DNA from: Spirochaetaceae bacterium
Lineage (GTDB): Bacteria; Spirochaetota; Spirochaetia; WRBN01
NCBI GenBank assembly: GCA_009784515.1
Contig: WRBN01000006.1
Coordinates: 1 to 36,583, forward strand
Reading direction: 5' to 3'
Length of the DNA stretch: 36,583 bases
In this document: positions 1 through 36,583 of the stretch, piece by piece
How the letters are laid out: every line of letters starts with the position of its first letter
How positions within the stretch are numbered: the first letter of the stretch is position 1
Made by a program: the position numbers and the translations under genes
The notes under the pieces: generated by a model
The model's database searches: none
What the model was told of the DNA's origin: nothing
The model's input: the letters and a program-made list of their open reading frames with translations, nothing else

Positions 1-1106
1 AGCCAAGCTAAATTAACGTTACGGCTTACATCTAAACTTCTTAAACCATTGCCGGCTAAACTTAACCGAGTTAGATTACGATTATTGCTTACATCTAAGC
101 TAGTTAGCCGATTACCGATTACATTAAGCCAAGCTAAATTAACGTTATTACTTACATCTAAAGTAGTTAGCCTATTACCGGGAGCTTCAAGAACCGCCAA
201 ATTAAGATTATTACTTACATCTAGGTTGGTTAACCTATTAAAGCTTATATTAAGATGAGTTAATTGTCGATTATGCGTTAAATTTAAAGAGGTAAATTTA
301 TTGAATAATAAATTAAGATTAGTTAAATGAGGGTTGTTACTTAAATCTAAATTAAGCAATCTTTCGCTGTAATTTATGCGTAAATCGGTTAAATTAATAT
401 TATTCCTTAAATTAAGACTGGTTAAGTTGGTATTATGTACCTCGAGGTTAGTTAAATTGGTAAGTCTGCTTACATCTAAACCGGTTAGCAGGTAAGAGCC
501 CACACTAAGGTGGGTTAAGCGGGTATTGTTGTTTAAATTTAAGTCGGTTAAAGCATTACTTTGCCGCCCGCTTACGGTAAGCTGGGTTAGGTTAGGGTTA
601 TGGCTTAAGTCTAGCTGGGTTAAACTGCTCTGGCCTACATTAAGGTAACTTAAATGAGGGTTATTACTTACATTAAGGTTGCTTAAGGGGGTCCAAGAGG
701 CATTAAGAGTAACTAAGTTAGTTAAATTACTTACATCAAGGTTAGTTAGCCGGTTGCCCCTCACATTAAGTTCGGTTAAATGAACAAGGCCGCTTACATC
801 AAGCTGAGCTATCCTATTATGTTGCAGATTAAGGCTGGTTATGCCCGTCAGGTATTCAATGCCGGAGGCATTATCAATATTCCACATACCGGCACTAAAT
901 TCGCCGCTCATTCCAGCTAAAGCATCGCTTAAATTTTGGCCGGTAAGAGTGGCTTCACCGTTTAACCCTAACCTTCGGGCTACAGCCCCGCGCAAGGCCG
1001 AGTTAGGAAAAAGGCTGGTAAGGGTAGCGTCCTCCGGCACAGGCAAACCTTGCCCATAAGCCGTTAAAGTTGTTACTAACAAAACAAAAAGAAAAAACTT
1101 TTTCAT
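1..1106 (-). CDS. Secreted leucine-rich-repeat protein, C-terminus outside window
   Basis: The reading frame is open from the ATG at 1106 to the window edge (368 codons), so the protein is partial. Residues 1-19 form a Sec signal peptide (MKKFFLFVLLVTTLTAYG). Then comes a short cap with SLFPNSALRGAVARRLG, shared with the two other LRR genes here. From about residue 85 there are 21-residue repeats of the type LTxLDVSNNxxLxxLxxxxNx, the class seen in Listeria internalin J. LRR arrays of this kind form curved binding surfaces; the ligand is unknown. An AAGAGG ribosome-binding site precedes the start, and the gene follows the 622-residue paralogue by 40 bases, so the two are probably co-transcribed. 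At DNA level the repeats are about 63 bp and highly alike. Secretion is well supported; function is not known. Confidence 0.88.
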   Translation of the reverse strand, partial: MKKFFLFVLLVTTLTAYGQGLPVPEDATLTSLFPNSALRGAVARRLGLNGEATLTGQNLSDALAGMSGEFSAGMWNIDNASGIEYLTGITSLNLQHNRIAQLDVSGLVHLTELNVRGNRLTNLDVSNLTNLVTLNASWTPLSNLNVSNNPHLSYLNVGQSSLTQLDLSHNPNLTQLTVSGRQSNALTDLNLNNNTRLTHLSVGSYLLTGLDVSRLTNLTNLEVHNTNLTSLNLRNNINLTDLRINYSERLLNLDLSNNPHLTNLNLLFNKFTSLNLTHNRQLTHLNISFNRLTNLDVSNNLNLAVLEAPGNRLTTLDVSNNVNLAWLNVIGNRLTSLDVSNNRNLTRLSLAGNGLRSLDVSRNVNLAW

Positions 1107-1146
1107 TTAAAAACCTCTTAGTCTAAATTAACTCTGCCCGGCTTTT

Positions 1147-3015
1147 TTATTGAGCGCCAGTAACGATACGGGCATTGGGCAAACTGCTAAAGCCGATAAT
1201 ATCTTGCTGGGTTAAAGGGTTACCGCGTATCACCAGCTCTTGTAAATTAACAAGGCCAGTTACATCTAAACTAATTAGCTGGTTATTAGCCAAATTAAGA
1301 GTAACAAATTGTGTATTATTACTTACATTAAGGCTGGTTAGTTGGTTATTGCTTACATTCATAGTTCTTAAAGCAACGTTAGTAGTTAAATTTAACTGGC
1401 TTAGCTGGTTACCGCCGGCGCTAAGATGGGCCAAATTAACCAAACGGTCTAGGTTAAGGCTGGTTAGTTGATTATTACTTACATTAAAACTTTCTAACCT
1501 AAGCAAATTACTTACATCTAAACCAGTTAATTGATTATCTACCACCTGAAAAAAAGTTAAATTAACGTTACGGCTTACATCTAAGCCGGTTAAATCATTC
1601 CAATTTAAATTAAGCCTATCTAAATTAATATTATTACGTAAATTTATGCTGGTTAATTGGTTTCTTGCCAAATTAAGCTCGGTAAGTCTGGTTAGCCTTC
1701 GCACGTCAAGGCCGGTAAGCTGGTTACCCCCTGCCCAAAGGGTAGTTAAATTACTAAGCCTGCTTACATCTAGGCTGGTTAACTGGTTAGTATGCAGCTC
1801 TAAAACCGTTAAAGTATTAATCCGTCCAAAATTAATAGTGGTTAGTTGGTTAGTGGCAGCATAAAGATGGGTAAGCCTAGTCCGGCTTACATCTAAACTG
1901 GTTAGCTGGTTCCCCGCTATACTAAGCCAAGTTAAATTGGTGTTATTACTTACATTAAAATTAGTTAAGTTGTTGCCGGTTACATTAAGCCAAGTTAAAC
2001 CCCTTAAATTGCTAATATCCAAATTATCTATTGAGTTGTTAAATAAATCGAGGCTGGTTAACCTAACGTTATTACTTACATTAAAACCGGTTAGTTGATT
2101 ATCACGGGCATTCACTAAAGTTAAATTAACAAGACTATCAATATTTAAATGAGTTAATTGATTAGCTCTTGCATTAAGCTCGGTTAACCTAATCAGACCG
2201 TCTACATTAAGGCTGGTTAAGCGGTTATTATGCACCCATAAAACCGTTAAATTGGTAAGCCCATTAACATTAAGGTTAGTTAGCTGGTTATCTTGTAGTT
2301 CCAGCTCGGTTAAATGGCTAAGATGATTAACGGTGATACTCGTTAGCCGGTTATCGTTTACATAAAGATTAGCCAAAATAGTATTATTATTTAAATTAAG
2401 GCTAGTTAGCTGGTTAGCGCCTACGCTAAGCCAAGTTAATAAGGGATTATTACTTACATTAAAACCAGTTAAATTATTGTTACCCACATTAAGCCAAGTT
2501 AAATTGGTAAGAGTGTTTATATTAAGGCTGGCTAATTGATTGTTCCATAAATCTAGCACTCCTAAATTGGTAAGCCGGCTTATATCTAAGCTGGCTAACT
2601 GGTTATTACGGCCGCTAAACCAAGTTAAATTGGTAAGGTTACTTATATTAAGAGCAGTTAATTCGTTATCGCCTAAATCTAGCTCTACTAAGCGTGTTAG
2701 GTTATTTATATTAATGGCGGTTAATTGATTATTACCGGCATCAAGCCAAACTAACCCGGTAAGGTACTCTAGCCCCGCCGCATCGCTAATGTTTCGGCCG
2801 CTAATATCAAGGCCGCCGCCAAGTGCAGCTAAGGCATTACTTAGCTCTTGCCCGGTAAGGCCGGCATTACGGCCCAGCCGCTGGGCTACCGCTGTGCGTA
2901 AGTTGCCATCGGGGAATAAACTATTAAGGGTGGCGCCGGCCGGCACCGATAAACCCTGCCCGTAACTACTAGCTAAAGCCGTTATTAATAAAATAATGGT
3001 TAAACATTTTTTCAT
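1147..3015 (-). CDS. Secreted leucine-rich-repeat protein (622 aa)
   Basis: The signal peptide covers residues 1-19 (ending ASSYGQ). The cap region (about 23-75) carries SLFPDGNLRTAVAQRLG and is shared with the flanking LRR paralogues. About 25 tandem 21-residue repeats follow to near residue 605, with consensus LTxLNVxxLxxLTxLxxxxNQ, and a short C-terminal cap (NPLTQQDIIGFSSLPNARI). No membrane anchor, LPXTG or choline-binding segment is visible, so the protein is either released or held non-covalently. It is the first gene of a two-gene LRR unit, with its own promoter at 3047-3075 and an AAGAGGA ribosome-binding site. The repeats are about 63 bp in DNA, giving scope for recombination. A host or glycan-binding role is inferred from the fold only. 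Confidence 0.9.
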   Translation of the reverse strand: MKKCLTIILLITALASSYGQGLSVPAGATLNSLFPDGNLRTAVAQRLGRNAGLTGQELSNALAALGGGLDISGRNISDAAGLEYLTGLVWLDAGNNQLTAININNLTRLVELDLGDNELTALNISNLTNLTWFSGRNNQLASLDISRLTNLGVLDLWNNQLASLNINTLTNLTWLNVGNNNLTGFNVSNNPLLTWLSVGANQLTSLNLNNNTILANLYVNDNRLTSITVNHLSHLTELELQDNQLTNLNVNGLTNLTVLWVHNNRLTSLNVDGLIRLTELNARANQLTHLNIDSLVNLTLVNARDNQLTGFNVSNNVRLTSLDLFNNSIDNLDISNLRGLTWLNVTGNNLTNFNVSNNTNLTWLSIAGNQLTSLDVSRTRLTHLYAATNQLTTINFGRINTLTVLELHTNQLTSLDVSRLSNLTTLWAGGNQLTGLDVRRLTRLTELNLARNQLTSINLRNNINLDRLNLNWNDLTGLDVSRNVNLTFFQVVDNQLTGLDVSNLLRLESFNVSNNQLTSLNLDRLVNLAHLSAGGNQLSQLNLTTNVALRTMNVSNNQLTSLNVSNNTQFVTLNLANNQLISLDVTGLVNLQELVIRGNPLTQQDIIGFSSLPNARIVTGAQ

Positions 3016-3046
3016 AAAAAAATCCTCTTATTATGGGTTATTACCA

Positions 3047-3075
3047 ATAATAAAACAATTTTATCAATCGTGCAA
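3047..3075 (-). promoter_or_regulatory. Promoter of the 622-aa LRR gene
   Basis: On the minus strand TTGCAC (3070-3075), 17 bases, then TATTAT (3047-3052). The predicted start site near 3040 gives a leader of about 25 bases containing AAGAGGA. A dyad (3028-3053) overlaps the -10 box. Confidence 0.55.
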
Positions 3076-3101
3076 GGTTGCTTTGTTGGTTGGGCGCCTC
3101 T

Positions 3102-3458
3102 TTATTCCGGGCAAATATCCTTTAGTTTTTTACCTTTAGCTAAATTGTCCACCAGTTTATCCAGCCAACGTATTTGCTGCATAAGCGGGTCGGCTATTTC
3201 TGATACCTCGTAACCGCAAATTTTACCTTTCATCAATTTAGCTTGGGGGTTTATTAAAGGGGCTTCGGCAAAAAAAACTTGTACCGTTACTTTACTCTTT
3301 AATTGCTCGGCCAGTCCCTCATCGGTATAGCCGGTAAGCCATTTAATGGCGGCGCTAAGTTCTTCTGGGCTGCGTCCTTTGTGAGTTATCTTTTCTAGGT
3401 AAAGTTGGTAAATACCGGCAAACTCCATCTTAAAAAGGCGCTGGTTTCTGTCGGCCAC
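3102..3458 (-). CDS. DUF2200 family protein
   Basis: 118 residues, starting at GTG with AGGGAAAG seven bases upstream. The sequence matches the DUF2200 pattern: MEFAGIYQLYLEKITHKGR near the N-terminus, a central WLTGYTDEGL, then FFAEAPLINPQAKLMKG and a C-terminal DPLMQQIRWLDKLVDNLAKG. This is a short, compact family with no assigned biochemical role; length matches the usual 110-120 residues. An in-frame ATG at residue 11 is less likely to be the start because the conserved block begins before it. The gene starts 2 bases after the stop of the ferredoxin fragment, so the two are probably co-transcribed. Confidence 0.8.
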   Translation of the reverse strand: MADRNQRLFKMEFAGIYQLYLEKITHKGRSPEELSAAIKWLTGYTDEGLAEQLKSKVTVQVFFAEAPLINPQAKLMKGKICGYEVSEIADPLMQQIRWLDKLVDNLAKGKKLKDICPE

Positions 3459-3460
3459 AG

Positions 3461-3904
3461 TTACTTTCCCTGATTATTCGCAGCGATTATCGCCTTAACG
3501 GTTACATTGGGGTTTTTAAAGCGGGCCGTGCTGCGCTGCCCCTTTAGCTGAATGGCGTTAGCCGCACACAGGTTGACACAACCCATACAAAAGCTACAGT
3601 TATGTTGATAAGTTGGCCCATCTTGCATAACAATATTTCCTACCGGGCAAACTTGGGCGCAAATACCGCATTGAGTACAACCGGCCGCTACAGTAAATTT
3701 TTGGTCCACATCACCATCGCGTAGCACCTCCAGCCGCTTTATTATATTTGTCATCACTTTACTGCCTAATCCCTTATTTACCTTTTGTTCGGCCCTAGCG
3801 GTTACAGCTTGAACTATGTTAGCTAATTTTTCTTCTATCTTTTTAGCGGGTTCTTTAGCTAATTGGTCTTCTATTTTAAATACTGGCAAGTAGTTATCAA
3901 TCAT
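3461..3904 (-). pseudogene. EFR1-type ferredoxin, C-terminal fragment of a frameshifted gene
   Basis: 147 residues with two 4Fe-4S motifs, CTQCGICAQVCP and CSFCMGCVNLC, in the C-terminal half. In the EFR1 family (flavodoxin-like domain fused to a two-cluster ferredoxin, about 260 residues) the segment NYLPVF follows the flavodoxin part directly; here it begins this fragment at an ATG that overlaps the upstream stop (TAATG). The frame stays open upstream of that ATG (reading AKLAAKAGFSFNYSAEI) and fits the family linker, so one base change near 3955-3960 would restore a single protein. Either the gene is genuinely broken, or the half is translated by coupling, or there is an assembly error. 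The second cluster has Ala where the usual Pro follows the last Cys. Confidence 0.75.
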
Positions 3905-4221
3905 TAAAATTTCGGCGCTATAATTAAAGCTAAAGCCTGCTTTAGCGGCCAGCTTTGCATATCACCCAAGCCGTTACCGGGAATATTACCGTAAGTCATT
4001 ATATTAAAAAAGTAATTAGCTTTAAAAGATGACTGTTCCATAAAGCGTTGTACGGGTTTAGGCACCGCAGCTCCCCAACATGGCCAGACAAAACCAATGG
4101 CATCGTCTTCATAACTTTTACCGGCCCCTTTTAACTCTTGAGGGATAGAGATTAAATTACCGCCAATTTTACCAGCCACATATAAACAGTTACCGGTTGC
4201 CGTAAAATAAAAAATAGTCAT
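3904..4221 (-). pseudogene. EFR1-type flavodoxin domain, N-terminal fragment of a frameshifted gene
   Basis: The ATG at 4221 has AAGAGGTG five bases upstream and gives MTIFYFTATGNCLYVA, the phosphate-binding loop of flavodoxin-like EFR1 proteins. FVWPCWGAAVPKPVQRF and YFFNIMTYGNIPGNGLGDM follow as in the family. After GDMQ the frame slips: the expected continuation (KLAAKAG) lies in the next frame and joins the ferredoxin part. A longer start at 4248 exists but lacks a ribosome-binding site. Intact family members are presumed small electron-transfer or NAD(P)H-flavin redox proteins. Confidence 0.75.
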
Positions 4222-4357
4222 AATACACCTCTTGGCTAAGGGTAACATATTTTACTTAAAAGGTAAATATTGAATTTTAGCAAAGTTACAACTAGCTTAA
4301 TTTATAAATTAAACAACTTTAAATAGGACATTTGTGCGATAAATTTTATTAGAAAGC

Positions 4358-4374
4358 CTTTGATTTTATCAAAG
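4358..4374 (-). terminator. Hairpin downstream of tRNA-Leu
   Basis: A perfect 7-bp stem CTTTGAT / ATCAAAG with a 3-base loop, followed on the minus strand by a weak T-containing tail (GGCTTTCT). It lies 26 bases past the tRNA-Leu 3' end and is the best candidate for its terminator. Confidence 0.4.
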
Positions 4375-4399
4375 ATAATTTATATAAACTACTCTATAG

Positions 4400-4484
4400 T
4401 GCCGGGGAGCGGAATCGAACCGCCACGACTGTTAAGGTCGGGAGATTTTAAGTCTCCTGTGTCTACCAGTTTCACCACCCCGGC
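4400..4484 (-). tRNA. tRNA-Leu (anticodon UAA)
   Basis: 85 bases. The acceptor stem GCCGGGG pairs with CCCCGGC, with discriminator A. The anticodon loop reads ACTTAAAAT with anticodon TAA, and the T loop GGTTCGATTCC is canonical. A long variable arm (CCCGACCTTAACAGTCGTG) identifies a class II tRNA, as expected for Leu. CCA is not encoded. The gene stands alone, with its own promoter and likely terminators on both sides. Confidence 0.95.
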
Positions 4485-4488
4485 TACC

Positions 4489-4509
4489 GTAAGTAATAAC
4501 ATTACTTAC
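4489..4509. repeat. 9-bp inverted repeat before tRNA-Leu
   Basis: GTAAGTAAT - AAC - ATTACTTAC, perfect, ending 5 bases before the tRNA 5' end. It lies in the predicted 5' leader and may form a hairpin in the precursor. Confidence 0.6.
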
Positions 4510-4516
4510 AAGGCTA

Positions 4517-4546
4517 AGCATAACCTATTATCTTTTATTTTGTCAA
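4517..4546 (-). promoter_or_regulatory. Promoter of tRNA-Leu
   Basis: Minus strand: TTGACA (4541-4546), 18 bases, TATGCT (4517-4522). The predicted start near 4510 is about 26 bases ahead of the tRNA. Confidence 0.5.
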
Positions 4547-4560
4547 GAGGCCATAATAAT

Positions 4561-4588
4561 AAAAAAGCTATCCCTAAATAGGGCTGCT
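4561..4588 (-). terminator. Rho-independent terminator after the SRPBCC gene
   Basis: On the minus strand an AGC..CCCTA / TAGGG..GCT hairpin is followed directly by six T (plus-strand A run 4561-4566). It lies about 65 bases past the stop of the gene at 4655. Confidence 0.6.
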
Positions 4589-4654
4589 ATTTCTTTAAAC
4601 TAAATTGCCGCTGTTATGCAGGTTTTGTTTAATAGCCATAACTATGCGATGAGC

Positions 4655-5071
4655 CTAACGGCCGGCGGCCTCTAACCTTACCTCTAAAGCGTTAAGCTTG
4701 CTATGCCAAAAGCTGGTACGCTTACTAATGTTTGTTTTAAAAAATAATTTATCCATTAAAGTAGCGGCCGGCAAAGTGTCGTCCATAATGGTTAATTCTA
4801 CCCGGCCGGCATTTTGCTTAAGCCTAAGCACAATCAGCCCTAAAGCCTTACCGCTTTCATTACTTACGCTAAACTCCAGCAACAAGCTGTTAAGTAATTT
4901 ACTAACTTGGGCTTTAACTAAAGTTTTACCCAATACTAAATCAAAGTTACTGCCTACGGTTACGCTATCTACTTGGCTAAGCCAAGCGCCTAGCAGCTGC
5001 GGCTGGCTTAGATAGCTCCATACGGCGGCCATATCGCCGGGCAAATTGCGGCTAATAATTATTGTTTTCAT
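4655..5071 (-). CDS. SRPBCC / AHSA1-like domain protein
   Basis: 138 residues with the START/AHSA1-like opening: a strand followed by PGDMAAVWSYLSQPQLLGAWLSQ (compare the family's 'P...VW..LT.P..L..W'), then alternating strands (VTVGSNFDLVL, LLLEFSVS, LIVLRLKQ, RVELTIMDD) and a long C-terminal helix. Proteins of this fold bind hydrophobic ligands or act in stress or toxin-response roles; no specific ligand can be read here. The family match is moderate because conservation is low. AAGGAAG precedes the ATG, and a promoter (5094-5122) and terminator (4561-4588) make it a single-gene unit. Confidence 0.65.
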   Translation of the reverse strand: MKTIIISRNLPGDMAAVWSYLSQPQLLGAWLSQVDSVTVGSNFDLVLGKTLVKAQVSKLLNSLLLEFSVSNESGKALGLIVLRLKQNAGRVELTIMDDTLPAATLMDKLFFKTNISKRTSFWHSKLNALEVRLEAAGR

Positions 5072-5093
5072 CTTTTTTTATCTTCCTTTAATA

Positions 5094-5122
5094 ACTTTAA
5101 AGTATCTGCCAGTTATTGGCAA
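5094..5122 (-). promoter_or_regulatory. Promoter of the SRPBCC gene
   Basis: Minus strand: TTGCCA (5117-5122), 17 bases, TAAAGT (5094-5099). A small dyad TGCCA-N5-TGGCA (5107-5121) overlaps the -35 box and could be an operator. Confidence 0.45.
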
Positions 5123-5147
5123 AAGTAAATATATAATTAGCTTAAAG

Positions 5148-6536
5148 TTAAAACCAATCATGCGTTATTATTCTTAAATTAGGCAGGGTATCTATTCCTA
5201 TAATATTTTCTTCGGCCAATGTATGGCCATCTATCCTAAGCTGCTGCAAATGAGTAAAACCGCTTATGTTAAGGCTGATTATGTGCGGATTATGGCGGAT
5301 AGTTAAAAAAGTTAAGCCCGTAAGATTGCTTATATCTAAGCTAACCAACTGCGAATTACTCGATACATTAAGGCCTCTTAAATTACTAAGGTTACTTACA
5401 TCTAAGCTAACTAACAGTGGATTATTTGTTACAAATAAACGAGTTAAGCCCGTAAGATTACCTATATTAAGGCTAGTTAATTGCCTATTAGAATGTACCG
5501 TAAGATCGTTTAAATTAAGGTTGCTGCTTACATCTAAGCTAATTATGCCGCTACCGCCTACTTCAAGGTGGGTTAAATTAAGCAAATTACTTACATTAAG
5601 GTTAGTTAGCCTGCTGTTAATTATTGTAAGATGTGTTAAATTATTATTATTGCTTAAATCTAGGCTCATTAATGGGTTGCCATCACCAACATTAAGCCGC
5701 TTTAAATAAATATTATTACTTATATCTAAATGCGTTATACTATTTCTTGCTATATCAATCTGAGTTAGATGTGCGTTATTATCTATATTAAGATTGGTTA
5801 ACTGATTAGCACCTACAAAAAGCTCGCTTAAGTAAGTAAGGCCGCTTACATCTAAGTAAGTTAAATTATTACTGCCTACAGCAAGCACGTTTAAATTAAC
5901 AAGGTTACTTACATCTATGCCGGTTAGCCGATTGTTTGCCGCTAAAAGGGTGGTTAACTTGGTGTTATGGCTTACATCTAACTGGGTTAAGCGGTTACCC
6001 GCTACATTAAGCAAAGTTAAATTAGGCAAATTACTTACATTTAGGTTGGTTAGGCCCCAAGTAAGCTTTTCGTCGCTAATCGGCGGCTGATTTTCTATAC
6101 GCAAATCAGCTAAATTAGGTAAATAATCAAACTCGATGGAAGCTAAGCGGCTCATCTCTAGCCGCAGTTCGGTTAAATTAGGCAAATGGCCTAATTTAAA
6201 ATGAGTTAAGCTATACAAATCAAACTGGCCGAAATGCAGCTTAGTTATGTTACCCGATGTTATGGTAAGCTCTCTTAAACCACTTAAATAGCGCAAACCG
6301 GTACCATCATTTACATTATCTATAGTTAATGTGCGAATTCCGGCCACTGCATCGCCCAGCCTTTGCCCCATTAAAGCGGCACGGCGGCTGCCTAACCTTT
6401 GGGCTACGGCATTGCGCAAAGCTTCATCGGGAAAGAGGCTCTCAAGGGTGGCATCGCCCGCTACAGGACGCCCTCCTGTAAAATAATGACAGCTTACAGT
6501 TGCCAGCAGTAAAACTATAGCCAAAATAACTTTCAT
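5148..6536 (-). CDS. Leucine-rich-repeat lipoprotein (462 aa)
   Basis: Residues 1-16 end in LLATVSC, a relaxed lipobox of spirochaete type, so the protein is probably a lipoprotein acylated at Cys16. The cap (SLFPDEALRNAVAQRLG, residues 34-50) is the one found in the two other LRR proteins of the window. A divergent LRR section follows (about 70-155, more irregular spacing), then about 14 regular 21-residue repeats (LTxLDVSxLxxLxxLxVxxN) and a C-terminal cap (EENIIGIDTLPNLRI). Unlike its paralogues it carries a lipid anchor. AAGAGG precedes the start. It is divergent from the gene at 6635. Surface exposure is plausible but inferred. Confidence 0.87.
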   Translation of the reverse strand: MKVILAIVLLLATVSCHYFTGGRPVAGDATLESLFPDEALRNAVAQRLGSRRAALMGQRLGDAVAGIRTLTIDNVNDGTGLRYLSGLRELTITSGNITKLHFGQFDLYSLTHFKLGHLPNLTELRLEMSRLASIEFDYLPNLADLRIENQPPISDEKLTWGLTNLNVSNLPNLTLLNVAGNRLTQLDVSHNTKLTTLLAANNRLTGIDVSNLVNLNVLAVGSNNLTYLDVSGLTYLSELFVGANQLTNLNIDNNAHLTQIDIARNSITHLDISNNIYLKRLNVGDGNPLMSLDLSNNNNLTHLTIINSRLTNLNVSNLLNLTHLEVGGSGIISLDVSSNLNLNDLTVHSNRQLTSLNIGNLTGLTRLFVTNNPLLVSLDVSNLSNLRGLNVSSNSQLVSLDISNLTGLTFLTIRHNPHIISLNISGFTHLQQLRIDGHTLAEENIIGIDTLPNLRIITHDWF

Positions 6537-6597
6537 TAAAAAGCCTCTTAAACCAATTTTAACATATTTTTACGGCAGAGTAAAGCTTAAAAACCCT

Positions 6598-6626
6598 TTG
6601 TTTAAAAAGCAACTTTATGCTACAAT
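6598..6626 (+). promoter_or_regulatory. Promoter of the 6635 gene, near-leaderless
   Basis: TTGTTT (6598-6603), 17 bases, TACAAT (6621-6626). The ATG starts 8 bases after the -10 box with no Shine-Dalgarno, so the transcript should start at or within two bases of the start codon. Confidence 0.55.
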
Positions 6627-6634
6627 AATAACTA

Positions 6635-7450
6635 ATGAAAAAACTTATCTCTCTCTTCTTCTTACTAGCCACCGTTGCCCACAGCCAAAACCTTAACGGC
6701 TTACTCACCCCTTACGGCCAGCAAAGGTTAAACAACCAGCAAAGCTTAGCCCATGCCAGCCGTAACCATTTTGTAACGGGTGATAGTTTAATTTTTAACA
6801 ATTCCGCTTTTAACGGCTTTTTTAGTAATATTATTAACCAAATACAACCTACCTATTTGCAGCAAATTTTATATGTAGAGCCCGCCGGGTTAGTAACCAA
6901 CCGTCCCGGTACCCTGCAAATTTATAATAGTTTACTTAACTTAAGCAGCCTAGAGCAAGCTCATATCATGCGCGACAGAGGCACCAGCCCGCTTTTTCGT
7001 AATATACGTATTTTTACCGATGAAAATTTTAGAAACGAAATTAGGGCTATCCCGGCGGTAACTACTATCCCCAATCAGGCACGTTATTTTGTTATTATGC
7101 GTGATGAACGTTTTGGAAATGTGCGCTACAGCATAAGTTTTAGCCATAATAACGGCAGTATTGGCGTAAATATTACCAATTTAGAGCGGGTGCGTTTTAT
7201 GTTATGGACGGTAGCCGAAAGTAACGGTCTTAGCATAAGCTTTACCATTACCCCTACGGTGCAGGGTTATGTTTATGCCGCCCAAGTAGCCGCCAACGTA
7301 AAAGATTTAGATAATGTGCTTAACCGGATACATTTGCCCAGCTTTTTCAGCCGGCGCATAGAAGGCATTAAAGGCTGGTTATTTAGCCAATTATTTGGTT
7401 TAACCGTTATGCAGGGCATTCACCCTACGGCCATTAGTTTAGCTAATTAA
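6635..7450 (+). CDS. Secreted protein of unknown function (271 aa)
   Basis: I do not recognise the family with confidence. Residues 1-17 are a Sec signal peptide (MKKLISLFFLLATVAHS), with Q18 as a likely mature start. The body is rich in Asn and aromatic residues. A region 85-130 (GLVTNRPGTLQIYNSLLNLS, then LFRNIRIF) and a predicted strand-rich stretch 140-215 suggest a mixed alpha/beta domain. No Cys beyond the signal, no repeats and no anchor are seen. Conserved secreted proteins of this size with a similar N-terminal layout occur in spirochaetes, but that match is from memory and unverified. The stop overlaps the convergent gene's stop by 4 bases. A near-leaderless promoter drives it. Confidence 0.8.
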   Translation: MKKLISLFFLLATVAHSQNLNGLLTPYGQQRLNNQQSLAHASRNHFVTGDSLIFNNSAFNGFFSNIINQIQPTYLQQILYVEPAGLVTNRPGTLQIYNSLLNLSSLEQAHIMRDRGTSPLFRNIRIFTDENFRNEIRAIPAVTTIPNQARYFVIMRDERFGNVRYSISFSHNNGSIGVNITNLERVRFMLWTVAESNGLSISFTITPTVQGYVYAAQVAANVKDLDNVLNRIHLPSFFSRRIEGIKGWLFSQLFGLTVMQGIHPTAISLAN

Positions 7451-7905
7451 CCGGCTAAGCTAATAATTTGCTCGCGCAGGCTGGCTACTTCGTTAAGATA
7501 GCTGGAGCTTTTAAATTGGGCAAAAAAGGCATTACAAGCTAGCATAGCTTTAAACAAAGCTCTTTCTTTATATAAAACATTATGCTGATAAATTACAGCC
7601 TGCTGGTACCAAGTGTAAACCTCTAGACGGCATAAAAAATCGTAAATATCGTGGTTAAATTTATGCACAACCGGCTGAGCTTTGGTCTTTTTTTTAGGTA
7701 AGCCGGCCCCAAAAGTTAAAGGAGTACGGTTAAAAATATCGGTAGCTTCTAGGATAAGCTGGGTATAGTAACCGGCCAGTTGTCCGGCGAACCTATCGGG
7801 GTGATAAGCAATAATAAAATCTTTTAATAACTTTCGCCGCTCGCCCATATTGGCGCACAAAAGCATTAAGGTTTTAAAGTTATTAAGGGTGGCTTGTTGC
7901 TCCAT
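7447..7905 (-). CDS. J-domain-like protein (152 aa)
   Basis: The segment LLKDFIIAYHPDRF (residues about 26-39) has the helix II - HPD - helix III signature of DnaJ J-domains, and YYTQLILEATDIFNRTPL supplies a helix III-like stretch. The first J-domain helix is replaced by a divergent N-terminus. The remainder (residues 75-152) is helical, with no zinc-finger or substrate-binding DnaJ domain. HPD is the motif that stimulates DnaK ATPase, so a specialised co-chaperone is possible; a chance HPD in an unrelated helical protein remains open. No ribosome-binding site or clear promoter is visible before the ATG. Convergent with the 6635 gene. Confidence 0.65.
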   Translation of the reverse strand: MEQQATLNNFKTLMLLCANMGERRKLLKDFIIAYHPDRFAGQLAGYYTQLILEATDIFNRTPLTFGAGLPKKKTKAQPVVHKFNHDIYDFLCRLEVYTWYQQAVIYQHNVLYKERALFKAMLACNAFFAQFKSSSYLNEVASLREQIISLAG

Positions 7906-7989
7906 AACTACTTTTTCGGAAAAGCCGTGAATAAAATTTAAATTTAATCATCTTTAACTAAAGAAGTTTTAAAAGATACCGATAAATAC

Positions 7990-8018
7990 TTGACAAAAAG
8001 CAAATTTGTCATTTTCTT
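7990..8018 (+). promoter_or_regulatory. Possible promoter of the YdeI-like gene
   Basis: A perfect TTGACA at 7990-7995 lies 17 bases before a poor -10 (TTTCTT, 8013-8018), with the ATG at 8026 seven bases on. The spacing is the same as at the other leaderless starts here. The -10 quality makes this tentative. Confidence 0.35.
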
Positions 8019-8025
8019 TATATTT

Positions 8026-8613
8026 ATGAACTACAATCCAAAGGTCAGCGAAGTTGTCTTTAACAAAAAGCAAAAATATGAAATAGAATTAAACTACCTG
8101 CGTAATATCGTTTTAAGCCTTCACTTTACAGAAGAGCTAAAATGGGGGCAAGCATGTTATTGTATTAACGGCAAAAATGTAGTGCTTATTGCTGCCTTTA
8201 AAGAGTACTTTGCTTTAATTTTTTTTAAAGGGGCTCTCTTAAATAACGATGCCGGCTTATTAACCAGCCAAACCGAAAAGGTGCAAGGCGGCCGTATTAT
8301 TAAATTTACCGGCTTAGATTACCTACGGCAGCACGAAAAAACCGTTAAAAACTATTTGCAAGAAGCCATCGAGGTAGAAGAGCAAGGCCTTAAAATACCC
8401 CAAGACATTACCACCCGATTACCCATACCGCCCGAGCTTAACGCCGTATTTAATAAAGACAGCCCCTTTAAAGATGCCTTTTGTAATTTAACGCTGGGCC
8501 GGCAGCGCGGCTACTTGCTTTATTTTAGTGATGCTAAGCAAAGTAAAACCCGTATAGACCGCATTAACCACAGCCGTGAGCGAATTTTTGCCGGCTTAGG
8601 ACTTCATGAATAA
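8026..8613 (+). CDS. YdeI/OmpD-associated family protein with DUF1801-like domain
   Basis: 195 residues from ATG 8026. A TTG start 36 bases upstream is possible but would lie in a TTGACA promoter box. The N-terminal half holds the DUF1801-type block FTEELKWGQACYCINGKNVV and IAAFKEYFALIFFKGALL; the middle has YLQEAIEVEEQGLKI; the C-terminus LTLGRQRGYLLYFSDAKQSKTR is the YdeI/bacteriocin-protection signature. Many bacteria encode this two-part protein; YdeI homologues are linked to peptide or bacteriocin tolerance in enterobacteria, but the molecular function is undefined. Convergent with rbgA across a long hairpin. Confidence 0.8.
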   Translation: MNYNPKVSEVVFNKKQKYEIELNYLRNIVLSLHFTEELKWGQACYCINGKNVVLIAAFKEYFALIFFKGALLNNDAGLLTSQTEKVQGGRIIKFTGLDYLRQHEKTVKNYLQEAIEVEEQGLKIPQDITTRLPIPPELNAVFNKDSPFKDAFCNLTLGRQRGYLLYFSDAKQSKTRIDRINHSRERIFAGLGLHE

Positions 8614-8618
8614 TGAAG

Positions 8619-8678
8619 AATTAAAAAGTAAAAATTAAGAAAGTCTATTTATTAATTCTTAATTATTACTTTTTAATT
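8619..8678. terminator. Long bidirectional hairpin between convergent genes
   Basis: Two 23-base arms (8619-8641 and 8656-8678) are complementary with a single mismatch around a 14-base loop. The arms are A/T-rich, giving T-runs on both strands. It probably terminates both the YdeI-like gene and rbgA, and overlaps the rbgA stop codon by 2 bases. Confidence 0.65.
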
Positions 8679-9486
8679 ACTCTGGGAGTTCCAATACAAT
8701 TTTACCTAGCTTGCCTGCCCGTAAATCTTTAAAAATGGCTAAGGCACCGGCTTCGGCATCATCGTTACGGCCAAGTTTAAGGGCTACCGCTGCGGCAAAA
8801 GTTAGGCCGTCTTCACTGCAATCAATATGGTAACGCTCTTTAAGCTGTCCGGCATAATGCTGGGACAAAAAGGGGTAAACTAAGCTAAAGGCCTCGCTTA
8901 CAATATATATTTCGTCTTTAATAGCCCCTAAAGCCGCTAAACGAGCGGCGGCTAGTTGGTCTTCTAGGTTAGGCCATAAAGTACCGGGACTATCGTATAA
9001 ATCGATTTGCCCCACTTTATACAGGGCCATATCACGGGTTACGCCGGGTTTATCGGCCACGTTCGCCTTTTTTTGGCGGGCTAAAGCATTAATCAAAGTG
9101 CTTTTACCGCAGTTAGGGATACCAACTATTAAAGCCTTCGGCCGCTCGGTCCGGCTTTGAGAGGCTTTTTTTTTCATAAAGCCGGTTATTTCGCCTTTCA
9201 GCCTATCCACATTGGTACGCGTTTTAGCCGAGAGCGGTAAAGCTTTTATTTTGTTACTTTCAAAATATTTAAGCCATTGCAATAATTTGGCGTTATCGGC
9301 TAAATCGGCTTTATTTAGCAAAATAAGGCGCGGTTTTTCACCGATAATTTGGTTTAACATAGGGTTACGGCTGCTTATGGGGGCACGCGCATCGACAATC
9401 TCCAGCACGCCGTGCACTTGGGTTACGGCCTCTGCCAGTTGTTGGCGGGTTTTATTCATATGGCCGGGAAACCAGTTGATAGACAT
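8677..9486 (-). CDS. rbgA: Ribosome biogenesis GTPase YlqF/RbgA
   Basis: A circularly permuted GTPase of 269 residues. The order is G4 NKAD (58-61), G5 SAK (86-88), G1 GIPNCGKS (122-129), G2 Thr in PGVTRDM (about 150) and G3 DSPG (165-168). The opening INWFPGHMNKTRQQL is diagnostic of YlqF/RbgA. The C-terminal helical ANTAR-like region is present, and length fits the family (about 280). RbgA assists a late step of 50S assembly in the cytoplasm. The promoter at 9493-9521 puts the transcript start at the ATG and there is no Shine-Dalgarno, so a leaderless mRNA is likely. Confidence 0.95.
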   Translation of the reverse strand: MSINWFPGHMNKTRQQLAEAVTQVHGVLEIVDARAPISSRNPMLNQIIGEKPRLILLNKADLADNAKLLQWLKYFESNKIKALPLSAKTRTNVDRLKGEITGFMKKKASQSRTERPKALIVGIPNCGKSTLINALARQKKANVADKPGVTRDMALYKVGQIDLYDSPGTLWPNLEDQLAAARLAALGAIKDEIYIVSEAFSLVYPFLSQHYAGQLKERYHIDCSEDGLTFAAAVALKLGRNDDAEAGALAIFKDLRAGKLGKIVLELPE

Positions 9487-9492
9487 ACCGTT

Positions 9493-9521
9493 AGTATACT
9501 GCTATTAATGAGCTGTGTCTA
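9493..9521 (-). promoter_or_regulatory. Promoter of rbgA, leaderless
   Basis: Minus strand: TAGACA (9516-9521), 17 bases, TATACT (9493-9498), then 6 bases (AACGGT) and the ATG. No ribosome-binding site fits between. Confidence 0.65.
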
Positions 9522-9561
9522 GCTTGGCTAGTAACGGACAACTATCCCTTTATAATTCCCA

Positions 9562-9597
9562 AATTCCCCTTTGTTTGTAATACCCGTAAGGGGGATT
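9562..9597. repeat. Inverted repeat in the rbgA / 5'-nucleotidase gap
   Basis: AATTCCCCTT (9562-9571) pairs with AAGGGGGATT (9588-9597), 10 bp with one G-T wobble and a 16-base loop. It is upstream of the nucleotidase promoter, so it is not in that leader. Role unknown. Confidence 0.4.
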
Positions 9598-9671
9598 ATA
9601 CATAACTTTTTCAACTTTAATTAAGGGGTATTAATATTTATAAGCCAAAGGTCAAAGATTTCAATTTTTAA

Positions 9672-9712
9672 TTGACAAAGGTTATTGACTAAATCAAAAT
9701 AAATCCTATAAT
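9672..9712 (+). promoter_or_regulatory. Promoter region of the 5'-nucleotidase gene
   Basis: The strongest promoter seen in the window: TTGACT (9685-9690), 16 bases, TATAAT (9707-9712). A second overlapping candidate is TTGACA (9672-9677), 17 bases, CAAAAT (9695-9700). The leader is about 30 bases and carries AGGGAG (9737-9742) before the ATG. Confidence 0.7.
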
Positions 9713-9748
9713 ACTATAGGTAACTCATAAATATATAGGGAGTTTACC

Positions 9749-11233
9749 ATGAAAAAACTAATTTTATTAGTTACAGCCGTCTTTATTATTAGCTGCGGAG
9801 CTAGTAATAATGCCAACTTCGATTTAATCATCTTTCATACCAACGATAGCCATGGGCGTGGGATAAGCACCGGTAATAATGTCATCAATTATGCTTTACT
9901 CGCCGGTTATGTAGAAAACTATCGGGCCGAAGGGGCCACGCTACTGCTAGATGCGGGCGATGCCATTGCCGGGTTGCCTACCGGTAACTTAGCGCGCGGC
10001 ACCAATGTGATAGAGGTAATGAACCTAGTGGGTTTTGATGCCATGACACTAGGTAACCACGAGTTTAACTGGGGAGCCGACCACGCTTTGTCGTTAATTG
10101 GCTTGGCCGATTTTCCTCTTGTGGCCGCCAATATTTTAGCTCCCAACGGCACACCTCCTTTTACCCCTTACATTATTAGAACCTTTGAGGGTGTACGCGT
10201 AGCCATTGTTGGCTTAGCCACCCCCGAAACCTTATTTAAAACTAACCCCGAAGGGATTATCGGTTATAGTTTTGTCGACCCTGTGGAAACTATGCGCGCC
10301 CTTATGCCGGCCTTAAACCGCGAGGCCGATATTATTGTTGCCCTTGCTCACTTAGGGCAAGAAGGGGCCGATACCAGCATTCGTTTAGCTACCGAAGTAA
10401 ACGGTATTAACCTTATCATCGATGGCCACGACCATGCTTTATTGCCCGAAGGCTTATGGGTAGGTAATACTTTAATTGTTTCTACCGGCGCTCATTTAAG
10501 TAATTTAGGTAAAGTTACCTTAACTATCGAAAACGGCCAACTAGCTAGCAGCCGTGCCGAACTTTTACCGCGCAGCGCCTTTGAAAGCGTGCCCGCTAAT
10601 GCCGCTATCGAGGCGATGTTTGCCCGTATTAATGCCGAAACTGCCGTTATTATGAACGAGATAGTAGCCAGCACCCCGATAGCCCTTAACGGCGAGCGCG
10701 CCGATGTACGTACCGGCGAAACTTTACTGGGCCAGTTAATTGCCGATAGTTTAATTGCCGAAACCGGCGCCGATATTGCCATTATGAACGGCGGCGGTAT
10801 CCGTGAGAGTATCCCGGCCGGACCTATCAGCAAAGGCCAAGTTATTACGGTATTACCTTTTGCCAACGATATTGTAACCATACGTATTAACGGCGCTACC
10901 TTAAGAAGGGCCTTAGAGCACAGTGCCGGCGTTTACCCCGAGCAAAGCGGCGGTTTTTTGCACCCGGGCGGTTTTAGCTATACCATTACTCCCAGCCAAC
11001 CGGCCGGCAGCCGTATTAGCAACGTTATGGTTAATGGCGTGGCCTTAAACGATAACTTTACCTACACCGTAGCCCTTGCCAACTTTTTAGCCAGCGGTGG
11101 TGATGGTTTTACTATGTTTGCCGATACCCCTTTAACCGGTATGTTTGCCAGCGATGAAGTTATTTTTATTAACTATTTACAAAGCGGTAATGCAGGCTTT
11201 ACTTTTAGCCCACGTATTACTTGGGTAAGGTAA
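9749..11233 (+). CDS. 5'-nucleotidase/UshA-type lipoprotein
   Basis: 494 residues. The lipobox FIISC puts the acylated Cys at residue 16. The metallophosphatase domain shows HTNDSHG (30-36), DAGD (68-71), LGNHEFNWG (101-109), LAHLG (199-203) and DGHDH (225-229), which together supply the two-metal site. The C-terminal nucleotide-binding domain has NGGGIRES (347-354) and the ASGGDGF stacking-loop motif (448-454). Family members hydrolyse nucleoside 5'-phosphates, or UDP-sugars, outside the cytoplasm for purine and phosphate salvage. All metal-ligand motifs are intact, so activity is expected; the precise substrate cannot be read. It has its own strong promoter and a terminator at 11247-11282, making it monocistronic. 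Confidence 0.93.
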   Translation: MKKLILLVTAVFIISCGASNNANFDLIIFHTNDSHGRGISTGNNVINYALLAGYVENYRAEGATLLLDAGDAIAGLPTGNLARGTNVIEVMNLVGFDAMTLGNHEFNWGADHALSLIGLADFPLVAANILAPNGTPPFTPYIIRTFEGVRVAIVGLATPETLFKTNPEGIIGYSFVDPVETMRALMPALNREADIIVALAHLGQEGADTSIRLATEVNGINLIIDGHDHALLPEGLWVGNTLIVSTGAHLSNLGKVTLTIENGQLASSRAELLPRSAFESVPANAAIEAMFARINAETAVIMNEIVASTPIALNGERADVRTGETLLGQLIADSLIAETGADIAIMNGGGIRESIPAGPISKGQVITVLPFANDIVTIRINGATLRRALEHSAGVYPEQSGGFLHPGGFSYTITPSQPAGSRISNVMVNGVALNDNFTYTVALANFLASGGDGFTMFADTPLTGMFASDEVIFINYLQSGNAGFTFSPRITWVR

Positions 11234-11246
11234 CCCAGATTATAAC

Positions 11247-11282
11247 AAAAAAGGGCTAGCCATTAGCGCTCAGCCCTTTTTT
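11247..11282 (+). terminator. Rho-independent terminator of the 5'-nucleotidase gene
   Basis: A perfect 11-bp stem AAAAAAGGGCT (11247-11257) / AGCCCTTTTTT (11272-11282) with a T-rich right arm, 13 bases past the stop. The A-rich left arm would make it work on both strands. Confidence 0.85.
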
Positions 11283-11351
11283 AAATTAAGTTCCTATTAT
11301 TGCAAATAGCTGCTGATTATCGGCATGGTATTCAATATTCCTTATTTATGT

Positions 11352-11357
11352 TATAGT
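11352..11357 (+). promoter_or_regulatory. -10 box of the manA-like gene, leaderless
   Basis: TATAGT followed by 6 bases (TAAACT) and the ATG at 11364; no Shine-Dalgarno. The -35 region (TATTCA at 11329-11334, 17-base spacer) is weak. Confidence 0.45.
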
Positions 11358-11363
11358 TAAACT

Positions 11364-12461
11364 ATGAAAGAGCTTTACTACTTAAATAATCCCGTTAAAA
11401 ACTATAGTTGGGGCCCCATAAACGGCCTTGTTCCCTTTACAGAAGAAGATGACCGGCCACAGGCCGAACTATGGTTAGGGGCGCACCACTTGGGCGAATC
11501 TGTAGTGATTAACGGCAAAAATAAAATCACTCTTAGTAAATTTATGAAACAAAATGCTATTTTAAAAGATACCGCCGGCTTGTCTTTTTTGCTAAAAGTT
11601 TTAGCCGTAGACGGCCCAACTGCCCTCTTTTTACACCCAAACAAAAGCCAAGCTAGGGTTAATTTTGGCCAAAATAAACTGTTTGTAGATAATAACGGTA
11701 AAGATAAATTAATTTGTGCCATCGATAACTTTAGCCTACTAGCCGGCATTAAAGAGGCCAAGCAGCTTTACCAAAGTTTTACCGGCTGCCACTCACAGGC
11801 TCTTAGCCACGAGCTGGCGGCTTTAAGCGGGCAATTAAACGAAGAAGGTGTTAAAACTTTTATCACCGGCCTTTTTAAGTTAGAGACTAAACGCCTTAAC
11901 CGTTTTATTGATGAAGTTCTGGCTAACCCGCATAATGAACTATTATGCAGTTATATTGAGCATTTAAGCCGGCTTTATCCTAATAGCATAGCGGCCTTAG
12001 CCCCGCTTTACCTTAATTTATTTACTTTGCAAGCCGGCGAGGCTCTCTATCTTACCGCCGGGCAGCCGCAGCTTTACCTTAACGGCCTAGCTTTAGAGCT
12101 AGGTGATAACAGCGACAACCAACTAACTTTTAGTAAAGATGAGCTAACTTTTAGTTGCCTAAACTTTGCACAACCTAAACCCCTTAGTGCCGATGATGAT
12201 AGCTTTTACCACTTTGATGCTACCAAAACTTTTAAACTACAACGGTTACAGCTTGATACCGATTATTTTATTAATGCCAAAAACTCTGCTCAAATTATGG
12301 TGTGTACCAAAGGTAAAGCTAGGCTTACGATGGTTAAGGGCAATAAGGCCGGCCAAAACGACAGTTATTTAATTAAGCGCGGCCAAAGTTTGTTAATCCC
12401 TTTTGCTGCCGGGGGCTATACCTTTAGCGGCAAGGGCGAATTTTACCTAGCGCATAGTTAG
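11364..12461 (+). CDS. manA: Mannose-6-phosphate isomerase homologue with degenerate metal site
   Basis: 365 residues with the type I phosphomannose isomerase layout: NYSWG (13-17), AELWLGAHHLG (34-44), FLLKVL (75-80), LHPNK (90-94), a helical insertion, then AGEALYLTAGQPQLYLNG and DNSDN (248-252). Type I enzymes interconvert mannose-6-P and fructose-6-P using a Zn ion bound by Gln, His, Glu and His (E. coli Q97, H99, E134, H255). Aligned by eye, only the first His survives (H91). Gln is F89, the Glu of the KPE motif is K115, the last His is Q236, and the active-site Arg of VLRAG is T255. The fold is clear but activity is doubtful; a regulatory or binding role, or altered chemistry, is possible. 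The gene is intact and leaderless. Confidence 0.8.
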   Translation: MKELYYLNNPVKNYSWGPINGLVPFTEEDDRPQAELWLGAHHLGESVVINGKNKITLSKFMKQNAILKDTAGLSFLLKVLAVDGPTALFLHPNKSQARVNFGQNKLFVDNNGKDKLICAIDNFSLLAGIKEAKQLYQSFTGCHSQALSHELAALSGQLNEEGVKTFITGLFKLETKRLNRFIDEVLANPHNELLCSYIEHLSRLYPNSIAALAPLYLNLFTLQAGEALYLTAGQPQLYLNGLALELGDNSDNQLTFSKDELTFSCLNFAQPKPLSADDDSFYHFDATKTFKLQRLQLDTDYFINAKNSAQIMVCTKGKARLTMVKGNKAGQNDSYLIKRGQSLLIPFAAGGYTFSGKGEFYLAHS

Positions 12462-12522
12462 CAAAATAGAAAAGCACTAAACCCTAAAAAACACATTTTA
12501 CGGTAAGCTTTTAATTAGGTTC

Positions 12523-13263
12523 TTAGATAACTTTAGCAATTAGCTGGATTGTATTAAAGTAGTTGCCGCCTTCTGCCGCCATCATATCCAAATCCCATTT
12601 TTCGTCTGGAACAGAAGGGTTCCGGGTGGCAAGGTATTCCTTCCAAGCTATATCGTGGCAAACCATTTCGCTTATGCTGATAATTTCTATGCCCTTGGCC
12701 TTACTCCATAAGTCTTTCCACCATTCAATACCACGAACAAACCTTGCAACCTCTGGAACACTCCAAAATGGTTGCATTTCCGGTGGAACATTGTCGCCAA
12801 AATCATATTTAAGCCCGGGAAAGGCCACGGCAATGTAGCCGCCTTTTTTAATGTAAGAGGTAAACTTTGGTAACATATCTTCATTATCACCAAACATATT
12901 GTAGGCGCCTACTGAAAAAATCACATCGAAATAATGCTTGGCAAAAGGTAAGAGCAAAGTTGCATCTATCATCATTGGAACGATTTTATCTGCAATGCCA
13001 AGTGATTGAAATCTCTCATAATTTTCGGTCGGGTCGGCATATAAATCGGCGGCAAAAACCTCTGCACCGTATTCTTGCGCCAAATACAACGACGACAAGC
13101 CCGGCCCGCAACCTAAATCGAGAATTTTCATATCCTTTGTGATGGCAAAATGCGAAGCCAATTCCTCCGCTTGCCGTATACCATTCGGGCCCCACATTGT
13201 AGATTGCAATAGGGCAAAATTTTTTTCATCGGCCATAAATTTATTTGAAAATGTATTACTCAT
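12523..13263 (-). CDS. Class I SAM-dependent methyltransferase
   Basis: 246 residues. Motif I is ILDLGCGPG (about 47-55), followed by the acidic end of strand 2 (EVFAADLY) and motif IV-like FDVIFSVGAYNMF; the helical lid has WGPNGIRQAEELA. This is the Methyltransf_11/25 fold, substrate unspecified. The C-terminal half (PFWSVPEVARF, IEWWKDLW) resembles small-molecule methyltransferases with an added substrate-binding section. Codons around motif I (CTC, TTG, TCG, GCG) differ from the TTA/CTT-rich usage of its neighbours, which may point to horizontal acquisition. GGGAG precedes the ATG. It lies just downstream of pstS on the same strand (17-base gap), so co-transcription is possible. Confidence 0.87.
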   Translation of the reverse strand: MSNTFSNKFMADEKNFALLQSTMWGPNGIRQAEELASHFAITKDMKILDLGCGPGLSSLYLAQEYGAEVFAADLYADPTENYERFQSLGIADKIVPMMIDATLLLPFAKHYFDVIFSVGAYNMFGDNEDMLPKFTSYIKKGGYIAVAFPGLKYDFGDNVPPEMQPFWSVPEVARFVRGIEWWKDLWSKAKGIEIISISEMVCHDIAWKEYLATRNPSVPDEKWDLDMMAAEGGNYFNTIQLIAKVI

Positions 13264-13280
13264 TATTTTTCTCCCTAAGC

Positions 13281-14090
13281 TTAGTTTATGGAGATAAAGC
13301 CTTGCATAGCTACCACACGCTGCCCTTCGGGGCTAAGCATCCAGTTAATAAAAAATTCCTGAAAGCTATCGGGTTGTATTGGTCCATTAGTTACTAAGTA
13401 AAGGTTACGCGAAATAGGATAGCTGCCATTGCGTATATTGGCTACACTAGGAGCAATCCCATTAACATCTAACACCACACCGCCTTGATTCCACGTTTGG
13501 TCGTAAAAGCCATGCCCTACGTAACCAATCGCTCCCGGTGTATTAGTTACCGTAGCTACTACATTACCGCTGCTGTTAGCTACTAAAACGTTACTGGCAA
13601 AATTTAAACGATAAGGCTGCATAACTAATTCGTTAAAACTGCCAAAGGTGCCCGAACCATCTTCACGGTTAACAACCTGAATAACCAAGTTAGCCCCGCC
13701 TATCTCGCTCCAGTTGGTAATATTCCCGGCATAAATATTAGCCAGCTGCTCGCTGGTAATGTTACTTACATTAGCGCTGCTATGCACAATAATAATCATA
13801 CCATCTATAGCAAAGGTGTGCGGCACAGCGCCCTGCGCCAGCTCGGCAGCATTTAAATCGCGGCTGGTACCGCCAACTAAAAAGGTCCCGCTAAGGGCGC
13901 CGGTTATCCCTGCACTACTCCCTTGCGCTTCGTAAACAATATGATACTCGGGATGGCCGGCACGAATAAACTCGGTAGCTACATCAAGTATAGGGGCTAA
14001 AGTGGTAGAGCCCCCAATGGTAAAGGTAGTGCCACTAGGCCGACACGCCAATAAAGCAGCAACAACTAACACAATAACCGCCTTTTTCAT
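13281..14090 (-). CDS. pstS: Phosphate-binding PstS-like lipoprotein
   Basis: 269 residues. The lipobox ALLAC gives acylated Cys16. The start of the mature domain, TFTIGGSTTLAPI, is the PstS phosphate-loop signature; QGSSAGITGALSGT, NREDGSGTFGSFNE (the SGT Arg/Ser/Thr phosphate cage) and GAIGYVGHGF follow in family order. PstS proteins capture phosphate outside the inner membrane for the PstCAB ABC transporter. No pstC, pstA, pstB or phoU lies next to it, so it would have to serve a transporter encoded elsewhere or another role. The promoter at 14148-14176 gives a leader of about 50 bases with GGAG before the ATG. Confidence 0.92.
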   Translation of the reverse strand: MKKAVIVLVVAALLACRPSGTTFTIGGSTTLAPILDVATEFIRAGHPEYHIVYEAQGSSAGITGALSGTFLVGGTSRDLNAAELAQGAVPHTFAIDGMIIIVHSSANVSNITSEQLANIYAGNITNWSEIGGANLVIQVVNREDGSGTFGSFNELVMQPYRLNFASNVLVANSSGNVVATVTNTPGAIGYVGHGFYDQTWNQGGVVLDVNGIAPSVANIRNGSYPISRNLYLVTNGPIQPDSFQEFFINWMLSPEGQRVVAMQGFISIN

Positions 14091-14147
14091 AACGTTACTC
14101 CATTTTTTTTAAATTTATGTCTATATTAAGCATATTTTATACCTACC

Positions 14148-14176
14148 ATTTAACACAAAACAGGCCGCTTTGTCAA
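14148..14176 (-). promoter_or_regulatory. Promoter of pstS
   Basis: Minus strand: TTGACA (14171-14176), 17 bases, TTAAAT (14148-14153). The predicted start is near 14141. The rest of the 233-base gap to 14324 is AT-rich, with no gene or clear structure. Confidence 0.55.
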
Positions 14177-14323
14177 GGCTATTTCGATATAAAATGCGAC
14201 ATTTAATAAAATAATTATTATTTTAGCATTATAACAATAATGATTGCCGATTTGTTTTTAGCTAATAAATAATACAGCGCCTATAGCCTCTTAAGGTACT
14301 TATTATTAAAACATATTAAATCT

Positions 14324-14710
14324 TTAGCCATTTTTAAGCCTTTGTTCTTCTTGTTCAATAGCTTTTTTAAGAGCCTCAAGAGCGGCAGGGACATCTTCTT
14401 TAGCTACCTTTAATAATCTCCGCTCCCTAACCCCATCATATTCATGAATAATTACATTACGCATATCGGTCATATCGCGCCAAAGAATATCTTTATATTT
14501 ATTTTGTATCTCCTCCGAAACACGATTAGCGGCTTCACCCGCTATCTCAAAGGTACGTTCTAAACCACGCATAACCAACTTAGAGTATTTTTCATCTATT
14601 TCTTTATTCTGCTGTAAAAGTATTTCATACTCGGCAGCATAGCCTACTCCTTCTGTAAGACTGGCTATCATATCTTTCATATATTGTATATGGCGTTTAT
14701 TCTTTTTCAT
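14324..14710 (-). CDS. HepT-like toxin (HEPN ribonuclease)
   Basis: 128 residues, all-helical HEPN fold. The catalytic RX4HXY motif is R84-NVII-H89-E-Y91 (MRNVIIHEY). The region LERTFEIAGEAANRVSEEI is typical of HepT (DUF86). HepT is the RNase toxin of HepT/MntA modules; in studied systems the antitoxin MntA AMPylates the Tyr of this motif and blocks activity. The start overlaps the stop of the antitoxin gene (ATGA), indicating translational coupling. The motif is complete, so an active toxin is plausible. The last 20 residues are a charged tail (KKAIEQEEQRLKNG). Confidence 0.9.
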   Translation of the reverse strand: MKKNKRHIQYMKDMIASLTEGVGYAAEYEILLQQNKEIDEKYSKLVMRGLERTFEIAGEAANRVSEEIQNKYKDILWRDMTDMRNVIIHEYDGVRERRLLKVAKEDVPAALEALKKAIEQEEQRLKNG

Positions 14711-15006
14711 GTGTAAATGGTATCCTCCAAAATATGAGCTTTAAATTCTTCACGTAAATCTTCTTCAAGATGCGGGTCGGTTTTAATCTCAAAGAGGGTT
14801 TGAAAGTCGCGATTAATACGAACTAACTCAAAAAGGCCAATATGGTCGGTATTATCGCAAAAGTAAACAATATCAATATCGCTCTGTTCCGTTTGTTCGC
14901 CCCGGGCATACGAACCAAATACTCCTATCTTGGTAATAAGATATTTTCGTTTAAACTCGGGAGCTGCTGCCCGTAAGGTTTCCAAAATTTCTTCGAGCGT
15001 TTTCAT
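14707..15006 (-). CDS. MntA-like nucleotidyltransferase antitoxin
   Basis: 99 residues of the minimal nucleotidyltransferase fold. GVFGSYARGEQTEQSDIDI carries the GSX10DXD signature (G31-S32 ... D43-I-D45), and the third acidic residue is probably within FEIKTD. This is the MntA/MNT family partner of HepT, an adenylyltransferase that inactivates the toxin. It precedes the toxin and overlaps it by 4 bases. The promoter 15013-15041 places transcription start at the ATG with no ribosome-binding site, so antitoxin translation starts leaderlessly while the toxin depends on coupling, a layout that would favour antitoxin. Confidence 0.92.
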   Translation of the reverse strand: MKTLEEILETLRAAAPEFKRKYLITKIGVFGSYARGEQTEQSDIDIVYFCDNTDHIGLFELVRINRDFQTLFEIKTDPHLEEDLREEFKAHILEDTIYT

Positions 15007-15012
15007 AACTTT

Positions 15013-15041
15013 ATTATAGCCTATTAAATCTCTTTAGGCAA
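15013..15041 (-). promoter_or_regulatory. Promoter of the mntA-hepT operon, leaderless
   Basis: Minus strand: TTGCCT (15036-15041), 17 bases, consensus TATAAT (15013-15018), 6 bases (AAAGTT), ATG. No Shine-Dalgarno. Confidence 0.65.
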
Positions 15042-15048
15042 CTTACGT

Positions 15049-15897
15049 TTACTTATAAATAGTGCAGCAATTACGGCCGTTTTCTTTGCTAAAATATAAA
15101 GCTTCGTCGGCACGTTCCATCAAGGTGTTTAAATTATGAAAGCGGTCTTTATCCCATAAAGCAATCCCTAAACTAACCGTTACTTGATAATATGTCGGCA
15201 AAGCCCGATATTGGTGCGAAGCCACTTTTAACCTAACTTTTTCGGCCGCAGCCAAGCTGGCGCTATAACCGGTGCAGGGCAGCATAGCTACAAATTCTTC
15301 GCCGCCATAACGCGCAAATAAATCGCTGCGCCTAAGGTTATCTTTACAAAGAGCCGCCAGCTCTTTTAGCACCTCATCACCCACGCTGTGGCCAAAGTTA
15401 TCGTTAATAGCTTTAAAAAAATCTATATCGATAAACATTAACGCCAGCTCACTGTCTTCACTAACGGTTTGTTTTAAAATTAATTTACCTTTACGCATAA
15501 AAGTGGCCCGATTATTTACTTTTGTAAGATAATCTAAGGTAATTAATCTTTTAATTTTACGGTTGTGCCGCTGAAACACATTGGCCAACTGGTCTAACTG
15601 GTGGCCAATATAATCTAACTCGCCGCTATTAGATAGATAAGTACGCGCCGAAAAATCGCCTTCTTTTAATTTAGATAAAGTAGTTAAAATACGATTAATT
15701 TTACGGTTTAAACTTTTACGTAAAGCTAAGATGGCCGAAAGATTGGCAAAAATGTTAATAATTAACGTGGCCATCAATAACCAAATAGCTGTGCGATAGC
15801 TACCCTGTAATAACATAGGAACAACTAAAATAATACTTAAAGTTGGTAATACCACCAAACCGTAAGGCAAAAATCTATAAAAATGGTCCTTTTTCAT
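15049..15897 (-). CDS. Membrane-bound diguanylate cyclase (GGDEF)
   Basis: 282 residues. Two transmembrane helices lie at about 11-31 and 37-59, and a HAMP-like linker (60-112) leads to a GGDEF domain (118-282). The active site is GGEEF (198-202), with the Mg-binding FIDIDFFKAIND upstream, and an inhibitory RxxD site (R189-D192) sits exactly five residues ahead. It should make cyclic di-GMP from two GTP, with product feedback. No periplasmic sensor domain is visible between the helices, so input may come from the membrane or the HAMP segment. A strong GGGGGAG ribosome-binding site precedes the start. The 161-base gap upstream holds no gene. Confidence 0.93.
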   Translation of the reverse strand: MKKDHFYRFLPYGLVVLPTLSIILVVPMLLQGSYRTAIWLLMATLIINIFANLSAILALRKSLNRKINRILTTLSKLKEGDFSARTYLSNSGELDYIGHQLDQLANVFQRHNRKIKRLITLDYLTKVNNRATFMRKGKLILKQTVSEDSELALMFIDIDFFKAINDNFGHSVGDEVLKELAALCKDNLRRSDLFARYGGEEFVAMLPCTGYSASLAAAEKVRLKVASHQYRALPTYYQVTVSLGIALWDKDRFHNLNTLMERADEALYFSKENGRNCCTIYK

Positions 15898-16058
15898 TAG
15901 CTTCTCCCCCTTTTAATAAGGTACTAAAGCTAAAGGGTTTTAAATAGTCTAGTCTTTTTACCCTAGCAAAAAATATCAAAACTTTCTCCTCAAGTGAAGA
16001 AATAATAACCCGTAATTGAGTAGTGGTAACTGAAAAGTTTGGCCTGTAGGTGTAACCC

Positions 16059-16433
16059 TTAACTATTATAAGCCAAAGCCAATTTATTAAAATTTTGGGT
16101 AAGGGCATATAAAGCTACAAAAATACCAAAAATTATGCCGCCCACCAAAGTAATAAGCACATAAGCCCCGCCGCTTTCGTTAATGGTAATATTGCGGCTG
16201 TCGCCATTTTCTTGCAGACGGTTGCCCAGTTCGTAAAGCCAAACAAGGCCGTATAAACCAAAGGTAACTAACCCTAGCAATAAAACCATTAGGCCGCCTT
16301 TAGTTGTTTTACCATCGCCGGCGCAAATAATATTAACATCATGCGCTATTTTATCGCTCCAATAAGCACTATATAGGCCAAGAGTAACCAGCATTAAAGC
16401 GGCATCTAGCCAAAAATTACGTTCGTTAATCAT
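16059..16433 (-). CDS. DUF4234 membrane protein
   Basis: 124 residues with three transmembrane segments (about 10-26, 48-67, 90-112). Two copies of the DUF4234 motif appear: LVTLGLYSAYWSDKIAHDVN (16-35) and LVTFGLYGLVWLYELGNRLQ (55-74), so the protein is built on an internal duplication. The family is small, common in host-associated bacteria and of unknown function. The promoter 16440-16468 is leaderless. It could be read through into the GGDEF gene 161 bases downstream, but that gene has its own ribosome-binding site. Confidence 0.8.
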   Translation of the reverse strand: MINERNFWLDAALMLVTLGLYSAYWSDKIAHDVNIICAGDGKTTKGGLMVLLLGLVTFGLYGLVWLYELGNRLQENGDSRNITINESGGAYVLITLVGGIIFGIFVALYALTQNFNKLALAYNS

Positions 16434-16439
16434 AGTTTT

Positions 16440-16468
16440 AGTTTAACTTGATATATTAAAGATGTCAA
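16440..16468 (-). promoter_or_regulatory. Promoter of the DUF4234 gene, leaderless
   Basis: Minus strand: perfect TTGACA (16463-16468), 17 bases, TAAACT (16440-16445), 6 bases (AAAACT), ATG. No Shine-Dalgarno. Confidence 0.65.
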
Positions 16469-16487
16469 GGGAAAATAGTTAAGATAT

Positions 16488-16535
16488 AACCACAAAAGAC
16501 ACAAAAATATTATTCTTTTCGCGTCTTTTGTGGTT
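16488..16535 (-). terminator. 13-bp inverted repeat after the membrane/coiled-coil gene
   Basis: AACCACAAAAGAC (16488-16500) and GTCTTTTGTGGTT (16523-16535) are perfect complements around a 22-base A/T-rich loop. It begins 21 bases past the stop of the gene at 16557 and probably ends that transcript, though no clean T-run follows. The sequence looks like a dispersed palindromic repeat rather than a minimal terminator. Confidence 0.5.
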
Positions 16536-16556
16536 AATTTGCCATTGCTTTGCCTG

Positions 16557-17408
16557 TTATATTAGCGGTTTTTCGTTATAGTCTTCAATTATTTCGTACA
16601 TATCATATTTTAAGCAATCGGCCAGCAGCTGTTTATCGTTTTTAGTTAAGTTATTGTACTCTAAAGCTTCTTTTAGTATACGGCTAATATGTCCGCTGCT
16701 GTAATAGGGGCTTTCACTCGCTTTGGGGTTTTCTTTAAGGCAGTTATTTTGCTTTTTACCTTCAACAAGGTGCTGGGTTAAACCGCTCTTATCTTTTTCT
16801 TTAATAAAAACCACTGGCATTTTTGGTGTGCGGCCATTTAAAGCCTCTCTCGCCGCAAGCTGAGCAGTTAGCCGCTCTTTTTCGGCTCTTTCCGCCGCTA
16901 ATTCGGTTTTTAAGCCGGTTACTTGGTTACGGGCTGCCGTTGCTTCTTCTTTAACAAGTTCTATTTGCCTTTTGGCCATTAAAACACCAATAAAACCACC
17001 GGTGTAGGTAGTGGCCGTATTAAACATAATCCCTATATCTACCCTTAACATTAAGTTTCTGGTAAAAAAAGCAAATATAAGAAGAAAAAAAGCGGGAACA
17101 CTTAATTTTAAAGGTACAAAAAGGGCGGTTAAAGCAAAAGGCAGCCAATAATAGCCGTTATTAGGGCTAATAACCCACATCCAAATTATGGCTACGGCGG
17201 CAGCTATAACCAGCCCAACGTTATAGTACCACTTAGGTAACCATAAATTACTTCGGTAAAGGCCAATAAGCACCAGTGATGTAAGCAACAAAGGAGCTGC
17301 TTCGCTGCCTACATAAACAAGGTTGCTAACAGAGAATATAATGGTTAAAACCAAACAAACTACATATAACCACAACAAAACATAATCGGCTGTGTTTTTA
17401 TTTTTCAT
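16557..17408 (-). CDS. Polytopic membrane protein with coiled coil, partner of the secreted peptides
   Basis: I do not recognise the family. Of 283 residues, about 1-145 form five or six transmembrane helices (near 9-31, 36-51, 62-81, 86-118 as one or two, 125-145). Residues 146-192 are a strong coiled coil rich in Ala, Glu, Lys and Arg (LKTELAAERAEKERLTAQLA). Residues 193-283 form a charged cytoplasmic tail ending in predicted helices (SGHISRILKEALEYNNL and KQLLADCLKYDMYEII). There is no kinase, GGDEF or HTH motif. It starts 12 bases after the stop of a 41-residue secreted peptide and lacks its own Shine-Dalgarno, which suggests coupling. A receptor, transporter or immunity role for those peptides is inferred from layout only. 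Confidence 0.78.
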   Translation of the reverse strand: MKNKNTADYVLLWLYVVCLVLTIIFSVSNLVYVGSEAAPLLLTSLVLIGLYRSNLWLPKWYYNVGLVIAAAVAIIWMWVISPNNGYYWLPFALTALFVPLKLSVPAFFLLIFAFFTRNLMLRVDIGIMFNTATTYTGGFIGVLMAKRQIELVKEEATAARNQVTGLKTELAAERAEKERLTAQLAAREALNGRTPKMPVVFIKEKDKSGLTQHLVEGKKQNNCLKENPKASESPYYSSGHISRILKEALEYNNLTKNDKQLLADCLKYDMYEIIEDYNEKPLI

Positions 17409-17420
17409 TATATTAATAGT

Positions 17421-17546
17421 TTACGGTCTTTTTTCACCCCATGGCCCAGTTGGATTGTCATTTCCGCTTTGAATAAAACGCGGCTCAGCGCTTAAAGTCC
17501 CAGCGGTTAATAAAGCCAACATTAAAATAGCAAGTAATTTTTTCAT
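17421..17546 (-). CDS. Secreted small peptide, copy 1 (41 aa)
   Basis: The ATG at 17546 has AAGGAAGG (17555-17562) eight bases upstream. Residues 1-20 are a textbook Sec signal: MKK, a hydrophobic core LLAILMLALL, then TAGTLSA. Predicted cleavage after A20 leaves a 21-residue peptide, EPRFIQ followed by SGNDNPTGPWGEKRP. It has no Cys and no double-glycine leader, so it is neither a lantibiotic nor a Bacteriocin_IIc type. The paralogue at 17664 shares the signal and EPRFIQ. The shared pattern G..NP.G.W..K..P is conserved while other residues vary. The membrane protein gene follows by 12 bases. Likely roles are an extracellular signal or a narrow-spectrum antimicrobial; neither is proven. Confidence 0.8.
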   Translation of the reverse strand: MKKLLAILMLALLTAGTLSAEPRFIQSGNDNPTGPWGEKRP

Positions 17547-17569
17547 AAATAAAACCTTCCTTTAAATAA

Positions 17570-17586
17570 ATAATATTTTATATTAT
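17570..17586. promoter_or_regulatory. Operator-like dyad at peptide promoter 1
   Basis: ATAATAT - TTT - ATATTAT, a perfect 7-bp inverted repeat that overlaps the -10 box (17582-17587). The identical dyad recurs at copy 2. Confidence 0.45.
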
Positions 17587-17608
17587 ACCTTTCGGCTATT
17601 ATTGACAA
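17582..17608 (-). promoter_or_regulatory. Promoter of peptide copy 1
   Basis: Minus strand: TTGTCA (17603-17608), 15 bases, TATAAT (17582-17587). A TAATAT two bases on would give 17-base spacing. Either way the leader carries the AAGGAAGG site. Confidence 0.55.
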
Positions 17609-17663
17609 AACTTTAGGTATAAAATAAAAAAAGTAACTACTAATTAAGTTTTAAAAAATTTAC

Positions 17664-17786
17664 TTATGGCTTTCCTGCCCACGCGCCTCCCGGATTATTA
17701 CCACCTCCTTGAATAAAACGCGGCTCAGCGCTTAAAGTTCCAGCGGTTAATAAAGCTAACATTAAAATAGCAAGTAATTTTTTCAT
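17664..17786 (-). CDS. Secreted small peptide, copy 2 (40 aa)
   Basis: The ATG at 17786 has AAGGAAGG (17795-17802) upstream. The 20-residue signal peptide is identical to that of copy 1. The predicted mature peptide is 20 residues, EPRFIQ then GGGNNPGGAWAGKP: more Gly, net positive, one residue shorter than copy 1. Conserved with copy 1 are EPRFIQ, the NP pair, the central Gly, the Trp, the Lys and the final Pro. Nucleotide changes are concentrated in the mature part, while the signal-coding and upstream bases are nearly unchanged. It is the first gene of the inferred unit peptide 2 - peptide 1 - membrane protein. A type I toxin is an alternative, but the polar C-terminus and cleavage site argue for export. 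Confidence 0.8.
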   Translation of the reverse strand: MKKLLAILMLALLTAGTLSAEPRFIQGGGNNPGGAWAGKP

Positions 17787-17809
17787 AAATAAAACCTTCC
17801 TTTAAATAA

Positions 17810-17826
17810 ATAATATTTTATATTAT
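17810..17826. promoter_or_regulatory. Operator-like dyad at peptide promoter 2
   Basis: The same ATAATAT - TTT - ATATTAT inverted repeat, 240 bases from the first copy, overlapping the -10 box. Confidence 0.45.
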
Positions 17827-17848
17827 ACCTTTCGGCCACTATTAACAA
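17822..17848 (-). promoter_or_regulatory. Promoter of peptide copy 2
   Basis: Minus strand: TTGTTA (17843-17848), 15 bases, TATAAT (17822-17827). The -35 differs from copy 1 by one base. The 187 bases from 17849 to 18035 hold no other gene that I can see. Confidence 0.5.
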
Positions 17849-18035
17849 AGCTTTAGGCATAAAATAAAAAAAGTAACTACCGGCTAATAGCCAAATATCA
17901 TAAACTTTAGGGATTGTTATGTTAAGTTATTTGCCGGCTACATCAGCTTTTAGCCTATAAAAATGGTTGCCAAAAAGCCATAAATAGGTAAAAATAAAAG
18001 TATATTATCCCACCATAAAAAAGGAGAAATTTATT

Positions 18036-18371
18036 ATGGAAAACAAAAATTTAGAGCAAGAATACCTATTGGAAGGCGCTGCAGAACTTGTGGAAGAGCC
18101 ACAAGCCTTATTGCAAATAACGGTAAGCGCCACAGCCGTTATGTACAAGGCAAACGAAACAACCGTAGAGTTTGCCGTTAATTCGCCCAGCAAATTAACG
18201 GTATGTTATTTTATTTTTAACCCCGAAGATGTAAACTTTACCCGCTTTAAGTTATCCCAAGCCGGCGCCTTTAAGCAGGCCTTTACAAGCGGCCACCACC
18301 ACATTGCTGTAGAGGCCGAAGACGAAGATGGCCGTACCGCTACTAAAACTTTTACTTTAAAGGTGCGTTAG
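18036..18371 (+). CDS. Small acidic protein with Ig-like beta domain (111 aa)
   Basis: The family is not recognised. An acidic N-terminal tail (residues 1-22, rich in Glu) leads to about 85 residues of alternating strands: LLQITVSATAVMY, TTVEFAVNSPSKLTVCYFIF, HHHIAVEAEDEDGRTATKTF and a terminal LKVR. The final TATKTFTLKV is typical of bacterial Ig-like or cadherin-like domains. There is no signal peptide or membrane segment, so it is cytoplasmic as written. AAGGAG (18021-18026) supports the ATG. A hairpin terminator follows. It is single-gene, divergent from the peptide cassette and convergent with the Smr gene. Confidence 0.75.
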   Translation: MENKNLEQEYLLEGAAELVEEPQALLQITVSATAVMYKANETTVEFAVNSPSKLTVCYFIFNPEDVNFTRFKLSQAGAFKQAFTSGHHHIAVEAEDEDGRTATKTFTLKVR

Positions 18372-18399
18372 TTTAAGGTAACTATTCACCTTAGACACC

Positions 18400-18456
18400 A
18401 AAACCCTATGAAATTCCCTTCGTCAGCGAAAGAAATTTAGTAGGGTTTCATTTTTC
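18400..18456 (+). terminator. Hairpin between the Ig-like and Smr genes
   Basis: AAACCCTA (18401-18408) pairs with TAGGGTTT (18441-18448), with inner AAATT/AATTT and TTCG/CGAA pairing, followed by CATTTTTC on the plus strand. It probably ends the 18036 transcript and may also serve the convergent Smr gene. Confidence 0.6.
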
Positions 18457-18458
18457 AA

Positions 18459-18848
18459 TTATTTAAGCACCGCCCAAGTGGCCCCGCTGCCGCCATCTTT
18501 CGGGCTGGCCCGGCCTATTTTACGCACTAATGGGCTAGCCTGTAAAGCCTCCAGCACCGCCTCCTTTAACACAGCCTTGTTACCCGGCGAGTGCAGCCCT
18601 TTACCATGCACAATCAGTACTTTTTCGCAGCCCTCGCGGCCGGCTTTTTGCAAAAAATTTTCCAACTGGTTTAAGGCAGAGCCGATGGTATCACCGTGTA
18701 AATCTAGCTTACGTTCTATGGTAAGGCCGTTAATTTTGCGGTTACGAGCTTTTAAAGCATTTTCTTGAGTTTCGTTATCAATTTTAATTATTTTTTTAGG
18801 AGGGTAAAGCTTTAAATACTGCTCCATTAAATTTGGCTCTTTATCCAT
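18459..18848 (-). CDS. Smr-domain protein
   Basis: 129 residues. The Smr domain runs from about residue 45 to the end, with LDLHG (48-52), VLIVHGKGLHS (77-87) and the C-terminal GGSGATWAVLK, the three signature blocks of stand-alone Smr proteins. Smr domains are found at the MutS2 C-terminus and in small proteins with DNA-nicking or RNA-cleaving activity; in MutS2 they take part in rescue of collided ribosomes. The N-terminal 40 residues are charged and probably flexible. AGGAG lies upstream. The start is 20 bases after the batD stop on the same strand, so the gene is likely the last of the bat operon transcript. Confidence 0.9.
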   Translation of the reverse strand: MDKEPNLMEQYLKLYPPKKIIKIDNETQENALKARNRKINGLTIERKLDLHGDTIGSALNQLENFLQKAGREGCEKVLIVHGKGLHSPGNKAVLKEAVLEALQASPLVRKIGRASPKDGGSGATWAVLK

Positions 18849-18867
18849 ATTTTTTCTCCTAAGCCGC

Positions 18868-20871
18868 TTAATGGCTTAAAAACATTAAGCCATCGTAGCC
18901 GGCCCAGCTTTCGCCGTTAATGGCATCACGCAAAAGCAGGTAATTACTGTAACGGGTAACCAAAGTAAAACTTTGCCCGGCACGGGCGGTGGTAAGTAAG
19001 CTGGCGCTGCTGCTGGGAATGTTAAACAGCTGCACTTCCTCCAGCACAATTACTCTATTATTAGGCAAATGGTTAGCATAAATAACATAACCGGTAGCTG
19101 CCAAAGCTAAAACAATAGCCAAACCGCTAAGCAAAAACCTATAACCCTTACTTTTAATAATTAATGTTAACCCGGCAAACAATAAAGCAAAGCTAACCAA
19201 CAAAGGAAAAAGCCAGCTTTGCCGCACAGTTAGCCTAATATTGGTAGTTAAATTTTGGCTTTGCTCAAAAGCCGTTAAAGTACCTGCAATGCGCTTGTTA
19301 AATGGGTTAAAACTATAAGCTTTATGTAAATAATAAACAACATAGCCACACTCGCCTAGCTGCTGATACATTAAAGCTTTATTATAGTTAATAGCCGCTT
19401 GGTTATGTTTAAATTGGCCTTCGGCTAAGGCATAAAAGGCAATAGCTTCGTGCCAAAAGCCGCTCTGTTTAGCCTCTGCCGCCCGGATTAAACTTTCGAT
19501 ATTAAGATTAGCTTTAAACGAAAACAATAACGGCATTACCATAAAAAAACTAAGCATTACTTTTTTTTGCGGCTTGGGTTTAAAAAATTGCCCCACCAGC
19601 AGCCCAGCTAATAAAATAAGTGGTAAAACATAAGGCCACACTCTAAAATCGCGCATAGCTAAAATTTCTTCTACACTCAGCACCGGCAGCAGGTTAGCCG
19701 CTTCGGGCTGAATATTAAAATAATTTATTAAGTTAGCCGGCTGTATTACTTGCCCGCTGGCGGTATCTAGCCAATTAAAGGGGGTTACCGCTAAGCTGGC
19801 CTCCCCGGCAGCGCTAGGGCGCAGCCTATACTCCACCCGTTTAAAACCGGCAAGGCCATGCCCCGTTACCCTTAACTCTTCGCTTGTGTTACTATCTATA
19901 ACCTCAAAACCATTAAGCTGCAAAGCCGGTAAAGTTAATCTATTAAAGTTGCCTTCGCCCTCCAGCAGTAAAACCACATTTAAAGTTGAGCCATAGGGAA
20001 TAGTATCACCTTGCCAAGCTTGGCCATTAAGCCAAATATGTGTACTTAAATTAAAGCGGCCTACGGCATTATGGCTAACTGCCGCCGGTAAGGCAAAAAT
20101 ATCGATGACGGCTGGAGGAGCCGTACGCACAGCACCGGCAATTACCGCACTCATAGCCGGTAAAGTTATCCGGCCGGCAGCCGTAGCATTTACCAACCAC
20201 GAACCAACGGGAATATGGTAATAAAGGCTACCATTAATTTGTTCGTAGGTAATACCACCAAAGGCTCCGGCCGGCGCCACCTGCAAGCCGGTTATGGCCG
20301 GTAAATTAACTGTAGGCAGCGGGCTAAGCTCGCGCAAATTACGGGCCTCTAACACTAAAGTAAAACTTTGCCCGGCATAAAGGCTATTAGGAATAGCCCG
20401 CCAAGCCAACGCAGGGCTGGGTGTACTGCCGGCAGGCGGAGCAGGGCTTACCGTAAAGGGAAAAGGATTACTCCACAATGTGCCTTGTGCCGTATCTAAC
20501 CTAACCGGAGCTATTTCGTAACTGCCGGCAGCGGCCCGCAGGATATAACTATATTCTACACTATCACCTAAAACCGGGTTAAAATTTACTCTTGCGGTGG
20601 GACCGCTTATGATGGTAAGGCCGCGCGGAAAAGCTAAAGCTGTAGCCACAAAGTTATCACTGATATTGTACATTACCGGAAAGATAAAACTTACCTGAAA
20701 ATTTTGCCCCGCCTGCGGATTAAGCGGGTAAATGGTTACCGCTACTTCGGGCAACTGACCGTAAGCAGGCAGCTTTAACAACAAAAAAAGCGCTACAAGG
20801 AACTGTTTAAAGTTAAGGGGTATTTTAGGCCGGCCGGTAAAGCCGGCTACCAGTCGTTTTCGTCTTGCCAC
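18868..20871 (-). CDS. batD: BatD-BatE fusion protein
   Basis: 667 residues. A signal peptide or anchor lies at about 19-38. The BatD periplasmic beta-domain modules span about 40-395 (PEVAVTIYPLNPQAGQNF and the repeated module starting AGQSFTLVLEARNL). A transmembrane helix is at 411-430. A second hydrophobic stretch (437-452) resembles a signal peptide, followed by a TPR-like helical region (455-540), two transmembrane helices (552-572, 578-599) and an SH3-like C-terminus (604-667). TPR plus two helices plus SH3 is the layout of Bacteroides BatE, so batD and batE appear fused. Bat proteins are envelope components linked to aerotolerance or envelope stress. The start overlaps batC by 25 bases. 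Confidence 0.82.
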   Translation of the reverse strand: MARRKRLVAGFTGRPKIPLNFKQFLVALFLLLKLPAYGQLPEVAVTIYPLNPQAGQNFQVSFIFPVMYNISDNFVATALAFPRGLTIISGPTARVNFNPVLGDSVEYSYILRAAAGSYEIAPVRLDTAQGTLWSNPFPFTVSPAPPAGSTPSPALAWRAIPNSLYAGQSFTLVLEARNLRELSPLPTVNLPAITGLQVAPAGAFGGITYEQINGSLYYHIPVGSWLVNATAAGRITLPAMSAVIAGAVRTAPPAVIDIFALPAAVSHNAVGRFNLSTHIWLNGQAWQGDTIPYGSTLNVVLLLEGEGNFNRLTLPALQLNGFEVIDSNTSEELRVTGHGLAGFKRVEYRLRPSAAGEASLAVTPFNWLDTASGQVIQPANLINYFNIQPEAANLLPVLSVEEILAMRDFRVWPYVLPLILLAGLLVGQFFKPKPQKKVMLSFFMVMPLLFSFKANLNIESLIRAAEAKQSGFWHEAIAFYALAEGQFKHNQAAINYNKALMYQQLGECGYVVYYLHKAYSFNPFNKRIAGTLTAFEQSQNLTTNIRLTVRQSWLFPLLVSFALLFAGLTLIIKSKGYRFLLSGLAIVLALAATGYVIYANHLPNNRVIVLEEVQLFNIPSSSASLLTTARAGQSFTLVTRYSNYLLLRDAINGESWAGYDGLMFLSH

Positions 20872-21422
20872 TGATAGTTACCTCCTTCACGCAACCAAAT
20901 ATGAGCCTCTTGCCGTCTTAAAAAATCGAGCATACGTTCTTGCTCCGAGCTTAAATCGTTACTGTTAGCCTCTCTTATTTCACCGGCTCTTTCGGCCCCC
21001 CGCTGGAAAAGGGCCAGCTCTAAATTTATTTTAGCATTAAAATCATTAGGGTTAGCCATTAAAGCAGCAATAAAACTGCTTACCGCTTCATCAAATTGTT
21101 CTAACCTAAAGTGCATTACTCCTTGATTAAACAGCGCCTTAGAACGTGTTTCGTAGTTATCACTGGTTTCCGCTAACCGCCACATCTCTAAGGCCGCTTC
21201 GGCTTCGCCTAAAGCATCGTAAACATTACCCAAATTAAAATAAATACGTTCGCTTTGCCGGTTAAACTCTAGGGCTCTAAAATAAGCGGCCACCGCTTCG
21301 TGGTAACGGCCTTGCTCAAAACGGTAGTTACCCGATAAAACCAAAAAAGCCGGAGCAACGGCGTTACAGCCCGAAAGCCAAGTTAAAGACAAAATTAAAA
21401 CGAGCCGTATAACCTTGACCAT
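20847..21422 (-). CDS. batC: BatC-like TPR lipoprotein
   Basis: 191 residues. The lipobox WLSGC gives acylated Cys19. Three TPR units follow: GNYRFEQGRYHEAVAAYFRA, IYFNLGNVYDALGEAEAALE and ALFNQGVMHFRLEQFDEAVS, then a helix and an acidic C-terminal tail ending near QDENDW. In Bat operons BatC is the TPR scaffold between the von Willebrand-domain proteins and BatD. The gene overlaps batB by 28 bases and batD by 25, indicating coupled expression. The family assignment rests on TPR content and operon position. Confidence 0.82.
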   Translation of the reverse strand: MVKVIRLVLILSLTWLSGCNAVAPAFLVLSGNYRFEQGRYHEAVAAYFRALEFNRQSERIYFNLGNVYDALGEAEAALEMWRLAETSDNYETRSKALFNQGVMHFRLEQFDEAVSSFIAALMANPNDFNAKINLELALFQRGAERAGEIREANSNDLSSEQERMLDFLRRQEAHIWLREGGNYQWQDENDW

Positions 21423-22378
21423 CTTGCACTCCTTATAGCCAGTTTGCCAATTAAGCTGATAATTGCTAACAACACAAAGTTATTAAATAAGCTGTAATTA
21501 ACATAACTTAAAATAAAATTACTTTGCTCGTAACCTTTAAGCGCCTCAAGCAAGGTTTCTATTAAAGCCGCCTCGTTAATGTTATGATACCAGCCATTGG
21601 TATGGTTAGCCAAAGTTATTAACGCAGCTTCCTCTAGGCGGCTAATCACCGGCTGCCCACTTCGGTGCATAATTTGCTCACCGCTAGGTAAAAAAAGATG
21701 CGACCCTTCGTGTGTGCCCACGCCAATGGCAAAGATGGTAACGTCGCGCCGGCGGGCTAACCTAATGGCCTCTTCAATATCACCGGAGAGAGCCTCGCCA
21801 TCGGATAACACAATAATCACTTTTTTACGGCTATTATCATTAGCAAATAAACTGGTAGCGCTATTTATCCCGGCCGCTAAATCACTGCCGGGACTAGTTA
21901 GATGGCTGGGGCTGGCATGGTTAATTAAAGTAATAACAGCGTTATTATCATCGGTTAAAGGCATAACCGGCACAGCCGTACCTTTAAAGATAACCAAAGC
22001 CAGACGCGAGCTACTAAGGTTAGCCGCCAGCTCGCCGGCGGTAAAACGCATAGCTTCTAGGCGGCTGGGGGGAATATCGGTAGCCAGCATACTATTAGAA
22101 ATATCCAACACAAACACTACATCTAACCCCAAATTTTCGCGCTGCACGGCCCGGCGGCCAATATAAATATCGGCTAAAGCCAAAACTGCCGAGCTATAAA
22201 AAACGGTAAAACTTAAAGCCAACAACATAAAACGTAAAGTAAAAAGTTTTTTATGGTGCGGGTTGCCGCCAATACTTAAATAAGCACGCCAACTGCTTTT
22301 AAAAATAAAGAGATAACCTATGGCTATAGGTATTAATAATAAAAGTAACCATAAAATTTGTCTGTATAATATAATCAT
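21395..22378 (-). CDS. batB: BatB-like von Willebrand A-domain membrane protein
   Basis: 327 residues. Transmembrane helices are near 5-25 and 48-70, a VWA domain spans about 85-275, and a C-terminal helix lies near 292-315. The metal-ion-dependent adhesion site is intact: DISNS (92-96), the Thr/Ser loop TSPGSDL (161-167) and LSDGE (192-196). In Bat operons BatA and BatB are paired VWA proteins in the inner membrane with the VWA domain outside the cytoplasm. The start codon has no clear ribosome-binding site. The 53-base AT-rich gap to batA is the only real spacer in an otherwise overlapping operon. Confidence 0.87.
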   Translation of the reverse strand: MIILYRQILWLLLLLIPIAIGYLFIFKSSWRAYLSIGGNPHHKKLFTLRFMLLALSFTVFYSSAVLALADIYIGRRAVQRENLGLDVVFVLDISNSMLATDIPPSRLEAMRFTAGELAANLSSSRLALVIFKGTAVPVMPLTDDNNAVITLINHASPSHLTSPGSDLAAGINSATSLFANDNSRKKVIIVLSDGEALSGDIEEAIRLARRRDVTIFAIGVGTHEGSHLFLPSGEQIMHRSGQPVISRLEEAALITLANHTNGWYHNINEAALIETLLEALKGYEQSNFILSYVNYSLFNNFVLLAIISLIGKLAIRSARWSRLYGSF

Positions 22379-22431
22379 ATTTTCTCAATTAAGAATTAAA
22401 AGATAAAAACTACCCCTTAATTATTACTTAT

Positions 22432-23436
22432 TTATACTACCTCACGTAAAATTAATGCCCTGATGGCCAGCGAAATTAAAGCCAAAATAAACGCCACCAA
22501 TAAAAATTGGCGGTTATAAGCCGTACTTAAGGTAATTAACCTAAAACGGGTATCGCTGCGTTCTAAATTATTAACGGCCTGAAAAGCCGAGTCGAAACCC
22601 CAAAAGCTTTCGGCCCTAAAAAAAAGACCGCCGGTTTGTTCGGCAATACGCCTCAGCAGCTCTTCATCGTAAGAGGCATCGTTAATTATCCCATCAATAA
22701 GTACACCCGTTTGCGGGTGAATAAAACTAACATTTACTACGCCGGGCCGGCCTACCCCAATGGTAAAAGCGGTAACCCCCAGCGAATTTAAAATATCAAT
22801 GGCCGTTAAAGGGTGAATTTCGCCGGCATTATTATCGCCATCGGTAACTAAAATTACCACGCGGTTACGGCCTTCAATATGGCTTAAATGCAAAGCGGCC
22901 AACGCCAACGCCATACCAATGTTAGTACCGTCTCCTAGCTCCATTATCCGCACCGCATCAAGGCTGGTTAGCAGAAAGTTATAATCTAAAGTTAAAGGCA
23001 CACGTAAAGCTGCTTCACGGCCAAAGGAAATAAGGCCAATTTCATCGTTTTCGCGGCTAGAGATAAAACGCCTAATGGCATCTTTAGCTAGCTCGAAGCG
23101 GCTTTCGCCGCCAATATCACGTGCCGCCATCGAGGGCGATTCATCTAGCACTAACATAATGGCTGCTCCTCTATTAAAGTAAAGCCGCTCGGTAGTGGTA
23201 CTTTCGGGTCCGCTTAAGCTAATAACTAATAAAAAAGCCGCCAGCCAAAACAATAAATAAGAAAGTTTAGATAAAAAAATAGCCGCTACCGGTTTGAGCC
23301 GATAAGGTTTAAGCCGCCACAGTTTAAAGCTCCATAACAGCCGCCCACCACGTTTTTTTCTAAAATGAAAAAGATAGATAAGCACCGGAAAGCTAAGCAA
23401 AATAACTAAATAACTTAGCTCATTAAGTAATAGCAT
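22432..23436 (-). CDS. batA: BatA-like von Willebrand A-domain membrane protein
   Basis: 334 residues. An N-terminal BatA-type region has two hydrophobic segments (5-24 and 52-74) around a basic cytoplasmic loop (RKKRGGRLLWSFKLW). The VWA domain (about 88-275) carries DESPS (98-102), DGTNIG with Thr171, and VTDGDNN (197-203), a complete metal site. A C-terminal helix lies at about 310-330. This is the first of the two VWA proteins of the operon; its partners are BatB and probably the DUF58 protein. It overlaps the upstream gene by 14 bases. Confidence 0.88.
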   Translation of the reverse strand: MLLLNELSYLVILLSFPVLIYLFHFRKKRGGRLLWSFKLWRLKPYRLKPVAAIFLSKLSYLLFWLAAFLLVISLSGPESTTTERLYFNRGAAIMLVLDESPSMAARDIGGESRFELAKDAIRRFISSRENDEIGLISFGREAALRVPLTLDYNFLLTSLDAVRIMELGDGTNIGMALALAALHLSHIEGRNRVVILVTDGDNNAGEIHPLTAIDILNSLGVTAFTIGVGRPGVVNVSFIHPQTGVLIDGIINDASYDEELLRRIAEQTGGLFFRAESFWGFDSAFQAVNNLERSDTRFRLITLSTAYNRQFLLVAFILALISLAIRALILREVV

Positions 23437-24283
23437 TGCGTTTTCCTTTATAACGTTCGTAATTTTTAGCTAAATTACGTACCAGTTCAATATCTTCTTT
23501 ACGTTGCTTATCGCTTATTTTTAAGCCGCCAAATTTAATTAAATCGCCTCGTTCGTATAATTTAACAATCAAATTTATCTCTTTTACGTTATAACTTTTT
23601 TTAAGCAGGCCGGCAAATTCATCGGCTGTGGCACTGCGGTATTCCTTAACATGGCTGCTCTTGCTAAGATAATTACGGTAACTTTCGAGTAAAGTAAAGT
23701 AAAATTGCCTGTTATCCAGCTCTTCGGCTTTAAGTAACTGTTTAATATCTTTGCGCAGCTCTTTAAAAGGCGAATACCAATAATTAATAAAAGTTTGCAT
23801 TAATTTTTTAGCAGCCCGCAATCCATAATAAATGATGAGAGGGAATAAAAAAAGTGTGGCTACCGACAAAGTAATAAGTAAAATAGTGCCATTTAAAGCC
23901 AGCGGCAGATAAGCCGAATGAAGTTCTTGGTTAGCATTATTGCCCAGTAATGAGGCCACATTGTAATTAATAGCCGTCGTTTGTACAGCCCCAAAATCAA
24001 AGCTGATGGTACCGGCACCCGGAGCAAAAACTCTAAATTCTACCATTACTAAGGTATCTGTCGCCCGCTGAACAACTCGTATTTGCTCCACAACAATACG
24101 TTCGTTCATCTCGTAAGGCTGTACACTTAATAAAATGTCTTCACCAACCGGTAAGGTAAACTGTAAGGAAATGCTATCACCCACATAATAATGAGCCGGA
24201 ACAAAAACGATATTTTCGGGAGTTAGCTGCAAAGCAAAAAGAGGCCAAGCTAAAAACAGGCAAACAAACCTTAATTTTCTCAT
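23423..24283 (-). CDS. Bat-operon membrane protein, DUF4381-like position
   Basis: 286 residues. A signal peptide (1-18, ending FALQ) leads to an extracytoplasmic beta domain (about 20-118, BatD-like strands such as YYVGDSISLQFTLPVG), one transmembrane helix (about 128-153) and a basic helical cytoplasmic tail (155-286) containing FYFTLLESYRNYLSKS and TADEFAGLLKKS. This layout and its place between the DUF58 and batA genes match the small DUF4381-like proteins of MoxR/Bat operons, but similarity by eye is weak, so the name is positional. It overlaps the DUF58 gene by 4 bases (ATGA) and batA by 14. Confidence 0.72.
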   Translation of the reverse strand: MRKLRFVCLFLAWPLFALQLTPENIVFVPAHYYVGDSISLQFTLPVGEDILLSVQPYEMNERIVVEQIRVVQRATDTLVMVEFRVFAPGAGTISFDFGAVQTTAINYNVASLLGNNANQELHSAYLPLALNGTILLITLSVATLFLFPLIIYYGLRAAKKLMQTFINYWYSPFKELRKDIKQLLKAEELDNRQFYFTLLESYRNYLSKSSHVKEYRSATADEFAGLLKKSYNVKEINLIVKLYERGDLIKFGGLKISDKQRKEDIELVRNLAKNYERYKGKRNAIT

Positions 24284-25140
24284 CGTTTAAGCCTCCTTTT
24301 AAAAAAGGAGTTAAGGGCCGCTAAGGCATCGTCTTGGGTAGAGATTATTAAAGTATCTACACCGTGTTTTTTACAGTTTTTATGCCAAGAAACACGCATT
24401 GTTTGCCAATAGCCGGTATAATCTTTCCTAAAACGGTTAGAAAGCGAGTGGATAGCCATACTATAGCCCTCTTCAATATCACTAAGAGTAAGAAAGCCCA
24501 CTTTAGGAAAAGATACATCTAATTCATCTTCTATCCTAATAGCAATAACATCGTGCCTGCGACTTAACATAGCTAACTCATGCCAATAACCATCGGCTTT
24601 AAAATCGCTAACGATAATACAAATACCCCGCCTTTTCATCATTTCACCGGCGGTGCGCAAAGCAAGCTCCAAATCGGAGCCCCTTTGTTTAGGTTTTAGC
24701 TCTAAAATTTTTTTAAGCTGCCCTAAAAAATAACGCTCCCCTCGTTTAGAGATAGACAAATGCTCAATCGTTTCGCCAAACAAAATACTGCCAACACGGT
24801 CGCCGTTTTTAGTAGCGGCAAAACCTAATAAAGCAAAAATTTCTTCGGCTACTCGCTGTTTTTGGACATTAAAACCACTGCGCATACTGGAAGAAATATC
24901 AAAAATTAAAGTTAATACCAGCTCACGTTCTTCTTGATAAACTTTACAGTAAGGGGCTACCATACGGCTGGAGACATTCCAATCGATAAACCGTACATCA
25001 TCACCCAAAACATAGGGGCGAGATTCGTAAAATTCGAGACCCGGCCCTTTAAATAACGAGCGGTAACTGCCCGAAAAAAAGGCATCTAATAAACGGTTGC
25101 TTTGTATGCGCAGCCGCTTGAGTTTAGCTTTAGAGTCCAT
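24280..25140 (-). CDS. DUF58 protein, first gene of the Bat operon
   Basis: 286 residues with the DUF58 signature GLEFYESRPYVLGDDVRFIDWNVSSR (35-60, only partly quoted motif; key residues E38, R41, Y43, G46, D47, R50, D53, W54). A VWA-like core follows with DISSS (81-85). DUF58 proteins accompany MoxR ATPases and VWA proteins in MoxR/Bat loci and are thought to assist metal or cofactor-dependent maturation of client proteins. It opens the operon: the promoter 25148-25176 starts transcription at about the ATG, with no Shine-Dalgarno. No MoxR gene lies upstream; the next feature is a tRNA. Confidence 0.9.
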   Translation of the reverse strand: MDSKAKLKRLRIQSNRLLDAFFSGSYRSLFKGPGLEFYESRPYVLGDDVRFIDWNVSSRMVAPYCKVYQEERELVLTLIFDISSSMRSGFNVQKQRVAEEIFALLGFAATKNGDRVGSILFGETIEHLSISKRGERYFLGQLKKILELKPKQRGSDLELALRTAGEMMKRRGICIIVSDFKADGYWHELAMLSRRHDVIAIRIEDELDVSFPKVGFLTLSDIEEGYSMAIHSLSNRFRKDYTGYWQTMRVSWHKNCKKHGVDTLIISTQDDALAALNSFFKRRLKR

Positions 25141-25147
25141 CGAGTGT

Positions 25148-25176
25148 ATTTTAGCTTAATTTGTGTTTTTAGTCAA
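25148..25176 (-). promoter_or_regulatory. Promoter of the Bat operon, leaderless
   Basis: Minus strand: TTGACT (25171-25176), 17 bases, TAAAAT (25148-25153), 7 bases (ACACTCG), ATG. The first gene of a six- or seven-gene operon would be translated without a leader. Confidence 0.65.
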
Positions 25177-25272
25177 AGGTAGCCGATGCCTCTTTATCAA
25201 TTTATTAAAGAGTAAATCTTTCTAGCGACAAAAATAAGATTAATTTAAACGGCAGCATATAAGCCAAAACAC

Positions 25273-25300
25273 AAGCCCTCTTTATTTAAAAAGAGGGCTT
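25273..25300 (-). terminator. Hairpin ending the ribosomal operon/tRNA transcript
   Basis: A perfect 11-bp stem AAGCCCTCTTT / AAAGAGGGCTT with a 6-base loop, 32 bases past the tRNA 3' end. The tail on the minus strand (GTGTTTTGG) has a modest T content. Confidence 0.65.
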
Positions 25301-25331
25301 AATCTATAAAAACTTTGTTTCATCTTTTTTA

Positions 25332-25405
<74 letters not shown>

Positions 25406-25445
25406 TAAACAAAGCATTCGCCTTGTGTGAGTCCTTTCTTATGGG

Positions 25446-25937
25446 TTACTCTGCCGTATCATCTTTAGCAGCTTCTACCTTTTTGGCCGGAGCCTTTTCT
25501 TTGACGGCTGCCTCCGTTTTTTTAGGAGCAGCTTTTTTAGCTTTAGGTTCTTCTTTTTTAGTAGCCTCTTCAGTTGTTCCCTTACGGTCTACCAACTCAA
25601 TAATGGCCAATTCGGCAGCGTCACCTTGCCTAAAGCCCATTTTAACAACACGTGTATAACCACCCGGCCTCCCTGCATAACGCGGAGCAATTTCGGTAAA
25701 AAGTTTTTTAACTAAAGTTCTATCATTAAGGTCACGCGCAACTAAACGACGGGCATGCACACTATCAACTTTAGCTTTTGTTATCATTTTCTCGGCTTTA
25801 CGTGCCACTTCTTTAGCTTTAGCTTTAGTAGTTTTAATTTGCTCATGCTCAAAAAGCGATTTAACCAAGTTACGCATTAAAGCTTTACGATGGCTAGTGG
25901 TACGACTTAAGCGATTAAAACCAGTTTTATTATTCAT
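25446..25937 (-). CDS. rplQ: 50S ribosomal protein L17
   Basis: The L17 core (residues 1-118) includes [40 protein letters not shown] and the closing [15 protein letters not shown] 45-residue tail, rich in Lys, Ala and Glu with PKK/APKK repeats, extends it to 163 residues compared with about 120 in E. coli. L17 lines the region near the peptide exit tunnel. The start lies directly against the rpoA stop, and it is the last protein gene of the operon. Confidence 0.96.
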
Positions 25938-26990
25938 TTACTCTTCCTTCTTAAATGGCGAATTCCCTAAGCGAAGCCTTTCTTTAATCTCACTATAATC
26001 GGTCATAGCTAAGCTTAATCCCCACTCGTTTAATTTCTCTTTAATCTCTTGTAAACTTTTTTTGCCAAAGTTACGAGTTTTACCTAAATCATCTTCAGTT
26101 TTACGCGTTAAATCGCGTAAAGTAACAATTTGCGCATTTTTTAAACAATTAGCCGAACGCACCGATAAATCTAGCTGACTAACCGAAATATCCAGTAAAT
26201 CGCGTAGCCTTTGCTCATCTTCATCAATTTCGGCACTTTCTTCAACGGCAGATTCATCAAAGTTAATAAAGACCGAAAGATATTCTTTATTTATCTTAGC
26301 GGCCTCCGCCAAAGCATCGGACGGTAAAATGGTACCATCGGTCCAAATATCTAAAATTAACTTATCGTAGTCGGCACGATGACCAACCCGATAATCTTCT
26401 ACCGCTACCTTTACACGAGTTACCGGTGAATACAATGAGTCGACAGGTAAAGCCCCTATCACATCAATTAAACTTTCGTTTGTCTCGGCGGGAACATAAC
26501 CACGCCCAAAGTTAATCTGCACCTCTATATTAAACTTAGCATTAGCCATAGCTGTACAAATAACCACATCTTTACTTATTACTTCAACACCATCTTTTTC
26601 AAAGTAAGCACCAGTAAGTTCACCTTCACCTTGCCATTCAATTAAAATGGTTTTTTCTTCAACCCCTTCCGGCAACTTTAGCCTAAGAGATTTTAAATTT
26701 TGAACCATAGTAGAAACATCTTCGGCCACATCGGGTAGTAAATCGAATTCGCTAGAAATAACATGGGGTACTGTATCGCCATTTTTATAACTTTCTATCC
26801 TAATAGCTACCACTGCATAACTTTGAATACTAGACATAAGTATGCGTCTAAGGCTGTTCCCAATAGTTCGCCCATAGCCGCGCTCAAATGGATAAGCAAT
26901 AAATCGCCCATACTCCGGAGTTTCTTCTACATGTTCAAAGCTAATATTCTTTGGCCTTTTTAGTCCCTTTAAAAGGTTTTTACGTGCCAT
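25938..26990 (-). CDS. rpoA: RNA polymerase alpha subunit
   Basis: 350 residues. The N-terminal dimerisation and assembly domain (1-about 235) has YGRFIAYPFERGYGRTIGNS and LRRILMSS; an acidic linker (EESAEIDEDEQRL) leads to the C-terminal domain (about 265-335) with VRSANCLKNAQI, which keeps the Arg/Asn/Cys residues that contact UP-element DNA and activators, and NFGKKSLQEI. Somewhat longer than the E. coli protein (329). It follows rpsK by 13 bases with no rpsD between them. Confidence 0.97.
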   Translation of the reverse strand: MARKNLLKGLKRPKNISFEHVEETPEYGRFIAYPFERGYGRTIGNSLRRILMSSIQSYAVVAIRIESYKNGDTVPHVISSEFDLLPDVAEDVSTMVQNLKSLRLKLPEGVEEKTILIEWQGEGELTGAYFEKDGVEVISKDVVICTAMANAKFNIEVQINFGRGYVPAETNESLIDVIGALPVDSLYSPVTRVKVAVEDYRVGHRADYDKLILDIWTDGTILPSDALAEAAKINKEYLSVFINFDESAVEESAEIDEDEQRLRDLLDISVSQLDLSVRSANCLKNAQIVTLRDLTRKTEDDLGKTRNFGKKSLQEIKEKLNEWGLSLAMTDYSEIKERLRLGNSPFKKEE

Positions 26991-27003
26991 TTATCTTCCT
27001 CTT

Positions 27004-27378
27004 TTATATTCTTCGCGTTTTTGGCGGACGACAACCATTATGGGGAATAGGCGTTACGTCGCTAATGCTCTTTACCTGCATACCCATCGTACCAAGCGAC
27101 CTTATAGCCGATTCTCGCCCTACGCCCGGCCCTTTAACGTAAACATGTACCTCGCTAAGGCCGGTATCTTTAGCTTTAGTAATCGCCGTTTCGATACAAC
27201 TTTGGGCTGCAAAAGGGGTAGATTTTTTAGCGCCTCTAAATCCGAGCTGCCCTGCCGAACAGGCCGAAATGGCATTACCCTTCATATCGGTTACCGTAAT
27301 AATAGTATTATTAAAGGTAGCCTGAATAAAGACCTTACCCTCGTACACCGTTCGTTTTTCTTTTTTTATCTTAGCCAT
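27004..27378 (-). CDS. rpsK: 30S ribosomal protein S11
   Basis: 124 residues with the S11 hallmarks: [19 protein letters not shown] near the N-terminus, [14 protein letters not shown] in the middle, [15 protein letters not shown], and the C-terminal [16 protein letters not shown]11 forms part of the platform of the small subunit and contacts mRNA near the E site. It lies between rpsM (15-base gap) and rpoA (13-base gap), where rpsD would follow in many other bacteria. Confidence 0.97.
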
Positions 27379-27393
27379 TTATATTACCTACCA

Positions 27394-27759
27394 TTATTTT
27401 TTCTTCTTAGCTACCGTCTTCTTTTTACCTTTGCGTGTACGGGCATTGGTACGCGTACGCTGACCACGTACCGGTAAAGCACGGCGGTGCCGTAGCCCAC
27501 GATAACAACCAATATCCATAAGTCTTTTAATATTTAAAGCTATTTCGCTTCTTAGTCTACCTTCAACCTTATAATCGTTTTCGATAATGATACGAAGCTT
27601 ATTAACATCTTCTGGTGATACATCATTCATCTTTAAAGTCTCGTCAACTCCGGCCTCTTTACAGATTTTTAATGCCGTTGTACGACCAATACCAAAAATA
27701 TAGGTTAATGCAACATACGCACGTTTATTTGGTAAATCGATACCTGCTATCCTAGCCAC
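27394..27759 (-). CDS. rpsM: 30S ribosomal protein S13
   Basis: 121 residues: [20 protein letters not shown] and [16 protein letters not shown] at the start, the [19 protein letters not shown] block and [13 protein letters not shown] at the basic C-terminus. S13 sits in the head of the small subunit, contacting the P-site tRNA and the large-subunit bridge. It starts the alpha-operon part of the cluster, 9 bases after rpmJ. Confidence 0.97.
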
Positions 27760-27768
27760 TCTTGCCTC

Positions 27769-27882
27769 CTAGCCTTGTCGTTGTTTATGTTTTGGATTTT
27801 CGCAAATAATGCGTACTACGCCAAATCTTTTAATAACCTTGCATTTATCACACATAGGTTTTACACTTACTCTAACCTTCAT
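27769..27882 (-). CDS. rpmJ: 50S ribosomal protein L36
   Basis: 37 residues from the ATG at 27882, which has AGAGAGGAT just upstream; a longer open frame to 27966 would add 28 unrelated residues and overlap secY. The sequence [19 protein letters not shown] ... [12 protein letters not shown] carries the zinc-ribbon ligands C11, C14, C27 and H32, so this is the zinc-binding form. Standard spot between secY and rpsM. Confidence 0.96.
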
Positions 27883-27892
27883 AATATCCTCT

Positions 27893-29215
27893 CTAAATAT
27901 TTCGGGGTTTAATCCGCCCCTTAGCCACAATACCATCGTGCTGATGCATACGCAGGTGGCTATCAATCTGGTTCATTGTATCTAAATTAACACCAACAAT
28001 AATTAACAAACTTGTACCGCCCATCAAATGCGCCACGCCCGGCGGCAACCCCATCAAAAAGACAATAAAGGTTGGCACTAAGGCAATAGCCGCTAAAAAG
28101 ATGGCACCCGGTAATACTATCCTATTTAATATTTTTTGTAAATAGCTCTCCATCGCCTCACTGCGCACGCCGGGAATAACTCCGCCATTTTCACGAATCC
28201 GCCGTGCCACCTCGATGGGGTTAAGCGAAACTTGCGTATAAAAATAAGCAAAAAAGATAATAAGCAAGGCATACAAAGTATTAAAAAGCGGGCCTTCGTA
28301 GCGCATATGATAAAGGAGCCCCTCCCAAAAAGGACTGCCCATCGCCAACGGTGCGGCAAATTGTAACGGTAAAGTTAATACCGAAGAGGCAAAAATAATA
28401 GGAATAACCCCAGACGGATTAATTTTAAAAGGGATATAACTATTTTGAGCTTGTACCATCTGCCTGCCGACAATACGCTTAGCATAATTAACAGGAATTT
28501 TGCGCTCACCTTGTTGCTCCCAAGCTACAATGGCTACTATCCCAACAAAGATAGCTATAGCGATAAAAACAAAAACCCCGTTAACCGTACCTGTTCTTAC
28601 TTCGGCCATCATTTGTACAATGGCTTCGGGAATGCGCGCAATAATACCAGCAAAGATAATTAACGAAATGCCGTTACCTACCCCACGCTGCGTTATCCTC
28701 TCACCCAGCCAAATTAAAAAGATAGAACCGGTGGTAACCGAGATTAAGCCAATCGTCATAAACATGACCGGCGACATAGTAGAAATTACCGCCCCTTCTA
28801 TACCAAGCGCTCCGCGTACAAAAGCAAAACCTTGTATTAAACAAACTATAATGGTACCCATACGTGTATAACGATGAAACTTACGGCGGCCGCCATCTTC
28901 TTCGAGCATACGTTTTAAAGCCGGAAAAACGATAGTAAGCACCTGCATAATAATTTGCGCCGAAATATACGGCATAATACCTAGCATAAGGATAGAATAA
29001 CTAGAAAAAGCACCACCGGTAAAAAAGTCAAGCGTATCGGCTACACCACCCATCCCGAGCGAGCTGGCGCTCATAGCATTAATAACCGAAGCATTAATAC
29101 CGGGAATAGGTATCATAGCGCCCACTCTAAAAATTACCAGCAGAGTCAAAGTAAAAAACACTCTAGCCCGCAGCTCGGGTACTTTAAACATATCGCTAAG
29201 TTTACTAGTAGCCAT
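27893..29215 (-). CDS. secY: Preprotein translocase subunit SecY
   Basis: 440 residues with ten predicted transmembrane helices. Recognised landmarks are the plug/TM2 region ([20 protein letters not shown]), the TM5-6 part ([14 protein letters not shown]), the cytoplasmic loop [15 protein letters not shown], and the C5 loop [13 protein letters not shown] containing the conserved Arg that binds SecA and ribosomes. SecY forms the protein-conducting channel in the inner membrane. The signal-peptide proteins of this window (LRR, Bat, peptides) would use it. Follows rplO by 2 bases. Confidence 0.97.
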
Positions 29216-29217
29216 AG

Positions 29218-29667
29218 TTATTCCTCATTAATTTTACCGCCGGCTGCTTCAATTTTTTCTTTAGCACTAGCCGAGGTTTTAATACCCATTATCTCAAGTT
29301 TTTTAGTTAAATCGCCGGTAGCTAGTAACTTAACCCTTTTTTCGCTGGCTTTAATCAAACCTTTAGCCGCAAGTGTCTCTAAACTAACTACCTCTCCATC
29401 TTTGTAAAGCTTTTCAATTTGATTTACATTGATACAAATATAGTTTACAGCAAAACGCGCATTACTAAAACCGCGTGTGGCTAAACGGCGATAAAGCGGC
29501 ACCTGCCCGCCTTCAAAACCTAAATAAGGCCCACCGGAGCCACCTGAACGTGCTTTTTGACCTTTATGGCCTTTACCAGAGGTAGTACCAAGCCCGCTAC
29601 CCTGTCCGCGGCCAAGCCGCTTTCTATTTTTATTAGCCCCTTTGGGCTTAACAATTAAGGCTTCCAT
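29218..29667 (-). CDS. rplO: 50S ribosomal protein L15
   Basis: 149 residues: the Gly-rich N-terminus KRLGRGQGSGLGTTSGKGHKGQKAR and GGSGGPYLGFEGGQVPLYRRLATRGF, then a globular C-terminal part. (Quoted stretches are conserved L15 blocks; key features are the GxGxGxGxGKGHKG pattern and P-L-x-R-R.) L15 is an early assembly protein of the 50S subunit. It starts 1 base after rpmD ends. Confidence 0.96.
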   Translation of the reverse strand: MEALIVKPKGANKNRKRLGRGQGSGLGTTSGKGHKGQKARSGGSGGPYLGFEGGQVPLYRRLATRGFSNARFAVNYICINVNQIEKLYKDGEVVSLETLAAKGLIKASEKRVKLLATGDLTKKLEIMGIKTSASAKEKIEAAGGKINEE

Positions 29668-29668
29668 A

Positions 29669-29854
29669 TTACTTTAGCTCCTTAACTTCTACAAGATGCG
29701 CTACCGTTCTAATCATACCAGCAGTTGCCTCGTTTAGTTCGATAGTAACACTGCTATTTATCTTTCTTAGTCCCAAAGCTTTAACGGTAGCACGTTGATT
29801 AGGTAGGCGCGAGATAGTACTTTTAACAAGTTTAACTTCAACTTTTTTAGCCAT
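29669..29854 (-). CDS. rpmD: 50S ribosomal protein L30
   Basis: 61 residues: [20 protein letters not shown] and [13 protein letters not shown] are the typical L30 segments, ending [13 protein letters not shown]. Some genomes lack this gene; here it is present at its normal place between rpsE and rplO. The start overlaps the end of rpsE by 8 bases, indicating coupled translation. Confidence 0.95.
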
Positions 29855-30365
29855 TATTTGCCCCCCAAATCTCTTTCATCGTTTTACCGCGTCCTTTAGT
29901 AATTTCACTAACGGTCATTAAATTATCAAAACCATCAAAAACAGCTTTAATAACATTAATAGAGTTGCGCGCACCCAAACTTTTGCTTAATACATCACGC
30001 ACTCCGGCGGCCTCCATCACGGCACGCACCGCACCACCGGCAATAATACCGGTACCGTGTGCCGCCGGCTTTAAAACCACGTTAGCACTCTTAAACTGGC
30101 CGATAATCTCGTGCGGTAAAGTATTATTTTTAATTGGTACTTCACGTAAACTACGTTTAGCACGGTCTACAGCTTTACGAATAGCCTCCGAAACATCGTT
30201 GGCTTTCCCAAAACCATAACCTACTCGCCCCTTCCCATCGCCGGCCACCACTAAAGCACTAAAAGAAAACCTACGGCCACCTTTTACTACCTTTGCTACC
30301 CTATTTAGCTTAATAAGCTTTTCGGTAAACTCTTTGTTATCTTCTTTTTTACTTTCTTTACGCAT
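29847..30365 (-). CDS. rpsE: 30S ribosomal protein S5
   Basis: 172 residues. The double-stranded RNA-binding-like N-domain has [20 protein letters not shown] and [20 protein letters not shown]; the C-domain has [21 protein letters not shown] and [14 protein letters not shown]5 helps decoding fidelity and mRNA unwinding at the entry channel. The N-terminal 12 residues are a charged extension. Starts 8 bases after rplR. Confidence 0.96.
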
Positions 30366-30373
30366 AAAAGCTC

Positions 30374-30733
30374 CTAAAACTGAATACCAGCCGATCGTGT
30401 GGCTTCGGCAATAGCTTTAACTACACCGTGATACTTATAACCATTTCTATCAAAAACAACTGCTTTAATACCTTTGGCCTTTATCTTTTCACCGATAACG
30501 GCCCCTAATTTTTCACCACCTTTAACGTTGGCTCTTAAATCTTTAAGCTCTTTATCAAGAGTAGAGGCAGCCACTAAAGTTACACCATTAGTATCATCGA
30601 TAACCTGTACATAAAGACGCAGGTTGCTCTTAAAAACACTCAAACGTGGCCGCTCGGCTGTGCCTAATACTCTTTTACGAATATGCACTTTACGCCCTAA
30701 ACGTCTTTTGTTTTTTTCTTCCAATCTTTTCAT
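30374..30733 (-). CDS. rplR: 50S ribosomal protein L18
   Basis: 119 residues: the basic N-terminus ([20 protein letters not shown]), [20 protein letters not shown] and the C-terminal [21 protein letters not shown]18 binds 5S rRNA together with L5 and helps dock it on the 50S central protuberance. Lies between rplF (7-base gap) and rpsE. Confidence 0.96.
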
Positions 30734-30740
30734 TTTATAC

Positions 30741-31289
30741 CTACTTTACGCCGGTTTTACCAACTTTTCTTTTAACAACTTCGTTTTCGTAACGAATACC
30801 TTTGTCGGAGTAAACAGCCGGCTTACGCAACCCGCGTATTTCGGCAGCTACTTGACCAACTTGCTCTTTACTGATACCCGATACCAAAACTTTGGTTGGA
30901 GCTTTAGGGTCTACTTCAACATTAACTCCTTTCGGAGCCATATATTCGATTTGTGTCGAATAACCTAAGTTAAAAAAGACACTTTCACCTTTTTGTTCGG
31001 CACGATAACCTGTGCCCGAAATTAATAAGGTTTTTTTAAAGCCATTAGTTACGCCTTCAACCATATTAGCCAGTAAATTACGATACAAGCCATGCATAGC
31101 GGCACCATTTTTATGACTTTCGCTCGTGCGTTTTACAATAGCTATATTACCGTTTACTTCAAAACTTACTTCCGGTCTAAAATTTTGTTTTAGTTCGCCT
31201 TTAGGCCCTTTTACCGTAAGTAAATCTTCTTTGACTGTAATAGTTACTCCAGTCGGAACTGTTATTTCTTTTTTTCCTACACGCGACAT
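30741..31289 (-). CDS. rplF: 50S ribosomal protein L6
   Basis: 182 residues from the ATG at 31289 (MSRVGKKEITVPTGVTI), the usual L6 beginning; an upstream in-frame ATG at 31322 would overlap rpsH and add 11 unrelated residues. Two L6 repeats are present, the second ending in the signature LRKPAVYSDKGIRYENE. L6 lies near the factor-binding site and is a late-assembling protein whose integration depends on RbgA, encoded at 8677 here. Confidence 0.95.
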   Translation of the reverse strand: MSRVGKKEITVPTGVTITVKEDLLTVKGPKGELKQNFRPEVSFEVNGNIAIVKRTSESHKNGAAMHGLYRNLLANMVEGVTNGFKKTLLISGTGYRAEQKGESVFFNLGYSTQIEYMAPKGVNVEVDPKAPTKVLVSGISKEQVGQVAAEIRGLRKPAVYSDKGIRYENEVVKRKVGKTGVK

Positions 31290-31290
31290 C

Positions 31291-31689
31291 TTACCACACC
31301 CTACATAAAAGCTCGCCACCAAGCTTATTTTCTACAGCATTTTTGCCAGTTGTAACCCCTCTGCTGGTGGAAACAATCAGCGAACCAAAACCATTATAAA
31401 CACGTGGCATAGTTTTGTAACCCGAATAAACACGGCGGCCCGGTGTCGATACCGATTCGATGCCATGTATAACCGCTTTTTGCTTTGCATCATACTTTAA
31501 AAAAACATGGATATACTCAATATTGTCTTTATTTATTTTTTTAAAACCACTAATATATCCTTCACTTTCTAAAATCTTTATTACCTCTAGCTTTAATCGC
31601 GAAAGAGTAATCTCCACCTTCTCATGCCCTACATTACTGGCATTACGAAGCTTTGTCAACATATCTGCTAATGGGTCCGAAACACTCAT
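31291..31689 (-). CDS. rpsH: 30S ribosomal protein S8
   Basis: 132 residues: [19 protein letters not shown] at the start and the C-terminal [20 protein letters not shown] with GELLCRVW as the end. S8 binds helix 21 of 16S rRNA and, in E. coli, represses spc-operon translation. It lies 11 bases after rpsZ and ends 1 base before the rplF start. Confidence 0.96.
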
Positions 31690-31700
31690 TATTTACTCCT

Positions 31701-31886
31701 TTACCAACTCGATTTTGTAACACCGGGTATCATACCGCGGCCAGCTAGCTCGCGGAAGCAAATACGGCACATTTCAAATTTACGCATAAAACCGCGTGAA
31801 CGGCCGCAACAGCGACACCTATTATAGCTGCGGGTAGCATACTTTGGCTTACGATTTGCTTTATTAATTAGCGATTTTTTTGCCAT
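31701..31886 (-). CDS. rpsZ: 30S ribosomal protein S14, zinc type
   Basis: 61 residues, the short zinc-binding form. The zinc ribbon has CRCC (24-27) and CRIC (40-43) spaced as in type Z S14, followed by [18 protein letters not shown]. The long Cys-less paralogue found in some bacteria is not in the window. S14 sits in the head of the small subunit. Located between rplE (9-base gap) and rpsH (11-base gap). Confidence 0.96.
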
Positions 31887-31895
31887 TTTAATCTC

Positions 31896-32465
31896 CTATT
31901 TCTCAAAAGGCATACCAAAGCCCTTAAGCAGCTGCCTTGCTTCTTCGTCTGTTTTAGCCGTGGTAACAAAGGCCACATTTAAACCCGAAACCGCCTCTAT
32001 CTCGTCAAAGTTAATCTCCGGAAAGATAATTTGTTCGGTAATACCAAGACTATAGTTTCCTCTGCCATCAAAAGCCTTAGCATTTACGCCCCTAAAGTCT
32101 TTAACACGCGGCAAGGCAATATTAATAAGCCTATCTAAAAATTCATACATTACGCGACCACGAAGCGTTACTTTAGCGCCTATATCCATGCCCTGCCTAA
32201 TTTTAAAATTGGCAATCGATTTATGCGCTTTAGTTTTTATGGCGTGCTGCCCGGTAATTTGCCCAAGCTCTTTAGTAATAACATCTAAAATCTTTTTGTT
32301 ACTAACTGCTTCGGCAACCCCTACCGAAACCACAATTTTTTCGATATAAGGCACTTGCATAATATTTTTATAACCAAGCTCTTTCATTAACTCGGGCACA
32401 ACTTTTTCTTTGTAAAAGGTTTTTAAACGAGCTTCATTAGCTTGAACAGCCTTTATTTTAGCCAT
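31896..32465 (-). CDS. rplE: 50S ribosomal protein L5
   Basis: 189 residues from the ATG at 32465, which overlaps the rplX stop by one base (TAATG); a longer frame from 32483 would add six residues inside rplX. Recognisable blocks are [58 protein letters not shown] and the C-terminal [20 protein letters not shown]5 binds 5S rRNA and touches P-site tRNA. Confidence 0.96.
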
Positions 32466-32776
32466 TATACCACACCTCCACATTTTTTGCAGACACGTAC
32501 CTTTTTATCATCTTTAAAATTAAAGGCCGTACGTACAGGGCCGCATTTACTGCAATTTAACATAACATTAGAGATATGCAAAGAACCTTCCAGCTCTAAA
32601 ATAGCTCCTTTTTCACCTTGCTGACGCGGTTTTTGTGTCTTTTTAATTATGTTACAACCTTCTACTATAACACGATTTTTGACCCTATCAACACGTAAAA
32701 TTTTACCGGTTCTTTTTTTATCTTTACCGGCAATAATCGTTACTAAATCGCCCTTCTTTATTTTAAATGTATTCAT
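32465..32776 (-). CDS. rplX: 50S ribosomal protein L24
   Basis: 103 residues with the KOW motif [20 protein letters not shown], the loop [13 protein letters not shown], and a C-terminal zinc-like pair CSKC ... CKKC common in L24 of many phyla. L24 initiates 50S assembly. It starts 29 bases after rplN, the widest gap in this part of the operon, and is joined to rplE by a one-base stop-start overlap. Confidence 0.96.
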
Positions 32777-32805
32777 TTTTTCTCCTAAAGCACTAAAGGC
32801 GTCCC

Positions 32806-33177
32806 TTAAAGCACCTCTGGTGCTAGGGAGATAATTTTCATAAAACTAGCAGTCTCACGCAGCTCGCGTGCTACAGGACCAAATATACGTTTACCTACCG
32901 GATTTTGATTATTATCAAGTAATACGCAGGCGTTATCATCAAAACGTACATACGAACCATCAGGGCGGCGATATTCTTTACTTACCCTTACAATTACAGC
33001 TTTACGAACCACCCCTTTTTTAATAGGGGTGTTGGGGGTTACCTCGCGGATAGCAACTACCACAATATCACCAATTTTGGCATAACGTTTTTTACTGCCG
33101 CCAAGCACCTTAATACAACGCGCTATTTTTGCTCCCGAATTATCGGCTACGGTCATCTCTGTTAATACCTGAATCAT
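32806..33177 (-). CDS. rplN: 50S ribosomal protein L14
   Basis: 123 residues: [20 protein letters not shown] and [20 protein letters not shown] at the start, the central [20 protein letters not shown], and the closing [21 protein letters not shown]14 forms inter-subunit bridges and is the docking site of the silencing factor RsfS. Precedes rplX in standard spc order. Confidence 0.97.
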
Positions 33178-33190
33178 TTAGTAACCTCTC

Positions 33191-33457
33191 CTAACGTGCC
33201 TTTTCCACTATATTAATTAAGCGAAAATATTTTTGCTTAGATAACGGACGACACTCTTCTATCATAACTTTATCGCCCTGCGCAGCTTCATTTTTTTCAT
33301 CATGTGCCTTATATTTTTTACTTTTTAAGACATATTTTTTGTAAAGAGGATGCAATATTCTTCCTTCAACAGTAACTACGATAGTTTTATCCATTTTATC
33401 GCTGCTTACAATGCCTATTAAGGTTTTGCGGTTAGCCTTCTTAGCTTTTTCACTCAT
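33191..33457 (-). CDS. rpsQ: 30S ribosomal protein S17
   Basis: 88 residues: [20 protein letters not shown], the [19 protein letters not shown] block and the closing [20 protein letters not shown]. An OB-fold protein that binds 16S helices 7 and 11 early in assembly. The N-terminal eight residues are a basic extension. Two bases after rpmC ends. Confidence 0.96.
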
Positions 33458-33459
33458 AA

Positions 33460-33654
33460 TTACCCGTTCCTCTTTTGATGAATAAGTGTATTAAGCCTCG
33501 CTATAGCACGACGCATATTTCGCTTCTCCATAACATTTTCCACTTTACCCATTACCGCCGTAAAACGATACTCACGCAACTTTTTAGTAAGTTCATCACG
33601 CCTTTGTATCTGCTCACTCGTAGTTAGTTCGGTAAATTTCTCTTTTTTTGCCAT
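33460..33654 (-). CDS. rpmC: 50S ribosomal protein L29
   Basis: 64 residues, a two-helix protein. [19 protein letters not shown] and [20 protein letters not shown] match the L29 pattern. It sits near the exit tunnel next to L23, where SRP and trigger factor bind. The start overlaps the rplP stop by one base. Confidence 0.93.
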
Positions 33655-34079
33655 TACTCTAGTACCTCAACTATCCGTCTTTGTACAAACTTAGTTTGCA
33701 CAGGAAGCTTAGACCCTGCTAGTTCCATAGCGCGCTTTGCCATTTTAGCGTCTACACCATCCATTTCAAACATAATCGTTCCGGGTTTAACCATAGCCAC
33801 CCACTTTTCGGGCGACCCCTTCCCTTTACCCATGCGTGTTTCGGCCGGTTTCTTAGTGTACGGAATATCAGGGAAAATTCGAATCCATACCTTACCACCG
33901 CGTTTTATATGCCTAGTCATAGCAATACGAGCGGCTTCAATTTGCCTAGCCGTTACAAAGTTTAAGCCAAGACTAACTAACCCATAATCACCAAAAGCAA
34001 TGGTATTACCGCGCGTTGCCTCGCCACGCATATGCCCACGCATAACCTTTCTGTGTTTTATTCTTTTAGGACTAAGCAT
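33654..34079 (-). CDS. rplP: 50S ribosomal protein L16
   Basis: 141 residues: [40 protein letters not shown], the [18 protein letters not shown] block and the [20 protein letters not shown] loop that reaches toward the A site. L16 helps position A-site tRNA; its late incorporation depends on RbgA in Bacillus. Overlaps rpsC by 8 bases. Confidence 0.97.
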
Positions 34080-34776
34080 TGGCTTTCTCCTTTACATCGC
34101 GTCTTCTTAATAACGCACCGGCATCTTCTTCCTTAGCATCATTACCAAGTATTTCACCTTTAAATACCCACACCTTTACACCAATGACCCCAAAAGTGGT
34201 ATTAGCTTCGGCCGTACCATAATCAATATCTGCCCGCAAAGTGTGTAACGGAACACGGCCTTCTTTAAGTTCAAAGTCGCGCGCCATTTCAGCACCGCCT
34301 AAGCGGCCGGCTATCTTAATTTTTACCCCTAGAGTACCGGCTTTCATCGCATTATTAATAGCTTGTTTTAGTACTTTACGAAAGGGATTACGCCCCTTTA
34401 ATTGTCGTGCCACATTTAAAGCGATAATTTGCGCTTCAACTTCCGGCTTGCGCAGCTCTTTAACTTTAATTTTTAAAGTATCACTCGTATGCTTTTGCAA
34501 AGCTGCATTAATTTTCTCGATTGTAGCGCCTTTTGTACCAATAAGCACACCCGGTCTAGCTGTATGAATAACTACCGTTACTTTTTTAGGTTGACGTACA
34601 ATTTCGATGTCGGCAATATCGGCAGCTTTACAATCGGGATAATCCATTAATAATTTACGCAACTTTAAATCTTCGTGCAAAGTGTCCGCATAATTTTTAT
34701 TATTAACAAACCATAAGCTTTTCCAGCTTTTATTAATACCCAAGCGTAGGCCGTAAGGATTAACTTTTTGCCCCAT
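34072..34776 (-). CDS. rpsC: 30S ribosomal protein S3
   Basis: 234 residues: [20 protein letters not shown] at the start, the KH domain with [13 protein letters not shown] (the GxxG loop), and the C-terminal [12 protein letters not shown]-like block (here [19 protein letters not shown]) with [20 protein letters not shown]3 lies at the mRNA entry tunnel and acts in unwinding. Overlaps rplV by 1 base and rplP by 8. Confidence 0.97.
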
Positions 34777-35150
34777 TATTTAGCCCCCTTCTTTTCATCT
34801 ACCACTATAACTATATGTGCCGAACGTTTAATCAAGCGATCTGCCCTGCCGTGACTGCGCGGCCACATACGTTTGGTTTGTGGGCCTTCATTTATCTTAA
34901 GCTCTGTTACAGATAAAACACTCTCATCAAGCTGTGCATTCCTATCCATAGCATTGGCTATAGCACTCTTTAAAGCCTTTTTCAGGAAAAAGGCCCCTTT
35001 TTGCGGCATAGCTTCAAGAATAGCGAGTGCTTTTTCGCAAGGTTTATTACGAATTAAATCAGCCACCGGCCTAATTTTAGAAGCCGCCATTGGTAAATAC
35101 TTGGCTTCGGCGCGATAACCGCTTTGCCTACTGGTATCATTTTTATACAT
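34776..35150 (-). CDS. rplV: 50S ribosomal protein L22
   Basis: 124 residues. A 16-residue N-terminal extension comes before the usual KYLPMAASKIRPVADLIRNK; KGAFFLKKALKSAIANAMDR and the C-terminal RMWPRSHGRADRLIKRSAHI, the hairpin that lines the exit tunnel, are intact. The 5 bases between rpsS and this gene contain no long spacer. Macrolide-relevant residues lie in the hairpin but cannot be judged here. Confidence 0.96.
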   Translation of the reverse strand: MYKNDTSRQSGYRAEAKYLPMAASKIRPVADLIRNKPCEKALAILEAMPQKGAFFLKKALKSAIANAMDRNAQLDESVLSVTELKINEGPQTKRMWPRSHGRADRLIKRSAHIVIVVDEKKGAK

Positions 35151-35155
35151 TCTAA

Positions 35156-35437
35156 CTACCTCTTAGCCTTCTTATCCGATCCGGCATGGCCGCGAAAGAG
35201 CCTAGTAGGAGCAAATTCTCCTAATTTATGGCCAACTAAATTTTCGGTTATGTAAACAGGAACAAAGGCTTTGCCGTTATGCACACCAATAGTTAAACCA
35301 ACCATTTCGGGAATAATAGTTGAGCAGCGCGAGTAGGTTTTAATCTCTCTTCTTGCCTTTGTGTCCTTACTTTTTTCACTAACTTTACGATATAAACTTT
35401 TAGCGATAAATGGACCTTTTTTAATCGACCTTGACAT
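35156..35437 (-). CDS. rpsS: 30S ribosomal protein S19
   Basis: 93 residues: [39 protein letters not shown], and the closing [21 protein letters not shown]19 with S13 forms the part of the small-subunit head that contacts the large subunit. It starts 4 bases after the rplB stop. Confidence 0.97.
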
Positions 35438-35441
35438 ATTG

Positions 35442-36266
35442 CTACTTCCTTCTCTTTATAATAAAGCGGTCGCTTTTATTATTTTTCTTACGAGTTTTAT
35501 AACCACGTGTAGGTTGGCCCCATGGCGTTACCGGGTGCCTACCACCGCTAGTACGGCCTTCACCACCACCAAGCGGATGGTCTACTGGGTTCATGGCTAC
35601 ACCACGCACAGCTGGACGATTGCCAAGCCAACGATTACGACCGGCTTTACCAAGTTTTACATTCATATAATCTTCGTTACCAATTTTACCGAGTGTGGCA
35701 TAACATTTTTTATGCACATACCTTTGTTCACCACTAGGCAAACGCAAAATAGCGTAATCTTTATCAAAACCAGCTAAGGTAGCATAAGCACCTGCTGTGC
35801 GGGCCATCTGACCACCTTTACCAATGTGTAACTCGACATTATGCACTTGTCGACCAATCGGTATATTTTCGAGCGGCAAAGCATTACCCACCTCGATAGG
35901 CGAAGCCGGACCGCTTACAACGGTAGCTCCAACACGTAAACCCTGCGGCCACAAAATATATCTTTTTTCACCATCAACATAGTTAATGAGTGAAATAAAA
36001 GCCGAGCGGTTAGGGTCGTACTCAACACTAGCTACCTTACCGGCAATATCCAACTTATTATTTCTCTTAAAATCGATAATACGATAGGCCACCTTATGAC
36101 CAGCACCGCGCCTGCGCACACTAATGCGCCCATGGCTACGCCCTGCTTTATCGCTTTTACCAACCGTTAAGCTTTTTTCGGGACGATTGGTGGTTAATTC
36201 TTCAAAAGTTAAACCTTGCCGCCCGCGCTGGCCATTACTAGTTGGATTATACGTTTTAACACCCAT
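35442..36266 (-). CDS. rplB: 50S ribosomal protein L2
   Basis: 274 residues from the ATG at 36266 ([15 protein letters not shown]), 2 bases after the rplW stop and preceded by GGAGGC; a longer frame to 36329 lies inside rplW. Standard blocks are present: [30 protein letters not shown]-like [20 protein letters not shown], and the C-terminal [20 protein letters not shown] that includes the conserved His near the peptidyl-transferase centre. Length is normal for L2. Confidence 0.97.
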
Positions 36267-36268
36267 TA

Positions 36269-36577
36269 TTATGCCTCCAACTCGGCAATCGTCTTGCCTT
36301 CCGGTAAAGTTACATAAGCTTTTTTCCACGCAGCTGTTTTACCAAAGCCTCGTTTTACACTACCACGATAAGGTATGTTAGCTCTTTTTTTGCCACGCAC
36401 ATTAACAATAGTACAAGAGAGAGGTTCTATAGCAAAAATTTCCTTTATCGCCTTCATCACCTCTAACTTATTTGCTTGCTTAGCCACTTTAAAAACATAA
36501 ACTTTTTTAGCTTTTTCACGCAATAAACTCGATTTTTCGGTAAGCACCGGCTTAATAATTATATTGTTTATATCCAT
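36269..36577 (-). CDS. rplW: 50S ribosomal protein L23
   Basis: 102 residues: [60 protein letters not shown] and [20 protein letters not shown], the normal L23 layout. L23 lies at the exit tunnel and is the main docking site for trigger factor and SRP. The last bases of the window (36580-36582) read TAA on the minus strand just before this start, consistent with the end of rplD outside the window. Confidence 0.97.
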
Positions 36578-36583
36578 TTTTAT

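Follow-up and report, generated by a model that had tools for sequence, protein, structure and literature searches.

A phosphomannose isomerase paralogue with three of four zinc ligands replaced in a Spirochaetaceae bacterium

Introduction

The zinc ion of type I phosphomannose isomerases (PMIs) is held by four residues, a glutamine, a histidine, a glutamate and a second histidine (1pmi; PMC3765361, available part of the text). The accessible portion of PMC4718643 adds that ring opening and proton transfer also involve the glutamine and a Lys/Glu pair. The same portion describes a natural exception: the PMI of Bacillus subtilis has a lysine at the position of the glutamine ligand and is inactive, and changing that lysine to glutamine gives activity. 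PMI is a monomer, as stated in the available part of PMC2684688. Searches of an open-access library listed no paper on a PMI paralogue without its zinc ligands.

The gene described here encodes a PMI-like protein and lies in a 36,583-nucleotide stretch of DNA from a Spirochaetaceae bacterium (contig WRBN01000006.1), called the window in what follows. The genome of this organism has a size of 1.83 Mb in 129 contigs, with 95.3% completeness and 2.74% estimated contamination.

The PMI-like gene and its product

The PMI-like gene (11364..12461, + strand) runs from an ATG at 11364 to a TAG and encodes 365 amino acids with no internal stops. The product is homologous to type I PMI over its whole length. 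It scores 129.2 bits against TIGR00218, the ManA family (residues 5-361, cut-off 116.2), 59.4 bits against the catalytic domain of type I PMI (PF20511) and 31.6 bits against PF21621, the cupin domain at the PMI C-terminus. A cupin/bicupin fold would be expected from these matches to PMI domains; the AlphaFold models had a mean pLDDT of 37.4 for the protein alone and 34.7 with one homologue, both far below usable. Since the protein passes the curated cut-off, annotation pipelines would call it a mannose-6-phosphate isomerase, a name that is almost certainly wrong. The reading frame, its coordinates and the residue numbers given by an earlier sequence-only reading are right; F89, H91, K94, K113, K115, Q236 and T255 were located by script.

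The zinc ligands were placed by a phmmer alignment with ManA structures of the Salmonella/E. coli type (E 1e-21, residues 4-255 of the window protein). The ligand positions are ungapped in this alignment and in one with an enterobacterial ManA encoded on a viral contig, and both place the same residues. In ManA numbering, the ligand Gln97 is replaced by F89 (codon TTT, 11628..11630, + strand), Glu134 by K115 (AAA, 11706..11708, +) and His255 by Q236 (CAG, 12069..12071, +). H91 (CAC, 11634..11636, +) corresponds to His99 and is the sole ligand kept, and K113 (AAA, 11700..11702, +) preserves the conserved catalytic Lys132. The place of Arg274 is taken by T255 (ACT, 12126..12128, +), which follows the NSDN motif, and the canonical R-x-G-L-T-x-K sequence is missing or changed thereafter. 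The alignment with the enterobacterial protein has a 7-residue gap straight after T255, and the Gly, Thr and Lys positions of the R274 loop are gaps in the window protein. Overall, two stretches are absent from the window protein: some 11 residues following HPNK...GQ and some 7 of the R274 loop. The four replacements and the kept histidine had been proposed from an alignment by eye, and the independent alignments returned the same assignments. The ligand changes are not plausible as sequencing slips, because F89 is encoded by TTT whereas glutamine is encoded by CAA or CAG.

Distribution among homologues

Homologues were gathered at three levels: the genome to which the window belongs, its class and its phylum. 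The 138 loci collected are those that were automatically returned plus those chosen from hit lists, rather than all hits; one of the hit lists behind the chosen loci alone matched 279 of 394 genomes and another 141 of 392. Among the frames of these loci that fit the family profile, 120 are distinct. Eight positions were scored, Q97-H99-K132-E134-H255-E264-D270-R274, where E264 and D270 are labels of this analysis for the E of the LE..NSDN motif and its D. The string QHKEHEDR was found in 114 of the 120 distinct homologues, and the window protein has FHKKQEDT. All four zinc ligands are kept in 116 of the 120 and one is changed in three; the window protein alone has lost three.

The remaining non-standard rows are few. 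HHKEHEDP belongs to a diverged second copy in the sister genus, considered below. HHKEHEDR is that of L127 (G170:C67:19800-21400), a PMI from a different family of the class in which the glutamine ligand has become histidine and the other key residues are kept. QHKEYEDR comes from L132 (G214:C1:416000-417800), a manA with an in-frame TGA, a ligand His-to-Tyr change and a truncated frame; its genome measures about 0.9 Mb, and the gene is probably broken. Six further loci, L067-L072, encode distant PMI-like proteins of 323-398 amino acids, scoring 32-74 bits, which occur beside or instead of a canonical manA. Two of these, L070 and L071, change the arginine only and keep all zinc ligands.

The extent of divergence was assessed at 41 near-invariant columns, each conserved in 95% or more of the canonical rows (111, or 110 with the own-genome copy set aside when the columns were chosen). 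The window protein departs from the consensus in 18 of these columns, the sister genus's diverged copy in 15, the canonical copy of the window's genome in 4 and the sister's canonical copy in none. The framework residues unchanged in the window protein are WG, AE-W, Lys78, HP, Ala97, Asp109, Lys113, Gly128, Gly241, Glu245 and SDN. Ten of the 41 columns are taken here to be those of the active site. Change showed no clear excess at these positions, with 6 of the 10 active-site columns altered against 12 of the 31 other near-invariant ones. The gene had been described as otherwise intact in the sequence-only reading. That description holds for the open frame and the framework motifs, but not for the near-invariant columns, 18 of which are changed, nor for the two internal deletions.

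Further relatives were sought beyond these homologues. Pattern scans of genomes and viral contigs, with patterns drawn from the window protein or from both diverged copies, confirmed no relative; on the viral contigs they returned one enterobacterial manA and three further contigs without PMI. A tblastn search of plasmids and phages matched 31 plasmid records and 1 phage record, with at most 32% identity among the 9 matches listed.

Second copies and their origin

The search for a canonical manA elsewhere in the genome, which the sequence-only reading had proposed as a check, was successful. The gene lies on another contig (G000:C9:5955-7124), scores 177.7 bits and has all eight key residues. 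Its product is 35-36% identical to the window protein. The sole other member of the family that was examined, a genome of another genus (G001), likewise has two PMI copies, one canonical at 240.9 bits and one diverged at 99.4 bits, below the cut-off. This diverged second copy in another genus goes beyond what had been read from the window. It is encoded at L033:7176-8387 on the minus strand, has H-x-H, E and H at the ligand positions and has lost the arginine loop. With Gln replaced by His, its ligands are those of ordinary metal-binding cupins. Identity between the two diverged proteins is 29-30%.

The two diverged copies have 10 departing columns in common (of 18 in the window protein and 15 in the sister copy). 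These are the Gln ligand with the Leu and Ser that precede it, the Tyr of RNYxD, the Met after LE, and five residues of the loop that follows NSDN (Arg, Gly, Thr, Lys and Asp). At the RNYxD column, 112 rows have Tyr, 1 has His, 5 have gaps, and the 2 with Phe are the two diverged copies and no others. Rare residues common to both copies number 15. The runner-up for the window protein has 8 in common with it, and the runner-up for the sister copy has 10. No gene neighbourhood is common to the two diverged copies, and the window's genome gave no match to the protein encoded next to the sister's diverged copy.

Trees were built from three sets of rows. In an 89-row tree made by a quick method, the diverged copies were paired weakly, with a support of 73. 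The 41-row tree was unresolved and placed each diverged copy weakly with the canonical copy of its own genome (35/85 and 35/89); a constraint that joins both diverged copies gave a log-likelihood 11.8 higher than that tree. In a 27-row tree, the 41 near-invariant columns were removed, so that active-site losses common to both copies cannot drive the grouping. There the diverged copies came together at 96/90, with the caveat that the sister's copy sits on a very long branch; forced alternatives cost 5.2 and 4.8 log units and were not rejected (AU p 0.39 and 0.33). The rare common residues and the 96/90 tree suggest that both diverged copies more likely descend from one old duplication.

TIGR01479 (GDP-mannose pathway) was found in neither genome of the family, and PGM/PMM-family proteins are present, three in each genome. 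Thus the PMI role here is more likely catabolic than tied to GDP-mannose.

Gene context and retention

A terminator hairpin (A6GGGCT ... AGCCCT6; 11247..11282, + strand) separates the PMI-like gene from the upstream gene for a 5'-nucleotidase-type protein with a lipoprotein-like start (9749..11233, +). It has a calculated energy of -17.4 kcal/mol and a z-score of -4.7. With so strong a terminator upstream, the PMI-like gene is probably transcribed as a separate unit. The 5'-nucleotidase gene and the convergent downstream neighbour, a SAM methyltransferase gene (12523..13263, - strand), both lie outside the unit. No operon surrounds the PMI-like gene, and none of its neighbours points to a function.

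A candidate -10 hexamer, TATAGT (11352..11357, +), lies 6 bases before the ATG. It was picked by eye, has a weak -35 and was unlisted by the consensus scan. The canonical manA of the same genome has TAAAGT at a similar place before its ATG. In both manA-type genes of the genome (start regions 11335-11366 and L035:7125-7160), a -10-like hexamer precedes the ATG by about 6-8 bases and a Shine-Dalgarno sequence is lacking, whereas many neighbouring genes have GGAG-like sites. Leaderless transcripts are a possible arrangement for both manA-type genes.

The codon usage index of the PMI-like gene is 0.696, which falls inside the range of 21 other genes in the window (0.626-0.754), close to the canonical paralogue (0.702) and well away from random synonymous versions (0.487, sd 0.020). 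In a neutral simulation of frames of the same length, 160, 20, 1 and 0 of 1000 stayed open at 0.05, 0.1, 0.2 and 0.3 draws per site. The PMI-like gene does not look decayed, because its codon usage is native and its frame is open. These features, the simulations and the open copy in the sister genus favour retention over decay.

Several other loci in the window were noted. Genes for a HepT-like ribonuclease and a nucleotidyltransferase (PF01934, PF01909) adjoin at 14324-15006 on the minus strand, in a HEPN/MNT toxin-antitoxin arrangement. A run of genes at 18868-25140 (minus) with VWA and BatD domains (PF13519, PF13584) resembles the Bat aerotolerance operon. The minus strand also encodes two long proteins with leucine-rich repeats and signal-like starts, one at 1147-3015 (PF12799, 109.6 bits) and the other, judged by eye, at 5148-6536.

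Lost activity and proposed role

M6P isomerase activity has almost certainly been lost from the window protein. This conclusion, drawn from the aligned residues, is well supported because three ligands are gone, among them the ring-opening Gln and the acid/base Glu, together with the Arg loop, and because the B. subtilis enzyme offers a precedent. The sequence-only reading had offered a pseudoenzyme or a new function, and the first is taken here as the likelier of the two. The protein is probably a retained and seemingly expressed paralogue of type I PMI that carries out no M6P/F6P isomerisation and may act as a metal-free binding pseudoenzyme, or sensor-type cupin.

A history can be proposed for such a protein. 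An ancestor of the bacterial family would have duplicated manA, and one copy stayed canonical and presumably still performs the PMI reaction. The other copy may first have lost its substrate loop, that is, the Ser/Gln of L-S-x-Q-x-H, the Tyr of RNYxD and the R-x-G-L-T-x-K that follows NSDN. The diverged copy of the sister genus would then have ended with H-x-H/E/H, an ordinary 3-His-1-Glu cupin metal site. In the window lineage, the metal site would have been dismantled (F89, K115, Q236), with the bicupin framework of WG, AELW, HP, GxALE, NSDN and the C-terminal cupin kept. The resulting metal-free pocket may serve for non-catalytic binding of a ligand or partner protein, and the ammonium group of K115 might replace the zinc charge. 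It is tentatively suggested that these steps form a series within one family-specific paralogue, leading from a metalloisomerase to a metal-free binding protein that persists beside the working enzyme. Loss of the loop would have preceded the conversion of the zinc site, either to 3-His-1-Glu or to a metal-free form with a lysine. Regulation through a mixed dimer finds no particular support, because PMIs are listed as monomers.

The strongest competitor of this reading is a neofunctionalised enzyme, in which the remodelled pocket catalyses another reaction either without metal, like the RmlC-type epimerases, or with a displaced one. The cupin superfamily does include metal-independent sugar epimerases, and the H/H/E/H set of the sister copy is a standard cupin metal site, both by the available part of PMC3765361. 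In addition, the window protein retains K113, which corresponds to the catalytic Lys132, as well as the E of LE..NSDN. However, a second ligand set is not apparent in its sequence and there is no operon or pathway context, and a new enzyme is considered unlikely. A redundant duplicate whose constraint was relaxed after duplication, and which has already lost its function with the frame still unbroken, would account for the 18 changed near-invariant positions spread over active-site and other columns alike, for the two internal deletions and for the presence of a full canonical copy in the same genome. It is less likely still, as the 365-codon frame is intact despite only about 35% identity to the canonical paralogue, the codon usage is native, simulated neutral frames close fast and a diverged copy is open in another genus.

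That the protein is still a PMI, with the metal held by other residues, is very improbable. Its score above the curated ManA cut-off and the retained H91, K94, K113 and NSDN speak for it, but that score reflects the fold rather than catalysis. The Gln of ring opening, the Glu that is both acid/base and ligand, the His ligand and the Arg loop are lost together, and a Lys at the Gln ligand is by itself enough to inactivate the B. subtilis PMI, according to the accessible text of PMC4718643. An artefact of misassembly, contamination or sequencing error, for which an assembly of 129 contigs with some estimated contamination leaves room, is hardly to be credited. The genome's own canonical copy ranks first among the homologues in the searched genomes (175.6 bits, tied with one further member of the class), the codon usage is like that of the neighbours, the contig has ribosomal protein operons (judged by eye) and the change to F89 requires three substitutions.

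Inactive-looking metalloenzyme paralogues are already known, and the added interest of this locus lies in its counterpart from another genus, which seems to be partway along the same path. If the diverged copies are one paralogue, active, altered-site and site-less forms of a metallo-cupin could be compared within one small family, which is rare, and they would prompt the question why a sugar isomerase fold persists once its chemistry is lost.

Comparison with known systems

The window protein resembles ManA (TIGR00218; PF20511/PF21621; structures 3h1m, 2wfp and 1pmi) in length, domain order and the motifs WG, AELWLGAH, HPNK and LALE..NSDN. It differs from ManA by the changes Q97F, E134K, H255Q and R274T and by the absence of the R-x-G-L-T-x-K loop. 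A parallel in arrangement is the second PMI-like protein of the sister genus, which also stands beside a canonical manA, has lost the Ser/Gln strand residues and the Arg loop and has the Tyr-to-Phe change; this copy keeps H, H, E and H, and its neighbours differ. The AdoMetDC prozyme of trypanosomes, a catalytically dead paralogue with an activating role, is similar in being retained beside an active partner, as described in the available part of PMC5201418. A hetero-complex would be a mere guess for the window protein, PMI being a monomer in the accessible text of PMC2684688. A biochemical parallel is BsM6PI (1QWR), by the available text of PMC4718643 a natural PMI homologue with its Gln ligand replaced and no measured isomerase activity. 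BsM6PI has one ligand replaced and is otherwise canonical, whereas the window protein has lost three ligands and the Arg loop.

Follow-up and report, generated by a model that had tools for sequence, protein, structure and literature searches.

The cassette described here consists of two small peptide genes followed by a membrane protein gene, all on the minus strand. It lies in the window, a name used for the whole analysed stretch of 36,583 nt from a Spirochaetaceae bacterium. Peptide gene A (17664–17786) is an open reading frame for 40 amino acids with family matches in its own genome; it encodes a signal peptide of the Sec type (residues 1–20, predicted cut between TLSA and E) and a predicted mature part of 20 residues, EPRFIQGGGNNPGGAWAGKP. 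Peptide gene B (17421–17546) encodes 41 amino acids, with the signal peptide as in gene A and the predicted mature part EPRFIQSGNDNPTGPWGEKRP, and has 74% identity to the consensus-like query used in the own-genome search. Residues 1–26 of the two peptides, from the signal peptide through EPRFIQ, are identical (MKKLLAILMLALLTAGTLSAEPRFIQ) and are followed by diverged tails, GGGNNPGGAWAGK-P in peptide A and SGNDNPTGPWGEKRP in peptide B. The Shine-Dalgarno sequence AAGGAAGG is found 8 nt before the ATG of both genes (17795–17802 for A and 17555–17562 for B, minus strand). The membrane protein gene (16557–17408; 283 amino acids), recognised by its reading frame, hydropathy and paralogues, starts 12 nt past the stop codon of peptide gene B and has no Shine-Dalgarno sequence ahead of its start. 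The original prediction, made from the letters of the sequence, had described two reading frames of 40 and 41 codons with identical Sec signal peptides and diverged mature parts, followed after 12 bases by a membrane protein gene lacking its own ribosome-binding site; translations and alignment bear out these statements.

Frames of 30–60 amino acids combining an ATG, a Shine-Dalgarno sequence and a Sec-like leader are represented only by the eight cassette peptides in a six-frame scan of 105 kb of the genome, a sample which includes the cassette contigs and is not an independent background. Three further Sec-like frames in the same 105 kb have a TTG start and no Shine-Dalgarno sequence. Within the window alone (36.6 kb), peptides A and B are the only frames of the ATG/Shine-Dalgarno/Sec-leader type. 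Ahead of peptide gene B there is a promoter-like TTGTCA-17-TAATAT (17580–17608, minus strand; consensus match only), most of which is retained in the duplicated leader ahead of gene A. Since the region contains 10 promoter-like matches vs 6.0 expected, there is no evidence of function for this site. An Rfam search gave chance-level matches only, and RNA folding of the peptide mRNA and of its leader was no better than that of shuffles. Just 3′ of the membrane gene is a near-perfect 21-bp inverted repeat (16487–16536), which folds much better than shuffled sequences do (z = −6.1), has no T-run after it on the minus strand and is absent from the other own-genome contigs read.

The identical leaders of peptides A and B are explained by a tandem duplication of 210 bp that encompasses both genes, detected by repeat search with 89% identity between its copies. 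Copy 1 (17671–17880) holds the leader and most of peptide gene A, and copy 2 (17431–17640) the leader and most of peptide gene B. The leader and signal-peptide part of the duplication is 96% identical, with 5 differences in the 94 nt of the leader and 2 differences, both synonymous, in the 78 nt encoding the signal peptide and EPRFIQ. The remaining 38 aligned nt, corresponding to 14–15 mature codons, have 17 differences (Fisher p = 1e-9), an ungapped count that is somewhat inflated by a tail indel, most codons being still replaced in a hand alignment. The duplicates thus differ strongly in the mature tail only, which is what specificity divergence would predict.

The membrane protein is predicted to have a module of six helices (hydropathy), a coiled-coil linker and a cytoplasmic C-terminal domain, and the helices, coiled coil and tail named in the original prediction were thus obtained again from hydropathy and a low-confidence model. 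Single-sequence folding of the window protein gave a mean pLDDT of 55.6, which is low confidence, with the best-predicted part at residues 141–180 (pLDDT about 76–82). The coiled-coil linker (residues about 148–190; 16839–16967, minus strand) is a continuous helix in this model. By the positive-inside rule the topology would be N-in, C-in, and a conserved W...PN.GYYWLPF segment between helices 3 and 4 would face the periplasm. A single module with a coiled coil of about 48 residues ahead of the tail domain occurs in two copies, those on contigs C6 (the window) and C116, and a doubled module of about 12 helices in five copies. The window module matches both halves of the proteins on C93 (E = 1e-8 and 6e-7) and C38 (E = 8e-16 and 8e-9), and therefore the family includes one- and two-module forms. 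Among the latter, a comparably long charged linker is present only in C38, and the linkers are short in the others. The simplest interpretation of these architectures is a working unit made of two modules, which would be joined by coiled-coil dimerisation or by fusion in one protein.

The cytoplasmic C-terminal domain (residues 193–283; 16560–16832, minus strand), delimited by alignment, is common to all seven paralogues of the membrane protein. Single-sequence folding predicts a beta-beta-alpha-alpha-beta arrangement at low confidence (pLDDT 46); a helix-turn-helix was considered from the alpha-alpha-beta pattern and is not claimed. The domain has no match in Pfam or PDB sequences and nothing significant in PHROGs. 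Homology to its second half is seen in a 93-aa protein that stands alone on contig C42 (E about 2e-5, obtained with profiles not containing C42), and this free-standing copy hints at a general regulatory module. A later profile comparison between the tail domain and C42 was discarded as circular, C42 being already in the alignment. The gene for the 93-aa protein (L034, 2444–2725, minus strand) comes straight after a large gene for a DNA methyltransferase, on its downstream side, beside a restriction-modification locus.

Profile searches of the own genome (an assembly of 1.83 Mb in 129 contigs, 95% complete) identified seven membrane paralogues, on C6 (window), C38, C93, C116, C60, C115+C62, and C81. 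Matching ends suggest that C115 and C62 carry one membrane gene extending over two contig ends. The paralogues have diverged to about 20–27% identity (24–27% when first aligned with the window copy). Membrane homologues devoid of peptide genes would have spoken against the pairing put forward in the original prediction, and this was checked: in all six loci with a readable upstream side, one or two Sec-peptide genes having good ribosome-binding sites are found directly upstream of the membrane gene. There are eight such genes in all, two each at C6 and C60, and one each at C38, C93, C83+C116, and C115. Contig C116 starts within the peptide reading frame, its end matches the end of C83 exactly over 83 nt, and C83 has the complete peptide gene. 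Contig C81 starts within the membrane gene, so its upstream side is unreadable and it is outside the count of six. As the pairing is kept in 6/6 loci although the membrane proteins have diverged, it is conserved and not a matter of chance. No solo peptide gene was found in searches of the own genome. Distances among the peptides follow those among the membrane proteins (Mantel r = 0.96, p = 0.003), a correlation driven mainly by the close C60/C115 pair. The cassette of peptide gene and membrane partner gene is present in at least six copies in the genome; these copies, the tandem repeat and the recurrent divergent gene at 18036–18371 go beyond the original prediction.

Cassette genes are located at contig ends unusually often (C60, C62, C81, C83, C115, and C116), as if repeats break the assembly, and further copies may be absent from it. 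The copies are flanked by ordinary chromosomal genes at different sites and have no plasmid or phage match, and a reading of the cassette as a mobile element was rejected. Four cassette intergenic regions share three 9-mers vs 1.85 expected, which is at shuffle level, and no common operator-like motif was found in them. At C116, TTGACA-17-CATAAT (11/12) lies between the peptide and membrane genes and ends 7 nt before the membrane ATG (L003, 2243–2271, minus strand), a position from which the membrane gene may be transcribed as leaderless mRNA. At C93, a promoter close to consensus, likewise 7 nt from the membrane ATG, was dismissed, having a spacer of 19 nt and being unlisted by the scan.

Coding constraint is evident in the signal peptides. 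Between C6, C38, C93, and C83, signal-peptide codons have pS of 0.15–0.69 vs pN of 0.00–0.16, and between C60 and C115 the values are 0.31 vs 0.04; this synonymous excess between paralogues means that the signal peptide is translated. All eight peptides have KK, a hydrophobic core and a small-x-small site of the A-x-A type (cut after SA, GA, or MA). In 390 genomes of the class, the peptide profile matched, outside the own genome, essentially only leaders of longer proteins, over columns 1–21, and the leader is therefore an ordinary Sec leader. Export by Sec and cleavage of the signal peptide would follow for the cassette peptides, to judge from these sequence features. The predicted mature peptides have 17–27 amino acids, a net charge of 0 to +2, GRAVY of −0.2 to −1.7 and no Cys, and are Gly/Pro-rich. 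They have a common start motif, [EN]-[PS]-[RF]-F, beyond which the tail is variable and rich in Gly, Pro, and Trp. Such neutral, hydrophilic, Cys-free properties lean toward a soluble ligand over a membrane-active killer.

The cassette has no significant match in Pfam, NCBIfam, PADLOC or PDB sequences, which, together with the PHROGs result for the tail domain, supports the earlier view that there is no known counterpart. Conservation across spirochaetes, for which a search had been proposed in the original prediction, was not found. The membrane profile has no convincing relative in 392 other genomes of the phylum; one weak match (E = 2e-4 over about 47 columns, near a GGDEF/EAL gene) was judged to be chance. 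The 15 nearest named metagenome-assembled genomes (MAGs) do not have the membrane family, their only match (E = 0.0035) containing internal stops, and the tail-domain profile matched none of 394 other genomes of the class. Plasmids, phages, viral contigs, and GTDB contigs gave no relative in close-match scans, the kind of search used outside the phylum. With no relatives in about 390 phylum genomes and 15 MAGs, the system looks lineage-restricted, in a sampling that has this genome as the sole member of its genus and two genomes for the order. The rpoA of this genome is at most 60% identical to those of named genomes, and its top matches are all spirochaetes.

Across the promoter region from the peptide genes is a divergent gene (18036–18371, plus strand) for a leaderless, beta-sandwich-like protein of 111 amino acids, with profile matches in the own genome. 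Homologues of 104–118 amino acids have this position at C6, C38, and C93, and a truncated one at C83; the gene is absent at C60 and there is no profile match at C115. An extra copy is found on C38 away from the peptide gene. Outside matches are weak and come from two spirochaete genomes (E about 1e-6 to 5e-6): in L139 a similar domain forms the C-terminus of a DNA methyltransferase-restriction-like protein, and L138 has a truncated relative. The divergent gene is probably a more general small domain and not a core gene of the cassette. Both side-domains of the cassette, the tail domain and the divergent gene, touch restriction-modification contexts. Other neighbours on the window include a DUF4234 protein (16059–16433) located between the cassette and a membrane-anchored GGDEF diguanylate cyclase (15049–15897, minus strand), the latter being on the same strand and two genes downstream of the cassette. 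A HepT-like protein (14324–14710, minus strand; Pfam PF01934) possibly belongs to a HepT/MntA toxin-antitoxin pair. Three large leucine-rich-repeat proteins with secretion leaders, BspA-like by eye (3–1106, 1147–3015, and 5148–6536, minus strand), represent another diversified surface family in the genome.

Peptide and membrane protein very probably act together in some way, and the putative role of the cassette is probably in sensing the peptides that the cell itself makes or in resistance to them. The preferred reading, with a likelihood somewhat short of even, is an export-and-sense (pheromone-like) circuit of an exported linear peptide ligand and a cognate membrane receptor. The peptide would be made at a high level from the strong Shine-Dalgarno sequence; Sec would export it, and signal peptidase I would cleave it behind the A-x-A site, leaving a linear peptide of 17–27 residues. 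The membrane protein would then receive it as a ligand from the periplasmic side, with the surroundings of the W...PN.GYYWLPF loop as the most plausible place. The working membrane protein would comprise two modules, either in two six-helix proteins dimerised by the coiled coil or in one fused 12-helix protein, in which the binding event would be relayed via the coiled coil to the cytoplasmic C-terminal domain, and several diverged copies would provide several private channels. The dimer, the peptide binding, the signalling, and the output are what we infer here. The circuit is favoured by the 6/6 pairing, the congruent distances, the soluble type of the peptides, the confinement of divergence to the tail, and the presence of a coiled coil in the single-module copies (C6 and C116), as in dimeric sensors. 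A short, putatively exported peptide gene linked to a partner gene, as found in the readable loci, is a feature of the class of pheromones with membrane receptors, the receptor role being here putative. Against it, no output activity or domain, such as kinase or DNA-binding, was recognised in the C-terminal domain; the cassette intergenic regions gave no common operator-like motif; linkage and congruence suit a peptide/immunity system or a small subunit equally; the two window peptides share one membrane protein, where tail divergence would predict different receptors; and the structure models are too poor for peptide docking. The original prediction, which had left the choice between a pheromone and a peptide/immunity system, is partly supported: its partner pairing was borne out, and on that choice the peptide properties lean to a ligand.

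In the peptide/immunity reading, which is unlikely, the peptides would be Sec-exported and bacteriocin-like, and the adjacent membrane protein would protect the producer. A membrane gene directly after the peptide gene, multiple diverged cassettes, a fast-changing mature part and a lineage-restricted distribution are all consistent with it, and plain Sec leaders are so used in Sec-dependent class IIa bacteriocins, such as enterocin P and hiracin JM79, in which bacteriocin and immunity genes usually form one operon (PMC3546714). The cassette resembles these in the predicted Sec leader on a small peptide and possibly in having several diverged cassettes. However, its short, near neutral, hydrophilic, Gly/Pro-rich mature peptides are unlike most membrane-active bacteriocins, and all eight lack Cys and the class IIa YGNG[VL] motif. 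The libraries searched gave no family match, the membrane protein matching no known immunity family in Pfam or NCBIfam, and its coiled coil and cytoplasmic domain, both conserved, would be superfluous in an immunity protein. The neutral, hydrophilic nature of the peptides and the sensor-like architecture of the partner are the reasons for preferring export-and-sense to immunity. Were the leader to remain uncleaved, the product would be a 40-residue single-helix membrane protein that modulates, or is a structural subunit of, its polytopic partner, an arrangement that is likewise unlikely and has its precedent in MgrB and PhoQ (PMC10576120). MgrB is likewise a protein of <50 amino acids with one N-terminal helix and a periplasmic tail, and its partner has a cytoplasmic domain; the short tail, the fixed gene neighbourhood and the strongly conserved hydrophobic part of the cassette peptides fit as well. 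Yet an A-x-A-type site, the conserved predicted cleavage site, ends the hydrophobic part in 8/8 peptides, the leader scores like the cleaved leaders of long secreted proteins, and it is the tail that diverges, whereas contact with the partner would be made by the helix; also, unlike MgrB–PhoQ, the partner is not a kinase, and the genes are adjacent and multi-copy. Because the cleavage site is universal, export-and-sense is preferred to an uncleaved subunit.

The peptides might instead have an independent envelope or host-directed role, the membrane gene being adjacent only through common descent of the duplicated segment. This is improbable: the copies clearly arose by duplication, with local tandem copies at two loci, but linkage has held in 6/6 cases at unrelated chromosomal positions despite about 20–27% identity, where linkage kept by neutrality alone should have been lost, and solo peptide genes were not detected in the genome. 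Very improbable is a translation-arrest leader peptide, as in SecM/MifM, with cis control over the membrane gene downstream of it. Arrest peptides linked to Sec occur widely (PMC10987492), and the cassette resembles SecM, MifM, and ApdA in having a small Sec-leader frame upstream of a membrane-related gene, here one without its own Shine-Dalgarno sequence; several of the frames end in Pro. In contrast to these systems, the mature parts of 17–27 amino acids are too short for the >30 that a published screen required from the localisation signal to the conserved C-terminal end (PMC10987492), the C-termini vary without a common arrest motif such as a RAPP/RAGP-type ending, and the downstream gene is not a Sec/YidC component. 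Moreover, the first of the two peptide genes at C6 and C60 is too far upstream for cis action, the tandem copies are left unexplained, and at C116 the TTGACA-17-CATAAT site intervenes between the two genes.

The cassette can be compared with three further systems. AgrD/AgrB is a Gram-positive autoinducing peptide system, in which AgrB is the processing protease and AgrD is cyclised via Cys/Ser. The cassette likewise pairs a short peptide gene with a gene for a polytopic membrane protein, but it has a Sec leader and no AgrB match in Pfam, and all its mature peptides are devoid of Cys. In diderm cyanobacteria, the Sec-exported precursor PatX gives rise to a short linear signal peptide with the cytoplasmic target HetR (PMC12756182). 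The diderm setting, the small precursor with a plain Sec leader and the short linear peptide are alike in PatX/PatP–HetR and, if export takes place as predicted, in the cassette; the R-G-[ST]-G-R motif of PatX, however, is absent from all eight cassette peptides, and the linked gene encodes a polytopic membrane protein instead of a cytoplasmic target. Treponema pallidum antimicrobial miniproteins are also small spirochaete peptides with a proposed action on other bacteria, but the active ones are cationic amphipathic helices and Sec leaders are present in only 4/68 candidates (PMC9200625), whereas the cassette peptides are neutral and Gly/Pro-rich, with Sec leaders and a linked partner. Since comparison on defining features established membership in none of the named systems, the cassette is filed in no known family. 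The general kind, a small exported peptide with a linked membrane partner, is already known, and the cassette appears to be a new form of it.

Signalling by peptides that have a genetically linked receptor is a Gram-positive hallmark. To our knowledge, well-supported cases of a peptide signal and linked receptor are few in diderms, and in spirochaetes in particular. It is a tentative and rather doubtful proposal that the cassettes represent a new family of receptors in a diderm, dedicated to linear peptide signals that leave by Sec and built as six-helix coiled-coil dimers or 12-helix pseudo-dimers, each with its own diversified peptide, and providing at least six parallel self-recognition channels. 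If the peptide/immunity reading were true, the cassettes would add a new family of antagonism systems to the spirochaetes. In either reading, the membrane family and its tail domain are without a significant match in the libraries searched. Six peptide–partner pairs in one genome, with divergence confined to the tail, constitute a natural specificity panel that is swappable in a laboratory host.
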